64,000 bases of DNA from Bacteroidia bacterium (GTDB taxonomy: Bacteria > Bacteroidota > Bacteroidia > J057), in assembly GCA_033391075.1 (NCBI GenBank), contig JAWPMV010000001.1:5022001-5086000 (forward strand). The letters are read 5' to 3'. Shown here one piece after another: positions 1 to 64,000 of this stretch; the first letter of the stretch is position 1, and the number at the start of each line of letters is the position of its first letter. The notes beneath the pieces are model-generated. The model did not search any database. It had not been told where the DNA came from and worked only from the letters and a program-made list of their open reading frames with translations. A program made the position numbers and the translations under genes.

Positions 1-1
1 A

Positions 2-418
2 CAATTTCTATTCGAAGATCAGGGGCGAGAAGTAGACAAATCCGGAAACATCCTACATAAAGATATCGGCATCTTCCTCAAGGAAGAGATCCTTGCCTAT
101 TTTAAGGAGCTTGAAATGGAGATCAATGTAAAGTACATAGATCCCAGTTACATCATTAGAAGTGCCCCTGCGACCCCTAGCGATAGTATATTTTGTAATA
201 AGCTCGGTTTGAATGCCGTACATGGGGCTATGGCAGGCAAGACGGGATTTGTAGTGGGTAGGCGAAATAATAAGTTTGTGTACTTGCCCATTGACCTGGT
301 TACCGCAGAACGGAAGAAGATCGATCTGGAAGGGGATCTTTGGCTAAATGTGCTGGAAACAACCGGTCAACCGATGAGCATGAAGAATGCTCTCTTAAAA
401 AAGAAGGCCAAGGCCTGA
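2..418 (+). CDS. pfkA: 6-phosphofructokinase, C-terminal part (5' end outside window)
   Basis: The reading frame is open from base 2, so this is the 3' end of a longer gene. The visible 138 residues carry the C-terminal signature of the phosphofructokinase family: KYIDPSYIIRS, then a Cys-containing LGLNAVHGAMAGKTGFVVG segment and a closing PIDLV stretch. This part builds the fructose-6-phosphate side of the active site; the enzyme phosphorylates fructose 6-phosphate in glycolysis. The KYIDPSYIIRS form is typical of the long ATP- or PPi-linked PFK groups rather than the short E. coli PfkA, but the residues that decide the phosphoryl donor lie upstream of the window, so the donor is unknown. 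The gene is not followed by a co-directional partner. Confidence 0.85.
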   Translation, partial: QFLFEDQGREVDKSGNILHKDIGIFLKEEILAYFKELEMEINVKYIDPSYIIRSAPATPSDSIFCNKLGLNAVHGAMAGKTGFVVGRRNNKFVYLPIDLVTAERKKIDLEGDLWLNVLETTGQPMSMKNALLKKKAKA

Positions 419-463
419 TTGAGCATCCAAATCAAGACAAGAGAAAATACGTTCTCGCTTGAG

Positions 464-491
464 ATCCCGGATATCTGATAGATACCGGGAT
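464..491. repeat. Short palindrome in intergenic DNA
   Basis: Inverted repeat with arms ATCCCGGATATCT and AGATACCGGGAT around a 3-nt loop (one base missing on the right arm). It is followed by GACAG, the kind of ending found in the intergenic palindromes near 4.5 and 41.2 kb. A second small hairpin (GAGAA/TTCTC) lies at 441-456. It could serve as a bidirectional terminator between the convergent genes, but there is no T-tract. Confidence 0.4.
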
Positions 492-577
492 GACAGCTAG
501 ATGTGATAAGATGCCTGATACTTAATTCAAGAGTCCGGATCTCAAGCTATCAGTTATAGCTACCCCAAAGGTTTATC

Positions 578-1267
578 TCACAATTCCTTGATCATAATAT
601 CTTTATAACTGGCCTCAGCAGGAGAGCCTCCATGTATCTGTACACAGATTTTTCCGCTACGCGCAATTCCTTCTTCCTCTTCCATATAATCAATCACTTG
701 CTCTCCATTGAACCAAACCTTCAGACTCGGTCCCTGACAAAGGATACGGTATTCATTAAAATCATCTTTTTTCAGGAGGGCTAAAATCTGATCAGCGTCT
801 GCTTCAGCAATAAATTTATTTCGGCGGGACTCATCATAAACCGAGGCCCAGACGGGGGTTTCTCCCGCATAACCCACATCCACCTGATAGCCAATCACCT
901 CATGATCATTGGGGATACGTTCGCTGCGAATCTGAATTCCTCCATTATTTTTATAGGGTTGAAACTTCACCTTAAGGCTCAGGTCAAAGTCTTCGAACTC
1001 CTTTTCCGTACACATGAAAAGATTGCTGGGAATTTCTTTTTCCAGACTTCCGGCAATGATCGCTTCGGCTTCAATACGAAAAAACTCTTCGGGTCCTTCC
1101 CAACCCATTAGGCTCTTTCCATCGAAAAGCGCATAGGCTTCATTTGTTGATGTTTGCGAAGGGGCTTCTTTACTTGTTTCTTTTTTCGCAGGAGAACAGG
1201 AAAGTAAAAGAGATAGGGAGAAAAGCATTCCCCATTGGATGATTTTTTGTGAGTGAGTAGTAAACAT
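578..1267 (-). CDS. DUF1080 (3-keto-disaccharide hydrolase-like) lipoprotein
   Basis: 229 aa. An SPII signal peptide ends in the lipobox LLLSC (Cys about residue 24), followed by a charged Ser/Thr linker, so the protein is probably anchored in an envelope membrane. The remainder matches the DUF1080 / 3-keto-disaccharide hydrolase family, a concanavalin-like beta-sandwich: the opening LFDGKSLMGWEG, the NNGGIQIRSE segment in the middle and the closing GKICVQIHGG. Members are found on exported carbohydrate-active proteins in Bacteroidota and Planctomycetes; some hydrolyse 3-keto-glycosides. No sugar-utilisation partner is adjacent, so the substrate is unknown. The gene is convergent with the phosphofructokinase gene. 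Confidence 0.8.
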   Translation of the reverse strand: MFTTHSQKIIQWGMLFSLSLLLSCSPAKKETSKEAPSQTSTNEAYALFDGKSLMGWEGPEEFFRIEAEAIIAGSLEKEIPSNLFMCTEKEFEDFDLSLKVKFQPYKNNGGIQIRSERIPNDHEVIGYQVDVGYAGETPVWASVYDESRRNKFIAEADADQILALLKKDDFNEYRILCQGPSLKVWFNGEQVIDYMEEEEGIARSGKICVQIHGGSPAEASYKDIMIKEL

Positions 1268-1337
1268 GCTTATGGGTTTTATACCATAAGGTCATGAAAA
1301 ACTCACAAAGTCCCATACAATGGAGAAAAATTCTAGC

Positions 1338-1820
1338 CTATATAAAGGCAATGGGTGAAATGACAGCTATAAAGAGCCCCGACATTTCCCAGTAGAAATT
1401 TGAAACAAAGAGGCCCACGAGACTCAGGATCTCTTCGGTTTCTAAGGAAACTGCTTTCCCTTTCATAGAATGACCACAAAAAGATACTTGAGTTCCTTTA
1501 TCATCATAGATCTCCCACCGAGTTTCCCATATATTTTTAAACTTCCAGTAATAGGTTTTATCTCCTATCTCTATTCGGGCTTTTGGCATCCAGCAATCAA
1601 ACTTTACCTTGCCAATGACCGAACCATCCTTCCCATCCAGAATTTCTGTTTGTTTTCGAAACACACCATAAGTATTGAACCCATAGCGATTGCCAAAAAC
1701 TTCTCCTTCTGCTGATTGTCCAAATGATTTTCCTTTCAGGAAACCGACATTATTTCCTCCTTCCATGAGTTTAAAACTGCATGACAAGAGACCTTTCTTC
1801 CAATTCAATACTGTATTCAT
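1338..1820 (-). CDS. Hypothetical protein, possibly tubby/LURP-like fold
   Basis: 160 aa, no signal peptide. The middle is made of short beta-like segments with an alternating pattern (LDGKDGSVIGKVKF, then KTYYWKF, then WEIYDDKG) reminiscent of the LURP-one/tubby C-terminal fold; this is a weak, by-eye resemblance. The last 30 residues are hydrophobic and may form one membrane segment. It is the third gene of an apparent operon (sigma factor, membrane protein, this gene) with a 10-bp gap upstream, which suggests co-expression but not a function. Confidence 0.5.
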   Translation of the reverse strand: MNTVLNWKKGLLSCSFKLMEGGNNVGFLKGKSFGQSAEGEVFGNRYGFNTYGVFRKQTEILDGKDGSVIGKVKFDCWMPKARIEIGDKTYYWKFKNIWETRWEIYDDKGTQVSFCGHSMKGKAVSLETEEILSLVGLFVSNFYWEMSGLFIAVISPIAFI

Positions 1821-1830
1821 ATCTGTAAAA

Positions 1831-2439
1831 TTATTCGATTTGATCTTCCTGCATATCTTTTAAAGCCTTGCTTACACGAGAGACATTTTTCTTATAGAAA
1901 TACATAATTCCATAGAGAAAAAAGGGTAACAGAATAAATCCTGCTAGTAAACTCTCCCCATAGTCCTGCCAGTTGTCCAGGATGTCTTTTTGAAACCAGA
2001 GTCGAGAGATAACAGGCAAAAGAAATATCGGCATAGTGAAGCTTACCCCTATGCTCATTTTTTTATAGAATCCCAGGCTTTTCTTAAAATCCTGAAAATA
2101 TTCAAGGGTCTTGCTGTAAGTATTTTTCTGCACATTGATCCGAAGCATCTGACGAACCAGCCTAACCCCTAAATAAATGGAAATGATAAGAATCGCCAGG
2201 GTAACATAGCCTCCCAATAACTCCAACCAGCTTTGAAGGCTGTGAAAATTCAGAAGCAGGTAAACTGTCATGGCCAGGGTCATGAGTAAACCTGTCGATT
2301 CGAAAAAGATGATCCTGTTCAAACCGGAACTTGATCGTTCATGAGTGATCCTTCGAATCTGCTCCTCGCTAAGGAAAGGCTGAGCAGCTCTTTGCTCACT
2401 CATCTCTTCCCAGGTATGTTTCATTTGCTCCAAATCCAT
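1831..2439 (-). CDS. Membrane protein partner of ECF sigma factor (possible anti-sigma)
   Basis: 202 aa. A short cytoplasmic N-terminus (MDLEQMKHTWEEMSEQ) is followed by four hydrophobic segments, about residues 42-62, 70-92, 126-146 and 162-182, and a basic C-terminal tail. The M-E-x-M-K-x-x-W-x-E-x-S opening recurs in Bacteroidota membrane proteins encoded directly after ECF sigma genes; they are presumed sigma regulators, although no zinc-binding anti-sigma motif (HxxxCxxC) is present. The gap to the upstream sigma gene is 2 bp, indicating translational coupling. Confidence 0.65.
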   Translation of the reverse strand: MDLEQMKHTWEEMSEQRAAQPFLSEEQIRRITHERSSSGLNRIIFFESTGLLMTLAMTVYLLLNFHSLQSWLELLGGYVTLAILIISIYLGVRLVRQMLRINVQKNTYSKTLEYFQDFKKSLGFYKKMSIGVSFTMPIFLLPVISRLWFQKDILDNWQDYGESLLAGFILLPFFLYGIMYFYKKNVSRVSKALKDMQEDQIE

Positions 2440-2441
2440 AA

Positions 2442-2933
2442 CTATGTCTGTTTTAGCATTTGGTTTTTGAGTTTTTGTTTAATTCGGGAGATTCGAGTCC
2501 CCACATTACTTTTACTTAAACCGGTGATCTCTGCAATCTCTTCATAGTTCCGATCTTCCAGATAAAGCAGGATCAAACCTTTATCCAATTTCCCCAGACT
2601 CTCAATGTGGCGATACAAAAGATTCATCCGCTCCTCCAGGGCTGGATCAAAATTCTCTCCCTGATTCAACAATTGTGCATTCAGCTCGACCTGTTTCGCT
2701 CTCTTTTTCTGCTTCCGGATATAGGTAATGCCTGTATTCATGGCTACCCTATACATCCAGGTACTTACTTTCGCCTCACCTCTATATTTCTTCCATGCTT
2801 TCCACAACTGCAAAACGATCTCCTGGTACAGATCAAGGCGATCCTCTCGGGCCTGAGCGTAGATGCTCGAGACCTTGTAAATGATGCCCTCATTCTCTCG
2901 AATTATCTGTACAAATTTTTCTTCCTGATCCAT
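2442..2933 (-). CDS. ECF-type RNA polymerase sigma factor
   Basis: 163 aa from the ATG (a TTG codon lies just upstream in frame). Region 2 is visible as EDRLDLYQEIVLQLWKAWKK followed by KVSTWMYRVAMNTGITYIRK (about residues 30-75). Region 4 is the C-terminal helix-turn-helix YEEIAEITGLSKSNVGTRI, which reads the -35 element. Such factors redirect RNA polymerase in response to an envelope or metabolic cue. It heads the three-gene operon running down to 1338. Target promoters are not evident here. Confidence 0.9.
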   Translation of the reverse strand: MDQEEKFVQIIRENEGIIYKVSSIYAQAREDRLDLYQEIVLQLWKAWKKYRGEAKVSTWMYRVAMNTGITYIRKQKKRAKQVELNAQLLNQGENFDPALEERMNLLYRHIESLGKLDKGLILLYLEDRNYEEIAEITGLSKSNVGTRISRIKQKLKNQMLKQT

Positions 2934-2999
2934 CAAATGAGATCGTTTATTCTATTAGTCTATGAAGTTGAGGAAAAAATCACAAAGGGGGGAGAAAAT

Positions 3000-3100
3000 G
3001 TGTTCTGGTGTTCCGGTGTTCCGGTGTTCTGGTGTTCTGGTGTTCTGGTAGACGAATTACAAAAACATGAACACGAGAACACTTGAACACTTGAACACGA
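3000..3100. repeat. Facing octamer arrays (GTGTTCYG x6 / GAACACNN x4)
   Basis: Six consecutive 8-bp units GTGTTC(T/C)G run from 3000 to 3047. After 21 bp, four units GAACAC(GA/TT) run from 3069 to 3100, the reverse complement of the same core. The whole could fold into a long hairpin. It lies between divergently transcribed genes (sigma operon and ankyrin gene). A related pair of arrays occurs at 51598-51674. Confidence 0.85.
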
Positions 3101-3214
3101 TTCCTTATCTTCGATAAAGTGCCCGGGGACACTCCTCATCGCGGAAAGGTCTGAGACCACCCTCTTTTATTTAGCGAATGGCCTGTAGGGCGAAGCAGGC
3201 ATTATACTAGCATT

Positions 3215-4441
3215 ATGGCTAATGAAAGACATATTCCGCATCACGCACATCCGGATCAGTTTAAGAAACAAGCAAAGGAACTGCTGAAACAGTTTCGTTC
3301 CGGTGATGCACGAGCTGTGGAGCTTTTTACGGCGTTTCATCCCAAGCTTCCTATCTCAAATCCCAAACTTGCAGATGCCCAAATGGTCATCGCCCGTCAA
3401 TTTGGACAGCAAAACTGGAAGCATTTATTGGAATCGGTGGAAAGTGTAGATCGATTCAGGCAACTCATGGGATATTTTTCAACGGATGATAAGATAGCAG
3501 CTAAAGATTTACTCTATGCTTACCCTCAATTGCTTAAACGCAAGGATTTGTTGGGAAGGGCAGTCAGACATGGAAAGTCAGTTGCTATGCTGAAACTGAT
3601 CCATGAGATAAGCGAAGGAGATGTTCAAGATGCTCTGGGCTATCTGGTGTATGAATTGAAAGAGGATATGGCCGAATACCTGTTAAAACAGGGCGCTCGT
3701 TTTGAGAAGATGGAGGTTTTGCCAGGAAGTGAAGTTTTGAATTCGGAAGTGATGGAATTTGCCCTCGGAAGGATGCAATTAAAAGACTTTCCGGATATGG
3801 CAAAAGCCAGCATTGCTATGCTCCTTTCCACCTACTGCCGAAATCCTAAAGAAAAACATCTCTGCCTGAAGCTAATAGAGGAAGAGGGATTTTTACTACA
3901 GGACACAGCAGTAATGGCCTTGCACAAAGGAGACCTAAAAAGCCTAAAAAAACAGCTTCAAGCCGATCCCGCCTTGTTTAGGACAGTTTTTCGTGAGCAA
4001 GATATTTATCCCCCTTATTACGGCATAAAGGCCGGAGATGGCCTGCATTTGGCTCCTCTGGAGGGAGCCGGGCTTATTCATATGGCCGTTGAATACGACG
4101 AAAGAGAGCTATTGAAGTGGATGTTGGAGGAAGGAGCAGATCCCAATTTCAGAGCGGCCATAGATGCTGATGGATTTGGCGGTCATACTCCGCTCTTTCA
4201 TACAAGCGTTTCTTATACCTTCCCCGATAGTAGTAAGGCAAAAGCTTTGTTGCAGGCAGGAGCTGATCCCACTATTAAAACTACTCTCAGAAAACAATTG
4301 CGGTACATGGGACAGCGGCATTTGGAGAAAATGTATCAATTTGAAGCAGTGACCGCTGTCGAGTTTGCCCGACAATTTCAGGTGCAGGCATGGGTGAGTC
4401 ATGCGAGTATAGCGGTGATTGAGGATCAGCAGAGGAAATAG
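3215..4441 (+). CDS. Ankyrin-repeat protein
   Basis: 408 aa, no signal peptide, so probably cytoplasmic. Residues 1-75 form a conserved opening (HHAHPDQFKKQAKELLKQF, then ARQFGQQNWKHLLESV) often seen at the start of bacterial ankyrin proteins. The rest contains degenerate ankyrin units; the clearest are GLIHMAVEYDERELLKWMLE with GADPNF and, after HTPLFHT, KALLQAGADPTIK near the C-terminus. Ankyrin repeats are protein-binding scaffolds; no enzyme domain is attached. It is a single-gene unit, divergent from the sigma operon across the octamer repeats. Role unknown. Confidence 0.75.
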   Translation: MANERHIPHHAHPDQFKKQAKELLKQFRSGDARAVELFTAFHPKLPISNPKLADAQMVIARQFGQQNWKHLLESVESVDRFRQLMGYFSTDDKIAAKDLLYAYPQLLKRKDLLGRAVRHGKSVAMLKLIHEISEGDVQDALGYLVYELKEDMAEYLLKQGARFEKMEVLPGSEVLNSEVMEFALGRMQLKDFPDMAKASIAMLLSTYCRNPKEKHLCLKLIEEEGFLLQDTAVMALHKGDLKSLKKQLQADPALFRTVFREQDIYPPYYGIKAGDGLHLAPLEGAGLIHMAVEYDERELLKWMLEEGADPNFRAAIDADGFGGHTPLFHTSVSYTFPDSSKAKALLQAGADPTIKTTLRKQLRYMGQRHLEKMYQFEAVTAVEFARQFQVQAWVSHASIAVIEDQQRK

Positions 4442-4469
4442 TTTACTCCTCACATTCCCAACATTTCAC

Positions 4470-4590
4470 AAAACAGATTGTCATTGCTAGCCTTTGATAA
4501 AGGCGAAGCAATCCCCTTAGCTCAAATAGTTATTCATAGTCAAGGGGATTGCCGCGCCGGAGTTTCCGGCTCGCAATGACAGGCTGTTTT
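4470..4590. repeat. REP-like intergenic palindrome (nested arms)
   Basis: Outer arms 4470-4492 and 4568-4590 match as inverted repeats with about three mismatches in 23 bp, and contain TGTCATTGC and GCAATGACA. Inner arms 4501-4517 and 4541-4557 (GGCGAAGCAATCCCCTT and its complement) match with two mismatches. The GTCATTGCNAG...GAAGCAATCCC layout is known from repetitive extragenic palindromes in several bacterial genomes. It sits between the convergent ankyrin and HD-hydrolase genes and ends in a T-run, so it may also terminate transcription. Confidence 0.75.
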
Positions 4591-4616
4591 TTCTCGATAA
4601 TTTTTCAAAAGACTGC

Positions 4617-5150
4617 TTACAAATACTGCTTATAAGCTTCAATTTTAGCGGCAAGTCGACTTTCCAGGTACTCATTCTTCCCCTTAAGCCTGGCCAGGAT
4701 TAGTATTGCCTCCTCTCGGTAGCTAGCAGCCTTTTCTTTGGTCCAGTGATAAGGAGGTCCTTGCAGATTGGTGATTCGATCAGCCAGTTTTACAATCCCT
4801 GCCTCTTTATCACAAGCATTTATACGCTTCAGGCTATCTTCCATTTGTTCTTGCTTCGTAGAAAGGTTTTTGTTTTTGCTTAAAGCCGAAACAGCTTTCG
4901 CGACCTTTCCCCCAAAATTTTCCGCTACCTCATCAAAGGTTGCTGCTGTGTCCTCTATGGTATCATGGAGAATGGCTGTCTGTACAGCCAGTTCCAAATC
5001 AAAATCCGGTGTTGCAGCATGGGACTGAAGCACTTCCATGGCCACATTGGATATATGCAAAAGGTAATTGGCGGAAGAACCGGGCACTTGTTGATTTGCA
5101 TGTTTTTCCCCGGCAAATTTCAGGGCTTTCTGATAGATCTCCTGTATCAT
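4617..5150 (-). CDS. Small alarmone hydrolase-like HD-domain protein (SpoT/MESH1 type)
   Basis: 177 aa. The HD phosphohydrolase fold of the RelA/SpoT/MESH1 group is visible: an N-terminal helix with HANQQVPGSSANYLLHISNV, the metal-binding HDTIEDT (HD pair near residue 62) and VKLADRITNL near residue 120, the usual nucleotide-facing segment. The synthetase and regulatory TGS/ACT domains of full SpoT are absent, matching single-domain hydrolases that remove pyrophosphate from (p)ppGpp or act on NADPH-like nucleotides. It lies 6 bp downstream of the MerR-family gene and is probably co-transcribed with it, an unusual pairing. Confidence 0.8.
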   Translation of the reverse strand: MIQEIYQKALKFAGEKHANQQVPGSSANYLLHISNVAMEVLQSHAATPDFDLELAVQTAILHDTIEDTAATFDEVAENFGGKVAKAVSALSKNKNLSTKQEQMEDSLKRINACDKEAGIVKLADRITNLQGPPYHWTKEKAASYREEAILILARLKGKNEYLESRLAAKIEAYKQYL

Positions 5151-5156
5151 CGATAT

Positions 5157-5531
5157 TTATATTTCCAGCATTTCCTTGCAGTTTCCCTGACAAGAGTCCG
5201 CCACATGTTTCAGCTTTGCTTCCATCTTCTGCAATTCTTTGATCTTTTCTTCAAGGGCTTTCATTTTTCTGTTCATAAGCTCAGACAAAGAAGTACATTG
5301 AAGGCCTTCTTGTTCGTCCAATAAGAAAAGCTCCTCGATTTCCTTCAGCGTAAACCCAAAGCTTTTGAGCTGACGGATTGCAAAAAGTCGCTCGATCATA
5401 GCCTGATCATAAATACGATAATTGCTTTCTCCTAAAGCCCTCTGCTTTCTCTCAATCAATCCTATCTTTTCATACCACCTCAGGGTATCGGCTGAAAAAC
5501 CGGTCAGTTTCGAGACTTCTCCTATTCGCAT
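5157..5531 (-). CDS. MerR-family transcriptional regulator, likely metal- or thiol-responsive
   Basis: 124 aa, normal length for the family. The N-terminal winged helix-turn-helix reads MRIGEVSKLTGFSADTLRWY with the following YEKIGLI wing; a long dimerisation helix covers about residues 80-112. Cysteines are at 79, 114 and 118. The 35-residue spacing of the first two equals that of the metal-ligand cysteines in MerR (82/117) and ZntR (79/114), so a soft-metal or thiol signal is likely. It is divergent from the gene at 5602, with a perfect palindrome in the shared promoter region, and is followed after 6 bp by the alarmone hydrolase gene. Confidence 0.88.
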   Translation of the reverse strand: MRIGEVSKLTGFSADTLRWYEKIGLIERKQRALGESNYRIYDQAMIERLFAIRQLKSFGFTLKEIEELFLLDEQEGLQCTSLSELMNRKMKALEEKIKELQKMEAKLKHVADSCQGNCKEMLEI

Positions 5532-5550
5532 AAAAAAAATGAATTTTTCC

Positions 5551-5581
5551 TTGACTCTGGAGTATACTCCATGCCTTAGCT
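5551..5581 (+). promoter_or_regulatory. MerR-type operator/promoter with 14-bp palindrome
   Basis: The perfect palindrome TGGAGTATACTCCA occupies 5558-5571. It lies downstream of TTGACT (5551-5556); 19 bp after that hexamer is TTAGCT (5576-5581). A dyad inside an over-long 19-bp spacer is the hallmark of MerR-family promoters, where the activator untwists the DNA. The hexamers follow the proteobacterial sigma70 pattern rather than the Bacteroidota TTG/TAnnTTTG pattern, so the -10 assignment is tentative; the palindrome itself is certain. It faces the gene at 5602 and lies 26 bp upstream of the MerR start codon. Confidence 0.75.
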
Positions 5582-5601
5582 TAGCCTAAAAATACAAAGA
5601 C

Positions 5602-6003
5602 ATGAAAAGAATCCTGAATTTTTCAATCGCTTTCCTTTGGCTCGGCCTTACCATAAGCTTTGCTCAAAGTACAGATTCCCCCAAAAAATCAAATACCATG
5701 GATAGTCAATTATTAGTTTGCAAATTAAATGGGCCGGAACTGATCCAAAGAAAACAAGCCCTTCAAAAAGAAGTATTCAGCCAGATGATTTCTTATGAGG
5801 AATTGGACAAAGGATTTCTTTTCCGATTCGATTTCGAAGAAAACTTCCTCCTCAAACTGACTGATTATATGCTAGCCGAAAAGAAATGCTGCCCCTTCTT
5901 TCAGTATGAGTTGAAGATCAGAGCTCATGCAGAGGGTTTGGAATTGAGAGTTTCGGGAGAGGGAAAGGCGAAGGAGATGTTGAGGAGTTTGATGGAGGAC
6001 TAA
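5602..6003 (+). CDS. Small exported protein with CCPFF motif, MerR-linked
   Basis: 133 aa. A signal peptide (residues 1-22, ending SFAQS) precedes a compact domain that begins MDSQLLVCKLNGPELIQRK and contains the conserved KKCCPFFQYEL segment (about residues 98-108). Small proteins with such an E/K-x-CCPF core are often encoded beside MerR-type regulators and in mercury-resistance-like loci, where the vicinal cysteines could bind a soft metal; that functional link is inference. An internal ATG at 5698 would give a cytoplasmic version without the signal peptide. Expression is presumably controlled from the palindrome at 5558-5571. Confidence 0.7.
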   Translation: MKRILNFSIAFLWLGLTISFAQSTDSPKKSNTMDSQLLVCKLNGPELIQRKQALQKEVFSQMISYEELDKGFLFRFDFEENFLLKLTDYMLAEKKCCPFFQYELKIRAHAEGLELRVSGEGKAKEMLRSLMED

Positions 6004-6004
6004 G

Positions 6005-6036
6005 GTGTTGTAGTGTTGTAGTGTTGTAGTGTTGTA
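6005..6036. repeat. Tandem octamer GTGTTGTA x4
   Basis: Four perfect 8-bp copies of GTGTTGTA immediately follow the stop codon of the CCPFF gene. Unlike the arrays at 3.0 and 51.6 kb, there is no facing inverted array nearby. The unit length is the same as theirs and the first five bases, GTGTT, are shared. Confidence 0.85.
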
Positions 6037-6208
6037 GTGCTTATCAATTTTTCCTTTCGCTGATTCTTGTTTTTCAGCTCTCTTCTCAATGATATCTGAT
6101 ATTCTGGAGAGATGGAAGCTAAATAGGTCAATCCCCAAAGACAGATTCGCGGGCTTGCAATCTCAGGTAGAATTCGAGAACTTATAGAAAAGGATTAATA
6201 CTACTACA

Positions 6209-7168
6209 ATGAGCTTCTTTAAAGCCTGGGCCATCGTTATGGCCCTGATTTTCTTCAATAGTACCGCCTTTCTTTTTGGCCAGAAAGTCAGTTATTCTCC
6301 GGAAGAAATAAGGACATTAAGTCCGGAATGGAAAGGAGAACGATTAGCAGATGGTAGGCCTAAAGTTTCCGATGAGCTTCTGGAACGGCTAAAACTTGTC
6401 ACCCATGAAGAAGCATGGGCGGTGATGAAAAATGCCAATTATAAATTTCAGTACACCGAGGATTGGCTCGTGATCAATCCAGAAGGCGTTTTGGTAGGGA
6501 GGGCGCTGACCGCAGTATTTATGCCAGGCCGTCCTGACGTACACAGAGTCATTGACAGCATCGGGCATGCCGAAGGGAGAATTAAATCTCAGAATTCATG
6601 GCCGGTAGATCAATTGCAAGCGGGTGATGTTTATGTGGGCGATCAGTTTGGGCTTCATGTCAATGGTCCTACTATCGGAGATAATCTCGGGAATGCCATT
6701 TTCGCCAACTCAGGCAAGGGGATTGTTTACAATGGAGCGATCCGGGATATAGAAGGTCTGCGAGAAATCGAGGGGTTCACAGCCTTTGTCAGGAGTTACC
6801 ATCCCTCACATCATTTGAATAATCCTGATGGACAACTCAATACTACACTGGTAGGGATCAATATTCCCACCCGGATTGGAGATGTAATGGTTATGCCGGG
6901 CGACATTGTTTTGGGAAAGGAAGGAGGTGTGAGTTTTATTCCCCCTCATTTAGTTGAGAAGGTGGTTAAAACCTCAGAGATTGTAAGACTTCGAGACATG
7001 TTTGGGCACCAACGCTTAAAAGAAAAAACCTATACGGCAGGTCAAATCGATAATCGATGGACTGCAGAGATCGAAAAGGATTTTTCAAAATGGCTTAACG
7101 AACACATTGATGAACTCCCTGTTCCAAAAGCTCAGATCCAAGAATTACTTAAAGAAAGAACCTGGTAA
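6209..7168 (+). CDS. RraA-family aldolase-like protein, exported
   Basis: 319 aa, longer than the usual ~160-230 aa because of an added N-terminal signal peptide (residues 1-24, ending AFLFG) and flanking helices. The core matches the RraA / 4-hydroxy-4-methyl-2-oxoglutarate aldolase fold: AGDVYVGDQFG, then GDNLGNAIFANSGKGIVYNG, the following AIRDIEGL, and GDVMVMPGDIVLG. In the aldolase branch these segments bind Mg2+ and a keto-acid. The canonical GxxxD..R..G order is altered (IYNGAIRDIEG), so activity cannot be assumed. The stop overlaps the start of the next gene (TAATG), so the two are translationally coupled and probably act on the same exported acid sugar. Confidence 0.8.
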   Translation: MSFFKAWAIVMALIFFNSTAFLFGQKVSYSPEEIRTLSPEWKGERLADGRPKVSDELLERLKLVTHEEAWAVMKNANYKFQYTEDWLVINPEGVLVGRALTAVFMPGRPDVHRVIDSIGHAEGRIKSQNSWPVDQLQAGDVYVGDQFGLHVNGPTIGDNLGNAIFANSGKGIVYNGAIRDIEGLREIEGFTAFVRSYHPSHHLNNPDGQLNTTLVGINIPTRIGDVMVMPGDIVLGKEGGVSFIPPHLVEKVVKTSEIVRLRDMFGHQRLKEKTYTAGQIDNRWTAEIEKDFSKWLNEHIDELPVPKAQIQELLKERTW

Positions 7169-8442
7169 TGAAAACGAATCATTCTCGCCGCGAATTTTTA
7201 AAGAAATCCAGTATGCTAACTGCCGGGCTCAGCCTGGGAGGATTTGAGGTTCTGGCTGATGCACTGGCAAAGACTTCCCTTTACTCAAGGCCCAGTGATC
7301 TAGAGATAACTGACATCAAATGTGGGTTTATTCGAGGAGGTCATGGATTATTTGTCAAAATTTATAGTAATCAGGATATCTGGGGATGCGGAGAGGGAGT
7401 AGATGCAACTCCAGGCACCTATCATCTGGTAAAAACATTTGCAGATCGCTTAAAAGGAAAAAGCCCCCTAAATGTTCATCGTCTTTTCGAGGATATTCGT
7501 AGGAGAGGCTTTTTCGAAGGAGCTCAATCCGGTATGTATGTAGCTGTTTTATCTGCCATTGAGGCTGCTCTCTGGGACCTCGCAGGTAAAGCCCTGGAAT
7601 TACCCGTCTATCAGTTGCTAGGAGGGAAATTCAGAGACAAAGTGCGTCTATATATGGATACGGCTTTGTACCAAAGTCGATTACCCGGACCGGAACAGTT
7701 TGCCGAGGCTGCCAAAGAAGCAAAGGAAATGGGATTCACAGCCATCAAGTTCGACCTTGATCAGGCCAATGATCCCAATAAATACGACCGCTATAACTGG
7801 ACAGCGAGTAATGCCGAATTGGAAAGGATGTACGATCAAATTGCAGCGGCAAGAGAAGCTGTGGGACCGGATATCGATATATGTGCGGATATGCATGGTA
7901 GATATGATGCCATCAGTGGGCATCAGGTGGCAAAAATGATGGAACCTCTCAAACTTATGTGGTTGGAGGAACCTATCCCCGCAGAAAATGTTGATGCATA
8001 TAAAGCCATCAAAGCATCCACCTCTACTCCCATTTGTGCCGGAGAAAATCATTATCTGGCTCAGGGATTTCGTCCCCTGCTGGAGAAAGGAGCCGTAGAT
8101 ATCATTATGCCTGATCTACAAAAGGCAGGTGGTCTGGGAGAAGGACAAAGAATCGCCAACCTGGCAAATCTTTATTATGTGCCTTTTGCCCCACATATGG
8201 TCGCTTCCTATTTGGGCGCCATGGCCTCCGCCCATGTTTGTGCCTCAGTCCCTAATTTCATGATCCTCGAATGGCAAATTTACTTTCACAAAAATCCCAT
8301 GTTTAAAGAGATTGTAGATTTTGAAGGGGAAATGGTTATTGATGGTTTTCTTCCCCTCTCTGAGAAGCCGGGAATAGGCGTAGAGATCAATGAAGAAGCT
8401 ATGAGGAAATATGCGACGAAAGGCATGCCTTTTTTCGAATAG
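7168..8442 (+). CDS. Enolase-superfamily (mandelate racemase/galactonate dehydratase-like) protein, Tat-exported
   Basis: 424 aa. Residues 5-35 form a twin-arginine signal (SRREFLKKSSMLTAGLSLGG). The N-terminal capping domain is followed by the (beta/alpha)8 barrel with three acidic Mg ligands in sequence: ICADMHGRYD (Asp, with His two residues on), MWLEEPIP (Glu) and CAGENHYL (Glu). A later FAPHMV supplies the conserved catalytic His. The Asp-x-His pair on the third strand is typical of acid-sugar dehydratases (galactonate, mannonate) rather than muconate cycloisomerase. Coupling to an RraA-like aldolase fits sequential dehydration and cleavage of an aldonic acid, here apparently outside the cytoplasm. 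Exact substrate unknown. Confidence 0.85.
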   Translation: MKTNHSRREFLKKSSMLTAGLSLGGFEVLADALAKTSLYSRPSDLEITDIKCGFIRGGHGLFVKIYSNQDIWGCGEGVDATPGTYHLVKTFADRLKGKSPLNVHRLFEDIRRRGFFEGAQSGMYVAVLSAIEAALWDLAGKALELPVYQLLGGKFRDKVRLYMDTALYQSRLPGPEQFAEAAKEAKEMGFTAIKFDLDQANDPNKYDRYNWTASNAELERMYDQIAAAREAVGPDIDICADMHGRYDAISGHQVAKMMEPLKLMWLEEPIPAENVDAYKAIKASTSTPICAGENHYLAQGFRPLLEKGAVDIIMPDLQKAGGLGEGQRIANLANLYYVPFAPHMVASYLGAMASAHVCASVPNFMILEWQIYFHKNPMFKEIVDFEGEMVIDGFLPLSEKPGIGVEINEEAMRKYATKGMPFFE

Positions 8443-8447
8443 CTAGA

Positions 8448-9470
8448 CTAATTTTTTTGACTCCATTCCACAAAAGCATCCATTATTTCCGGCCAATGTG
8501 CTTTCTCATAATTGGTCCTGCCATTCTCAACTTCGAAGAAATTGTGTTCCAAATAAGGATAGCGATGGAAACTCAGGTTTTCTTTCCCGGTCTGGATAAA
8601 AAATAAAGGAATGATATCGCATAGGTCCGAACTTCGATCCTCGGTCCCATAGGCCAGATAAATAGGAATTTCCAAGTCAAGCCAATCCTGATAAAAAGGG
8701 TAGGAGAAACTCCTCCAGGCCAGAAATTCCGGATGATTCTCTAAAGAATCCTCTGTATGGACCAATCGAAAGAAATCATAGGTTTCCTCCATAAGTTGAT
8801 TGGCATCTTCCCAATCCTTCTTGCCCATCTGCACATCTAATCGGGCTTGTCGGATAAATTGGTCAATCCGGCCAAAGGGATTAGGGGAAAAAAGTCCTAA
8901 ATGACTGACACGTTTATCTACTTTTGCCAATGTTGCAGCTACCTTTGATCCCTGAGAATGGCCTCCAAGGAGCAGACGATCTGTGGTAACCCATGATTGT
9001 TCCAGAAGAAAATCAAGAACTTTCTGAGCTCTCAATACATAATTTTCCAGATAATCTGATTCAAGAAATACCTTTGCGGGTGCTGCTGGATTTTCAGGAT
9101 CCGGTCCATAGGCAAAATTAGGAGCCAAGTCTTCCTGATTGACGATCAAAGGTGTATGAGGCATGGAAATCACAATCACGTGATAGGTCTCCCGAATTTT
9201 TTCAAGATCAAAATTCGCAATTCCTCCTCCCTGCATAAATAAACCATGACCTTTAATCCGAATAAATAAAGGAATGGGCAATGATCCCTGGCAAAACAGA
9301 AAAATCGGCTTTTTCTCGGAAAGGCTGCTATCTGCCAGAATAAAATCGATGGGATTATCTGGCTCCCCCAATTGAAAATGCAAAGCCTTATTCTCAATCG
9401 GAATCGCTTCCTGAGCTGAAAGAAAAAAAGAGAGCGATAAGAGGAGTAGAGAAAGTGTAATTTTTTTCAT
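8448..9470 (-). CDS. Secreted alpha/beta hydrolase
   Basis: 340 aa from the ATG at 9470. The frame is open 49 codons further upstream, but this ATG is followed directly by a clean signal peptide (MKKITLSLLLLSLSFFLSAQ). The nucleophile elbow is GGHSQGSK (Ser near residue 165); a late Asp in YGTEDRSSDL and a His in YLEHNFF complete a plausible catalytic triad. This is the layout of prolyl-oligopeptidase/dienelactone-type esterases and lipases; no substrate can be named. It is convergent with the enolase-superfamily gene, with only 5 bp between the stop codons. Confidence 0.75.
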   Translation of the reverse strand: MKKITLSLLLLSLSFFLSAQEAIPIENKALHFQLGEPDNPIDFILADSSLSEKKPIFLFCQGSLPIPLFIRIKGHGLFMQGGGIANFDLEKIRETYHVIVISMPHTPLIVNQEDLAPNFAYGPDPENPAAPAKVFLESDYLENYVLRAQKVLDFLLEQSWVTTDRLLLGGHSQGSKVAATLAKVDKRVSHLGLFSPNPFGRIDQFIRQARLDVQMGKKDWEDANQLMEETYDFFRLVHTEDSLENHPEFLAWRSFSYPFYQDWLDLEIPIYLAYGTEDRSSDLCDIIPLFFIQTGKENLSFHRYPYLEHNFFEVENGRTNYEKAHWPEIMDAFVEWSQKN

Positions 9471-9587
9471 TTCGTTTTCAAGGTATTTAAGTGAGTACAC
9501 CCCAGGACGAAAAAAGTTCACACCTTCCAGAATCAAGCAGCCGATTTTCAGGGAATGGAAAGAGGAATAAAATTTCTGAAAAGAAAA

Positions 9588-9614
9588 AAAGCTCCGATTT
9601 TTATCGGAGCTTTT
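9588..9614 (-). terminator. Intrinsic terminator of the carbonic anhydrase/bestrophin operon
   Basis: Perfect 11-bp stem (AAAGCTCCGAT / ATCGGAGCTTT) with a TTTT loop, just downstream of the bestrophin stop codon. On the minus strand the stem is followed by a run of T, so it should end the operon before the hydrolase gene. It is symmetric enough to work in both directions. Confidence 0.85.
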
Positions 9615-9619
9615 CATGC

Positions 9620-10657
9620 TTACATAAGCACACCATTTTTTGCCTCAATCGGAGGCGGCAATTCTGTTTCGCCCAACATTTCTCTAAGGTCAATTTCGAT
9701 GACCCGACATAAAGAAAGCATGGGAATATCATTGCCCAGGCCTTCAAAAGGATTTTCAGAGTAATCTCCTACCAGTTCCATCATCAGGTAAATCCAACCA
9801 ATCAAAACGGCAAATGGAATGGTCAGGAAGAATGCAAAGTCTCCATAGTCCTTAAAAAGATCCATCATACCGAAAGGTAGCAGGAAAATAAAAATGCCCA
9901 CAAATATGAAGCTCATGCTACCGTATTGACGAGGTAGTGGGAATTTTTTGATACGCTCGGCTTTGCCTTGATGCACATAGAAATCGTAGAGAATTTTTTG
10001 CAATTCCATGTGGCGAAAGTCATCAATCATGTTCTGCCCTCGGAGAGTAGCCAGATCCTGAGCTTGCTGATCTATAATCTGGGTAGCAGTATTCTTATAA
10101 TTGATCAAACGATTGTATTCTTTGCTATCCAGAAAAAATTTCAGGTTTTTCTCCGTCACATCATCATCCAGCAAACCCACCCCAAATCGCTTCATCCGCT
10201 TTGCAGTCAAACTACCTACATGTGAGCCCTGAGAAATGTGTTCCCAGGGAGTCGGAATAAGCAATTGACTCCGCAGACTGTACAGCCAACCAATATGGCG
10301 ATACATCAGTTTTTTTCTCCAATTTTTCAATTCTTCTTCAGAAAGATTTGAAGCCGTAAACTGATTGCTGATATAGGCTTTTACTGCACTGCCCCAGGCA
10401 CGACTGCTATTGACGATGGCACCCCATATTTTACGGGCTTCCCAAAGCCTGTCATAGGCCTGGTTGTTTTTAAAGCCAACATAGAAGGCTACTGCCGTCC
10501 CTATAACAGTGAGAGGCAGCCAGGGAACCATCATCCATTTCCAGCCCGTAAAATTATAGACCAGACAGACGAAGCTTACCCAGGCAGTCAGCCAAACAAG
10601 ATGACCTCCAGAGAATCGCATGATTCCCCGGAAGTCAATATTCTTTTTTACGTACAT
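9620..10657 (-). CDS. Bestrophin-family anion channel
   Basis: 345 aa, normal length for bacterial bestrophins (RFP-TM/UPF0187). Hydrophobic segments lie at about residues 20-42, 42-66, 228-252 and 258-278. The first pair leads into the conserved AFYVGFKNNQAYDRLWEARK and GAIVNSSRAWG region that lines the pentameric pore, and the C-terminal half has MELVGDYSENPFEGLGNDIP. Bestrophins conduct chloride and bicarbonate. The carbonic anhydrase gene ends 6 bp upstream, so the two form a unit that would interconvert CO2 and HCO3- and move the anion across the inner membrane. Operon function is inference from context. Confidence 0.9.
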   Translation of the reverse strand: MYVKKNIDFRGIMRFSGGHLVWLTAWVSFVCLVYNFTGWKWMMVPWLPLTVIGTAVAFYVGFKNNQAYDRLWEARKIWGAIVNSSRAWGSAVKAYISNQFTASNLSEEELKNWRKKLMYRHIGWLYSLRSQLLIPTPWEHISQGSHVGSLTAKRMKRFGVGLLDDDVTEKNLKFFLDSKEYNRLINYKNTATQIIDQQAQDLATLRGQNMIDDFRHMELQKILYDFYVHQGKAERIKKFPLPRQYGSMSFIFVGIFIFLLPFGMMDLFKDYGDFAFFLTIPFAVLIGWIYLMMELVGDYSENPFEGLGNDIPMLSLCRVIEIDLREMLGETELPPPIEAKNGVLM

Positions 10658-10663
10658 AATAAA

Positions 10664-11290
10664 TTAAACACCAAGGTCAAAGATACCATGAATATCTTTG
10701 GTTTTCTCTCCGAAATCAACATCCAGATCGATAAGACGACCCGTTGAAATATCGAATACCCAGGCATGAACCTGTGGCTTATGAGAGGCTTTTTGGAATG
10801 CAGCCATTTTCATGATATTGATGGCTTGTTCCTGCGCATTGAGTTCAACCAAACGGTCATAACGTGCATGCTCATCAGCAATTCCATCCAATTCGGCCTG
10901 GTGCAAACGATATACATCGCGAATATTTCTCAACCAGGGATTGAGTATTCCCAAATCAGCAGCTGTCATGGCAGCTTTTACTCCCCCACAGCTATAGTGT
11001 CCACATACTACAATGTGCTGCACTTTCAAGTGAGAAATAGCATACTCAATAACACTGGCAGCATTCAAATCGAGGGTGCTGATCACATTTGCCACATTTC
11101 TGTGTACAAATACTTCTCCAGGCTGCAATCCCATCATGTCCTCAGCAGTAACGCGGCTATCGCTGCAACCGATATACAGGTATTCAGGGCTTTGTCCTTC
11201 GTTTAGTTTGGCGAAGAAATCAGCATTTCCAGATGTTTGCTGTGCAATCCAGGCTTTGTTGTTTTCAAAAATTTGTTGGTAAGAAGGCAT
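10664..11290 (-). CDS. can: Beta-class carbonic anhydrase
   Basis: 208 aa. Zinc ligands and active site of the beta class are clear: CSDSRV (Cys and the Asp-Arg dyad, residues 42-47), then VHRNVAN, and HYSCGGVKAA with the His and second Cys (about 98-101). The C-terminal WVFDISTGRLIDLDVDFG is also typical. It catalyses reversible CO2 hydration in the cytoplasm. It is first gene of a two-gene operon with the bestrophin. No signal peptide. Confidence 0.93.
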   Translation of the reverse strand: MPSYQQIFENNKAWIAQQTSGNADFFAKLNEGQSPEYLYIGCSDSRVTAEDMMGLQPGEVFVHRNVANVISTLDLNAASVIEYAISHLKVQHIVVCGHYSCGGVKAAMTAADLGILNPWLRNIRDVYRLHQAELDGIADEHARYDRLVELNAQEQAINIMKMAAFQKASHKPQVHAWVFDISTGRLIDLDVDFGEKTKDIHGIFDLGV

Positions 11291-11413
11291 AAGTTAAAAC
11301 GAATATCTAGGTTTTGATTAAATTTTAGCCAGCTTATTAAACTAGCGGATGCTAAAATATAAAAAGTTAAGGTTCAGAATATTAGTACCTGATTAGAATT
11401 TACATCCTTTCAC

Positions 11414-11641
11414 ATGAAACTTGGCATTTATGGAAAGAGATTTATCCCAAATATCCTGAACTATGAAGTCTGTATAGATTTTTTTCAAAATGTAGTCGGG
11501 CTCGAATTCCTCTCAGACACAAAGAAACTCATTTGTATTGTTGTTGAAGCTTCTTTAATGGTGGAACTCAAGGATAGTGGGATTGTTTCGGAAAGGGGAG
11601 GAAAATTCGGGCATCCTGATGACGATCCCTATAGCTTTTAG
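11414..11641 (+). pseudogene. Truncated VOC/glyoxalase-like fragment
   Basis: 75 aa. YEVCIDFFQNVVGLEFLSD resembles the first beta-alpha-beta unit of vicinal-oxygen-chelate proteins (normally ...FY..vLGle.l.), and LMVELKDSGI resembles the strand carrying a metal-ligand Glu. A complete VOC domain has about 120 residues in paired units, so the reading frame stops half-way. It may be a decayed gene or a small single-unit protein. The next gene starts about 50 bp downstream. Confidence 0.45.
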
Positions 11642-11692
11642 CACGTGCAGAAGTTTGAAGCCAAAAAATTGATCCTCCAAGCAAGTATTCCT

Positions 11693-12199
11693 ATGACTGA
11701 AGATACCCTACGACCTGCAAAAGAAACGGATCTTCCTGCCATTGTGCAGCTATTAATCCGTATCTGGCAAGAACAATATTCTGATATACTTCCTGCTACT
11801 TTTCTTAAAAAGATGGATTTCGCCCGACAAATCAAACGTCATAGGGCTTATTTTGAAAAAGGCTGCAATTACCTGATCGCTGAGAATGAACAGAAGGATT
11901 TATTAGGCTTTGCCTCATTTGGGGAAAACAGGGATAGCTTTCCCGATACGAAATGGGAATTGTATACGCTTTATGTAGTGCCAGAACAACAAGGAAGGGG
12001 AATTGGGAAGAGGCTTGTGGACGAAATACTAAAGCAATTGGATAAAGGAGATGAAATGGCTGTTTGGGTAATGAAAGCCAATCCCTTTCGACATTTCTAT
12101 GAGAAAAGAGAATTTAAGTTAGTAGGGGAAAGGGAAGTCGACTTCGGAGATTTTGAAGTAAGCCATTGGGTTATGACTCGCACTATTCAGGACGAATAA
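11693..12199 (+). CDS. GNAT-family N-acetyltransferase
   Basis: 168 aa from the ATG at 11693; an in-frame GTG at 11645 adds 16 residues with no family similarity. The GNAT fold is evident: an N-terminal LRPAKETDLPAIVQLL, then LYTLYVVPEQQGRGIGKRL with the acetyl-CoA pyrophosphate-binding Q/R-G-x-G-x-R loop (about residues 100-106), and the closing FYEKREFKLVGEREVDF. The acceptor could be a small molecule or protein and cannot be read from sequence. No operon partner besides the VOC fragment upstream. Confidence 0.85.
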   Translation: MTEDTLRPAKETDLPAIVQLLIRIWQEQYSDILPATFLKKMDFARQIKRHRAYFEKGCNYLIAENEQKDLLGFASFGENRDSFPDTKWELYTLYVVPEQQGRGIGKRLVDEILKQLDKGDEMAVWVMKANPFRHFYEKREFKLVGEREVDFGDFEVSHWVMTRTIQDE

Positions 12200-12276
12200 T
12201 TGCTCAGCAAATGCATATACTCGAAAAGCGCAGGAAAGTATAAGCACAATGCCGAGTTTTATAGAAAAGAAATCAG

Positions 12277-13203
12277 ATGAAGACCATTAGCCTCTATTTA
12301 TTTATCGCACTAAGTCCTTTTTTCTCTTTCGCGCAGGTATTTCAATGCGGAGACGGCTGGAGTACGCATATGGAAGTAAATGCTACTAGTGGATTGAAAC
12401 TAAGAGCTGAACCCAATCTGGATAGTAAAACCCTGGCAATCATTCCGCATGAGAGCGTAATCGCGATTTGTTATCCTGCTGAAATTAATGCAAACATTGA
12501 TGGGATTCAGGGACATTGGGTACTAGCAGAATACAAAGAACAAAGAGGCTATGTTTTTGATGGCTATTTAGAAGGAGTAGCTACTGAGCCGCTTTTTGCG
12601 GCAGATTGTGTGGCGGAGTTTGTAAATAGTTGGGATGAAACCTATTTCAGCAAGAATGAGGAATACCTGGGGCTGTTTAAAAATGAAGGGAGAGACAATT
12701 TTGAGATCCGACCCGTGAAATTTGAAGAAGAGCATAAGGAGGAACTTTACAAAGGTTCAAAAAACCAGGAAATCCCTATTTGGCTTTTCTCTCATATTGC
12801 CCTTCCTATGGCCGGACAGCTAAAAGGCAAAATAATTGATAGGCAACTCAATTTTGGAGAGCAAATTCGGTTTGGAGATGCTACGGTTTATGCCTTTGGA
12901 AAATTGGCAAAACAAGAAAACCAGCTCAATTATTTTCTTCAATATGCCCCTTATGAATTGAGGCTTAGATCGAAAAAGGGTGAAAAAATTCTGGATCAGC
13001 TTCTCATCAAAACCAATCACTATCCTGATCTAGGCTATGTTATGATCAGGTTTATCGGTGATCTGGACAGAGATGGAATAGATGACATCATTTTTACTCA
13101 TTCTATGGAAGGTAAAGGTTGGGATCATGTATTCGCATCCAGTCGATATGCAGCTCCGGATCAGTTATACAGGACATTTCATATCGGCGGAGGAAGCGAT
13201 TAA
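12277..13203 (+). CDS. Secreted SH3b-domain protein
   Basis: 308 aa. Signal peptide MKTISLYLFIALSPFFSFAQ, then a bacterial SH3 domain (about residues 30-92): the NATSGLKLRAEPNLDSKTLA opening, the HWVLAEYKEQRGYVFDGYL core and two cysteines. The C-terminal part is beta-rich and ends with DLDRDGIDDIIFTHS, a Ca2+-binding-loop-like acidic stretch similar to FG-GAP units. SH3b domains in bacteria usually bind peptidoglycan or act as envelope modules. Role unknown; single gene. Confidence 0.7.
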   Translation: MKTISLYLFIALSPFFSFAQVFQCGDGWSTHMEVNATSGLKLRAEPNLDSKTLAIIPHESVIAICYPAEINANIDGIQGHWVLAEYKEQRGYVFDGYLEGVATEPLFAADCVAEFVNSWDETYFSKNEEYLGLFKNEGRDNFEIRPVKFEEEHKEELYKGSKNQEIPIWLFSHIALPMAGQLKGKIIDRQLNFGEQIRFGDATVYAFGKLAKQENQLNYFLQYAPYELRLRSKKGEKILDQLLIKTNHYPDLGYVMIRFIGDLDRDGIDDIIFTHSMEGKGWDHVFASSRYAAPDQLYRTFHIGGGSD

Positions 13204-13222
13204 TTTTTCCGCCGATCTTCTA

Positions 13223-13912
13223 TCAATTCTCAGCCTGGATATTAGGAAGTTCATTTTTAAGGGAGGGCTTTGAGGTTTCTCCATTTAGTTCATGCAGAAT
13301 CACTTGCTCCGCTAATTTATCATCATCCTCATATTTGATCTTCGCAGCGCGCTCTGTAACTGTCTTTTTGGATTTGCAGCGAGCTTTATTGTTAGCGGTA
13401 TAAGTTCTTTGTGCCGTTTTAGTTTTTCTAGCAACTACTGCACTTGCTGCTCCAATAATTATATCACGGCCTTTTTTCCAGGAAAGGTTGGTTTTTGCGA
13501 ACAATTGTTTGATGAATTCCCATGCATTTTTTCTTTTAGCACTTGCTGGGCGGTATTTCTTGAGTTCATTATACTTTTCAATGGCAAGAACTGCGATATC
13601 GGGATCTATCTCTTCAGCTATCAGTCTTTTCAAGGCTAATACATTTTTATCACTTCCCTTTCCACTAAATAATCCTCGGGTATCTTTGCCATAAGTTCCT
13701 TCAATTTTCTTAAGAACTTTTCCACTCAATGGTTTGACTGAGTTTGCAGCATCAAGATTTACAGCTGTGAATAAGATGAAATAAGCACTAAATAAAATCG
13801 CAAGAAAAATTCTCCTTCCCAGCTGAAACTGGCCCGAAACAAGATGGTGTTTATGTTGGATTGACTTGCACATTGTTGGTGTTTTGTTTGTGTATTGCGT
13901 TTGCATTGTCAT
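13223..13912 (-). CDS. Hypothetical exported basic protein
   Basis: 229 aa from the ATG at 13912 (a GTG lies one codon upstream). A basic N-terminus leads to a hydrophobic stretch (FLAILFSAYFILFTAVNLDA, about residues 35-54), which is either a signal peptide or an anchor. The mature part is Lys-rich with KKYRPASAKRKNAWEFIKQL and an Ala/Val/Gly patch (IIIGAASAVVA). It is not recognised as any known family. Convergent with the SH3b gene, 19 bp apart. Confidence 0.55.
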   Translation of the reverse strand: MTMQTQYTNKTPTMCKSIQHKHHLVSGQFQLGRRIFLAILFSAYFILFTAVNLDAANSVKPLSGKVLKKIEGTYGKDTRGLFSGKGSDKNVLALKRLIAEEIDPDIAVLAIEKYNELKKYRPASAKRKNAWEFIKQLFAKTNLSWKKGRDIIIGAASAVVARKTKTAQRTYTANNKARCKSKKTVTERAAKIKYEDDDKLAEQVILHELNGETSKPSLKNELPNIQAEN

Positions 13913-14368
13913 CACTTTTTCACAATAATCACAGATTGTTCACTTCAAACGGCAGTTTTAAAACCTGTCCGGTCAATTTTGTTGAATGAAGTTTTACGGG
14001 ATTTGTCAATTTATTGGCTAAAAGGACTAAACACGAAACAGGGAAAGGAGAGCTAACATCAGATTTTCTTAAGAAATTCTATCCTAAGCCAGACCGGCAA
14101 GTCTGCCTCCTCTTCAACATCCTTAGGATACTTGCTTACTCAGCCTTGAAAGATGATCTCAGAAGGCTCTTCTCTTCCAAGTACCCAAGAGATATCCCAT
14201 AGCTGAGTTTTGGGTTCTATAGATTCCTCAGCTTATTTGGCAGCTTAGGTTTTTTTGTATACAGGAGTATTATCGATTTTGCCTCAAGGGAATCCTGAAG
14301 AAAAATCCAGAGCCCTCCATCCCTCATTAATAAGAGGGTGCAAGACTATTACATAGGAAAAGGCAGCT
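13913..14368. other. Intergenic region with nested inverted repeats
   Basis: About 450 bp without a convincing gene. TATCCTAAG (near 14083) and CTTAGGATA (near 14121) form an inverted repeat around an inner AGAC..GTCT hairpin, and an intrinsic terminator follows at 14226-14256 on the plus strand. The combination looks like a short plus-strand transcript or attenuator rather than spacer. The only ORF here (62 codons from a TTG) shows no coding signature. Confidence 0.35.
14226..14256 (+). terminator. Candidate intrinsic terminator (plus strand)
   Basis: Imperfect 8-bp stem CCTCAGCT / AGCTTAGG (one mismatch) with an 8-nt loop, followed by seven T. No annotated plus-strand gene ends nearby, so it would terminate an unannotated transcript starting in the 13.9-14.2 kb gap. 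Confidence 0.45.
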
Positions 14369-15319
14369 TTACTTTCTTTTGTCTTTCTTCTCGCAATATT
14401 CTCCCTGTAGCATTCGCACTTCATTTCCATATTGACGGGTATATCCCCAGCTTATGGCTTCTTCCAGATCCTTGCAGGCATTCTTTTTCTTCCCCATAGC
14501 CAAATAGATTTTTGCTCTAATTTTATAGCCATAGGAATTGGCAATATCCATCTCAAGGGAATGGTCAATATCTTGCATCGCTCCCTCAAGGTCTCCTAAC
14601 ATCAACTTACAAAAGGAACGATTGCTAAAGGCATAGGCAAAACTGGAATCTCTTTCGATAGCCTTATCCAGATAATCCAGGGCTTCCTGGTAGTGCCCTT
14701 CTTCATGAAGTACATAGCCAATATTGATATATCCGGGTATGTAATCCGGATCAACTTCTATCACACGTATGAGTTGTTTCATGGCTTCTTCCTCATTTCC
14801 CATTTCTTTGAGACAGTGTGCCAGGTTATTGTAGGCGTTTAAATTGGTAGAATCCAGCAAAATCGCTCGTTCCAGGGCTTTTTTGGCTTCCTTGAAACTT
14901 CGTTTCCCATTTAACAAGCCCCCGATCATAATCAAATAATCTGCTTTTTTCTTCGGATCTCTTGCTCTAACATAGCCCTTTTGGTAAATATTCTGCGCAT
15001 GATCAAAGAGGTTCATACTCGCATATATGCCGCCATGCATATCATAGATAATCAAAGAATCAGGAAACATATCCGTGGCCTCTTCCAGGGTTTCAAAGGC
15101 AATATCCACCTTTCCCATATTGCCCTGAATCAAGGCCTTTTGAGTATAATAAAAAGCACGATTGGGTTCTTCCTCAATCAGTTTTTCTATGGCATCAAGG
15201 GCCTTTTTATGCTTTCCTTCATTTTCGAGTCGCAATACCTCCTGGAATCCTCCTCCTTGCTGAGCAAAAGTGAAAGAATAAATGAAGGCAAGTACAATAC
15301 AAATAATTCGTGTTTTCAT
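14369..15319 (-). CDS. Exported TPR protein
   Basis: 316 aa. Signal peptide MKTRIICIVLAFIYSFTFAQ. About seven tetratricopeptide units follow from residue 28 to 285; clear ones contain NLNAYNNLAHCLKEMGNEEE, YIPGYINIGYVLHEEGHYQE and FAYAFSNRSFCKLMLGDLEG. The last unit ends in GYTRQYGNEVRMLQGEYC, a cap shared with the TPR lipoprotein at 22217. TPR arrays are protein-docking scaffolds, here in the periplasm. Single-gene unit. Confidence 0.85.
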   Translation of the reverse strand: MKTRIICIVLAFIYSFTFAQQGGGFQEVLRLENEGKHKKALDAIEKLIEEEPNRAFYYTQKALIQGNMGKVDIAFETLEEATDMFPDSLIIYDMHGGIYASMNLFDHAQNIYQKGYVRARDPKKKADYLIMIGGLLNGKRSFKEAKKALERAILLDSTNLNAYNNLAHCLKEMGNEEEAMKQLIRVIEVDPDYIPGYINIGYVLHEEGHYQEALDYLDKAIERDSSFAYAFSNRSFCKLMLGDLEGAMQDIDHSLEMDIANSYGYKIRAKIYLAMGKKKNACKDLEEAISWGYTRQYGNEVRMLQGEYCEKKDKRK

Positions 15320-15425
15320 GAGATTAGACTAACATTCACACTAAGCTATCAGAATTTTCTGTAGCAGAATTCCGGGAAGAGGAATATTACATATAATACT
15401 AGAAATTCCAAAACAAGGATTAACT

Positions 15426-16592
15426 CTATTCTGAAACAGCCTGGAAATATTTTGCAATCTTTCTATAAGGATACCCTCCCGCTCCTTTTTCTGCAAATTG
15501 TACAATAATTGTTTTGCTAGGGGGATGTACGTACAGGCGTTGTCCTCTTAATCCTTCTGCCGAATAATCGCCTTCACTTCCTACTCCAGGTATCCACCAG
15601 TAATTCTGATGACTAGCTTTTTGCCAGCCTTTGGTCGTGTTATTCAGATTATCAGGCCGGAGGCTGAGGCTATATGCGATCCAGGCGGGAGGCAGGATTT
15701 GCTCTTTTTTCCCTTTGCCCAATTCCAGATATAAACGCCCGATTTTTGCCAGATCGATCGCCGTGCATTGAAAACTGCTAGGCGTATTCTCCAGCCCTTC
15801 CTCATGATCCAGTCCCCAACTAGCTCCATATTCTGCACCTATGCCTTGCCAGATGGTTTGCTCAAAGTATTCAGAGAGTTTCTTTCCTACCGCATTTTCG
15901 ATGGCCCAGCCAAGTATAAGGGGATCTAAATTGCTATACTTCCACCTAAGTCCTGCAAGGGTATCTGCTTCAACTTTTAGTAAGTCTCCTTTCAAATCAT
16001 CGGTATAGTAAAAACGAGCTTCCTCTGAGAAAAGATCGTGAAGAGGGTTTCCATTGGTTCGTTCAAAGGCAAGGCCGGATTTCATTTGCAGAAGATGATC
16101 CAGGCTAGTATAGGCGAAAGCAGGATGTTCCTCAAATTCTGGAATCAGACTTTTGACTTCCTGATCCAGGCTCTTGATGTAGCCATCTGCCATCGACTTG
16201 CCTAAAAGTACCGACAACATACTCTTACCGATTGAAAAGGTATTGGAAAGGCTCATCCGTTGATGATCCATAGCGTATTTCTCATAAAGGATGCTGTCAT
16301 TTCTAATCACAAGAAAGGCCTTCAGTTTGCCCTCTTCAAAATATTGTGAGAAAGGGACCAGCTTTCCTTCTCCATTTTTCACTTGAAGGGTATCAAGCCT
16401 TCCTCTTTCTCCCGAAGTCTCAGCAAAGGAAAAAGGATCATTGCTGGCCTTCATCTGCCTTTGAGGGAAATTGAGATAGGTATCGGTCTGAGGTTTTTGA
16501 TGGCGTATGATCCGGAATATCTGCGGATTTGCCAGATACAGAAGGAGAATCAGACCAAAAAGTAAGGGAAGGAGGATTTTGAGAATTTTCAT
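15426..16592 (-). CDS. Serine hydrolase, class C beta-lactamase family
   Basis: 388 aa with an N-terminal membrane/signal segment (residues 4-22). Motifs of the penicillin-recognising fold are present: SIGKSM (catalytic S-x-x-K, about residue 140), YSNLDP (Y-x-N, about 220) and a C-terminal strand HPPSKTIIVQFAEKG that replaces the KTG box with a His-containing variant. Such proteins are mostly esterases or D-amino peptidases rather than true beta-lactamases. It is monocistronic. Substrate unknown. Confidence 0.85.
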   Translation of the reverse strand: MKILKILLPLLFGLILLLYLANPQIFRIIRHQKPQTDTYLNFPQRQMKASNDPFSFAETSGERGRLDTLQVKNGEGKLVPFSQYFEEGKLKAFLVIRNDSILYEKYAMDHQRMSLSNTFSIGKSMLSVLLGKSMADGYIKSLDQEVKSLIPEFEEHPAFAYTSLDHLLQMKSGLAFERTNGNPLHDLFSEEARFYYTDDLKGDLLKVEADTLAGLRWKYSNLDPLILGWAIENAVGKKLSEYFEQTIWQGIGAEYGASWGLDHEEGLENTPSSFQCTAIDLAKIGRLYLELGKGKKEQILPPAWIAYSLSLRPDNLNNTTKGWQKASHQNYWWIPGVGSEGDYSAEGLRGQRLYVHPPSKTIIVQFAEKGAGGYPYRKIAKYFQAVSE

Positions 16593-16641
16593 GCAAGGAG
16601 AAATGAGATCAAAGATAGAGAATAATCCCTATTCTCATGAA

Positions 16642-16893
16642 TCACCTTTCGTTTAACTCCTTCTCTATCGCCTTCCTCGAACTAAAACCTGGAAGTAAAG
16701 AGGCTACCATCAAGACTAATATAGAAACCATGGGTAGCATATTGGGATCATTTTCAGCAGTGAGGAAGAAAACGATTGCAGCAATCAGCAACAAACCATA
16801 TATGATTGCTAAACCTGTAAATACCGTTTTACTGTCTTTTAATTTTTTTTCTAATTCTTCACGGCTTAGTTCCGAGAGTTTCTTATTTGCCAT
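16642..16893 (-). CDS. Small two-TM protein
   Basis: 83 aa from the ATG (a TTG two codons upstream is less likely). A cytoplasmic amphipathic opening MANKKLSELSREELEKKLKD is followed by two hydrophobic segments (about residues 25-47 and 53-72) and a short charged tail. Layout resembles the next gene upstream (16917-17189), suggesting a duplicated pair. No known family recognised. Confidence 0.6.
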   Translation of the reverse strand: MANKKLSELSREELEKKLKDSKTVFTGLAIIYGLLLIAAIVFFLTAENDPNMLPMVSILVLMVASLLPGFSSRKAIEKELNER

Positions 16894-16916
16894 AACCAAT
16901 AGTGTTTTCAGTATGT

Positions 16917-17189
16917 CTAAGAAACAAAAATTCTATCATTTTTGCGTTGCCGTATCTCCAGGATCAATTGAGACTTCTTTTTTCCCAGAAAGAGTAACAA
17001 AACAATCTGGCAGAATAGACCACAGATAAGGATAGGCAAATGGGTATAGGTCTTCAGCAAGAACTGTGAGCCCATCAGAATCAGGATTAACACAAGTACG
17101 ATTCGGAACGCCCAGATGAGCTGTGCCAATTCTTTTTCTTCCTGATACAATTGCTGATACGTCATTTTACGGATTTCTCTCTCTTTCAT
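16917..17189 (-). CDS. Small two-TM protein, relative of neighbour
   Basis: 90 aa from the ATG at 17189; an in-frame ATG at 17228 would add 13 residues. The opening KMTYQQLYQEEKEL and two hydrophobic segments (about residues 25-47 and 52-68) with a Lys/Arg-rich end match the layout of the 83-aa protein encoded 23 bp downstream. The two are probably co-transcribed and could form a small membrane complex. Function unknown. Confidence 0.55.
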   Translation of the reverse strand: MKEREIRKMTYQQLYQEEKELAQLIWAFRIVLVLILILMGSQFLLKTYTHLPILICGLFCQIVLLLFLGKKKSQLILEIRQRKNDRIFVS

Positions 17190-17324
17190 CGATAAGGCTA
17201 TATAGGGGTACATTTTTATAGGACGCATCCAGGCACCTTATCTCATCAGTCTTCGTAAAAAGTCAGCAAATTGATGTATATTCATACTTTCATATATTCC
17301 TCCTAAATCGGAATTTATCTATCT

Positions 17325-17819
17325 ATGATCAAAATAACTATCAATGGTCAGGTGAAGGAATTTGATGTAGATCCTTCTACCCCGCTGCTTTGGGTCATTC
17401 GTGAACAGGCAGCTTTGACTGGAACTAAATTTGGATGCGGAATGGCTCAGTGTGGAGCCTGTACCATCCATCTGGATGGCAAACCCATCCGTTCATGCGT
17501 AACGCCCCTACAAGCAGCCGCTGATAAGGAAATCACGACTATCGAAGGTATCATTCCTGAAGGAGAGGAATTACACCCCATTCAGGCAGCCTGGATTGAA
17601 GAGCAGGTTCCTCAATGTGGCTATTGCCAATCTGGACAAATCATGTCGGCAGTTGCTTTATTAAAAGAGAATCCGGCACCTACAGATGAAGATATAGACA
17701 AAGCCATGAGCGGAAACATTTGCCGCTGTGGAACCTACGGTCGCATTCGCAAAGGCATCAAACGAGCCGCTGGAATGATGGCAGATGCTTCAACTCCTAA
17801 TTCTGAAAACAATGGGTAA
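17325..17819 (+). CDS. (2Fe-2S) subunit of xanthine-oxidase-family molybdenum hydroxylase (IorA-like)
   Basis: 164 aa. Residues 1-75 form a plant-type ferredoxin domain with CGMAQCGAC plus a later Cys (RSCV) as ligands of the outer cluster. Residues 76-155 form the helical second domain with CGYCQSGQ and [10 protein letters not shown] for the inner [2Fe-2S] cluster. This subunit passes electrons from the Mo centre to an external acceptor. The gene overlaps the next by 8 bp (ATGGGTAAG), typical of isoquinoline 1-oxidoreductase-type operons that have two subunits and no FAD subunit. Confidence 0.92.
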
Positions 17820-20046
17820 GTGGACGAGAAGAGCTTTTATCACCGGCGGTGTTCTCGCTGGTGGTGCGTTGATCCTCGGCGTAGCAATAAGAAGAGGAGA
17901 TAAGTCTGAGGTCGTAAAAGGCATGATTGCCAGCGATGATGAAACCGTATTTGATATTTGGTTGAAAATTTCTCCGGATAATAGCGTTACGGCTATCATT
18001 CCCCATGCAGAAATGGGACAGGGAGTACATACTTCCCTGGCAATGATGCTGGCAGACGAAATGGATGCTGACTGGGATAAGATAAAAGTCATGGAGGCTC
18101 CCGCCCATAAAGAATATGCAAATTATGCGCTGGGGAAAGGCTTCATGCTGCAAGGAACAAAAATCCCTTCTTTCCTCGTAGGTACGGTTGACGGAGCTTT
18201 CCTGAAAATCATGCAAAGCATGAATATGCAGATTACCGGAGGTAGTACTTCTGTTCGGACTACCGGAATGCACGGCATGCGCGTAGCAGGGGCTGCGGCA
18301 AAAGCTACCCTTCTTAAAGCTGCTGCGAAAGAATGGGGGGTAGATGAAAGTAGCTTGAGAGCTGAAAAAAGCATGATCTATGATGATGCAAATAACAGAT
18401 CTGCCAGCTATGCAGAATTAGCTCCTAAAGCTGCAGGAATTTCCATGCCTGCTAATCCAGAGCTAAAGAAGCCGGAAGAATTCAAGATTATGGGTACTTC
18501 TCCCCAGCGTCTTGATATACCGTCAAAAGTAAATGGAACGGCCAGCTTCGGCATGGACGTCGCTTTGCCCAATATGAAATATGCCACCATCAAGGCAAGC
18601 CCTGTATTTGGCAATACGGTCAAAAGCATGGATGCCAGTGCAGCTGAGTCTATGAAAGGGGTACACAAAGTACTCAATATGGACAAAGCGGTAGCTGTAG
18701 TTGCTGATGGTTACTGGACCGCAAAACAAGCCTTGAACAAGGTGAAAGTTGACTTCGGGGAGACTAGCAATAATTCAGTCATACAAGCCGATATCTACAG
18801 TAATTTTGCCAAAGCGATGGATGATGCTGTAGCGAATGGAGAACAGGAAGAAGATTTCGAATCCGGTGATCCGGAAGGAGCTTTGGCTTCTGCCAGCAAG
18901 GTCATCGAAGCCGAATACAAAATTCCCTACCTGGCTCATGCGGCTATGGAGCCTATGAACTGTACTGCCTGGATCCATGATGGTATAGCAGAAATTTGGA
19001 CCGGTACACAGAATCCGCTGGGAGTTGCTGCCTTTGCTGCAGAGTTTCTGGAAATGGATGAAGAAAATGTCAAAGTCCATAACCAGTTCCTGGGAGGAGC
19101 ATTTGGGAGAAGGGCTCAAAATGATGTGGTCGAACAAGCCCTCAGCATTGCAAAAGAGCTCGATAGCCCGGTTAAGCTCATCTGGTCCCGGGAAGAAGAC
19201 ATGCAACAAGATTTCTACCGGGAAGCTGCCACTAGTCGTTTCAAAGGAGGCATCGATGAAAATGGGAAAGCCAGCGTATGGATCAACCAATACGTGTACA
19301 AAAAGGAGCCTGCTGAGGCAAGTCATATTCCTTATTCCATCGCCAACACCTATGCCCACTATACCGACTTTGAAACACATATTCCCTGGGGTCCCTGGCG
19401 AAGTGTGGCTCACTCCAAACATGCATTCTTTACGGAATCTTTCATAGATGAAATGGCCGCGGCTCAGGAGCAAGATGCATATGAGTATCGAAAAGAATTA
19501 CTCGCAGATAACCCCAGATTCCTCAAAGTACTGGAAACAGCTGCAGAAAAAGCGAATTGGGGCAAAGAGCTTCCCAAAAACTGGGGAAGAGGAATTGCCA
19601 TCCACGAATCCTTTGGCACCATCGTAGCAGAAGTGGCCGAGGTAGAGGTTAAAGAAGATGGGAAGGTGCGGGTGCATAAAGTGGTATGTGCCGCTGATCC
19701 GGGATTCGCTGTTCATGAGGATGGTTTCAAATCTCAGATCGAAAGCGGTGTGATCTACGGATTGACGGCTGCTATGTATGGAGAAATTAAGATAGATCAA
19801 GGAAAAGTAGCGCAAAGCAACTTCCACGATTATCAGATGATCCGTATGAATGAAGCACCGGAGATTGAGGTTCATATCATCAATAGCGGAGAGTTTCCGG
19901 GAGGAGCTGGAGAACCAGGCACACCTGCCATCGCTCCCGCAGTAACCAATGCGATCTTTGATGCAACAGGAACGAGAATACGAGAGTTGCCGATAAATCT
20001 CCAGAAAATTAAGCTGGAAGATCGACAACTATCTTCCAATGAATAA
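17812..20046 (+). CDS. Molybdopterin subunit of xanthine-oxidase family (IorB-like), Tat-exported
   Basis: 744 aa from the ATG at 17812, chosen because the twin-arginine signal [15 protein letters not shown] follows at once; the in-frame ATG nine codons upstream lies inside the previous gene. Two aldehyde oxidase domains are recognisable: [37 protein letters not shown] and the C-terminal [17 protein letters not shown] with the catalytic Glu next to molybdenum. The mature enzyme would hydroxylate an aldehyde or N-heterocycle in the periplasm, with electrons going to a cytochrome or quinone; no acceptor gene is adjacent. A strong terminator follows. Confidence 0.9.
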
Positions 20047-20050
20047 ATAA

Positions 20051-20080
20051 AAAAGGGGCTGAAGATTTCAGCCCCTTTTT
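20051..20080 (+). terminator. Intrinsic terminator after Mo hydroxylase operon
   Basis: Perfect 13-bp stem (AAAAGGGGCTGAA / TTCAGCCCCTTTT) with a 3-nt loop, then further T residues. It lies directly behind the stop codon of the molybdenum subunit. Confidence 0.92.
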
Positions 20081-20255
20081 TTTGATTCCAAGAGATGACT
20101 TCCCCGCCAGGGAATCTTACTTTTCGAGACTGAGTCTTAGCACAGGATTTCTCAGCACTGCCAGGCCTGGAATCTGCCCTACAAACCCGTATAGAAAATG
20201 GTCGAAAGAGCATGGCAACTCCTTCGACCGAATTATAGGGCTACAATTTTTATGG

Positions 20256-21284
20256 CTATTGCAAAAGTTCAATGGCTTTTTCCAGGACCATATCCTTCCC
20301 TTCAAGAAGATCTGACTTCGTATTTTTGATTTCTATATCCGGAATCAAGCCAATGCCTTCATGGCTCACACCCTCTGCATCCCTCCAATCCCCTATACTC
20401 AGAGAATATCCCCAGCCATTGGGCATTTCTCGATTGATCTGATTAGAAAAAGCTCCAGCTGTCCGTTCACCTACAAAGATTACTCCCGGCAAAACCTTGA
20501 GAGCCAGACCAAAAGTTTCCCGAGCACTGATGGTATAATTGTGAGTTAGCACTACGACTGGCTTGAGGTATTGAAACTCCCCTTCAGGCTCAATCGACCA
20601 ATCCTCAAAGTCTGTAAATTCCTCCGCTCCGGGACCTGATTTTACACGAGTCCGCATATAGGGTCGCCTTTGGTCTGTAAATCTGCCAGCGATATATTGA
20701 CCAGCAAAATCCTCTCCCCCATAACCTCCCCGAATATCGATGATGATTCCTTTGGCATCTTTAAGCGCCTCTAAAACCTCATCCATAGGAGCTTCGAGAT
20801 TAGCAGGCGAATCAGAAAAACCCTCAACATGGACATATCCTATATCTCCTTCCAGCATGCCATAGGTGAAGAAAGGATCCGCAAATTTGGCATCTGTGAG
20901 GTAGTTGTTTTTCAGCACCTCCAAATCAAAATCATCAATCTCATCAATTTGACCAACTATACCTGACTGAAAGAATGGGAACTCCTGATCAGTAGGTACA
21001 AGGGCCACATGACTATCATCCAGGCCAGCCAGCATATCTACCAGAACTGCATACAATTCCGCATCTGGACTCGTATTTTCCAACTGAGGCTCATAGACCT
21101 GATACACAGAATCCCAGTCTATGCCTTTTATTTGAAAGAGACCATATTTGGCCTGAAACTCGCCCCAAATAGATTCAAAATTACTTTTGGGAGTATTGGG
21201 TAGCTCTTCATCGAGGAGAACTTTATCACAAGAAATAAACAGAATACAGAGGGAAAAAAGTGATGTTAAATAGATCTTGTTCAT
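20256..21284 (-). CDS. S41-family (C-terminal processing) peptidase, lipoprotein
   Basis: 342 aa. SPII signal with lipobox LFISC (Cys about 19). The peptidase S41 core shows GLDDSHVAL, IIIDIRGGYGGEDFAGQYIA and the nucleophile region THNYTISARETFGLAL (Ser in TISA), then VGERTAGAFSNQ and GIGLIPDI. The PDZ domain is not obvious. Tail-specific proteases of this family cleave C-termini of periplasmic proteins or act in envelope maintenance. The upstream gene ends 2 bp before this start, implying co-translation. Confidence 0.88.
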   Translation of the reverse strand: MNKIYLTSLFSLCILFISCDKVLLDEELPNTPKSNFESIWGEFQAKYGLFQIKGIDWDSVYQVYEPQLENTSPDAELYAVLVDMLAGLDDSHVALVPTDQEFPFFQSGIVGQIDEIDDFDLEVLKNNYLTDAKFADPFFTYGMLEGDIGYVHVEGFSDSPANLEAPMDEVLEALKDAKGIIIDIRGGYGGEDFAGQYIAGRFTDQRRPYMRTRVKSGPGAEEFTDFEDWSIEPEGEFQYLKPVVVLTHNYTISARETFGLALKVLPGVIFVGERTAGAFSNQINREMPNGWGYSLSIGDWRDAEGVSHEGIGLIPDIEIKNTKSDLLEGKDMVLEKAIELLQ

Positions 21285-21286
21285 GA

Positions 21287-22132
21287 CTAGAATTGGTAAA
21301 AGAGGCTAATAGAATTTGAGTAGGCACGGAGGTTTCTTTCAGGAAATTGCTGGTCATTCATCCACATAAACTGGTAATTAACTCCTGTTTGCTTTCCCGA
21401 TAGAAGGTCTATGCGGTAAGAAAGCAGGAGATTTACTTGTTGAAATTCATTTAGCGTCTTAAGGCTTGATCCGGTTTTCAGATAGGCTTTGAAATAGCTA
21501 CTTTCCGGCAAACTGGGATCCAGGGTATAAGGTTGATTGAGTATAAAGGATAGCAGTGGGAAGGAAAGGCGGGCAATCAATTGACTCTGATCCAGATTTA
21601 AAAGATTCGCCTGAAAACTTGGACCGATACTAAGCTGATTGTAAAACCAGCTATCGGCTCCCATGCCAGCATAGCTGAATCGATCCTCGATTTTGATACC
21701 GGCATAAATGGGCTTTTGGCCCGAAATACTCCAAACTTGCTCAAATTGAAATCCGAGTTGGGCAAAAGATAGTAAAGGATTCACATCATAAACCGAAGAA
21801 TCCCTATTGCCGGAAATATCATAAGGGTCATAGATGACAGCTTCCCTTCGCCCCAATCCTTTAGCTTGATTGCTACCCAAACCGATAGATAATTGCAGGT
21901 TTCGAAGGCTGCGATTTTTTTGTTTTTCCAGAGAAAAGCCCAACAAAAGATTATGAGAAACATAGATCAGTGGAGAAGTATTCTTCGCCAGTGTTCTGTA
22001 GTTCTGATATCCCAATTGTAAGCTTAATTGAGCAGGATATGTGGGCTCTGCTTCTTGGGCGAAAGTAAGGAAGGGGAATAGGAGGAAAGTGTAGAAGAAA
22101 AGTTTTCGTTTCACGCAATTGAGTTTCTCCAA
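21287..22132 (-). CDS. Probable outer-membrane beta-barrel protein
   Basis: 281 aa from a TTG codon at 22132; an in-frame GTG at 22114 would give the signal peptide VKRKLFFYTFLLFPFLTFAQ directly. The mature part is rich in alternating hydrophobic/polar strands (AQLSLQLGYQNYRT, NLLLGFSLEKQKN, NLLLSYRIDLL) and ends in Phe (SISLFYQF), the usual recognition signal for barrel assembly. No family name can be given. It is first of a two-gene unit with the S41 peptidase. Confidence 0.65.
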   Translation of the reverse strand: MEKLNCVKRKLFFYTFLLFPFLTFAQEAEPTYPAQLSLQLGYQNYRTLAKNTSPLIYVSHNLLLGFSLEKQKNRSLRNLQLSIGLGSNQAKGLGRREAVIYDPYDISGNRDSSVYDVNPLLSFAQLGFQFEQVWSISGQKPIYAGIKIEDRFSYAGMGADSWFYNQLSIGPSFQANLLNLDQSQLIARLSFPLLSFILNQPYTLDPSLPESSYFKAYLKTGSSLKTLNEFQQVNLLLSYRIDLLSGKQTGVNYQFMWMNDQQFPERNLRAYSNSISLFYQF

Positions 22133-22216
22133 TAGACAGAGAAAGTCAAAAAGGGATGCAGCGAATAAATGCTTTTTATTAAATTCTATGAAGGCTGTCG
22201 AAATCCAGGCTATCCC

Positions 22217-23149
22217 TTACTTACAATGCTTTTCCTTCAATTCGATCACCTCATTCCCATAGGTTTTGACAAATCCCAGATCAAGACTGATCGAGAGTGC
22301 ATCACAAGCCTCCGGAAATCTTTTCATAGCTATCAAAACCAAAGCCTTATTTCGATAGGCATAAGGATTATCAGGGAATAAGTTGATTCCAGCAATGATA
22401 TCCTGATAAGCTGCTTCTACATCTCCGAGGATCATTTTGATATTGCCAAGATTGTTGTAAGCAATTCCCCGGGCTTCCCGAGTCTCTGCCAATTCAAGGG
22501 CTTTCTCAAAATCCAGGAGGGCCAAAGAATCTGCCGTTATCTCCAATCGGGCATATCCCCGATTTATATAGGTGCGGGAACTTGCATCTCCCAATTCGAC
22601 AACCCTATCCAAATCCAGAATAGCGTCGCCATAGGAAAGTTTGCTGAGATGGATGAAAGCTCTTTCTTCAAAGGCACGAGGATTTTCACCTTCAAGTTCA
22701 ATAGCGCGCCCAAAACTTACAAGGGCAGCATCCAGTTTCCCGGCTCTTTTATAGATCAATCCTTCTGCAATCAGAAAGTCAGCATTGCTCGGCTGCATAT
22801 CCTGTGCCTTTCTGATATCAGCCAGAGCGCCCCTGAAATTTCCTTCAGAAGAAAGGTAAGAAGCTCTTGCACTAAAGGCTTCTGCATATTCCGGATCCAG
22901 TTGTAGTGCTTTTTCGATAAAGGGCAGGCTTTCCTCCGCTTTCCCCAAATAATAGAGGTTTTGCCCCATAAGAAGGGTATAAGAAGCGTTTTTAGGCTCT
23001 TTTTTCAGGATTTTCTTGAGATGTCCTATGCTTTCATCATATCGATCTTCTGCATAGGCTGCCTGAGCCTCCTCTTTCAACAGTAAATAATCAGGCTTAC
23101 TACAGGATATAAGAATGGCAGTGCTAAGAATTAGTAAAGTAATCCTCAT
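22217..23149 (-). CDS. TPR-repeat lipoprotein
   Basis: 310 aa. Lipobox ILISC (Cys 16). At least seven TPR units run from residue 22 to 290, e.g. YDESIGHLKKILKKEPKNAS, AEAFSARASYLSSEGNFRGA and GIAYNNLGNIKMILGDVEAA. It ends GFVKTYGNEVIELKEKHC, the same cap as in the protein at 14369. Probably a membrane-anchored periplasmic scaffold. Monocistronic. Confidence 0.87.
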   Translation of the reverse strand: MRITLLILSTAILISCSKPDYLLLKEEAQAAYAEDRYDESIGHLKKILKKEPKNASYTLLMGQNLYYLGKAEESLPFIEKALQLDPEYAEAFSARASYLSSEGNFRGALADIRKAQDMQPSNADFLIAEGLIYKRAGKLDAALVSFGRAIELEGENPRAFEERAFIHLSKLSYGDAILDLDRVVELGDASSRTYINRGYARLEITADSLALLDFEKALELAETREARGIAYNNLGNIKMILGDVEAAYQDIIAGINLFPDNPYAYRNKALVLIAMKRFPEACDALSISLDLGFVKTYGNEVIELKEKHCK

Positions 23150-23292
23150 AGGCGAAAATGATTTACTTTTTCTAATTAAGCGCTTGATTCCGAAAGTCTT
23201 AACTCAATTGTTTCGGATATCCTTCATGGATGTACAAGATAGCATTTCATCAAGTAAATCCCATCACAGCAACAAAAGATGCGCAAATTTCT

Positions 23293-23583
23293 CTACCTCA
23301 ACACATCCGAAATCTTACTATCCTTGTCAAATACACTTTTTGCATAGGGACAAAGCGGTAGAATTTTCTTCTCATTTTCACGAGCCATATGGACAATTTT
23401 GTTGAGCAATTTTCGCCCCAATCCCTGTCCTCTGTAATCGTTACTGACCTCTGTATGATCTATTATGATCAGATGAGTACCAGCCAGTGAATAGGTCATT
23501 TCTGCAGCTGTAGTGGCGGCTGCTTCGATATAGGCTCTCCCTTTAGAGCCTGCTTCTTCGAGTTTTACTTCTATTGTGTCCAT
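23293..23583 (-). CDS. Short GNAT-type acetyltransferase (YjdJ/COG2388-like)
   Basis: 96 aa, the usual length for this single-domain subfamily. AEMTYSLAGTHLIIIDHTEV is followed by the acetyl-CoA loop YRGQGLGRKLL (about residues 51-61) and the closing ILPLCPYAKSVFDKD with the conserved CPYA. Acetyl acceptor unknown. Monocistronic. Confidence 0.88.
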   Translation of the reverse strand: MDTIEVKLEEAGSKGRAYIEAAATTAAEMTYSLAGTHLIIIDHTEVSNDYRGQGLGRKLLNKIVHMARENEKKILPLCPYAKSVFDKDSKISDVLR

Positions 23584-23652
23584 TGAATGATTTCTTTAAC
23601 AGAGAAAGCTCAATTCGCTGAGTTTGTTTCAGAAAAAAGTAAAGAAAATATG

Positions 23653-25017
23653 CTACTTATTGATCGATATCAGGCTTTTGGCTAGTGCCATTTCTTTATC
23701 AGCCTCTTTGAGTAAATCTTCCAAAGAATAATCGACAGCAAAATCAGGAATAAGTCCCCTTTCCTTTGCTGCCTGTCCTCCCGGGCCCGCATATTCTGTA
23801 CGGTAGCGAGGAATCCCGATGCGAAAATTAGAATTCGGGAGGTAGATAATTTGCTGAGAACCTGCTGAGAATCCATCATAACGACTTCCGGCTTCTTCTC
23901 CAATGAGGGTTGCTCCTCCAAATTCCTTGAGGTAACGCGCCAGAGATGCCGCTGCGCTGAAGGTCCGACCATTGATCAGCACATAGATTTTACCTTTGAA
24001 AGCAAATCTGCTTTTTGAAGGGGTTTTATAGGATTTGCTTCTGCCTTTCCAGGAATAAGATTTCTTGAAATATTTGCTACTTGCTTTTTGCTGGATATAG
24101 GGCAGCATTTCGTAGGCCATTTCTGTCCTCCCTCCATAATTGCTGCGAAGATCAATAACCAAAAAGTTTTTACCTGTTCGGCTCAATTCCTTAAATAAGT
24201 CTTTGTATAAATCCTTGGCTTTAATCTTATATTTTTCGAGCAGGCTTCGCCTAAAGGTTTTTAGCCTAAGGAGGGCATATTCCTCCTCTTGTTTCCACTC
24301 ATATACTTCCGAGATATCTTTCGGTACAAAAGCCTGTACTCCCTGTCCGGCCCGACGCGCCCGTAAATTGATACTCATTTCGCCACGAGTTAAGGCGGGA
24401 ATTTCAAATCTCCCTGAGCGTCCCCGAATATCATCTTTTACCTGAATCAAAAATTTCTCTGCTCGCTCAATGTAGAGGTAATACATCCAGTTGAATCCGG
24501 TATTCAGGGTTAGGTTTTGATAGCTGCGAATATTGCCGTCGGAGGGAAGGTGTTGCCGCAGTTTATCCAGAATATCTTTTGCTCCTACTGAATTGATAGA
24601 AATAATTTCATGACCTCTTTCCAACTCATCTTTTTCTGTAAAAAGGTCCCAAATAAAAATCCTGTCTCCAACTATTTTCACTGCAATTGGGAGATAGCGA
24701 AATTCATCGTCAAGGAAACCTTTATGTACTTTATCTTCCCAATTTCCCAAGCCATAGTGCCCCTCATTTGCGACAGCTACTATGCGTGAGATGAGGGAAA
24801 ATTGTGCAATGGGATCATAGCTTTCTTCTTTTAAGTCAAGAAAAGCGTCCCATTTTGCTTTTATATCTGGATTGTAGTGATCAATATTGGGATGAAATTC
24901 CTCCATTTTGTCCATGAGGAAAGTGAGGTCTTCTTTCATTTGCTCCGCTCCCAGCTCTTGTGCGTGCAAAAATGAGGAGCAGGAAACGGCCAGCAAGAGA
25001 AAGAAAATTTTTGTCAT
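23653..25017 (-). CDS. S41-family peptidase, exported
   Basis: 454 aa from the ATG at 25017, which begins the signal peptide MTKIFFLLLAVSCSSFLHAQ; an ATG five codons upstream is also possible. Family segments: NEGHYGLGNW, FLVIDLRSNYGGRTEMAYEM and LINGRTFSAAASLARYL with the nucleophile Ser, then IGEEAGSRYDGFSAG. Arg-rich central part (residues 210-240). No close neighbour on the same strand; the preceding gene ends after a strong hairpin. Probably a periplasmic protease. Confidence 0.85.
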   Translation of the reverse strand: MTKIFFLLLAVSCSSFLHAQELGAEQMKEDLTFLMDKMEEFHPNIDHYNPDIKAKWDAFLDLKEESYDPIAQFSLISRIVAVANEGHYGLGNWEDKVHKGFLDDEFRYLPIAVKIVGDRIFIWDLFTEKDELERGHEIISINSVGAKDILDKLRQHLPSDGNIRSYQNLTLNTGFNWMYYLYIERAEKFLIQVKDDIRGRSGRFEIPALTRGEMSINLRARRAGQGVQAFVPKDISEVYEWKQEEEYALLRLKTFRRSLLEKYKIKAKDLYKDLFKELSRTGKNFLVIDLRSNYGGRTEMAYEMLPYIQQKASSKYFKKSYSWKGRSKSYKTPSKSRFAFKGKIYVLINGRTFSAAASLARYLKEFGGATLIGEEAGSRYDGFSAGSQQIIYLPNSNFRIGIPRYRTEYAGPGGQAAKERGLIPDFAVDYSLEDLLKEADKEMALAKSLISINK

Positions 25018-25091
25018 TCGAAATGCGTGCATAGCCGGGTCTTAGATTCTAATTACTCCATATTACTAAAAAGCCCTTGTTTTTGCATGAT

Positions 25092-25137
25092 AAAGATCAG
25101 CCTATCAGTTGATAAACTTTCTGATAGGCTGATCTTT
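25092..25137 (-). terminator. Long perfect hairpin after the TraB-like gene
   Basis: 17-bp perfect inverted repeat (arms 25092-25108 and 25121-25137, AAAGATCAGCCTATCAG and complement) with a 12-nt loop, just downstream of the TraB-like stop codon. The T-tract on the minus strand is short, but the stem is very stable. Confidence 0.75.
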
Positions 25138-25158
25138 TAGGGAGTTTATGAGCTTGAT

Positions 25159-28100
25159 TTATTCCTTTTTTGTCTGCCAAAGGGCTTTTGCCTGAGCTTC
25201 CCAGTCTTCTTCCAGTATATCCCAATCGCAGAAAGCAGGAAGATTTTTCACATCGGTTTTCGCAGGATCACCTTCAAAAGGACCGCTAAGTCCCAGGTAC
25301 TCATATTTCGTTCCATCCGAAGAAGAATAAACGATCGCAAAGGCGTACATACTTTTATCCCCATCTGTAATCTTACCCAGCTTCCTGAGTTCTTCCGGGC
25401 AGGACTCATCCTCGCACAATACGTAGCGCAAGTTGATATAAGCCATTTGCTCAGCATTTCTATATTTCTTGGGGACCTCTTTAAGCTTTCCAGCCTCTGA
25501 ATAAGCTTCCAGGATTACATATTGATAATCTTCCGACTCAAGGAATCTCCTGATCCATTCCTTATCTGTAGCTTGTCGGAGGCTAATGCGACTTCTAACA
25601 GCCTCAGATTGGTAGTATTCCGGCACTAAAGGATTCAGCAAACGGTTGCTAAAGACATCCCCTTGCTTATCTGAAGGCATGCTTCTCATAATTTGCAGGT
25701 AATACAGAATTTCTGCCATGTAGGAATTGCTGGTGGTATCCTGAAGTTTATCCCAATAGCGCTCTAGGTCGGCTTCCCGATACTTGATCAGGTAACTATA
25801 ATTCTCCCGAACTTGCTTTTCCAGATCCTCATCTCCACTATTCAACATACCTTTTGAAAGATACAGCATGGAACTTTTCATATCTGAAATCTCCATCATA
25901 GGCAGAAGTTTATCATAATACTCAAAGGCCAGGCCCAGGGAATCATAAAAGGGTTCAAGGTATTTCCAGGCATTATCCACTTCTTTGGGTGGATTATTCA
26001 GAAAGAGAGACAGAAAATCCTGCAAGCTCTCCGGATGCTCATGATCCAGCAGGCTAGAGAGTATTTTATTTTTCAAAACATAGGGAAGGTTCTCCTGCTG
26101 ATATAATTCTTTGAGCTTGGCAATCGCATCATCGCTTTCCAGGTAAAAAACTTCTTCTATCAATTGGCCCCTTGCACCCGTCTCCAGGCTATCATCAGGA
26201 TAGGAAAGCTTAAGGCTTTCCTCAATCAGGGGAATATCTTCATCCAGAAATTCATAGTACTCAAAGGCTCCAAGTGCTCTATTATATTCTGCCGTATCTG
26301 AAGAACTCAAAGCCTCAATGATATCCTTTGATTTGGAAGCCAGGTAATCAAAGGGTACAGGTTCTTTAATATAGGAAATAGAGGAAAGGAATTTTTCAGC
26401 AACCTCAGCTTGTATTTCCTCCAATTCACCATACACACTGGCGCAATAGAGATTCCTGTTTTCCAACCAAAACCTCAACCTGAAATTCTCATGACTCAAG
26501 GTGTCCTGGATAAGTAGTTCTTTGCCTCTGTAGGGGCCAATATTCACATCCGTTTCACTCAACAAGGTATCCCCATAATCCATTATATCTCCTTTGTAGA
26601 AATCATAGTAGGCGGAGAGACTATCTACCCGGAAATATGGATCGAGTTCATAATACTCAAATAAATAGGCTCCTCCTGTGAAAGGATTTCGATCCTGAAA
26701 TGCCACATAATTTCGATAGGTAGAGCTATAATCTGTACTGCTATCAAGCTCCGTAATATGCCCGCCAAAGAGGGAGAATTTCACCGGTAGATCTTCATAT
26801 TCAATCACGGTTTTCAGTTGTCCCTTTTCAAAAGGTTCAATCCTAAAGGAATCAAAATAACGATCGTCAAAGTCAGGTACTTCATTGCGGCTAAAGCTCT
26901 GCTTGAATATCCGATATATTCGATTTCCCCGTGCATACAGTCTTCCGATTATATAAGTGTTTTCTCCAAGTTTCAATTTGAGTTCGCGGCCTTCATAGCC
27001 ATCTTTCCAAATCGTGTCGGCTGGCGAAACCAGTTCGCCATTGCTTTGAATTTCCTCAACCAATGCATTCAATCCTTCTCCCCGATTTTCTAAATAGTAG
27101 CCTCTGGGAAAATCATTGTATCCAAAGATGTAATTGGTTTGATTGCTTTTATCATTTGATAAATACAGTTTCACTTTGAATTGTTCCCCATCAGGATCAG
27201 CGGGGTTTTCAAAAACATTGTAACGAACTTCTGCTTTAGCAGGAATTGAAATGGAGAAAGCAGCAGTATCATCCTTATGGGTGAGCCATGTTTTTTCCCG
27301 GGGAGCTTCTGCTTCGAATAGCTGCAATGATTCAAAAAAGCGTTTAAGATATGGTTTCTCAATTTTGCTGGATTCTTTACCCGCAAGCATGCAGTAAAAA
27401 ATCTTATCCTTGACCAGCATCTGAAACTTCAGTGCCATTTTTTTGTCTGTCTTGACCGTTCCTTCCAGTCCTTCGATATCCCCCCTTTTAAACTTCTTCG
27501 GACTCAACAATTCCTGGCCTTCTTTGCTTTTAAACTTTTTCACCAGATTATCGAGCAAATCCTCTTCGGAGATTTGCTGCTTAAGGGTCCGCATATCGAT
27601 AATAAACATAGAGTAAAAGGCTCCCGTTGCCAGGTCCGGATACAGGAACATTTGCATAGGATCAAAGCGATCATCTGGAAAAGGAATGCCTGGCATTTCC
27701 ACAGAAAATCCCAATGCATCATCCTGATACCTTGGCCATTTCATCTGCATCAAATCAATCTTGTAATTATCTGCAAGACCCGTGAAAGTTGCATTGACGG
27801 CTTCTACGGTATATCCTTTTTTACGCAAAAGGCTGATCACTCCTTGCTCGCCCGGTAAATGAGCAGCACCGACCGCAGCAAAGGTTGGCTCCTGACTCAT
27901 AAACAGATCTATACGATCAGCCATGACTGCATTTCTTTCGACCATCACCGGATCAGCCAAAGCATGACCATTAAGGTTGCTCTGAAGATTCTCCAGATTC
28001 CCTCCCTCGTACATACCAACGAAATCATCCATATATGCATCAAACTCCTCCTGATTCATCTCTATCAAACTGAGAATCATCTCTCTTTGATCTTCTACAC

Positions 28101-28653
28101 TTTTCCCTTCAATCAGATCCAATTGGGTACCGATTTCTTCCAGCCCTACCAGACGCTTACCCATGGTTTTGGCGATTCCATAGAGATAGGCGTCGACAAA
28201 GGTTTCTTTGTCATTTTCCTTACTCATTTTGGGTTGGAGCAATCGTTTGAGTACCGCCGTATTTTTATTGGCCAGTTCATCATAATTATACCCATTTATC
28301 TCCTTGAACCTTTCCTTCAACAAGTTCATTTGTTCCTCGCTAAGCAGATCCTCGATTTTACTTGAGGCCGGCTTTTCCCTTTTGCGGTCAAACATGGCCC
28401 GTATGAGGGAATCCGGATGTACTTCCAGTGCAAAAATTCCACACTTTTCAATAGAAGTCATCACTGAGTCACTGAAATTAAAGGCACGTGCATCCTTGAC
28501 ATGCATGGTGCCAAAGAGGTAAGAAGGTTTACTGAGGCCATTCCCTTCAATTTGCCATAGGAGTTCATAATCGGCACTTTCCTGAGCCAATGAGCAAACA
28601 ATATGAAAACAAGTAAAAAGGAACAGGCAAGTTCTTTTTAGAGAATTCTGCAT
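25159..28653 (-). CDS. Very long TraB/GumN-family exported protein with C-terminal repeats
   Basis: 1164 aa. Signal peptide (residues 1-23). Residues 28-295 are a complete TraB/GumN (Tiki-like metalloprotease) domain with both G-x-x-H motifs, LFGTMHVKD and VGAAHLPGEQG, the Glu in LEVHPD and ERNAVMADRI. Family members usually stop at about 300 aa. Here three PsbP-like beta units follow (starting GFSVEMPGIPF, AFSISIPAKAE and VKFSLFGG), each closing with F-x-S-x-x-x, then a helical part (about 790-1120) resembling HEAT-type repeats. The protein is probably a periplasmic protease with a large substrate-binding extension. No operon partner; an intrinsic hairpin follows. Confidence 0.8.
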   Translation of the reverse strand: MQNSLKRTCLFLFTCFHIVCSLAQESADYELLWQIEGNGLSKPSYLFGTMHVKDARAFNFSDSVMTSIEKCGIFALEVHPDSLIRAMFDRKREKPASSKIEDLLSEEQMNLLKERFKEINGYNYDELANKNTAVLKRLLQPKMSKENDKETFVDAYLYGIAKTMGKRLVGLEEIGTQLDLIEGKSVEDQREMILSLIEMNQEEFDAYMDDFVGMYEGGNLENLQSNLNGHALADPVMVERNAVMADRIDLFMSQEPTFAAVGAAHLPGEQGVISLLRKKGYTVEAVNATFTGLADNYKIDLMQMKWPRYQDDALGFSVEMPGIPFPDDRFDPMQMFLYPDLATGAFYSMFIIDMRTLKQQISEEDLLDNLVKKFKSKEGQELLSPKKFKRGDIEGLEGTVKTDKKMALKFQMLVKDKIFYCMLAGKESSKIEKPYLKRFFESLQLFEAEAPREKTWLTHKDDTAAFSISIPAKAEVRYNVFENPADPDGEQFKVKLYLSNDKSNQTNYIFGYNDFPRGYYLENRGEGLNALVEEIQSNGELVSPADTIWKDGYEGRELKLKLGENTYIIGRLYARGNRIYRIFKQSFSRNEVPDFDDRYFDSFRIEPFEKGQLKTVIEYEDLPVKFSLFGGHITELDSSTDYSSTYRNYVAFQDRNPFTGGAYLFEYYELDPYFRVDSLSAYYDFYKGDIMDYGDTLLSETDVNIGPYRGKELLIQDTLSHENFRLRFWLENRNLYCASVYGELEEIQAEVAEKFLSSISYIKEPVPFDYLASKSKDIIEALSSSDTAEYNRALGAFEYYEFLDEDIPLIEESLKLSYPDDSLETGARGQLIEEVFYLESDDAIAKLKELYQQENLPYVLKNKILSSLLDHEHPESLQDFLSLFLNNPPKEVDNAWKYLEPFYDSLGLAFEYYDKLLPMMEISDMKSSMLYLSKGMLNSGDEDLEKQVRENYSYLIKYREADLERYWDKLQDTTSNSYMAEILYYLQIMRSMPSDKQGDVFSNRLLNPLVPEYYQSEAVRSRISLRQATDKEWIRRFLESEDYQYVILEAYSEAGKLKEVPKKYRNAEQMAYINLRYVLCEDESCPEELRKLGKITDGDKSMYAFAIVYSSSDGTKYEYLGLSGPFEGDPAKTDVKNLPAFCDWDILEEDWEAQAKALWQTKKE

Positions 28654-28803
28654 GTTATTTGGTGTTGGAGCCGATCAGCCATTATGCCAATCCGGCCAGG
28701 GTGTTACATGGTTTGTGCTTAAAGATAAATCTTATGTGTGTCTTAGGGTACAATTCATTGTCAAGATGCAGAAATTTCTACCTTAAATAAAAGGCATACT
28801 GCC

Positions 28804-29076
28804 TTAGTTGCTTTCAAGCTCTTCGAGAGTAAGTTTTTCAACTACCAAAAAAAGCGCCTCAGAAATCTGGTTCCAGCGAACATTATGGTCTGAAGGTTTC
28901 AGAGGTGAAAGCAGAAATTCCTCTTCCAACTTTTGTATTCGTTTTAGACATTCTTCAGTCGCTCTAAACAGATAAGACCCATTCTTACAGACTTCCCGTA
29001 ATTTTTCAGCAGCTTCTCTGTTTCTTGCTTGTTTTAGAAGTTCTAAAATTTCTGATTTAAACGCTTCTATGTCCAT
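28804..29076 (-). CDS. Stand-alone effector-associated-domain-like protein
   Basis: 90 aa, all helical by pattern, no signal peptide. ILELLKQARNREAAEKLREV is followed by FRATEECLKRIQKLEEEFLL and VRWNQISEALFLVVEKL. The last segment, W/N-x-I-x-x-A-L-x-x-x-x-x-x-L, is the recurring end of the small effector-associated domains that couple sensors to effectors in NTP-dependent conflict systems of Bacteroidota, where they occur fused to CHAT, TIR or protease domains. Here it stands alone, with no effector gene adjacent. The assignment rests on pattern only. Confidence 0.45.
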   Translation of the reverse strand: MDIEAFKSEILELLKQARNREAAEKLREVCKNGSYLFRATEECLKRIQKLEEEFLLSPLKPSDHNVRWNQISEALFLVVEKLTLEELESN

Positions 29077-29264
29077 ACAAAATATACTAAGCGAAATTCG
29101 CTCAAATTATTCGGGCAAAGAAAAATCAGGGAAGACATTGTGTTATAGGTCGTGTTGAATTTTCTCTCCTGCAAATATATAAGAATCAGGGATGAATAGA
29201 AATATCGGGAGTGCAGGACTCAGAGACATAAAATTGTCCTTAGATTGAGAAGAACGCACTAAAG

Positions 29265-30797
29265 TTACTGTTCCCCATCGATCAACTGATTTTCCAATAC
29301 CAATAGATCCAGATAGGAAAGCTTCCATTTATCTGATAGGACTTCCGGGACCGGGGTGAAGTTATAGGTAAAAGAACTAATCACGAGGTCTTCGTCTCCA
29401 TCTCCATCCAGATCACCGGCATCCATGAGAAACCATCTTCCTTCCTGAGGTTCTACTAAGTTTTGGGGAGAAAAACTGAAGCTTTCAGCATGAAGGTTTT
29501 CCAGGTAAACGAAGGAATCTTCCGGATGATTTTCATAGTCGGGGAAAGAAGCCACAAGGGCAAAGTCCATGTCCTCATCCTGGTCAAAATCACTTGCGAC
29601 AATACGTGTAGCTCCATGTAGGGGAAAGAAAAAGGCCTCGCTAAAATTCATCTGTCCATCATTGAGGTACAAACGCATGCCGTGGTAGGGTTTCTGCACA
29701 TAGGTTTTATCCGCATTATCACCGTGAACCGTGGCAATGTCCAAATCACCGTCCCCTTCGTAGTCAAATACTTCAAACCAACTGGTTCCCAGTATCGGGC
29801 TAAATGAAATCAACTCTTTTTCGGTAAACTCCAAATCGCCACTTTGCATATACGCATAAATCCCTTCCCGGGCCTGAGCCTTCAAAACCACGAGGTCTTT
29901 CTTTTGATCCGCATTCAGGTCGATCGCAATCGTTCGGGTATTTCCCGGCTCGGTATTCAGGAGCCGCTTCCCTAATTTATCCTCTCCCTCAAATTCAAAT
30001 AAGGCCAGATTTCCCGTAAAATGTCCAAATTCACTGACGATCAATTCAGCGGTTCCGTCTCCGTTTAAATCTTCTATCAAACTGTGCACAGGACGATGCA
30101 GTACCTGATTAAATTCTTTTCTCTCCCCATCTCGAATACGGATGATGCTACCAGAACTCCGTTCAGAGGGATTTAAGTAGCCGATAGAGGTAGCATAGGA
30201 GACAGAATCCATTCGGGTAAAATCAGAAATCGGCCTTCGAATTTGTGCTAAACTATTCACCTGCCTCTTTCTGTAGTCATATTCGAGGATATTCCCACGA
30301 ATGTCAGCCAGATGCAGTCTCTGCCATTCCGGCTCGTAGCGCATGAAAATAAAATTGGCTCCTCGCAGCGAATCAAGGCTTATTGCATGGGCCTTAAAAG
30401 CGCTAATAGACTTCCTGGCTGTATAGGAAAGGCTTTGCTGCAGTTCTTCAGGGGCTTGTTTCAGGACATAATGTTTGATCCTCTGCCAATCCTGATCTGA
30501 AAGGACTCTTTTTTGAGAATAAATACCACTTTTGATCACGGCTCCCATTTCCTTAAAAGTATAGTCTTTCAGCGGATTATAGCCTTCTTCCTTAATGCCC
30601 ATACGAGCGGCCATCTCGGGCAATACTTCTTTTTCCCACAGGCTTTTGGGAAGTGCCTGGATATCGGGTAATTGATGACAGGAGCTGCAGTGTTGTTCAA
30701 ATAAAAGTCGTTCTTTTTCCGCTTCCGGGGTACAGGCAGTACCAAGGAAAGAAAAAATAATTAGCGTGTACAGACAGAAGCCAAAGGCTTTGAACAT
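29265..30797 (-). CDS. Haem-c and FG-GAP/VCBS-repeat lipoprotein
   Basis: 510 aa. Lipobox FLGTAC (Cys about 22), then a single c-type haem site CSSCHQLP (about residues 37-44) in a small cytochrome-like domain that continues to about residue 105. From residue 140 to 495 there are FG-GAP/VCBS-type beta-propeller units, each with an acidic Ca2+ loop: DLNGDGTAEL, DLNADQKKDL, DYEGDGDLDI, DFDQDEDMDF and DLDGDGDEDL. A membrane-anchored surface or periplasmic electron-transfer protein with a propeller platform is the simplest reading. Single gene. Confidence 0.8.
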   Translation of the reverse strand: MFKAFGFCLYTLIIFSFLGTACTPEAEKERLLFEQHCSSCHQLPDIQALPKSLWEKEVLPEMAARMGIKEEGYNPLKDYTFKEMGAVIKSGIYSQKRVLSDQDWQRIKHYVLKQAPEELQQSLSYTARKSISAFKAHAISLDSLRGANFIFMRYEPEWQRLHLADIRGNILEYDYRKRQVNSLAQIRRPISDFTRMDSVSYATSIGYLNPSERSSGSIIRIRDGERKEFNQVLHRPVHSLIEDLNGDGTAELIVSEFGHFTGNLALFEFEGEDKLGKRLLNTEPGNTRTIAIDLNADQKKDLVVLKAQAREGIYAYMQSGDLEFTEKELISFSPILGTSWFEVFDYEGDGDLDIATVHGDNADKTYVQKPYHGMRLYLNDGQMNFSEAFFFPLHGATRIVASDFDQDEDMDFALVASFPDYENHPEDSFVYLENLHAESFSFSPQNLVEPQEGRWFLMDAGDLDGDGDEDLVISSFTYNFTPVPEVLSDKWKLSYLDLLVLENQLIDGEQ

Positions 30798-30958
30798 AGT
30801 AGGTTTTTAAGGCTTCATTATACAAATGATGGAACCTCTGGTAATTGAATAAATGTCTAAGTCCGGGGGTAAAGGAATTGTTTACAAATTAGCTGTTTTC
30901 GATATGGGAATTTTTCTAAGAACCATTCTTTACAGAGGATTCATATTGTTTTGCAGAA

Positions 30959-30989
30959 AAAAGGCTTGCGAAAATTTCGCAAGCCTTTT
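30959..30989 (-). terminator. Intrinsic terminator of the NfeD/flotillin operon
   Basis: 15-bp perfect stem (AAAAGGCTTGCGAAA / TTTCGCAAGCCTTTT) with a 1-nt centre. On the minus strand it lies 19 bp after the flotillin stop codon and is followed by a run of T. Confidence 0.9.
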
Positions 30990-31007
30990 ACCTAAGAGTT
31001 ATTAGCT

Positions 31008-32594
31008 CTATTCTTCATTTTTGGAAGCATCGGTTTTAACTTCTTCTGCTTGTCCATTTTCTGCTACCGGCTCCACTTCGCCATTCAGTTTGGCTTTATT
31101 TTTATTTTGAACCAAAGCCTCCGGAAGGCTCATTCCACTTTGCTCCAGGAAGTCATTTAACTGAGGCATCATGCCATATAAGCCCTGCACAAAATTGCTC
31201 ACTCCCTTACCGCTACCATTATCATAAACTACCACCTTTTCGATGTCCAGATCTTGAATGGCTTTTGTCTGAATCTCTGCCAATTCTGTCAACTTGTCAA
31301 TCAATAGGTAACCAATGGCACTTTGGGGATCTCCATTTGCTGCTTCTACCAGCATTTGGAAACCTTCTGCCTGCTTTTTCAAGAGGGCTTCCTGACCTTT
31401 GGCCTGGGCCATATATCGAGCCAGGATAGCATCTGCTTCCCCTTTAGCAGTTTCTCTGCGACGCTCTGCTTCAGCTTGAGCGGCAATTACAGCTTTTTGC
31501 TTTTCAATATCTGCCTCAACTACTTCATCTGCCTGCTTCCTGGCCAATTCCATTTCTCCACGTGCTTTTTCCGTATCGCGCTCTGCGACATATGCTTCCT
31601 CAAGCGCTTTCGCTGCAGCTACTTTTCTTGCAGCAGTAGCTTTCCTTTCTGCTTCAGCAACTTCAATCTCTTTTGCAGCATTTGAATTTGCAATCTTAAT
31701 GGAAGCTGTGTTTTTACCTTCTGTCGAGATAGCCTGTGCATCTGCTTCCCCAATTTCAGCTTTTGAGTTCGCTTCTGCTATGCTAATCCTTTGTCTTTGT
31801 TTTGATTCTGCTTCTCCAATCTCTGCTAAACTATTCGTTTCAGCTACTTTCACCCGTTGGAGCTGACTGGCCTCTGCCTCACCGATTTCTGCACGAGAAT
31901 TGGCATCGGCAACTTTGGTACGCTGATCCTGCTGAGCTTCTGCCTGACCGATGGCACCGACTCTTTCCTCATTGGCCACCTTTACTTTTGCATCATTGAT
32001 CGCTTTGGCTGCCGCTTCACGACCCAGTGCCTGGATATAGCCCGACTCATCCTGAATATCCGTTACGTTTACGTTGATCAATTCAAGACCGATTTTGTGA
32101 AGCTCATTCCCTACGTTTTTATATACAGACTCTACAAATTTATCCCGATCGGTATTCAATTCTTCAATGTCCATATTTGCGATTACGAGTCGCATCTGTC
32201 CCATGATGATATCATGTGCAAGCGAACGTACATTAGGTCTGTCAAGACCGAGTAGACGCTCTGCTGCTGCCAGCATCAGGTTAGGCTTATTACTTACCCC
32301 TACTGTAAACTGGGCAGGAACCGATACACGAATATTCTGTTTAGAAAGAGCATCCTGCAGGTTCACATCAATACTAATCGGGGTAAGGTCAAGGTATCGA
32401 TAATCCTGAATCACGGGCCATACAAAGGCTGCACCACCTGCATAGCATTTTGCAGAGGTATCACCGCCTGTACGTCCATATACGACCAGAATTTTGTCCG
32501 AAGGGCATCTCTTATATCTGCTTACGAAGAAGAGGATAAGAAGCACAATGACTACGAGAAAGGCTCCGATGCCAAATAATACGAGTTCTGACAT
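31008..32594 (-). CDS. floA: Flotillin-like SPFH/band-7 protein
   Basis: 528 aa. N-terminal hydrophobic hairpin (residues 4-24), SPFH domain with YGRTGGDTSAKCYAGGAAFV and PISIDVNLQDALSKQNIRV (about 30-200), then a long Ala/Glu/Lys coiled coil (205-420). The coiled coil begins with four 22-residue near-repeats, e.g. KVADANSRAEIGEAEASQLQ. Flotillins form membrane-microdomain scaffolds. The NfeD-like gene directly upstream (19 bp apart) is its normal partner. The symbol is by analogy; flotillin A/T subtype cannot be fixed. Confidence 0.88.
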   Translation of the reverse strand: MSELVLFGIGAFLVVIVLLILFFVSRYKRCPSDKILVVYGRTGGDTSAKCYAGGAAFVWPVIQDYRYLDLTPISIDVNLQDALSKQNIRVSVPAQFTVGVSNKPNLMLAAAERLLGLDRPNVRSLAHDIIMGQMRLVIANMDIEELNTDRDKFVESVYKNVGNELHKIGLELINVNVTDIQDESGYIQALGREAAAKAINDAKVKVANEERVGAIGQAEAQQDQRTKVADANSRAEIGEAEASQLQRVKVAETNSLAEIGEAESKQRQRISIAEANSKAEIGEADAQAISTEGKNTASIKIANSNAAKEIEVAEAERKATAARKVAAAKALEEAYVAERDTEKARGEMELARKQADEVVEADIEKQKAVIAAQAEAERRRETAKGEADAILARYMAQAKGQEALLKKQAEGFQMLVEAANGDPQSAIGYLLIDKLTELAEIQTKAIQDLDIEKVVVYDNGSGKGVSNFVQGLYGMMPQLNDFLEQSGMSLPEALVQNKNKAKLNGEVEPVAENGQAEEVKTDASKNEE

Positions 32595-32613
32595 ATTAGA
32601 TTATAGTTTGGTG

Positions 32614-33153
32614 TTATACTGTTTCTTTTTTGACTTTGACAAATTCCCCATCAATCCCTACTACACGTACTTTGTCTCCGGTTTTAATCTCCTGTTTATC
32701 CATTGAAACTGCTTTCAATTCGCGATTAACTCCATTGACCAATACATTTACAATCCCTTCCCCTTTTGGAGGAATTCGTAAATAAACTTCTCCCAGTTGC
32801 TCTATGGCATCTTCCATAGCCCAGTTCACATTTTCTTCATTTCGGATGAGGAATCGAAAAATATAATTGAGTATCCATAGCGCGACAAATGCAACGGCCA
32901 GGCCGATAATAATTGCTATTCCAATATTTTCCTGGGAAAGCAAGACGATTTTCATTACCCAGGTAGTAACCGAAATCAGGGTTAGCCCCCCTTTTACAAA
33001 TCCTATCCCTCCGGTATCAACTCCTGCATCTGTAGAAGTATCCACATCCAGATCAAGGTCCATTCCTCCCACAATCGAGAAGAGCAGCAAAAAGATCAAT
33101 AGTCCTCCGCTAAAGACCGATACCCAGGTAAGAATTGGAATTAGATTTTCCAT
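32614..33153 (-). CDS. NfeD-like membrane protein, flotillin partner
   Basis: 179 aa from the ATG at 33153, selected because MENLIPILTWVSVFSGGLLI begins the first membrane segment; the 21 in-frame residues upstream show no signal. Three hydrophobic segments (about residues 5-28, 55-75, 80-105) are followed by the soluble OB-fold of NfeD (about 118-179; LGEVYLRIPPKGEGIVNVLV then GDKVRVVGIDGEFVKV). Bacterial NfeD proteins pair with flotillins and stomatins in membrane-domain maintenance. Confidence 0.85.
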   Translation of the reverse strand: MENLIPILTWVSVFSGGLLIFLLLFSIVGGMDLDLDVDTSTDAGVDTGGIGFVKGGLTLISVTTWVMKIVLLSQENIGIAIIIGLAVAFVALWILNYIFRFLIRNEENVNWAMEDAIEQLGEVYLRIPPKGEGIVNVLVNGVNRELKAVSMDKQEIKTGDKVRVVGIDGEFVKVKKETV

Positions 33154-33474
33154 GATGTAATCGTTATTCAAATACAAATGGCTCCGGAATGCTTTATCCC
33201 GAAGTGAAAAACACAAAGAAAACTGTAATCGTGATTATTGGATAAGTATTTATACTGATCCGGACGTAAAGACGAGACCCATTTCAATGGTGCAATTGTG
33301 TTTTCACTCATTTTTAAAGCGTTCTTGTTTTCAATATAGTCAAGAATATGTTTAGTACATATCCTTTGTTTGCTTTTCGAGATTCTTTATTTCAAGGATA
33401 ACAAAAGCAAGCCCAGGGTTGGAAAAATCCTGTATAAAATATTCTAACTTTAGGCGCTAGAGATATACTTTCTA
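33154..33474. other. Intergenic region, no gene seen
   Basis: 321 bp between the NfeD start codon and the stop of the cupin lipoprotein, all genes on the minus strand. It must hold the promoter of the NfeD/flotillin operon; no gene, repeat or strong hairpin was recognised. Confidence 0.4.
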
Positions 33475-34431
33475 TTACTTGATTAAAGCTTTGCCGGAGG
33501 CCTCCACATTAAAAGGTATTGCTTCATCTTCCTCTAGTGCCAAATGCTCATTGATGGCTTTGAGGTGATGGTCCACACCTATTTCTGATCCGGGGATAAA
33601 GCCAGGTACAGTGATTACCTGAGCCAGAACCCCACCCAATCCACGATGTACCGTTCCACGCGGCAAGTAAATCAAATCGCCAACTTTTACTGCATCTGAT
33701 TGTAAGAGAGATTGCGCCTCTTCGAGTTTTATACGTTGAGGCTGCTCAATTTTTTCAACTAATGAACTGGTAATAATGCGAGCTTCCGGCAGCGCCATTT
33801 GAACCAGGTAAAATTCGTCGAAGCCTCCTTCTTTGGGATGATAGTGGCTGAAAGAGTCCATAATGCGAACCCGATGGGCATTGAGGGCATGATATAGGTA
33901 GTGTCCGACTTCCTGTTTCCAGGTTAAAAGGATTCTTCGATAGGCATTGCGCTCCGTTGCACATCCTCCCGGCACATCGGTAATATTCATATCCCAGTCC
34001 GGGCGAATGAGTTTGGGAATCGAATCAGCAGGGGCATCCGGTACTTTAAATTCTAGCACGCTCATCATACTATCTGCCTCTAAACTCACTCCTTTATCCA
34101 GCATGATAATATCTCCTACCGTAGTCTTGGATGATTGACCTGAACTCAAAACTATATCGGGATCTCCTTCCTGTACAAAAAGAATTCGTTGATACGCCTG
34201 CCCTTCAATCTTTTCGATGGAAGATCGATACGCAAGGTCATAGCCGGGATTATTTTGGACGAAAGAGGCCCTTATGGACTCCAGGGCTTTTTCATCTCCA
34301 TCAGCGAGATGTGCAATTTGCAATGGCTGATTGGCGGATTCTTTCATCTTAGTCGATCTTGATTCCTGACAGGAAAGTACACTCAGACAAATACAGAAGA
34401 GAAGAAAACAGAAACATTGAGTAGTAGTCAT
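33475..34431 (-). CDS. Double-cupin lipoprotein
   Basis: 318 aa. SPII signal with lipobox LSVLSC (Cys about 21). The N-terminal half has a degenerate cupin strand set (QRILFVQEGDPDIVLSSG, GDIIMLDKGVSL). The C-terminal half has a fuller cupin with metal-ligand candidates in SHYHPKEGGFDEFYLV and the second motif GDLIYLPRGTVHRGLGG. The H-x-H...E/...H pattern predicts a bound divalent metal. Bicupins include dioxygenases, isomerases and sugar-acid binders; substrate unknown. Confidence 0.7.
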   Translation of the reverse strand: MTTTQCFCFLLFCICLSVLSCQESRSTKMKESANQPLQIAHLADGDEKALESIRASFVQNNPGYDLAYRSSIEKIEGQAYQRILFVQEGDPDIVLSSGQSSKTTVGDIIMLDKGVSLEADSMMSVLEFKVPDAPADSIPKLIRPDWDMNITDVPGGCATERNAYRRILLTWKQEVGHYLYHALNAHRVRIMDSFSHYHPKEGGFDEFYLVQMALPEARIITSSLVEKIEQPQRIKLEEAQSLLQSDAVKVGDLIYLPRGTVHRGLGGVLAQVITVPGFIPGSEIGVDHHLKAINEHLALEEDEAIPFNVEASGKALIK

Positions 34432-34538
34432 AGTAAATGAGCTTAGCTTGAGGTATTATAATTTACTAAGCTTTCTCAGGAAGCGAAAATCCTGAGAGAT
34501 TTTCCTATTTTTAGGCTAAACTCTTCCATCACCATAGC

Positions 34539-35669
34539 ATGAATCTTCGCCTTCTTATACTTTTCCTCTTATTTCCTCTATTGACTAAGGCTCAGACTAC
34601 CTTAAATCAGGGTCTTCGGCACAATGGAATCAATCGGACCTATATCCTGTATATTCCTGCCTCTTATAGTGATCAGGAAGCCGTGCCTTTATTATTCAAC
34701 TTTCACGGATACACCAGTAATGCTAATGCTCAGATGGTGTATGGAGACTTCAGATCAATCTCCGACACTGCCGGTTTTATTATTGTTCATCCTCAGGGAA
34801 CGCTCGATGCAGAAGGAAAAACTCATTTCAATGTAGGTTGGGGAGGGAGCAATACCGATGATGTGGGATTTACTGATTTGTTGCTGGATAGTTTACTTGC
34901 AAATTATAATATTGATGAAAGCAGGGTGTATAGCACCGGCATGTCCAATGGAGGATATATGAGCTATTACCTGGCTTGTCAGTTGGGGGATCGAATAGCC
35001 GCAGTAGCTTCTGTTACCGGTTCGATGACCCCATTGCAGTATAATGGCTGTTCCCCAACACATCCTACTCCAGTCCTTCAGATTCACGGAACCCAGGACA
35101 ATGTCGTTCCCATCAATGGTGCGAACTGGACTCGTTCGATAGATGATGTCATACAGTATTGGGTAACTCATAATAATTGTGATGAAACTCCTGAAATAAG
35201 TGCGCTCCCCAATACCAATGCAACTGATCAAAGCACGGTCGAACATATTGTGTATAAAAATGGAGATAATGGGGTGCAGACCGAGTACTTTAAAGTTACG
35301 GGAGGCAGACATACCTGGCCCGGTAGTGCAATTCCCAGTACGGGTACCAATTATGATATAGATGCATCTGAAGAAGTCTGGAAGTTCTTTTCGCGCTACG
35401 ATATAAATGGGCTCCGATCTACGACCAGTAGTAAAGAACTCAATCCCTACCAGGTCAACATCTATCCCAATCCAGCCTCCACATTCCTGCTCATAACGAC
35501 AGATCATGCAGGTACAAAATCTTATCAATTGCTGGATGTATTGGGCAAAGAAAAATTCAGCGGTTCATTTAGTACAAATTCTTTTCAAATCAATCTATCT
35601 GCACTCACAAAAGGACTGTATTTCCTCAAAATAGGGAAACAGTACTATAAAATACTCAAGGAAAACTAA
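34539..35669 (+). CDS. T9SS-secreted PHB-depolymerase/feruloyl-esterase-like hydrolase
   Basis: 376 aa. Signal peptide (residues 1-18). The catalytic domain (20-290) is of the LpqC/CE1 type: LLFNFHGYTSNAN, the elbow STGMSNGGYMSYY (Ser about residue 134) and the late GGRHTWPG supplying His. The last 75 residues, from VNIYPNPAS, form a type A T9SS sorting domain ending GLYFLKIGKQYYKILKEN, so the enzyme is secreted or cell-surface bound. Family members de-esterify plant polysaccharide or cleave polyhydroxybutyrate; substrate not decided. Confidence 0.88.
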   Translation: MNLRLLILFLLFPLLTKAQTTLNQGLRHNGINRTYILYIPASYSDQEAVPLLFNFHGYTSNANAQMVYGDFRSISDTAGFIIVHPQGTLDAEGKTHFNVGWGGSNTDDVGFTDLLLDSLLANYNIDESRVYSTGMSNGGYMSYYLACQLGDRIAAVASVTGSMTPLQYNGCSPTHPTPVLQIHGTQDNVVPINGANWTRSIDDVIQYWVTHNNCDETPEISALPNTNATDQSTVEHIVYKNGDNGVQTEYFKVTGGRHTWPGSAIPSTGTNYDIDASEEVWKFFSRYDINGLRSTTSSKELNPYQVNIYPNPASTFLLITTDHAGTKSYQLLDVLGKEKFSGSFSTNSFQINLSALTKGLYFLKIGKQYYKILKEN

Positions 35670-35708
35670 CAGCCAATTGGCTAAGCTATCTATATAAAAA
35701 CAAAAACT

Positions 35709-36662
35709 ATGGCCCCCAAGATCCTGATCAGTTATCCATTATCTCCCGCCCGAATCGAAGCCCTGAATTCTCCTTATGCTGTCAAATGTGTCAGTGGGAA
35801 AAAAAGCATGTACGAGGAGGTTTGCGAAAAGATTTCTGACTTTGATGCCCTGCTTTGTATGGGGCATCAGGCAGATAAAAAATTGATGGATTTGGGAAAT
35901 AAACTGAAGGTCATTAGCAATTATGGCGTAGGCTATGACAATGTGGATGTTGCCTATGCAAAAGAGAAAGGAATCATGGTGAGTAACCTTCCGCGTTCTA
36001 CCTCTGCCCCTACAGCAAACATGGCGATTGGACTTATGTTGAGTCTTATGCTAAAGATCAGTTTGCATGATAGACTATTGCGAGAGGAAAAGCTGCCCAA
36101 ATGGGATTCACCCGCTTCCTATGGTAGTTCTCCGGGAGGGAAGCTCATGGGAATCATAGGCATGGGCAGGATAGGGAAAGAAATGGCTAAAAGAGCCCGT
36201 GCCCTGGATATGGAAATCTGTTATTACAAAAGGAATCGCATGAGTGCCGATGAAGAACAAAAACATGGAGCAATCTATCTCGAACTGGATGATTTGCTTC
36301 GCCAGTCAGATGTCGTTTCTCTCCATACTCCGCTAACTGAGAGTACTTTTCATTTGATTGGAAAGAGAGAAATTGATTTGATGAAAAGCACCGCCTTTCT
36401 CCTCAATACTGCAAGGGGAAGTGTAGTAGATAATGACGCTCTGATCAAAGCTTTGCAGGGAAATAAAATTGCAGGTGCAGGTCTGGACGTTTTCCCAAAT
36501 GAACCGGAAGTCCCTAAAGCTTATTTAAGTATGGACCATGTGGTACTAACGCCCCATGCGGGAACGGCTACCCATGAATCCCGCATGGACATGTTTAATG
36601 AAGCCTTTCAGAATGCTGTCGATCTTTTGGATGATAAGGAAATCGACGCCAGAGTAGTCTAG
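35709..36662 (+). CDS. D-isomer-specific 2-hydroxyacid dehydrogenase
   Basis: 317 aa, normal length. NAD(P)-binding Rossmann domain GIIGMGRIGKEMAKRARAL; catalytic Arg in LLNTARGSVVD, Glu in DVFPNEPEV and His in LTPHAGTAT form the canonical R/E/H triad. The C-terminal catalytic loop resembles glyoxylate/hydroxypyruvate reductases, but the acid reduced cannot be named. It runs alone on the plus strand; its stop codon abuts the stop of the convergent SDR gene with no spacer. Confidence 0.92.
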   Translation: MAPKILISYPLSPARIEALNSPYAVKCVSGKKSMYEEVCEKISDFDALLCMGHQADKKLMDLGNKLKVISNYGVGYDNVDVAYAKEKGIMVSNLPRSTSAPTANMAIGLMLSLMLKISLHDRLLREEKLPKWDSPASYGSSPGGKLMGIIGMGRIGKEMAKRARALDMEICYYKRNRMSADEEQKHGAIYLELDDLLRQSDVVSLHTPLTESTFHLIGKREIDLMKSTAFLLNTARGSVVDNDALIKALQGNKIAGAGLDVFPNEPEVPKAYLSMDHVVLTPHAGTATHESRMDMFNEAFQNAVDLLDDKEIDARVV

Positions 36663-37448
36663 CTATTTAGCTGTCCAGCCTCCATCAACGGTTACAACCG
36701 AGCCTACCATGTAGGAAGAGGCCTCACTGGATAAGAAAATAGCAGCGCCCTGAATTTCTTTCAGCTCTGCCCAACGCTCAACAGCCGTAGCTCCAATAAC
36801 AAATTTCTTATACTCAAGCGTATCCTTAAAGGGAATATTCATTTCCGTCAAAAAGGGTCCGGGACAAATCGCATTTACATTGATACCAAATGGTGCCAAC
36901 TCCAATCCTAAGGCTCGTGTCATTTGAATCACAGCTCCTTTGCTCGTCGCATAGGGGGTCCGATTGGCAAGTCCGACAAGACCGAGTGTACTTGAAATGT
37001 TGATGATTTTCCCACTTCCTGCATCTTTCATGCTGGGAGTAACAGCTCTCGATGCCAACCACATGCCATGAACATTGACATTCATTACCCGTTGAAATTC
37101 TTCTTCCTGCAATTCATCTATGGGCCCGCGAATATTGATCCCCGCATTATTTATGAGGACATCTATTCTCCCGAAATGATCCATAGCCTTTGCTGCCATA
37201 GCCTTCATATCCTCAGCTTTGCAGACATCTGCCGCAAATGCAATCGCTTCTGTCCCATAAGCTTCTTCGAGTGATTTAGCTGCGCGCTCACCTTCTTCCA
37301 GATTTCTATTCACCAACATAAGTTTGGCTCCTCCGGAAGCGAGACCAGCAGCCATCGCAAGTCCCAGACCTTTAGATCCACCTGTGATGATGGCTAGTTT
37401 GTCTGTAAGTGAAAATTGTTTGATACCAGGTAATTGGGCTACATTCAT
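36663..37448 (-). CDS. SDR-family dehydrogenase (gluconate 5-dehydrogenase-like)
   Basis: 261 aa. Cofactor motif TGGSKGLGLAMA, NNAGI and the catalytic Tyr-x-x-x-Lys in PYATSKGAVIQMTRAL; VDGGWTAK closes the chain. The KLAIITGGSKGLGL opening and GPFLTEMN segment are typical of gluconate 5-dehydrogenase/2-deoxy-D-gluconate 3-dehydrogenase-type SDRs. It lies 3 bp downstream of the isomerase/epimerase gene, so both belong to one catabolic unit for a sugar or sugar acid. Confidence 0.88.
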   Translation of the reverse strand: MNVAQLPGIKQFSLTDKLAIITGGSKGLGLAMAAGLASGGAKLMLVNRNLEEGERAAKSLEEAYGTEAIAFAADVCKAEDMKAMAAKAMDHFGRIDVLINNAGINIRGPIDELQEEEFQRVMNVNVHGMWLASRAVTPSMKDAGSGKIINISSTLGLVGLANRTPYATSKGAVIQMTRALGLELAPFGINVNAICPGPFLTEMNIPFKDTLEYKKFVIGATAVERWAELKEIQGAAIFLSSEASSYMVGSVVTVDGGWTAK

Positions 37449-37451
37449 CTT

Positions 37452-38279
37452 TTATAATCCTAATGCTTCTAAAAATTGATAACTCTTTCTAATACTTTGA
37501 AGAGGATGGGGACTAAAATCCTGTTCCACATATGCATGGGAAATCCCAATCGTTCTGGCCATTTCCAGGCTTCTTTTTATATCTAACACTCCATTTCCTA
37601 CTTCTAAAAATATCTCCGGCATATTCATAGCTGTTTCCAGGGTTTTAAAGTTAGGGGAAACACCAGCTTTGAGATCCTTGAGGTGCAGGAGTTTTATTCG
37701 ATCTCCATGCTTCTTCATAAATTCGATTGGATCCTTTCCTGCCACGGCCAGCCAAAATATATCCAGTTCAAAGGAAACCAGTTCCGGATCGGTATGATTG
37801 AGAAAGACCTCCATAGGAGAATAGCCTTCTAATGGTTCGAATTCAAAATTATGATGATGATAGCAGAAGTAAACGCCTTGCTTTCTACAAGCCTCCCCAC
37901 ATCGATTGAAAAGTTCAGCCAGTTTTTTATAATGATCCAGATTCCCTCTTTCCTGTGGTAACAACATCGGCATAACCAAATGCTTTACACCATATTGACT
38001 GGCTATATTTAGCTGCGATTGAAAGGAATCATCCTCCGGTTTTGGAATCCCATAGGCTTCCCATTGCCCGGTCAAAAAGGGGGGCATCACATGGCTACTA
38101 CTTACCGAAAGACCCAATTCCTTTAAGAGGCTAGCATATGCAGGAACAAGATGTATGCTGTGAAACTCGATTTCCTTATAGCCGATCTCTGCTACTTTCC
38201 TCAGACAGTTCCCCCCGTCCTCTTCAAAGGCATCTCGTAAAGTATAAAGTTGTAGGCCTATGTGTTCAAAATATGTCAT
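37452..38279 (-). CDS. Sugar phosphate isomerase/epimerase-like TIM-barrel protein
   Basis: 275 aa. AP-endonuclease-2-like barrel: IGLQLYTLRDAF, then EIGYKEIEFHSIHL, YFCYHHHNFEFEPL and SFELDIFWLAVAG with the metal-binding Glu/His/Asp residues, and LLHLKDLKAG near the C-terminus. Members epimerise or isomerise ketoses or inosose. Preceded by the sialate O-acetylesterase gene (10 bp) and followed by the SDR gene. Confidence 0.88.
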   Translation of the reverse strand: MTYFEHIGLQLYTLRDAFEEDGGNCLRKVAEIGYKEIEFHSIHLVPAYASLLKELGLSVSSSHVMPPFLTGQWEAYGIPKPEDDSFQSQLNIASQYGVKHLVMPMLLPQERGNLDHYKKLAELFNRCGEACRKQGVYFCYHHHNFEFEPLEGYSPMEVFLNHTDPELVSFELDIFWLAVAGKDPIEFMKKHGDRIKLLHLKDLKAGVSPNFKTLETAMNMPEIFLEVGNGVLDIKRSLEMARTIGISHAYVEQDFSPHPLQSIRKSYQFLEALGL

Positions 38280-38289
38280 GTGTCTTTTG

Positions 38290-39687
38290 CTACTTCAGCT
38301 TGATCTCCCAGTCATCTGTTCTAAAAGCCGAAGCGGGTAATCCCGCTCTGTTAAAGAGATTGGGTTCTGCCCTATTGCTAAATGCAAATCTCACCGCTTT
38401 TGGTGAACTTACCTTTGGAGAAGAAACCCATACCTTATCTCCTTTGATGCGAGCCTCCGCTTTATGGAAAACCTGGTCTTTACCTGCTATATAAAATTCT
38501 TTCAGCCTATCGCCTTTTTTCATCAATCCTCCCCCTACATGATCGAAAGAAAGTACAATAGACTTTTTCTTGATATCCATAGAAGTGTAAACCGGACCAC
38601 TATAGGTAACATCCGTTCTGCCATAGGTTTTTGCCAGGGCCCATAATGCTAATCTTTGGCCCACATCCTGTTTATTCTGGGGATGAATGTTTTTCAGATT
38701 TCCAATATCATTGGTAACGGCCATTCCTGTTTTCGGGACATTCAGCATGGTATAGAGCTGAGCATCTCGAACAACCGCTGCATCGATATTGAGTTCAGAA
38801 TTATAATTAAAAGGCGCGATTTGGGCGAAATAGAAAGGAAATTCTTTGCCCCACAGCTCTCTCCAACTCTTTATCATCAGTGGGAAGGATTTATAATAGG
38901 AAAAGGCATTGACTCGATTAGATTCTCCCTGATACCAAATAGCTCCAGCAATATCGAATTTTAGGAAAGGGTGTATCATCGCATTATAGCAAACCCCTGT
39001 TTCTTCCGGCCACCAGGGGACACGTTTTATTTTCTCTGCAGCGGAAACCAATTCAGCGTCTTTTTCCAATTGGTTTTTGGGAATCCAGGCTTCTACATTC
39101 GTTCCACCCCAATTGGTGTTGATCAAACCGATGGGGACTTCCAGGTCCTTATGCAATTTCTGCCCAAAGAAATAGGCCACGGAACTAAAGTTCTTCATCG
39201 TCTCCGGGGAACACTCTGCCCATTCTGCAGGGATATCGTCCTGGGGGTGCTCAGACTTACGCTTGGGTGCTGTAAAGAAGCGGATATTCGGAAAATTTGC
39301 TGCTGCTATTTCTTCTTCCGCATTATCCAGTCCCATCAAAGGAGTCCACTCCATATTTGACTGTCCGGAACAAATCCAGACTTCTCCTATCATGATATTT
39401 TTGAAACTCAGGTTTTCATGTCCGATGATGCTAATCTCATAAGGTCCACCTGCTTCAGGAGTTTCCAACTCAATCTCCCAATATCCCTGATCCGCTTTGA
39501 TACTGGTCTCTTTTTCGTCCCAACTTGTAAAGACTTTTAGGTCTTCATTGGTATTAGTAGTCCATCCCCAGAGTTTGGCAGTAGAATTTCTCTGCAGAAC
39601 CATATGGTCAGAAATGATGGAGGGGGTCCAGATCTTTGCCTGACACAGACTCCAGGAGAGTAATAATAGTAGTAGTGTTCGTTTCAT
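38290..39687 (-). CDS. Sialate O-acetylesterase-like SGNH hydrolase
   Basis: 465 aa from the ATG at 39687, which starts the signal peptide MKRTLLLLLLSWSLCQA; the in-frame region upstream overlaps the divergent gene. The SGNH nucleophile is in ICSGQSNMEW and the companion Gly/Asn block in LINTNWGGTNVEAW; the IWYQGESN segment and the AVTNDIGNLKNIHPQNK region carry the remaining catalytic Asp/His. Family 9-O-acetyl-sialic-acid esterases, or deacetylases of other polysaccharides. Probably the first gene of the unit with the isomerase and SDR. Confidence 0.88.
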   Translation of the reverse strand: MKRTLLLLLLSWSLCQAKIWTPSIISDHMVLQRNSTAKLWGWTTNTNEDLKVFTSWDEKETSIKADQGYWEIELETPEAGGPYEISIIGHENLSFKNIMIGEVWICSGQSNMEWTPLMGLDNAEEEIAAANFPNIRFFTAPKRKSEHPQDDIPAEWAECSPETMKNFSSVAYFFGQKLHKDLEVPIGLINTNWGGTNVEAWIPKNQLEKDAELVSAAEKIKRVPWWPEETGVCYNAMIHPFLKFDIAGAIWYQGESNRVNAFSYYKSFPLMIKSWRELWGKEFPFYFAQIAPFNYNSELNIDAAVVRDAQLYTMLNVPKTGMAVTNDIGNLKNIHPQNKQDVGQRLALWALAKTYGRTDVTYSGPVYTSMDIKKKSIVLSFDHVGGGLMKKGDRLKEFYIAGKDQVFHKAEARIKGDKVWVSSPKVSSPKAVRFAFSNRAEPNLFNRAGLPASAFRTDDWEIKLK

Positions 39688-39772
39688 GTGCAATTTTTGG
39701 AAATTTAAGCTTTCACAAGCGAAAAACAATAGCTGTCTTCTCAGGCAAATTAATGTGTATCTTTCTTTAGCT

Positions 39773-41146
39773 ATGAAAAAGCTCTCTACCAACATTGCAA
39801 GTCTTCAAGGCATATTAGGAAATCGACTGAAACTTGAAGAAGAAATCCGAAGCCTTCATGCAGAAGATATTTCCTGGCATCCGGCTTTGCTGCCGGATGC
39901 GGTTTGCTATCCTCAAGACACGGAGGAAGTAGCGGAGATTGTGAAAATATGTGCAAAACATAAGACTCCTATTGTGCCCTTTGGTGCGGGCACTTCTCTG
40001 GAAGGGCATATCATTCCTCAAAGAGGAGGCATCAGTCTCGATATGAGCCGAATGAATCAGGTACTTTCCATTAATCCTATTGATAAAGATTGTGTAGTTG
40101 AGGCAGGGGTAAAGAAATTGGTGCTAAATGAACAGCTTAAAAAGGAAGGGCTCTTTTTTGCAGCAGGCCCCAATATTGATGCAAGTCTGGGCGGGATAGC
40201 TGCTACTGCTGCCAGTGGCGCGAATGCGGTACGTTATGGGACGGCCAGAGAAAATATTCGAGCATTGAGAATCGTGACTGCCAAAGGGGAAATCATGGAT
40301 ACAGGCAGGCGAGTAAAAAAACATGCAGCCGGTTATGATTTGACTCATTTAATGATCGGTTCGGAGGGAACCCTGGGCATAATCACGGAAGTAACTGCCA
40401 TTCTTCATCCCATTCCACAACATGCAGCTGTGGCAGTTATATCATTTCCGAATATGGATGCAGCAATAGGGGCAGCATTGGCTTTGGGAAAAGAAGGCTT
40501 GCCATTGGCGATGCTTGAATTTATGGACGAGACTATACTGAAAATGGTCAACACCTATTGCCAAACGGATTATCCCTGCTTACCCAGCCTCTTTCTCGAA
40601 TTACATGGAGAAGAAGAAATGGTTGAGAATTATCAGGAAAAGATAGGCAAACTTAGCTCACAATTTGGAGGAAGTGGATTTAAATGGGGGACAGAAAGTC
40701 AGGATAAAGAAGAGTTATGGAAGGCTCGTTATAATGCCGCTTATGCGGCCAAAGATAGCCGTCCGGGTGGAGCCCTGATCCCAACTGATGTTTGTGTCCC
40801 TATTTCGATGCTGGCACAATGCATCCGAGAAATCAAGGAAGAGATACAGGACATCCCATTGACGCTTCCCTTTCTTGGACATGTAGGAGATGGGAATTTT
40901 CATATTACACCCTGCATCATGGAGGATGATCCCGCAGAAGTAAAATGGATGCAGGAACTCAATCATCGCCTTATCTGCAAAGCACAGGCCCTCGGGGGAA
41001 CCTGCACAGGCGAACATGGCATAGGAATCGGTAAGAAGGCATACCTGAAAGAGGAAGCTGGGCCGGTTGCTATTGCTATCATGAAAAGTATCAAAAAGGC
41101 CCTCGACCCGGATGACATTCTCAATCCCGGGAAGATTTTTGATTAA
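39773..41146 (+). CDS. FAD-linked oxidase (GlcD/D-lactate dehydrogenase-like)
   Basis: 457 aa from the ATG at 39773 (29 upstream in-frame codons have no family match). N-terminal FAD-binding domain of the p-cresol methylhydroxylase type: VPFGAGTSLEGHIIPQRGG, then GSEGTLGIITEVTAILHPIP. C-terminal FAD-linked oxidase domain: GHVGDGNFHITPC and GTCTGEHGIGIGKK. Acts on 2-hydroxy acids such as glycolate or D-lactate, passing electrons to quinone or a cytochrome. Divergent from the esterase operon. Confidence 0.93.
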   Translation: MKKLSTNIASLQGILGNRLKLEEEIRSLHAEDISWHPALLPDAVCYPQDTEEVAEIVKICAKHKTPIVPFGAGTSLEGHIIPQRGGISLDMSRMNQVLSINPIDKDCVVEAGVKKLVLNEQLKKEGLFFAAGPNIDASLGGIAATAASGANAVRYGTARENIRALRIVTAKGEIMDTGRRVKKHAAGYDLTHLMIGSEGTLGIITEVTAILHPIPQHAAVAVISFPNMDAAIGAALALGKEGLPLAMLEFMDETILKMVNTYCQTDYPCLPSLFLELHGEEEMVENYQEKIGKLSSQFGGSGFKWGTESQDKEELWKARYNAAYAAKDSRPGGALIPTDVCVPISMLAQCIREIKEEIQDIPLTLPFLGHVGDGNFHITPCIMEDDPAEVKWMQELNHRLICKAQALGGTCTGEHGIGIGKKAYLKEEAGPVAIAIMKSIKKALDPDDILNPGKIFD

Positions 41147-41160
41147 GATTGTATAGAGAC

Positions 41161-41281
41161 AGTCATCTCGAAGTTTGGAAATGTGTTGGACTGCGTGCTG
41201 AGAGATCGTGTATTGAAAGTCGGTAGAATACAAGATCCTTCGGCGCGCTGGAGTCAGACGATAGCCAGCCTCAGGATGACA
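41161..41281. repeat. REP-like intergenic palindrome
   Basis: Outer ends GTCATCTCGAAG (near 41162) and CTCAGGATGAC (to 41280) are approximate inverted repeats. An inner pair GATCGTGTATT (41204-41214) and AATACAAGATC (41227-41237) matches with one mismatch. Lies between the convergent FAD-oxidase and SDR genes, and is built on the same plan (GTCAT...ATGAC ends) as the element at 4470-4590, but differs in sequence. Confidence 0.6.
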
Positions 41282-41290
41282 GGGATTTGT

Positions 41291-42085
41291 TTACTCCACC
41301 ACCTTCAACCAACCACCATCGACATAATAAGTCGAGCCCACACAATAACTCGCTTTATCCGAGCACATAAAGACAAAGAAATTTGCGAGCTCTTCAGGGC
41401 TGGCAAATCGACCAATAGGCGTATTTTCTTTAGCAATATTGTCCAAATATTCTTTGGCCGTGATGCCTTGTTCTTCAGCTAGGGATTCTGCTGTATTCCA
41501 CCAATCCGGTGTCAGGATCAATCCTGGATTGATGGTATTGACCCGAATGTTCATGGGGATGCACTCATTGGCCAGGCATTTAGAAAACATAGATAAGGCA
41601 GCCTTGGTGGTATTGTATATGGGTTCATAGCCCAAAGGTTGCTTGGCACAAATAGAAGAATTATTCAGGATTACCCCTCCTCCTCGGGCATTCATCAAAG
41701 GCATCATAGCTCTGGATAATCGAACCGCTGCCATTACATGCAAATCCCAGAAGTATTGCCACTTTTCATCTTCTGCATCTATGATCTTTTCGTTAGTGCC
41801 TTTGCCGGCATTATTAATCAAAATATCAGCACCTCCAAATTCTGCCTGAACCGCCTCAACAAAAGCTGTAATATCGTCCATTTTTGCGACGTCGCAGGCT
41901 TTCGCCAACACCTTTACGCCATAGGTCGTACGAATTCCCTCTGCCTCCTTTTCCAATCGTTCTTCATTTCTAGCACATAAGGCTAAATGCACGCCTTCCG
42001 CGGCCAGTCCTTTAGCTACCGCCAAACCTATACCTACGCTGCCTCCGGTGATGACAGCGACTTTATCTTTGAGTAGTAGATCCAT
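41291..42085 (-). CDS. SDR-family oxidoreductase
   Basis: 264 aa. Rossmann motif ITGGSVGIGLAVAKGLAAEG, ILINNAGKGTN, and the catalytic Tyr-x-x-x-Lys in YNTTKAALSM with Ser in NNSSI; it ends YYVDGGWLKVVE. Resembles SDRs of sugar and hydroxy-acid metabolism but cannot be assigned further. Divides the FAD oxidase from the sialidase-like gene; 49 bp upstream of its start lies the stop of the sialidase-like gene, so co-transcription is possible. Confidence 0.9.
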   Translation of the reverse strand: MDLLLKDKVAVITGGSVGIGLAVAKGLAAEGVHLALCARNEERLEKEAEGIRTTYGVKVLAKACDVAKMDDITAFVEAVQAEFGGADILINNAGKGTNEKIIDAEDEKWQYFWDLHVMAAVRLSRAMMPLMNARGGGVILNNSSICAKQPLGYEPIYNTTKAALSMFSKCLANECIPMNIRVNTINPGLILTPDWWNTAESLAEEQGITAKEYLDNIAKENTPIGRFASPEELANFFVFMCSDKASYCVGSTYYVDGGWLKVVE

Positions 42086-42134
42086 GTATATTTTTTGCTT
42101 AAAATTAGATGAAGTCCCAATATAATTTTTTCCC

Positions 42135-43208
42135 TTAATCTACTGGCCAATTTCCATCCAGAATTGGCTTTGATTTCAATTCCCCTGGATCTAGTACTAC
42201 ATGCTTTACACGCTGTCTCTTCCAGGTATAGCTGATGTGCACTTTGCCATCTGCAGCCTGAATAACTGCAGGATAAGAATATTCCCCTTTCTCATTTTCC
42301 AGGACCGCTAAAGCTGACCAGGATTTTCCATCCTCGCTGATGGCTACATTCAAAGGGGAACGAGCTCCTCCCCATTTTCCCTTGGGGGTAGTCGTATGAT
42401 TATAAACCAGTAAATGCCTTCCGTCTTTTAAGGTTAGTGCATCTGTTCCACTATTCGGATTGGGTAGTCCGCTGGGTTCTAAATCCGACCAAGTATTTCC
42501 AGCATCATCTGACCAACTACTCAGGAGGATACCTTCTTTACTTCTACATAATATCTGTAGCTTATTTCCCCCATGTTTGAGGATACTGGGTTGAATAGCA
42601 TTGTAGGTTTTGCCATCATTTATAGGTTCAGATATTTCCCAACTTTCCCCAAAATCAGCAGTTCGTTCAAAGTGCACCCTCCATCCGTCATGCTCAGTAC
42701 TTGAAGGACATAACAAGACATCACCGATCAATTCTGGTTTATTTTTAACCGGGCCAATTCCCCCTTCCAGTTTTTTTGCTTCCGACCAATTCTTTCCTCC
42801 ATCTGAAGAACGTTTCATTTCGCCCCACCAGGTCGAAGGACTTGGGCCTACTTTATAAAACAGCAAAAGATCTCCATCAGGTACTTGAAACAAAACCGGA
42901 TTCCAGCAAGGATGACGACTTCCATCTTCCTGCACTCCATCAGCAATAGCACGCATCTCCGTCCAGCTTTCATCAGCCTTTCTGCTCATCCATATTTCGA
43001 CATCTTTGTTTTTCTCTTTTGTCCCTCCAAACCAAACGACCACCAGACCCTCTGGTGTTTCAGCAATACTGGAAGCATGGCATTCGGGAAAAGGAGCTGT
43101 TTCATATACAAATTCTGATTTAATCCCAGTTGTCAAAGGGACAGATATCTTATTTGAACATGAATAGCTGAGTAATAATAAGGCGAAGGCAGACAGTAGT
43201 AGTTTCAT
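42135..43208 (-). CDS. Sialidase-family (BNR-repeat) lipoprotein
   Basis: 357 aa. Lipobox LLSYSC (Cys about 17). Six-bladed propeller fold with Asp-box repeats: SSDGGKNWSE, TADFGESWEI, WSDDAGNTWSD and SEDGKSWSA. Also ECHASSIAETPEGLVVVWFGG and RHPCWNPVLF are seen in the BNR_2 sialidase-like family. The true sialidase Arg triad could not be verified by eye, so an alternative exo-glycosidase or binding role remains open. Its neighbourhood (O-acetylesterase, SDRs, isomerase) fits degradation of an acidic, acetylated glycan. Confidence 0.8.
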   Translation of the reverse strand: MKLLLSAFALLLLSYSCSNKISVPLTTGIKSEFVYETAPFPECHASSIAETPEGLVVVWFGGTKEKNKDVEIWMSRKADESWTEMRAIADGVQEDGSRHPCWNPVLFQVPDGDLLLFYKVGPSPSTWWGEMKRSSDGGKNWSEAKKLEGGIGPVKNKPELIGDVLLCPSSTEHDGWRVHFERTADFGESWEISEPINDGKTYNAIQPSILKHGGNKLQILCRSKEGILLSSWSDDAGNTWSDLEPSGLPNPNSGTDALTLKDGRHLLVYNHTTTPKGKWGGARSPLNVAISEDGKSWSALAVLENEKGEYSYPAVIQAADGKVHISYTWKRQRVKHVVLDPGELKSKPILDGNWPVD

Positions 43209-43325
43209 AAGTATTACAAGAGGTTTTCAACTTGCCGCAAGCATTTCTATATCTAATTTAGGAAAAAAGGGAAACATGATCTCCTCATACTCCAGCCAAG
43301 GCGATAATCTAGCTTTGAGATGGGC

Positions 43326-45965
43326 TTACCATCGAAGGCGAATTACCAGATTGGGCATGAATCGCAGCATGGTCTTTACCAATTCCTCTGACTCCGGATT
43401 GTCGGGCAGGTCTTCGGGAGAGTAGTATTCCGGGAAGTAGCGAATAGAAAGGATATTTTCCCGATCATAAACATTTAGAAGAGATAGTCCTATATTTCCT
43501 TTAACCGATCTCTCGAGGCTCGACGGAAATTGATACATGAGAGAAGCATCCAGTCTATGATAAGCCCTCAATCGATTGCCGTTACTTTCCCCTAAAATGG
43601 GCTGAACCACATAAAATTCTTCATCATCTTCCTGTTGAAATTCAATTTCATCTCCTATTCGAGGGGTAAAGGGTTTGCCGGATCGATAGGTCCATCCCAA
43701 AGAAAATTGCCAATTATTGAATTGGTACAATTGGATGAATTTGAAATTGTGGCGCTGATCATGAGGGGCAAAAAAGGGAGCTTCTCTAATGCCTTCAAAG
43801 TCATACAAGATTTGGCTGAGGGTATAACTGAGCCAAAAGCGATGGGCTCGCCATCGCCTTTTCAGGAGAAAATCAAGTCCATTGATCTTGGCCAGACCAG
43901 TTGCATACTCGGTTTCAGCAAAATTTTGAAAAGAAGTAGTCAGGGAAGTCAGATCAAATATCGCTTTATGGTAGAGTTCGAGATCGATCATCCATTCCTT
44001 TTTGTCATAGAGAATACCTGTATTTATCTGATAACTCTGAATAGCCGGAATAAAGTCATCACCAGAAAGCACCCACACCTGGTTGTGAAAGCCAAGGGGA
44101 TCGAACTCCCATTCAATGAGTTGAGAAATGAATTGGCGATAGATGCCCGTATGAAGTCTAAGTTTCAAACCCGATTTGAATTGATAACTGACTTGCAATC
44201 GAGGAGCGGTATAGATTCGTTCAAACAGAGAATTCCCACTAAACCTCAAGCCTCCTTCTACATAAAACTGATGATTGGGAGAATAGACATAGCTGCCATA
44301 AAAAGTCTGGGTTTCCACATTCCAAAACCTTCCATCCTGAAACTCTCCATAGACTGCCTTAAAATCCAGTTCATAAGCGACATTTTTTGAGGACAACATC
44401 AAGCCTGCTTTCAAGCTATGTTTTCTCCCAAAGAACCACTGATGGTCACTGGTAAGGCGGTTGTCTTTTACATTATTTCGTTTGCCAAATTCTTCAAATA
44501 CAAAGCTCTGATCGAAATCTTCTTTGGTAAAGGAATAACGGGAATTGTATTCAGAAAAACTCAGACGAGTATTAGCAACATAGCTTAAGCTATCCTTATA
44601 GGTCCAATTAACTGCGAAGCCGGAATTCAGGATCTCCAGGTCATCTGCCAGGAATTCATCTTTGGGTTCAATAGAAACATGGTAATTGAGTTGGTTTCTG
44701 CCATTAAAACTGGAAAAGGCAAGCTGATGCTTGTCTTTCAGATTATAGAGCCATTTGAAATTCCAGTCATTGAAGGCAAATCGTTCAAAGTCCACGCTGA
44801 AGTAATCCGTTTGATCCTCTAGTTCCCGCAACCAACCAATACGCGTTCCCTGAAACACCCGATCCTGCAATCGACTAAAGGTAAGCGTAGGAAAAAAGTC
44901 TGTGGTAGATCTTCTGGAAGAAAAAAGCAAAGCCATTTTCTTTTTGAGTAAGGGGGCTTGTAAATCAAAGCCCATATGAGTCAGGTTGAAAGCCAAACCA
45001 AGTCCCAATTTTTCGGGCACTTCATTTCCCTGGCTAAGGTCTATGGCCCCGGAAACTCTCCCGGCTTTGGAAACATCAAACCCACTTCTGGAAACCCGAG
45101 CTTCATCTATTGCATAGGGATTTACGGAGGAGATCATGTCGAAAAAATGCCCGGTTTGGTATAAAGGCATTCCTTCGATCATAACCAGGGTTTGGTCCGG
45201 AGTACCTCCCCGAATATGGAGACCTGCAGCAGTTTCATCCGGGCTATTGATTCCTGGCAGAACTTGCGCCATCTGGAAGATATCCGGCTCGGTCAATCCA
45301 GGCAAGCTTGAAACTTTTCCCGGACTGAGTTTGATAGAAATGGCGTCCTGGCTGATGCCATCGGTCAGGTATTCAGAAATCTCAAGACCTTTGAGGCTTA
45401 GGGTTTTTTGTTTGAGTAAAATAGGCGCGCAGGGACCTTTTCGTAACTCACCAAAAGATATTCGTTTCTTTTCATAGCCGATATAGCTGATGATGACTTC
45501 TGCTTCGTAAGGGATTTTACCCTTAATATAAAAGGATCCATCTTTCTGGCTAACTGCTCCTTTTCCTTCACTGGGTATGTTTAGATTGGCAAAGGAAATA
45601 GCTTCCTCCGAAAGAGAGTCCAGTACCCAGCCACATATATAGGGAATTTGATCTTCTTCGCTTTCTTTAGGTTTGATCAATACAAATCGTTCATCCAATA
45701 TCTCAAAGTCCAAAATTGTCCCTTTCAGGATCAATTGCATGGCGACAGCAAGGGGAGATTCCGGAATATCAACCGTAATCTTTATCCCACTGATCTGCTT
45801 TTTCCGATAAGAGAAAAAAACCTGGTATTTCTTATGCAGGTCCTTAAAGACTTCCTCCAGCGCCACTTGATTATATCGCTCTTTGATGACAAGTTCTTCC
45901 TGCTCATGCCCCCAAAGAAAGCATGTCGTCAGCAAAAGTATGCATAGCAGGAAGAAGTGCTTCAT
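43326..45965 (-). CDS. TonB-dependent receptor with STN signalling domain
   Basis: 879 aa. Signal peptide (1-20). Residues 25-98 form an STN (secretin/TonB N-terminal) domain, KDLHKKYQVFFSYRKKQIS, that contacts a FecR-type anti-sigma. A carboxypeptidase-regulatory-like domain follows (108-190; ISFANLNIPSEGKGAVSQKD), then the plug (about 205-330; VLPGINSPDETAAGLHIRGG) and a 22-strand-type barrel to the end. It is the outer-membrane receptor of the downstream FecR/FecI pair. No SusD gene is adjacent, so ferric siderophore, cofactor or peptide uptake is as likely as glycan uptake. Confidence 0.9.
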   Translation of the reverse strand: MKHFFLLCILLLTTCFLWGHEQEELVIKERYNQVALEEVFKDLHKKYQVFFSYRKKQISGIKITVDIPESPLAVAMQLILKGTILDFEILDERFVLIKPKESEEDQIPYICGWVLDSLSEEAISFANLNIPSEGKGAVSQKDGSFYIKGKIPYEAEVIISYIGYEKKRISFGELRKGPCAPILLKQKTLSLKGLEISEYLTDGISQDAISIKLSPGKVSSLPGLTEPDIFQMAQVLPGINSPDETAAGLHIRGGTPDQTLVMIEGMPLYQTGHFFDMISSVNPYAIDEARVSRSGFDVSKAGRVSGAIDLSQGNEVPEKLGLGLAFNLTHMGFDLQAPLLKKKMALLFSSRRSTTDFFPTLTFSRLQDRVFQGTRIGWLRELEDQTDYFSVDFERFAFNDWNFKWLYNLKDKHQLAFSSFNGRNQLNYHVSIEPKDEFLADDLEILNSGFAVNWTYKDSLSYVANTRLSFSEYNSRYSFTKEDFDQSFVFEEFGKRNNVKDNRLTSDHQWFFGRKHSLKAGLMLSSKNVAYELDFKAVYGEFQDGRFWNVETQTFYGSYVYSPNHQFYVEGGLRFSGNSLFERIYTAPRLQVSYQFKSGLKLRLHTGIYRQFISQLIEWEFDPLGFHNQVWVLSGDDFIPAIQSYQINTGILYDKKEWMIDLELYHKAIFDLTSLTTSFQNFAETEYATGLAKINGLDFLLKRRWRAHRFWLSYTLSQILYDFEGIREAPFFAPHDQRHNFKFIQLYQFNNWQFSLGWTYRSGKPFTPRIGDEIEFQQEDDEEFYVVQPILGESNGNRLRAYHRLDASLMYQFPSSLERSVKGNIGLSLLNVYDRENILSIRYFPEYYSPEDLPDNPESEELVKTMLRFMPNLVIRLRW

Positions 45966-45977
45966 CTAGGCAGTTTA

Positions 45978-46928
45978 TTATTCTCGATAGATCCGTATTT
46001 TTTTAGGGGAAAGAATCTCATATTTCGCCTGAAAGCCTCCTGTCAGTTGTAGCAGGGCTTTCTCTTTATCATTCTTATAAAAATTGACACTCACGATCTC
46101 CTTGACATCCAGGTTTTGTATTTCAAATTCAACGCCATATATGCGTTCGAAAGCTGCCAGTGCTTCTTTTATGCTAATATCCTGTGCTGAATAAATGCCG
46201 TCCAGCCAATTGGGATAAATTTGCCCTAAATCCTCTTCCTCAAGGCTTCTGATTTCTCCCTTGTCAATTTGAAGGCTTTCCCCTGCAGTCAGTACCTGAT
46301 TTTGACTGGCATCCTCATTATATACCTCTACCCTTCCGTCAAAACACACTACGTCCAATCGATCATTCCTCGTACTTACATTGAAGCGAGTCCCCAGGAC
46401 TTTCACACTCCCCAATTCTGTCACAACCGTAAAGGCTGCTCCTTTTTCTACTTCGAAATAGGCTTCTCCTTCCAGGCCAACTTTTCTTTCCCTCGACCAG
46501 TTCTTTTCGTCATATACAATCTCGCTATTTTCATTTAGCCTAATCCATGAATTGTCTGGAAAAATCTTACTCTGCATTTCTCCAGCAAGCGTTGCTAAAT
46601 GTTGCCCTTTATGTTCAGGGCTTGCTTTTTGGGGATAGAAAAAGAAAAGAAGAAGGGCAATCATGGCGGCGGCAGCTCCTATATAAAATAAAGGTCGTAA
46701 ACTTCGAAGCGCTGTCTGGGGCTTTGTATCTTTTCTATTGCGATCCTGCTTGATTTGCTTCAATACATTTTCTCCCTCAAAGTTCGGACTTTGCAGCATT
46801 TCGGTGCCTTTAAGCAAACGACTCAGTTCATGATAATCCTCAGATTTCTCGAACTCCTTTTGCTCTTCATCTGTCAGCTCTCCATTTAGCCAGCGGGCCA
46901 AAAAGGTATCATCCGGATAATTACTCAT
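45978..46928 (-). CDS. FecR-family anti-sigma factor
   Basis: 316 aa. Short cytoplasmic part (1-80) binding the sigma factor, one membrane segment (about residues 84-103; FYIGAAAAMIALLLFFFY), then the periplasmic FecR domain: LATLAGEMQSKIFPDNSWIR, EGEAYFEVEKGAAF and GTRFNVSTRNDRLDVVCFDG. A C-terminal DUF4974-like unit ends KIRIYRE. It transmits the receptor signal to the sigma factor. Start overlaps the sigma stop by 4 bp (ATGA). Confidence 0.92.
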   Translation of the reverse strand: MSNYPDDTFLARWLNGELTDEEQKEFEKSEDYHELSRLLKGTEMLQSPNFEGENVLKQIKQDRNRKDTKPQTALRSLRPLFYIGAAAAMIALLLFFFYPQKASPEHKGQHLATLAGEMQSKIFPDNSWIRLNENSEIVYDEKNWSRERKVGLEGEAYFEVEKGAAFTVVTELGSVKVLGTRFNVSTRNDRLDVVCFDGRVEVYNEDASQNQVLTAGESLQIDKGEIRSLEEEDLGQIYPNWLDGIYSAQDISIKEALAAFERIYGVEFEIQNLDVKEIVSVNFYKNDKEKALLQLTGGFQAKYEILSPKKIRIYRE

Positions 46929-47461
46929 ATCTGTGGACTTAATTTTCTCAATGAAAGCAAAGCTCTGTGCATACGTTTCTCTACGGATTTCACACTTATG
47001 TCCAATATCTCTGCGATTTCCTGATAGGATTTCCCATTGATCCTGTTGAGGAGAAATACTACTCTCTGTTTTTCAGAAAGAGAAGAAATTGCCTCTTCCA
47101 ACCTATTCAGAAACTCTTTCTCTTCCTGCAAATATTCCGGGCTCTCTATATTTTGTCTTTTCCCCTGTCTGCGGAGAAATTTCAAGACGACTTTTTGATG
47201 TTCCACTTTATGTAGAAATAGATTTTGCGCTACCTTATAGAGGAAACTTTTGGCTTTGCCGAATGGGACTTTTGCACAGTTTTTCCAAAGTCGGATATAA
47301 GCCTCCTGCACCAAATCTTCCGCCTCTAAGAGGTTTCCGCTTTTGTAATAGCAAAAGTTTCTAAGGGTTTCTGCATGTTCCTGGAAGATCTGATCAAAAA
47401 TCACATCCTCACATACCGATCGGCTTTCTACGGATTCCATAGCTAACAGCTGGACTTGCAT
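46925..47461 (-). CDS. FecI-type ECF sigma factor
   Basis: 178 aa (171 from an alternative ATG at 47440). Region 2: FCYYKSGNLLEAEDLVQEAY then FLYKVAQNLFLHKVEH; region 4: LSEKQRVVFLLNRINGKSYQ followed by EIAEILDISVKSVEKRMHRAL. Heads the three-gene cell-surface-signalling unit sigma, anti-sigma, receptor. Target promoters likely include this operon's receptor. Confidence 0.92.
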   Translation of the reverse strand: MQVQLLAMESVESRSVCEDVIFDQIFQEHAETLRNFCYYKSGNLLEAEDLVQEAYIRLWKNCAKVPFGKAKSFLYKVAQNLFLHKVEHQKVVLKFLRRQGKRQNIESPEYLQEEKEFLNRLEEAISSLSEKQRVVFLLNRINGKSYQEIAEILDISVKSVEKRMHRALLSLRKLSPQI

Positions 47462-47482
47462 CTGATTTATAAAGGTAAAAAA

Positions 47483-48229
47483 TTATTCAGCAGCCACGCT
47501 AACTACCACTTTATCCGTTCCAATCAACCGACCATTTTCGCCATAGACTTTCAGTACATAAATCCCATTTTGCTGACGAATAAAAGGAATGCCTATTTCC
47601 TGTATCCCCGTCCGTACTGCTCGTATATCCTGATACACCATTTGTCCCAACACATTCCATAGTTCTACATGTATTTCTTCCTCATATTTACTTTCATACC
47701 TCACAGCTGAAAAGAGGGTAGCAGGATTGGGATAAACCACCATCTGGGATTCCAGTTCTTCCAATGGACTCCCCAATTCAAAAGAGACTTCGCTGATACT
47801 TGAGCAGTCCGGGTGCCCCCAGTTGCTATTGACTGATAGGATTACGTATCGGGCAGAAATGAAGTCCAGTTCAGCAGCTTTTTCTCCAGAATAATAGGAC
47901 TTTCCTGAAGCCTGATCCAAAAAAATCTTCCCCCACTCCGTCCAGCTTTCTCCATCTTCAGAATAATCAAGCGTCATTTCCTGAATCCCTTTGTCCAGGT
48001 CCTCAATTTTATTTGCGTTCCAAACGTGCAGGGATTTCAGGCTATACAAATCCCCAAAATCATACTGAATCCAATGGCCTGTACCTCTGTCCGGATTGGG
48101 ATTGGGGCTGGTCTGACAAGAGAGCCAGGATTGATCCCAGACTTCGGCTTCTTTACATTGAGCTTGAGCATTTATATTAAAGCCAATTATCCAGGATAGG
48201 CAGGTAGTTATTATGACTAGATTTCTCAT
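47483..48229 (-). CDS. Secreted discoidin (F5/8 C)-like protein with T9SS sorting domain
   Basis: 248 aa. Signal peptide (1-22). Residues 24-160 resemble an F5/8-type C module: HWIQYDFGDLYSLKSLHVWN, DYSEDGESWTEWG, ARYVILSVNSNWGHPDCSSI. Residues 167-248 are a T9SS sorting domain from VVYPNPATLFS through WNVLGQMVYQ to NGIYVLKVYG. The module may bind carbohydrate and attach the DUF1501/DUF1800 machinery's substrate; that link is inference. It is last in the operon 51497-47483. Confidence 0.8.
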   Translation of the reverse strand: MRNLVIITTCLSWIIGFNINAQAQCKEAEVWDQSWLSCQTSPNPNPDRGTGHWIQYDFGDLYSLKSLHVWNANKIEDLDKGIQEMTLDYSEDGESWTEWGKIFLDQASGKSYYSGEKAAELDFISARYVILSVNSNWGHPDCSSISEVSFELGSPLEELESQMVVYPNPATLFSAVRYESKYEEEIHVELWNVLGQMVYQDIRAVRTGIQEIGIPFIRQQNGIYVLKVYGENGRLIGTDKVVVSVAAE

Positions 48230-48240
48230 ATTTTTACAGC

Positions 48241-49653
48241 TTAAAGCAAAAATCCGATAGGAGCAGTTTGCGAGTTAGGAGAATAAAAATTGGAAATATT
48301 GGGAAGGACCAGTGGCAAATCTGAAGGCGAAACTCCAAACCAGAGCGCCAGTTCTGCGAAATACTCATCACTGGAAACAGAAGGTAATAATACTCCTCCT
48401 CCAAGGTCCACATCTGACCGCAAGGCAAGGCTGGGATATTCGCCATACATTTTCCTTCCTTTCACCGCTCCACCCATCATCATCGAGATGCCTCCCCAGG
48501 CATGGTCTGTGCCGTTTCCATTGGAGGTAAGGGTGCGAGCAAAATCAGAGATTGTGAAGGTGGTGACCTTATCAGCAATATTCAACTCATTCATTGCCTG
48601 TTGTAGTTCTCCCATTGCCAGACTCAAGACACGAAGCAATCCCTGTTGATTGTTTAAGAGCTCATCATGATTATCAAAGCCTGGAAGTACCACAAAAAAG
48701 GTTTGACGACTCATGCCCAATGCCTGCCGGGCACCGATAGTCTTGGCAATCATCTGAAAACTTTGGGAAAGGAAATTAGGAGAGAAAATCGTATTGAGAT
48801 TCACAGAAGATATCGAAGCCTTAAAAAGTTCATGGTTCTGCTGTGAGTCATGAATCACATCCGCATAGGTTTGCTTAAAGACATCCTGGTATTGCTGTTC
48901 AAGCAATCCTTTCACTGCCTGGGTCCGAATCTGGTTAATTACTTCCGGCTCATTATAGCCTTCGATTCCAGCACTGCCATCTCCATAGGGCGAAATGGTA
49001 AATTCAATAGATTGATTTCCCGCCTGAAAGACATTGTTTCCAGCCAAAGAGATATTCATCGAAATATCCTTGCTGCTACTGGAGGCCTGAAGGATATCGG
49101 CCATTCTTCCGGCCCAGCCAATATTGGATCTCTCATAAGGAATGGAAGTCTGCCATTGCTGCACCTGATCTGAATGACTAAAGAGCCCCAGTGGGAGTTT
49201 AGCAATTCCCGAATCCACATCCAGTTTATTTTGGATAGGCTCTATCAGGGTTCCCACATTTGCCAGAAAAGCCAAATTTCCCTGGTCAAAGATTTGTTTT
49301 AACTCCGGCATCGCTGGATGAAGTCCGTAGCTTTCACTCAATCCATCGGCCACTATGGGCAAGAGACTTTCCCTCGGAAGAGCCTGATTTGATCGGGTTG
49401 CTGTGTAATCGTTGTAGGGGCCGGCATCGGTGGGAACAAGCATATTATAGGAATCATTTCCTCCGGCGAGCAGAATGCAGATCAAAGCCTTATAATCTTC
49501 TTCCGGTTGGAAAGAGAGATGATAGGAAGGCGCAGCCAGTGCACTGCTCATTTGTAAATTGAGCAGACCATTGAGCAGGGTGGCGGAACCCAGAGCAGCG
49601 CAACTGGCAGTCCCCAAAAACTTACGGCGGCTATATGATTTATTTTTCTTCAT
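48241..49653 (-). CDS. DUF1501 protein, Tat-exported
   Basis: 470 aa. Twin-arginine signal YSRRKFLGTASCAALGS. The DUF1501 domain is an alkaline-phosphatase-superfamily-like fold: ICILLAGGNDSYNMLVP, FSHSDQVQQWQTSIP, then VVLPGFDNHDELLNNQ and the C-terminal NGNGTDHAWGGISMMMGG with conserved Asp-His. Paired with DUF1800 (2 bp upstream), as in many Bacteroidota and Planctomycetes; joint role is unproven. Confidence 0.88.
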   Translation of the reverse strand: MKKNKSYSRRKFLGTASCAALGSATLLNGLLNLQMSSALAAPSYHLSFQPEEDYKALICILLAGGNDSYNMLVPTDAGPYNDYTATRSNQALPRESLLPIVADGLSESYGLHPAMPELKQIFDQGNLAFLANVGTLIEPIQNKLDVDSGIAKLPLGLFSHSDQVQQWQTSIPYERSNIGWAGRMADILQASSSSKDISMNISLAGNNVFQAGNQSIEFTISPYGDGSAGIEGYNEPEVINQIRTQAVKGLLEQQYQDVFKQTYADVIHDSQQNHELFKASISSVNLNTIFSPNFLSQSFQMIAKTIGARQALGMSRQTFFVVLPGFDNHDELLNNQQGLLRVLSLAMGELQQAMNELNIADKVTTFTISDFARTLTSNGNGTDHAWGGISMMMGGAVKGRKMYGEYPSLALRSDVDLGGGVLLPSVSSDEYFAELALWFGVSPSDLPLVLPNISNFYSPNSQTAPIGFLL

Positions 49654-49655
49654 GA

Positions 49656-51497
49656 TCAGTTTAATATGGCGTAGTCAGGTGAAATAAAAATGAGGTAAAG
49701 GGCCATGGCTATTCTTTGCTCCTCTTCCTGCAGGCTACTAAGTGCATCCAGTATAATCTGCTGAGTAGATGCACTCAGCTGTCCATGTGCGATAAGAATA
49801 TTGAGATGACTGAGTAGTTGTTGTGGATCCTGAGCCAGTTCGAACATATAATCGATTTCCATTTCGGCACTGCCTGTTTCGACTTCGTATGCTTCCCCAA
49901 ACTCAATGGACTCACGTGGATCCTCTTCCACCATGATACTTTGGTAAAAGGTCCAGTAGTTAACCTCATTGATAAAGCGGATGGCTGTACTCGAATTATG
50001 GATTTGAAATTCAGGCCCAAACAATCCCAAATCAGAAATCACTCCAGTGGGCTGATAATCAGGCAGGAAAAAATTAAAAACGCTTGGAGAGGCTAAAGGG
50101 GATTGTCCGGATACATATTGAAAGCGATAAGCCGGATTGAAATACAAAGGTATCACATCAAAGGGTGCTACATTCAAGGCACGGCAAAAATGGGTGTAAC
50201 GCAGAAGTGGTTCTCGCAATTGTGCCCGATTTAAATTCGCTACCCGGCCCTCACAGGCTCTAGCTGCATCATCCGTAAGGATGGCTTTTAATACAGCAGC
50301 CAAATCCCCCCGTACACCTTTCCCGTTGTCATTGAAAACGGAGGCTACCCGAAAGATGTAATCGGGACTGGGATTTGAGCTTACTAAACGCTGTATCAAC
50401 AGACGGGCGATAAATGGCCCTACATTGGGGTGATAAAAGAGATTATCAATGGCATCCTCTATATCCTGCATACCACTTTGTCCCCCTGGAATGATAGTTC
50501 CTCTCAATAATTTCTTTTGTCCTCTTTCATGCTGGCCTTCGAACATTCTCATATGCCCCTTGGGATCAGCTCCAAAGAACTCCAGGCCAAAAAATGTTTC
50601 TTCCGGTATATCCTCAAATTCTTCAATCAGATATAATTGAGGGCGATAATTTGCTGCCCCCAAACCTGTAAACACCTTGGCAAATTCTTTAATGTCTTTG
50701 TTGTCATAGGTTGGAATAGGCTTGCCATCAACATCCAGTTTTCGGCTACCATCCAGATTCAATTCATACAAGCCGATGGAAAACAGCTGCATGATTTCGC
50801 GCGCGTAGTTCTCGTCCGGATGGATATTTCGCAGAGGATCTGCTTTGGGATTGTTGTAGTGAGAAAGGTAATGGCCCATGCAAGGATGAAGACTCACATC
50901 CAGGAGCAAGTCTCGGTAGTTGCCAAAGGAATGTTTTAGCAGCATGTCATAGTAATCCGCCAAACCGTATCCTGACAAGGAAAGCAGATCTGGTTGTTCA
51001 GACACGACAAAAATCTCGGAAAGAGCCAGGGCCATGCGCTGCCTTAATTGGTCCTCGGCAGTCATGATCGTCTGCCACCATCCGAGACGAAACATGATAG
51101 AAGGGATCAAAAAGTCTTCGTCTTCTTCCGGTTCTCCTTCAAACATAATGAAGAGATCGTATATCTTTTCGGCATTGGGCAAAGTCGGGCTAACAGGCAA
51201 GTTCATTTGCTCCTCCAACCAGGCTTCAAATCCCATATGGCTGGTACGCTGTATCTCTTCCCAGTTTGAGCCCAGGGTAGCTTGTGCAAGGAAACGGGAA
51301 GCATCAGACAGCATCCGCTCACTTTCCTCCGGAAATCCATTGATGGTTTGGATACCCTCTCGGGAAGCGTTGGATTCATCGCTGCTGCTTACTCGAATAT
51401 TTTGGATATGTCCATTGCCCAGGTAGTCTTCGTAGACCTGTGCCCTGAGCGGCAAGTGTATCAGAGCTAGACAGATAAAAGTAAGTATAACACGCAT
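49656..51497 (-). CDS. DUF1800 exported protein
   Basis: 613 aa. Signal peptide (1-19). Conserved DUF1800 blocks: SRFLAQATLGSNWEEIQR, then RQRMALALSEIFVVSEQ, PDENYAREIMQLFSIGLYEL and GPFIARLLIQRLVSSNPSP. A helical all-alpha exported protein of unknown activity, always linked to DUF1501. First of the three-gene operon; 2-bp gap to DUF1501. Confidence 0.88.
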   Translation of the reverse strand: MRVILTFICLALIHLPLRAQVYEDYLGNGHIQNIRVSSSDESNASREGIQTINGFPEESERMLSDASRFLAQATLGSNWEEIQRTSHMGFEAWLEEQMNLPVSPTLPNAEKIYDLFIMFEGEPEEDEDFLIPSIMFRLGWWQTIMTAEDQLRQRMALALSEIFVVSEQPDLLSLSGYGLADYYDMLLKHSFGNYRDLLLDVSLHPCMGHYLSHYNNPKADPLRNIHPDENYAREIMQLFSIGLYELNLDGSRKLDVDGKPIPTYDNKDIKEFAKVFTGLGAANYRPQLYLIEEFEDIPEETFFGLEFFGADPKGHMRMFEGQHERGQKKLLRGTIIPGGQSGMQDIEDAIDNLFYHPNVGPFIARLLIQRLVSSNPSPDYIFRVASVFNDNGKGVRGDLAAVLKAILTDDAARACEGRVANLNRAQLREPLLRYTHFCRALNVAPFDVIPLYFNPAYRFQYVSGQSPLASPSVFNFFLPDYQPTGVISDLGLFGPEFQIHNSSTAIRFINEVNYWTFYQSIMVEEDPRESIEFGEAYEVETGSAEMEIDYMFELAQDPQQLLSHLNILIAHGQLSASTQQIILDALSSLQEEEQRIAMALYLIFISPDYAILN

Positions 51498-51597
51498 CGC
51501 GGCTTTTTATGATGGATAAATGTGTCGATTTACCCAGCACAACCGGAAGATGGGAGGCTACCCTACGTTGAGGAGTGAAAAAATAATTTATTTTTTC

Positions 51598-51674
51598 GTG
51601 TTCTGGTGTTCTTTTGTTCTGGTGCTCTCGAAAAATCCACATGAACACGAGAACACCTGAACACCCGAACGCAT
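51598..51674. repeat. Facing octamer arrays, second copy
   Basis: Four units related to GTGTTCTG (51598-51629), a 13-bp centre, then four units GAACAC(GA/CT/CC) with a decayed last copy (51643-51674). Same plan as 3000-3100. Lies between the cydB stop codon (51676) and the DUF1800 start codon. Confidence 0.8.
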
Positions 51675-51675
51675 C

Positions 51676-52716
51676 TCAATAAGACATTTCATCCAACTCC
51701 ACCTTTCCTTTGAAAGTTCTGTATACAAATACTGTATAGGCCAGAACCAAAGGGCCTCCAATTGCGACAAAGCCCATCATGGTTTTCAAGGTTTTTGTTG
51801 ATGAGGCCGCCTCATAGACAGTGATGTCATAGGCAGCATCAATAGACGAGATGAGGATTGACGGATAGAGCTCGATGGCTATGACGATCATGAATAGACA
51901 GATGGATAGACCCGAGAACAGGAAGGCTCGAAAGAACTTCTGCATACTTACCAGGCGAGGAATATTCGCAATTCCCAGAATCCCTAAAAGAGGGATGAGG
52001 AAGAGAGCAGGACTCTCTTGAAATTTATCTGACAAATGAGGAAGATAGATCAATACATAAACTGTAGAGATCGAAAATAAAACGACAAAGCCAATAATGG
52101 CCTGTTTAAGCAATCGATGAATCTTATCATAGAGTTTTCCTTCTGTTTTCATCACCAGGTACAAACCTCCATGCATCATAAAAAGAGCAAGGGTAGTAAT
52201 ACCGATCAGAATCGAGAAAGGATTTAATACCGAAATGAGTGGAACAGAAAGGTCATGATTTTCTTCCAAAGGAATGCCTTGCAAAACATTCCCCATCAAT
52301 ATCCCCAACAGTAAAGCCAGCATAATACTGCTCACAGAATAGGTGATGTCCCAGGTCTTTTTCCACCATTTCATCTCCTCTTTCCCCCGAAACTCAATAG
52401 AAATTGCCCGAAGGATAATGAAAAAGAGAAAAAGCATGAAAGGGATATACAAGGCCGAAAGTAAAGTCGCATAGACCAATGGAAAGCCTGCAAATAGAGC
52501 TCCGCCACCGATCACCAGCCAGACTTCATTTCCATCCCAAACGGGACCAACCGCATTCAAGGCTATTCTTCTACTCTTTTCTTTTTTGAAGAATAAATGC
52601 CAGGCTCCCGCCCCAAAGTCAAAGCCATCTAAAACAGCATAGCCTGAGAAAAGTCCTCCGACCACGATGAACCATAAGGTAGGATAATCTAGTCCTAATA
52701 ATGTATCTGCTTCCAT
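51676..52716 (-). CDS. cydB: Cytochrome bd ubiquinol oxidase subunit II
   Basis: 346 aa with nine hydrophobic segments. Family opening FSGYAVLDGFDFGAGAWHLF and PVWDGNEVWLVIGGGALFAG are diagnostic for CydB. Together with CydA it forms the high-affinity terminal oxidase of the inner membrane that reduces O2 without pumping. Starts 3 bp after the cydA stop. Confidence 0.95.
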   Translation of the reverse strand: MEADTLLGLDYPTLWFIVVGGLFSGYAVLDGFDFGAGAWHLFFKKEKSRRIALNAVGPVWDGNEVWLVIGGGALFAGFPLVYATLLSALYIPFMLFLFFIILRAISIEFRGKEEMKWWKKTWDITYSVSSIMLALLLGILMGNVLQGIPLEENHDLSVPLISVLNPFSILIGITTLALFMMHGGLYLVMKTEGKLYDKIHRLLKQAIIGFVVLFSISTVYVLIYLPHLSDKFQESPALFLIPLLGILGIANIPRLVSMQKFFRAFLFSGLSICLFMIVIAIELYPSILISSIDAAYDITVYEAASSTKTLKTMMGFVAIGGPLVLAYTVFVYRTFKGKVELDEMSY

Positions 52717-52719
52717 GGA

Positions 52720-54096
52720 TTATTTGATTAGGGAATTGGCAATATCACTTTGACGATTTCTCTGTACCTCCAGGTGGTCCTCATAAGGCCCATGCTTGAT
52801 TTTTTTGGTAAGCAAATAGAGGAAGAGAATCAGCAAGATGCTGTAGATGATGCTAAACATAATCAGGGAGAATAATACCTGATTGGCGGTTACGGCCTGA
52901 GAAAGGGCATCAGAAGTTCTCAGAAGGCCATAGACTACCCAGGGTTGCCGTCCCATCTCTGCAGCAAACCAGCCAAATTGATTGGCGAGTTGAGGCAAAA
53001 TGACTGCCCAGACAAAGAGTTGTAACAACCACTTTTTCTCAAATATCCGTTCTTTCCTCAAAAAATAGAGGCCTAGTAAACTCAATGCAATCAAAGCCAT
53101 ACCGATGGCCACCATGAGATGATAGAACTGAAAAACTGCATTGACCTGACTGGGTCGATCTTCTTTGGGAAAGGCATTTAATCCAGTAACTTCTTTTTCA
53201 AAATCCTGATGCAGGAGGAAGGAAAGTCCATGAGGAATTTTTATCCCGCTTACTTTCTCATTTTCAGTATCCACCCAGCCCAAAATATACATATCTGCAG
53301 CGGCGCTTTCCTCAAAATGACCTTCCATAGCAGCCAGTTTTGCCGGTTGATTTTTGGCAACTCCTTCCGCAGAACTATGGCCGGTAAACAATTGACTGAG
53401 GGAGAAAAAGGCAGCAACGAAAAGAGCTATTTTAAAGGCCTTCTTTGATATTTCCACATGCCTTCCTTTCAATAAATAATAGGCATGCACACTGAGTACA
53501 AGAAAGGCTCCTGCCAGGAACGCACCAATCCAAACATGGGTCAAACGATCAACTGCTGAAGGATTGAAAGCCATAGCCCAGAAATCAACGATCTCAGCCC
53601 TTGCATCCATTCCTTCGCCAACAATGTGATAGCCTGCGGGCGTTTGTTGCCAGCTATTGGCAATCACGATCCAAACCGCCGAAAACATGGAGCCAAAGAA
53701 AACCCCTAAAGTTGAAATGAAGTGAACGATTGGTTTTACCCGATTCCAACCAAATAGCAGAACGCCTAAAAAGCCACTCTCCAAAGCGAAGGCAAAAATC
53801 CCCTCGGCTGCCAAGGCACTTCCAAAGACATCTCCTACATATTTGGAATAAGTAGCCCAATTGGTTCCGAACTCAAATTCCATAACGATTCCTGTGGCAA
53901 CACCAATACCAAAGGTAAGGGCAAATATCCTTGTCCAAAATCGGGCAAGGGTTTCGTATTCCTTATTTTTTGTTCGGAGATATTGGCCTTCAAAAATGAC
54001 CATGAGCAGGCCCAGGCCAATACTCAAAGGGGGATAGATATAATGGAAGGCAATGGTGAAAGCGAACTGAATGCGGGCTAATATTTCTACGTCCAT
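52720..54096 (-). CDS. cydA: Cytochrome bd ubiquinol oxidase subunit I
   Basis: 458 aa from the ATG at 54096 ([20 protein letters not shown], the usual start; six codons upstream are in frame). The haem b595/d region contains [13 protein letters not shown] with the axial His and the [20 protein letters not shown] block; [18 protein letters not shown] in the second half lines the quinol side. Short Q-loop. Divergent from the multi-PAS activator at 54491, 394 bp apart. Confidence 0.95.
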
Positions 54097-54490
54097 GTGG
54101 TTTCTTTCATACAAAAAACAACAGGAATAAAACCCGAATCAGTGGGAATTACTCCCTCTTGTTTTCTACGTATCTCAGGCTAAAAGTTCGAGAAAAAGGC
54201 GAATTTTATCTCCCCTGAATGTGAAAGCAGATCCTAACAAAATTATCATCTGCTGAATAAGGGAAGCTGCATCAATCGCTCATTTTGAAAAAAACCAAAA
54301 TCCCTCTTCAACAAAGGATTTCCTTTGTCTAATTCTGGAGATACTGGCAGATGAGAATTAGATAAATGACGAAAAAAACTACCTAACACTGGAATAAACA
54401 AAATCGAAACTTTTACCAGAGCTGTTCATTAGCACCTTGCCATCTTTTTTGGTATTTTTAAAAGTTAAGATCGTGCATATTGCTGACTAG
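54097..54490. other. Divergent control region cydA / PAS-AAA+ activator
   Basis: 394 bp with no gene. It must contain promoters of both transcripts. A visual scan for the sigma54 -24/-12 pair (GG-N10-GC) on both strands found no convincing match; no palindrome stands out. Confidence 0.4.
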
Positions 54491-57400
54491 ATGAAACAAG
54501 GTTTCCCTCTCATTGAACAGTTTACCCTCGCTCAACTGGATGAACAGCTCCGTTTTCTTCTCCAGGTAAATGAGGAAGGATTGATGATACATAAAGATGG
54601 AATCATCCTCTTTGCCAATGATGCTTGTATAGGGTTATTCGGATATACACATGACGAGTTGATCGGAGAAGAATTGCTTAACCTTGCCAGCCCAGAGAGC
54701 AAGCCAGTCTTGATACGAACAATGGCGACTGGTGAGGAAGGTGATTTTCAGGGAAAAGCCATCAAAAAAGACGGGACAATTTTCCCTGTCCAAACCCGGG
54801 TAAAGACCATCCAACTTGGAGAATCATATGTACGCCTGGTAGGGATCAAAGACATGAGTGAAGAGGTTTTCACCAAAGAGCGATTGAGAGAAACTGAAGA
54901 TCGCTTAAGCCTCGTAATATCCGCCACAAGTATAGGGACTTTCGATTCTATTGGTCCGGGGAAAGATGTTTTCTGGGATCAGGGCATGTACGACATTTTT
55001 GAACTCCCCCCAACAACAGATGTCGATCTACATGAATACTTTTTCAGGGTTATACATCCCGATGAGAAAGAAGAGTTCATCAGGATTTTTGATACAAGCG
55101 TCGAAAAATCAAAGAAAAGCGAACGCTATTTCAAATTCGGTTTCAGAATTATTCTTCCCAGTGGTAAAACGAAATTCCTGGAATCAGAAGGCCAGTTCTA
55201 CCTTGATAATGAAAGTCAATTGACCCGAGTCCTGGGAATTTGTCATGATATCACAGAACAAAGATCTGCTCAAAGGGCCGTAAAAGACAGTGAGAAACGT
55301 CTAAAATCCATCGTAGAGAATAGCAAGATTGGTATTTCTTTGGTAAAGCAGGATGGCAGGAGTTTTCTGGCCAATGAATCCTATCTCAATATGCTCGGAT
55401 ATTCACGAGAGGAGTTTTTCAAAATGACCTTCTCCGATTTTACCCATCCGGCGGATTTAACGCTATGCTATCAGGGCTTCAATGACATTCTCGAAAAAAG
55501 AGCTGATTCTTTCTCAATAGAAAAGCGCTATATCCGGAAAGACGGGGAAATAGTTTGGACAGACACCTCAGCCATTGGAATTTGGAATCAGGATGGAGTT
55601 TTTCAATATGCTGTTGCGACTACAATAAACATAAGCAAACGAAAAAAAGCCCTTCAAGAGCTCAACGAAAGCGAGAAACGTTTTAAATCTATTTTTGAAC
55701 ATAGTCAGATCGGAATTGCTCTGGTGGATACCAGTGGAAGAACGTTCCTGGTAAACAAGGCCTTTGCAAGCCTATTGGGCTATGAAGAGGAAGAGATGAC
55801 CCATTTGAGTTTCGAAGATTACATCTATGAGGAAGACCTGAAAATAGGACTCCAACGCTTCCAGGAGATGATCGAAGGGAAACTCGACACCTTCCTGATG
55901 GAGAAACGCTATATCCATAAAAACGGAGAGCTGATCTGGACCTATATGACGGGTACAGCTGTTCGTAATAGTGAGGGAGAAATCCAATTTGCCGTTGCGA
56001 CAGTTACAGATTTGCGGGAAAGGAAAGAAACAGAAACCAAGCTGAAGGAAAGTGAAAAGAAATTCAAATCTATTTTTAATAATTCCGAGGTAGGAATTGC
56101 TTTGGTTGCAGAAAACGGAATTCCATTTTTTATCAATCCAGCGCTACAAAAAATACTGGGCTACTCAGAGGAAGACTTGTGTAAAATGTCTTTCATGGAG
56201 TTTACCCATCCAGAGGATGCAAAAAAGAATCTTGAAGAATACCAAAGACTGATAGCCGGAGAAATCGACACTTATTCGATGGAGAAACGGTATATCCATA
56301 AAAATGGAAGTATCGTTTGGGGCTATTTAACTGTTTCCGCCGTAAAGACAGATACAGGAAAGATGCAATACGCTATCAGTCTGGTAGCAGATATCAGCGA
56401 GTTAAAGAAAACTCAGTTTGAACTTTACACCCGCGAAAAACGCTTTAAAGACATATTCGAATACTCAAATGTTTCCCTTACCCTTGCCAATAATGAAGGG
56501 AAATTGTTCTTCGTAAACGATGCTTTCCTCAATTTTCTCGGCTATAGTCGGCAAGAGCTTTCCGAGATGACGGTTAGAGACCTTACGCATCCGGATGATG
56601 TTCATGTAGACGTATCCAATTTCAAGAAAATTTTACGAAATGAACTCAATACAACCAGTATTGAAAAACGCTACTTTCATAAAAATGGGGAAATAAGGTG
56701 GGGACACCTTACGGTTTCAGCTGTAAAAAATGAGTCAGGAGGGATCCAGTATACCATCGGGGTAATCATTGACATCACTCAGCAAAAAAGAACAGAGCTT
56801 GCCCTGGAAAAAAGTGAGAAAATGTTTCGCCAGGTGGTACAGGATCAGGCGGATCTTATTGTTCGCTGGAAACCGGGCGGAATCCTACAATTTGTAAATG
56901 ATGCCTACTGCAAGACATATAGCAAAAGCAGAGACGAATTATTAGGCAGAAGTTTCTTCCCCATGATGTCGCTGGAGAATTACAATTATCTCCTGGAGGA
57001 CTTGGAAACGCTATCTATAGAGAAACCCAGTTTCACCCGAATCTCCAAAGACTTACTTCCAGATGGTAAGGAAATGTGGCTGGAATGGTATAACAGAGCC
57101 TTTTTTGATAAAGAGGGAGAATTCATTGAGATACAAGCAATAGGACGAGATATCACTGCCCGAAAACATGCAGAAGAACAACTCATAAAAAATGAGGTAA
57201 AATATCGGTCTCTATTTGAACAGGCAACAGAGGCTATCTATCTAACGGATATGTCTGACTTGAGTCTCATTGAGTGCAATAATCAGGCAGTTGAGATGTT
57301 TGGATATACGAGCAAAGAGGAGTTTCTCAGCAAGAAACTTTTCCACCTATCTCCAGCTATGCAGAATGAGTATCAGTCTTCGGAGGAATTATCCATAGAG

Positions 57401-58609
57401 CTTCATAAAGTGCTGTCGAAAGACGGTTATCATCAATTGGAGTGGAATCATATCAGAAAAGATGGGAGTATTTTTGCTGGAGAAGTAGGGCTTACTGTTA
57501 TTCAGCTTGGGGAAAAAGTATACCTGCAAGCAGTTCTTAGAGATATTACAGAACGGCAGGAAGCAGAGAGAAAGCTCAAAAGTGCTTATAAAGAAGTAGA
57601 GCAACTCAAGAAACAGCTGGAAAGGGAAAACAAATACCTCATCAATGAGATTCGTCTCAATAATAACTTTGAAAATATCGTTTTTCAAAGTCCTCAAATG
57701 ACAGAGGTATTGAAAAAAGTAGAACAGGTTGCCCCTGTCGATGCTACTGTTTTAGTATTGGGCGAAACGGGTACTGGAAAAGAACTCATCGCTCGGGCAG
57801 TGCATAAACACAGCCGGAGAAAATCAAAAGCCCTGGTGAAGGTAAATTGTGCAGCCTTACCCAGAGACCTGATAGAAAGTGAACTTTTTGGCCATGAAAA
57901 AGGGGCTTTTACAGGGGCTCAAAAACAAAAAATCGGGCGCTTTGAGCTAGCACAAAATGGAACCATCTTTCTGGATGAAATTGGGGAGATTCCCTATCCA
58001 TTACAGGCCAAGCTTCTCCGTGTGTTACAAGAAGGAGAGTTTGAAAGAATTGGAGGAACGGAAACCATAAAGCTGGATGTACGAATCATTGCTGCGACAA
58101 ACCGAAATTTAAAGGAGGCCATAGAGAAAGGGGAATTCAGGGAGGATCTTTATTATCGATTGCATGTTTTTCCTATTGAAATTCCTTCTTTGAGAGAACG
58201 GCCTTCGGACATTGTCCCACTTGCTAATTACTTCCTTTCTTTATACGGCAAAAAGTTTAACAAAGTCGCTCATCCCCTCTCGGATACTTCTAAAAAACTA
58301 TTGAAAAACTATGCCTGGCCAGGCAATGTAAGAGAGCTCGAAAATCTTATAGAGCGAGGCCTGATTCTGGCTCGCGATGGTCATCTTAATTTTGATCAAT
58401 CTCTCGGCGCCCAGGTTCAGGAACCTGAGGAAAACCTTCCTGAATTAAGTTCTCTCAATTTGGTAGAAAAAAATCACATCCTTAAGGTACTCAAGAAAGT
58501 TAATTGGAGAATCAATGGTGCTGGCGGAGCTGCTGAGATTCTGGGCCTAACACCAACAACGGTTAGAGACCGGATGAAAAAACACGGAATACAACGCCCG
58601 GAAGCCTAG
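54491..58609 (+). CDS. Multi-PAS sigma54-dependent activator (bEBP)
   Basis: 1372 aa, no membrane segment. Eight PAS/PAC units: about residues 15-125, 140-258, 267-380, 393-506, 520-634, 647-760, 774-887 and 900-1017. Units 3-8 repeat with a period of about 126 residues and many share YIHKNG (or variant) before a Trp. A coiled coil (1029-1055) leads to the AAA+ domain with Walker A GETGTGKE, intact sigma54-contact GAFTGA, Walker B IFLDEIGE and arginine-finger RERPSDI. A Fis-type HTH (AAEILGLTPTTVRDRM) ends the chain. No receiver domain, so control is by ligands on PAS. A hairpin follows the stop. Confidence 0.93.
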   Translation: MKQGFPLIEQFTLAQLDEQLRFLLQVNEEGLMIHKDGIILFANDACIGLFGYTHDELIGEELLNLASPESKPVLIRTMATGEEGDFQGKAIKKDGTIFPVQTRVKTIQLGESYVRLVGIKDMSEEVFTKERLRETEDRLSLVISATSIGTFDSIGPGKDVFWDQGMYDIFELPPTTDVDLHEYFFRVIHPDEKEEFIRIFDTSVEKSKKSERYFKFGFRIILPSGKTKFLESEGQFYLDNESQLTRVLGICHDITEQRSAQRAVKDSEKRLKSIVENSKIGISLVKQDGRSFLANESYLNMLGYSREEFFKMTFSDFTHPADLTLCYQGFNDILEKRADSFSIEKRYIRKDGEIVWTDTSAIGIWNQDGVFQYAVATTINISKRKKALQELNESEKRFKSIFEHSQIGIALVDTSGRTFLVNKAFASLLGYEEEEMTHLSFEDYIYEEDLKIGLQRFQEMIEGKLDTFLMEKRYIHKNGELIWTYMTGTAVRNSEGEIQFAVATVTDLRERKETETKLKESEKKFKSIFNNSEVGIALVAENGIPFFINPALQKILGYSEEDLCKMSFMEFTHPEDAKKNLEEYQRLIAGEIDTYSMEKRYIHKNGSIVWGYLTVSAVKTDTGKMQYAISLVADISELKKTQFELYTREKRFKDIFEYSNVSLTLANNEGKLFFVNDAFLNFLGYSRQELSEMTVRDLTHPDDVHVDVSNFKKILRNELNTTSIEKRYFHKNGEIRWGHLTVSAVKNESGGIQYTIGVIIDITQQKRTELALEKSEKMFRQVVQDQADLIVRWKPGGILQFVNDAYCKTYSKSRDELLGRSFFPMMSLENYNYLLEDLETLSIEKPSFTRISKDLLPDGKEMWLEWYNRAFFDKEGEFIEIQAIGRDITARKHAEEQLIKNEVKYRSLFEQATEAIYLTDMSDLSLIECNNQAVEMFGYTSKEEFLSKKLFHLSPAMQNEYQSSEELSIELHKVLSKDGYHQLEWNHIRKDGSIFAGEVGLTVIQLGEKVYLQAVLRDITERQEAERKLKSAYKEVEQLKKQLERENKYLINEIRLNNNFENIVFQSPQMTEVLKKVEQVAPVDATVLVLGETGTGKELIARAVHKHSRRKSKALVKVNCAALPRDLIESELFGHEKGAFTGAQKQKIGRFELAQNGTIFLDEIGEIPYPLQAKLLRVLQEGEFERIGGTETIKLDVRIIAATNRNLKEAIEKGEFREDLYYRLHVFPIEIPSLRERPSDIVPLANYFLSLYGKKFNKVAHPLSDTSKKLLKNYAWPGNVRELENLIERGLILARDGHLNFDQSLGAQVQEPEENLPELSSLNLVEKNHILKVLKKVNWRINGAGGAAEILGLTPTTVRDRMKKHGIQRPEA

Positions 58610-58627
58610 TCTCGATATTTCGAGACT
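58608..58627 (+). terminator. Hairpin at the activator stop codon
   Basis: Perfect 8-bp stem AGTCTCGA / TCGAGACT with a 4-nt loop, starting inside the stop codon of the activator gene. No T-tract follows, so termination is uncertain. Confidence 0.4.
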
Positions 58628-59153
58628 CACTCTACACAGACCAAAATAAGTGTCGGTATTCCGTTATTACGATTTTCGAAACACTCCAACTTCTCTTATT
58701 TTTCTTTGTAAACAGCTAATTATCTGACCATTACGTTCCTCCGCAAGAAAAGAGGGAATTTTGGTACCCCTCTTGTATTTATTATGGCACGAGAATGTAA
58801 GAATACTGTGAATGCAACCATGAAGTATTAAAACCCAAGCAATTCGGTACTCTGGTACATCTGGAGAATTGGACAAGATAATTATCCAACCGACGAAGGA
58901 AAGGTTATTCCGACAGGGAAAAAAGGCAGAAGAGCAAATAATTGTTTTCCCTGGAATACCTGAACACGGTCCGAACGCCCTGCCTAGAGCCCGACCGGAA
59001 GCCTTTCCTCTTTTTACTCAAGGAAACGTATAAGACGTATGGGAAAAGCTAAATAATTTTCCGTGAGAACACAGGGGGCAAAGATCTATCTAAACATCCC
59101 CCCTTATTCCACCAATTCCCATGCAGGTTGAATTTATCTAAATAGAGAAATCT
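58610..59153. other. Intergenic region, no gene seen
   Basis: 544 bp between the activator and the STAS-like gene. No ORF with coding character, no tRNA and no known riboswitch was recognised. It probably contains the promoter for the STAS/REC/kinase genes. Confidence 0.4.
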
Positions 59154-59537
59154 ATGATAGAGTTAAATTCTAGTCAGTGTTGGAAGAGCGAAGAAGGTCA
59201 TATCTGGGCTCGAATATTCAGCTCTGCTGATAATAATTTCAGCATGAATGATGCCCATGATCACATCGAAGCCACTTTCAAATTGTGCCATGAAAAAGCC
59301 CGGCCTTTTACAATGGACCTAAGGGATTTGCAAGCATCTGTGGACCCCACGATAATTTTCTTTCTGGCAACAGAAAAAAAATTGCAAGCCCTTAGGACCT
59401 CACTGGCTTTCATTTCAAATTCATTGAATGGCTGGTTTTTCGCCTCCCATTTTTCGAATTATGTGGACAATTTATATCCCTGCAAGGTATTTCCGCAGGA
59501 AGAAGACGCGATATTATGGTTGAAATCTTTGAGATAA
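59154..59537 (+). CDS. STAS/SpoIIAA-like protein (DUF7793-type)
   Basis: 127 aa, cytoplasmic. Pattern of a STAS-like fold: HIWARIFSSAD strand, then the helix with HIEATFKLCHEKARPFTMDL leading to the conserved D-L-R, and a C-terminal YPCKVFPQEEDAILWLKSL. In Bacteroidota such proteins stand beside receiver-domain regulators; they could bind a kinase or switch partner. Ends 8 bp before the preferred start of the receiver gene (overlaps an alternative ATG at 59516). Confidence 0.65.
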   Translation: MIELNSSQCWKSEEGHIWARIFSSADNNFSMNDAHDHIEATFKLCHEKARPFTMDLRDLQASVDPTIIFFLATEKKLQALRTSLAFISNSLNGWFFASHFSNYVDNLYPCKVFPQEEDAILWLKSLR

Positions 59538-59545
59538 GCCCAATC

Positions 59546-59962
59546 ATGCTCGGTAATTCTGATTACATATTAATCATTGAAGACTCAAAAGCAGAAACGC
59601 ATTTACTCCTTCAGACCTTGAAAATGCATAATTTTCCGGCCAGAGTCCGTGTCATACACTCAGGCCAGAATGCCTTGAAAGAATTAAAATCCCTGAGAGA
59701 GAATTTACCAGGAATGATTCTGTTGGATCTTCGCTTGCCGGACATAGACGGTATAGAGATTCTACATGAGCTAAAAGAGAATCCAAAGACCCAGGATATT
59801 CCTGTCATTATTCGGACAGGCTCTCACGATCCAAGAGATAAAAAACGATGCATGGAATTGGGAGTTATGGATTATATGTACAAATCCATGGAATTTGAAA
59901 GTGTTGAGCAGCAGGTATTGAGTCTGAATCAACATTGGGATTCCTTTGCAGAAAAAGATTAA
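59546..59962 (+). CDS. Stand-alone response-regulator receiver domain
   Basis: 138 aa. ATG at 59546 (MLGNSDYILIIEDS) gives the natural receiver opening; the ATG at 59516 overlaps the STAS gene. Acidic pair ED, phospho-acceptor Asp in ILLDLRLPDIDG, switch Thr in IRTGSHD and Lys in YMYKSM. No output domain, like CheY, so it would shuttle phosphate or bind partners, probably with the kinase encoded next. Confidence 0.9.
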   Translation: MLGNSDYILIIEDSKAETHLLLQTLKMHNFPARVRVIHSGQNALKELKSLRENLPGMILLDLRLPDIDGIEILHELKENPKTQDIPVIIRTGSHDPRDKKRCMELGVMDYMYKSMEFESVEQQVLSLNQHWDSFAEKD

Positions 59963-60073
59963 AAATGCTCCTGTAGCAAAAGCCTATCAAAATGATTATA
60001 TTCATTTTATTGAATATTTTCAGATGGTTTTACAGGGTTTAGATATTTATTGGGAAAAGCCATCTAAATGCCA

Positions 60074-60099
60074 ACACCTTTTTTTACAAAAAAAGGTGT
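60074..60099. repeat. Perfect 12-bp inverted repeat
   Basis: ACACCTTTTTTT and AAAAAAAGGTGT separated by AC, in the 197-bp gap between the receiver and kinase genes. It may be a processing or attenuation hairpin in the polycistronic message. Confidence 0.6.
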
Positions 60100-60159
60100 A
60101 CTCAGCTATGCTAATACTTATTAATCGAATCCGTCGGATTCTGCTATGCAATAAGATAG

Positions 60160-62505
60160 ATGGACAAACCAGATCGAAGCACACTAACAGAGACAATCCA
60201 AAGATCAGGCACAATAGATCTAATTCCCTGGCTAGAACAGGGACTCATCTCGCTTGTGCTTTCAAATAATAAAATCCTTGACATCAGTAGCAATGTTCAG
60301 AATAGCTTATTATACCAGGTTGAGGAATTGCAGGACAGAGAACTGAAAGAAATTTTTGCCTACCCACAAGGAGAATTACTTACTAAAAAACTGGAGCAAG
60401 AGGAAGAATTCTCAGCCATTTTAAGAAGGAAAGATCAGACTGAACTGGCAGTCAAAGTTAAAATTCTCCCCAAATTAGATTCAGAGACTCCTGTTAACCT
60501 CATCCACATCAGGAATCTGGACCGAGTCCGAAAAAGCAAAGAAGAAATGGAAAAAATCATCCTGGCCATGCAGGATGGATTTTCTGTGCTTAGTGAAAAA
60601 GCGATTCACCTCGAAGCCAACCCCGCTTTCTGCAAAATGCTGGGATTGACAAGAGAAGAACTCATAGGATGTGGCTATCCCTATCCCTATTGGCCTCCAG
60701 ACAAGCTAAAAACCCTGGATAAGTTATTGGGCAGAGTTGCCAAGGGAGATTATAAGGACCAGTTGGTAGACTTTATCCATAAGGATGGCCATGCTTTCCC
60801 TGTAATAGTTAGTCCCTCTGCCGTTCTGGATGAAAACGGGGACCTCCTCTATTATTTTGCGACCTATAAGGACCTTAGCAAAAGGAGACAAATAGAACAG
60901 AGACTGGAGGACGAAGAAAGAAAGTTCAAACTCCTCTTTTCAGAAATGATCCAGGGCCTTGCGTATTTCCGTTTTATCTATGATGATTCGGGAAAGGCGG
61001 TAGATGCTGAATTGGAAGAAATCAATTATGCTTTTCTTGAAATTACAGGCCTGACCCAGGAAATGGTAAAAAAGATTCGCATTTCCCAGCTATACACGGA
61101 CTCTTGCAGAAGATTTGATGACATTCTGGCGGGCACAAGCGATGCAACCGAGGAGTATATAGACTATTATATAGAAATAGATAAGTACCTGAAAATAAAA
61201 GCTGCAGCTGTTGATGAAAACCATATGCTGGTTACAATAGAAGATGTAAGCGAAAGCAAGAAAGCAGAAGAGGCATTAAAGAAAAGCGAAGAAGAAGCTC
61301 GGCTCTTATTCAATCAGTCCTCTGTCATCATGTGGGAAGAGGATTTTTCGGAGGCCAAGATTCGGTATAAAAAGTTGAAAGCAGATGAAAGCAAATATCT
61401 CAAAAACTCTCTCCAGAATTCTCCAGAAAAGCTGAATGAAATCATAAATGCAGTCATCACCCTTCAAATAAATCAGGCGTATAAAGATTATTTTAAGCTT
61501 AATAGCAAGGATGAAATTCCAGATATTCTCCCTAATTGGTTTACCCCTGAAACCTTAACTTTCTTCCAGAAGGGCGCTTTAGCCATCTGTGAAGGGGCTA
61601 ATTCCTATGAGGGGGAAATGCCTATGCAGACTCCGGAGGGTGAAAGTAGATTTTTATACCTGCGTGCAAGTGTCCCGGAACCTTACCGACAAAACCTTAA
61701 AAAGGTATTGGTTTCCTTGATTGACATTACTCGCCAGAAACTCTACGAAAAATCCCTGGAAGAAAACCAAAAAGAACTTTCTCAATACAAAGATCAACTG
61801 GAAGCTCTGGTAAAAATGCGGACTGCAGAACTTGAAGAAACCAATAAAGAACTTCAGAGTTTCAGCTATTCCGTTTCTCATGATTTACGAGCTCCTTTGA
61901 CACGTATGGATGGTTTTGCGCGTGCCATGCAAAAAACCTATGAACAAGTGCTTGATGAAAAAGGCATGCATTATTTGAGCAGAATTCGGGCATCCAGTCA
62001 ACAAATGACTTCTTTGATCAACGACCTGCTTATGCTCTCCAAAATCAATAAACTGGATCTTAAAAAAGAAAAAGTAAATCTTGGCGAATTGGCCATCCAG
62101 ATTTTTTGCGAACTTACTGAAAAGGAACCACAAAGAAAGATTAAGCTAAGCACAGAAGAGGAACTTCATGCAAATATGGAACCGGGACTTGCTAAATTGT
62201 TATTAGAGAATTTGATTGGAAATGCCTGGAAATTCTCCTCTAAAAAAGAAATGGCGCAAATTGATTTTGGTAAGGAAAGGAGAAACGGAATTGAGTGGTT
62301 TTATGTGAAGGACAATGGCATGGGGTTCAATATGAAGTATGGAGAGCTCCTGTATACTCCTTTTCAGAGATTACATTCCTCTCCCGAAATTGAGGGAAGT
62401 GGAATTGGACTATCAACGGTAAAAAGAATCATCAATAAACACGGCGGCCAGATTAAGGCTGAAGCTGAACCGGATAAAGGAGCTAGTTTTTATTTTAGAG
62501 TATAA
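60160..62505 (+). CDS. Multi-PAS sensor histidine kinase
   Basis: 781 aa, no obvious membrane segment. PAS-like units at about residues 20-120, 125-237, 253-361 and 377-521, a coiled coil (525-565), HisKA with [18 protein letters not shown] (phospho-acceptor His about 573) and HATPase with [22 protein letters not shown] and [12 protein letters not shown]. The [10 protein letters not shown] box is the bacteriophytochrome-like/HPK7 type; chromophore-binding GAF/PHY domains are absent. Likely partners are the receiver before it and the REC-activator after it. Confidence 0.92.
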
Positions 62506-62516
62506 TTTTTTTATAC

Positions 62517-64000
62517 ATGGATCAGGGGGAAAAAATAAACTTGTTATTGGTTGAGGACTCTGCGGATGATGCAGAGCTTCTGGTCTTTGAATTAGAACAG
62601 GAGGGTTTTCTCATTGATTCGCAACGGGTATCTTCTGCCGATAATTTCCTCAAAGCTCTTCAAGACCGAGAATGGGATCTGGTGATCTCAGACTATTCCA
62701 TGCAAGGCTTTACGGGCATGGATGTTTTGCATCTCCTGCGGAAGTTTGATCCCATCATTCCCTTTGTGCTTGTTTCGGGGGCAGTAGGAGAAAGAGTAGC
62801 GATTGAATTGATGAAAGAAGGAGGACAGGACTATGTATTAAAAAATAATCTTGTCAGGCTTCCCACCATTCTCCGCAGAGAATTACAGGAATCCCGCATT
62901 AAAAAGAATGCCAACCAGAACAAGGAAAAACTGGCTGAAAGTAATGAGCGCATGCGCCTCATTTATGACTCGACCAGTGATTGTATGAGCCTGATCAGGG
63001 TTACCAGCAATCATATGGAGATTGAATCCGTAAATACCTCTTTCATTCACTGCCATCAAAAAATAGGAGTAGATGCAGAACTGGAAGATTATATCGGCAT
63101 GCTGCTACCTTATTTTTTCGGGGCAAAACTTGAGATGAAGGATGAAAAAGTATTCGAGATGCTCGATCGTATTGGTGAATGTATTCGTAGCCAACGCATC
63201 GTAGAATTTGTCGAAGAACTCATTTTCCGCGACCAGACTCTTTATATTGAGAATTGCATCACACCCATTATTAAAAATGGAACATGTACCCATGTACTCA
63301 GGGTAACCCATGATGTAACCCAACGAATACATTCTACCCAAAAACTCAAAGAAGCCTATCAGGAAGTTGAAACACTCAAAGTAAAACTCGAACAGGAAAA
63401 TCGATATTTAAAAGAAGAACTCAATCTGGAGTATGATTTCAAGAGCATCATCTATCAAAGCGAAAAGTTCAAAAAAATTCTCAAAAATATAGAAGACGTA
63501 GCACCCCTGGATACTACCGTTCTGATCTCAGGAGAAACAGGTACCGGAAAGGAATTGCTGGCCCGAGCGGTACATGATCTCAGCCCAAGAAAGAAAAAAC
63601 CCCTGGTCAAAGTCAATTGTGCAGCCTTGCCAAGAGAACTGATAGAAAGTGAATTGTTTGGCCATGAAGCGGGAGCTTTTACGGGAGCAACCCAAAAGAA
63701 GATGGGGAAATTTGAACTGGCCCAGGATGGGAGTATTTTCCTGGATGAGATTGGTGAACTTCCCATAGAACTACAACCCAAGCTTCTACGGGTTCTTCAG
63801 GAAGGGGAATGTGAGCGAATAGGCGGTACCCAGACCATCAAACTAAATGTCCGAATCATAACTGCTACCAATCGAGATCTCCAAAAGGCTATCAAAGAAG
63901 GAAAATTCCGAGAGGACCTCTACTATCGACTTCATGTATTTCCTATCCATGTCCCTCCTTTACGGGAAAGGACCGATGATATCCTCCCGCTTTTCTTCTT
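62517..64000 (+). CDS. REC-PAS-AAA+ sigma54 activator, 3' end outside window
   Basis: 494 codons visible and open at the window edge. REC domain (1-125; acidic pair in [14 protein letters not shown], Asp in [12 protein letters not shown], Lys in YVLKNN), a PAS unit (about 140-265), a coiled coil (275-300), then AAA+ with Walker [16 protein letters not shown], Walker [10 protein letters not shown] and RERTDDI. The linker and AAA+ part are closely similar to the activator at 54491. Begins 11 bp after the kinase stop codon, so kinase and regulator are a cognate pair. Confidence 0.92.

Follow-up and report, generated by a model that had tools for sequence, protein, structure and literature searches.

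The window analysed here, a stretch of 64,000 nucleotides from a Bacteroidia bacterium (contig JAWPMV010000001.1), contains a locus in which merR, coding for a MerR-family regulator, lies directly upstream of a gene for a small alarmone hydrolase (SAH) on the same strand, and divergently from a third gene, with which it shares a 70-bp intergenic region. The product of this third gene is referred to below as the CC protein. The positions, the common strand and the 6-bp gap given for the first two genes in a first-pass annotation of this DNA agree with the open reading frames (5157-5531 and 4617-5150). The span described there ends at 5581, inside the intergenic region, and leaves out the CC gene (5602-6003), which is key to the locus. 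The genes are as follows:

4617-5150, minus strand: SAH with a single HD_4 domain, 177 aa (Pfam, phmmer, AlphaFold2 model and residue conservation)
5151-5156, minus strand: gap of 6 bp between merR and the SAH gene (ORF positions)
5157-5531, minus strand: merR, MerR-family regulator of 124 aa, metal-type subgroup with a short C-x3-C loop (Pfam MerR_1 and MerR-DNA-bind; C79/C114/C118)
5602-6003, plus strand: CC protein, putative exported, 133 aa (homologue neighbourhoods and a 12-member alignment)

The regulator and the alarmone hydrolase

The merR product contains the helix-turn-helix and dimerisation domains of its family (MerR_1, 66.6 bits, E 2e-18; MerR-DNA-bind, 53.2 bits; both above the curated Pfam cut-offs) and is identified as a MerR protein with high confidence. 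Its assignment to a named subgroup was attempted with NCBIfam models, and all four scores fell under the respective cut-offs: ZntR (PRK09514; 94.3 bits, cut-off 143), CueR (93.4 bits, cut-off 147.4), CadR-PbrR (88.6 bits, cut-off 151.5) and the MerR equivalog (86.2 bits, cut-off 150.9). Filing the regulator under any of these names is thus ruled out. The same genome holds no close paralogue of it, the next match having an E value of 6e-7, and a search for a mer operon elsewhere in the 9.49-Mb sequence yielded no MerA above cut-off.

The cysteines of the regulator are found at positions 79, 114 and 118, as first annotated. Metal-sensing MerR proteins carry at least two of three metal-binding cysteines (PMC1526738), and a cysteine at the position equivalent to Ser77 of CueR, which is occupied here by C79 and not by a serine, is a mark of divalent-ion sensors (PMC9909328, PMC11591864). 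The distance of 35 residues from C79 to C114 had been likened to that in MerR and ZntR; this holds against the published numbering for Tn501 MerR (82/117) and ZntR (79/114), and CadR (77/112) has the same spacing (PMC9909328). The loop itself is shorter, its second cysteine following four residues after the first (C114-x3-C118), compared with 9 in Tn501 MerR, 7 in CadR and 10 in ZntR. We infer from these residues a sensor of the divalent-metal type, with a metal as its probable ligand, although a loop this short does not point to one exact ligand.

Regarding the SAH gene, its product matches HD_4 over residues 9-155 (E 1e-13, above the curated Pfam cut-off) and contains no synthetase, TGS or ACT domain, an architecture that identifies it with high confidence as a single-domain SAH. 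The best phmmer matches are to the Pseudomonas aeruginosa SAH (6yvc, 6z3n and 6z3o; E 6e-31). The AlphaFold2 model (pLDDT 97) has the fold of RSH hydrolases, and its closest solved relative is again the P. aeruginosa protein (6yvc; Z 28.2, rmsd 1.2 Å over 173 residues, 40% identity). Human and Drosophila MESH1 (Z 21-22.5, the human protein giving 22.5) and Corynebacterium glutamicum RelH (7qoc/7qod; Z 20.8) share the HD_4 hydrolase fold and are more distant, with 28-29% and 19% identity, respectively, in the structure alignments. The earlier description as a SpoT/MESH1-like single-domain hydrolase is therefore right as to the single, intact HD_4 domain and loose as to MESH1.

Residues H32, H62-D63, E66-D67, D124, R125 and N128 are invariant across 16 relatives and include the metal-binding and catalytic set of RSH hydrolases (His, HD, ED, D and N). 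All the HD-domain catalytic residues are shared with the P. aeruginosa enzyme, as is a turn rich in proline that follows the last motif (GPP in the window protein, PPP in P. aeruginosa), whereas the genomic context of the two genes is different. Judged by its sequence and model, the protein is an SAH with an intact active site and can probably degrade alarmones of the (p)ppGpp type. SAHs of a similar general kind act on (p)ppGpp and (p)ppApp, and XccSAH also acts on NADPH (PMC9765508). The taxonomic spread of the relatives would fit the Mesh1-L or the pbcSpo2 subgroup in the scheme of Atkinson 2011. A second short HD_4 protein is encoded in the same genome (L004:1414-1935; G000 C1, about 6920879); its HD and ED motifs seem to have degenerated (ALHQVPRI...), and it is possibly an inactive SAH relative.

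Because only 6 bp separate merR from the SAH gene, the two are likely co-transcribed, and the short gap may leave room for some regulatory coupling. The first-pass annotation had gone further and linked a metal or thiol signal to alarmone turnover through this pair, so that stress sensed by MerR would raise the turnover of alarmones or NADPH. The metal type of the regulator, the intact active site of the SAH, the 6-bp gap on a common strand and the double activity of a bacterial SAH, XccSAH, on alarmones and NADPH (PMC9765508) are all in line with such a metal regulon. The comparison with other genomes is not. A total of 100 loci with SAH/HD homologues were gathered from other genomes, 41 of them at 100 bits or more, and a profile search of their flanks (in most cases 1.5 to 5 kb per side, less at contig ends) found a MerR gene in none; the CC gene was likewise absent from all 100 within the same flanks. 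A conserved merR-SAH operon is thus rejected as far as these flanks reach. The earlier text had itself named uniqueness of the pair to this genome as a reason to give up the link, and within the searched flanks the pair was seen nowhere else. Likewise, no plasmid was found with DNA resembling the three-gene locus (SAH, merR and CC), and a search of the published literature on MerR together with ppGpp and mercury returned nothing relevant.

The nearest relatives of the SAH, in Aquimarina sediminis (64% identity), in the genome G043 (63%) and in G006, of the same family (59%), have unrelated neighbours. These comparisons, all with genomes of other genera, suggest that the position of the SAH gene on the 3' side of merR is specific to this lineage. 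In G006 it lies directly 3' of an unrelated gene on the same strand, a sulfatase by inspection, which indicates that the SAH gene can travel as a 3' passenger. The G006 arrangement would also suit a lineage-specific bicistron, with steady co-transcription of merR and the SAH gene, the latter having been retained because it is well served by low expression under MerR autoregulation; the two would then be truly coupled, but without induction by metal. The 6-bp gap on one strand agrees with this reading, as does the position of the operator, no more than 40 bp before the start codon of merR (see below). The pair is not conserved, however, and gaps of a few base pairs between neighbours on the same strand are frequent in bacterial genomes and do not imply functional coupling. 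We consider such a bicistron unlikely.

The operator between merR and the CC gene

A palindrome inside a promoter spacer of 19-20 bp is a hallmark of MerR-regulated promoters, and this layout is found upstream of the CC gene:

5551-5584, plus strand: MerR-type promoter/operator of the CC gene (from the sequence; conserved before the CC gene of G001)
5551-5556, plus strand: -35 element TTGACT (from the sequence)
5558-5571, plus strand: perfect 14-bp palindrome TGGAGTATACTCCA (from the sequence)
5577-5584, plus strand: -7-like element TAGCTTAG (from the sequence)

The promoter thus reads TTGACT-CTGGAGTATACTCCATGCCT-TAGCTTAG, with the palindrome within a 20-bp spacer. The -7 element is imperfect, differing at two positions from TAHHTTTG (Bacteroidota consensus TANNTTTG; PMC6847099), and the operator matches the published ZntR operator consensus ACTCTGGAGTCGACTCCAGAGT (PMC1526738) at 16 of 22 positions. 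The pattern TTGACNNTGGAGTANACTCCA occurs once in the window, where 0.03 matches are expected by chance, and this same site is its single match in the 9.49-Mb genome even with up to two mismatches allowed. A sigma-70 promoter scan of the region, which does not model Bacteroidota promoters, gave no hit on either strand.

The promoter reads rightward, into the CC gene and away from merR and the SAH gene, and the operator lies 20-40 bp before the merR start codon. Its use by a leftward promoter of merR and the SAH gene was considered and ruled out as the main reading, as the spacing and the -7 element fit a rightward promoter only. The rightward assignment is favoured on these grounds and because the layout is kept at a second CC gene, in a genome of the same family and another genus (G001). 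The sequence before the CC gene there is TTGACC-GTGGAGCATACTCCAGGGTT-TATATTTG, of the same design and with the same 20-bp spacer, and the -7 element is a perfect Bacteroidota consensus. G001 also contains the best orthologue of the window MerR among 22 genomes of the order (44% identity, with C79/C114); this MerR gene and the CC gene are located on separate contigs, and the gene that comes after the MerR gene has no Pfam match and is not an SAH gene.

These results weigh further against a metal regulon that includes the SAH gene: the sole operator faces the CC gene, it is kept there in G001, whose MerR orthologue has no adjacent SAH gene, and the palindrome is in the DNA immediately before merR, a position at which repression of the leftward transcript is to be expected. 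With the pair absent from all 100 SAH/HD loci, we regard the proposed link between a metal or thiol signal and alarmone turnover as very unlikely.

Of 100 relatives, 3 had the operator when at most one mismatch was allowed, namely the window, G001 and G480. In G480, the sequence TTGACCATGGACTATACTCCATGGTTTATACTTG lies between the gene of a same-class MerR that has no Cys79 (L170:1445-1888) and a divergent gene of the DinB family. The operator type alone is therefore no proof of metal sensing; taken together, the three occurrences suggest that the operator is, within this MerR clade, linked to the divergent target. The divergent MerR/CC promoters of Peribacillus and Cytobacillus again have a palindrome after TTGACT.

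The CC protein family

The CC protein has a probable signal peptide, as judged by inspection. An alignment of 12 homologues contains conserved C40, R50, G71, E93, C96 and C97, among which an invariant C40...E93-x2-C96-C97 forms the signature of the family. Its members match no Pfam family and no PDB entry, NCBIfam gave two single weak matches to unrelated families, neither of them credible, and no homologue was confirmed in IMG/VR. An AlphaFold2 model calculated from the single sequence reached a pLDDT of 44.6 and was left aside. The family ranges over Bacteroidota, Bacillota, Actinomycetota and haloarchaea (window 5602-6003; L037-L042, L125-L132 and L171-L173).

The neighbourhoods of the homologues are rich in genes related to mercury and arsenic. 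On three haloarchaeal plasmids the CC gene is found with merB or alkylmercury lyase genes, and in Peribacillus it adjoins merA and is divergent from a MerR gene. The Cytobacillus homologue is likewise divergent from a MerR gene and lies beside ars genes, those of Adhaeribacter are within ars operons, and others from Bacteroidota (L125 and L128) lie beside an SBF/ACR3-type transporter or ArsR. At L129/L134 the CC gene is tail-to-tail with a MerR gene of the same C79/C114/C118 pattern, and in Rhodococcus a MerR domain and a CC domain are fused in one protein. On the strength of these sequence neighbourhoods and of the operator, the CC gene is most likely the conserved target of the window MerR.

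The neighbourhoods also bear on the nature of the signal, which could in principle be a thiol, a redox change or another non-metal cue, with the CC protein as the effector. A disulfide could form within the close C114-x3-C118 loop, and the G480 regulator uses the same operator without Cys79. Against this, the neighbours of CC homologues include mercury and arsenic genes in several phyla, and the cysteine at the CueR Ser77 position is the one that marks divalent-ion sensors (PMC9909328, PMC11591864). A non-metal signal seems, on balance, quite improbable.

Other small proteins were observed close to CC genes. DUF6789-like membrane proteins adjoin them in two loci (L128:1017-1466 and L130:949-1458), and another (L136:1942-2394, a match under the Pfam cut-off) is divergent from a MerR gene with the same Cys79/Cys114 arrangement. 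In Peribacillus and Rhodococcus the CC gene is accompanied by small proteins without a Pfam match (L041:4660-4896 and L040:5285-5596), in which a probable membrane segment carries the motif CxxCCAxP; by eye they are MerT/MerE-like.

A model for the locus

MerR proteins activate their targets by twisting an over-long promoter spacer; the regulator's own transcription is as a rule either not controlled or subject to repression alone, and in the characterised divergons the promoter over the palindrome serves the target gene only (PMC1526738). Given this mechanism, and Cys79 as the mark of divalent-ion sensors, the best supported model is that of a MerR of the divalent soft-metal type with the divergent CC gene as its dedicated, conserved target, the SAH gene being an independent, lineage-specific neighbour; we assign it a probability of roughly three in four. 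In this model, MerR would sit on the palindrome at 5558-5571 within the over-long 20-bp spacer, and a divalent soft metal would bind C79', C114 and C118. The ligand-bound regulator would then realign the CC promoter, leading to the production of the putative exported, cysteine-rich CC protein, which would handle the metal at the cell envelope. The SAH gene would at most be co-transcribed with merR from a leftward promoter. As the operator lies just upstream of merR, binding of MerR is expected to repress that promoter or to leave it unaffected, so that the amount of SAH would stay low and more or less constant, without induction by metal. We infer this regulatory logic, both the activation of the CC gene and the repression or non-regulation of merR and the SAH gene, from the sequence arrangement. 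A lineage-specific circuit in which the divalent-metal MerR ties the SAH to CC expression, so that metal stress would alter (p)ppGpp levels, appears highly improbable.

The locus resembles the ZntR, CadR, PbrR and MerR divergons in the fold of the regulator, the Cys79/Cys114 positions, the palindrome in a 20-bp spacer and the divergent target. It differs from them in the C-x3-C loop, which is shorter than in any of these regulators, in the target, a CC protein instead of an efflux pump or a mer operon, and in the presence of the SAH gene 3' of merR. An attractive connection of metal sensing to the stringent response is left without support; what the locus shows is a MerR divergon of the usual kind, next to an SAH gene that stands on its own. 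Of greatest interest is a by-product of the analysis, the unnamed, cysteine-rich CC family, whose members are found near mercury and arsenic resistance genes and, in the window genome and in a second genus (G001), are preceded by a MerR-type promoter of their own. The family is a candidate, open to experimental test, for a new component in the handling of mercury or arsenic.

In addition, an intergenic array of an 8-bp unit (GTGTTCTG/GTGTTCCG) in about seven copies was observed at 2992-3055 of the window.
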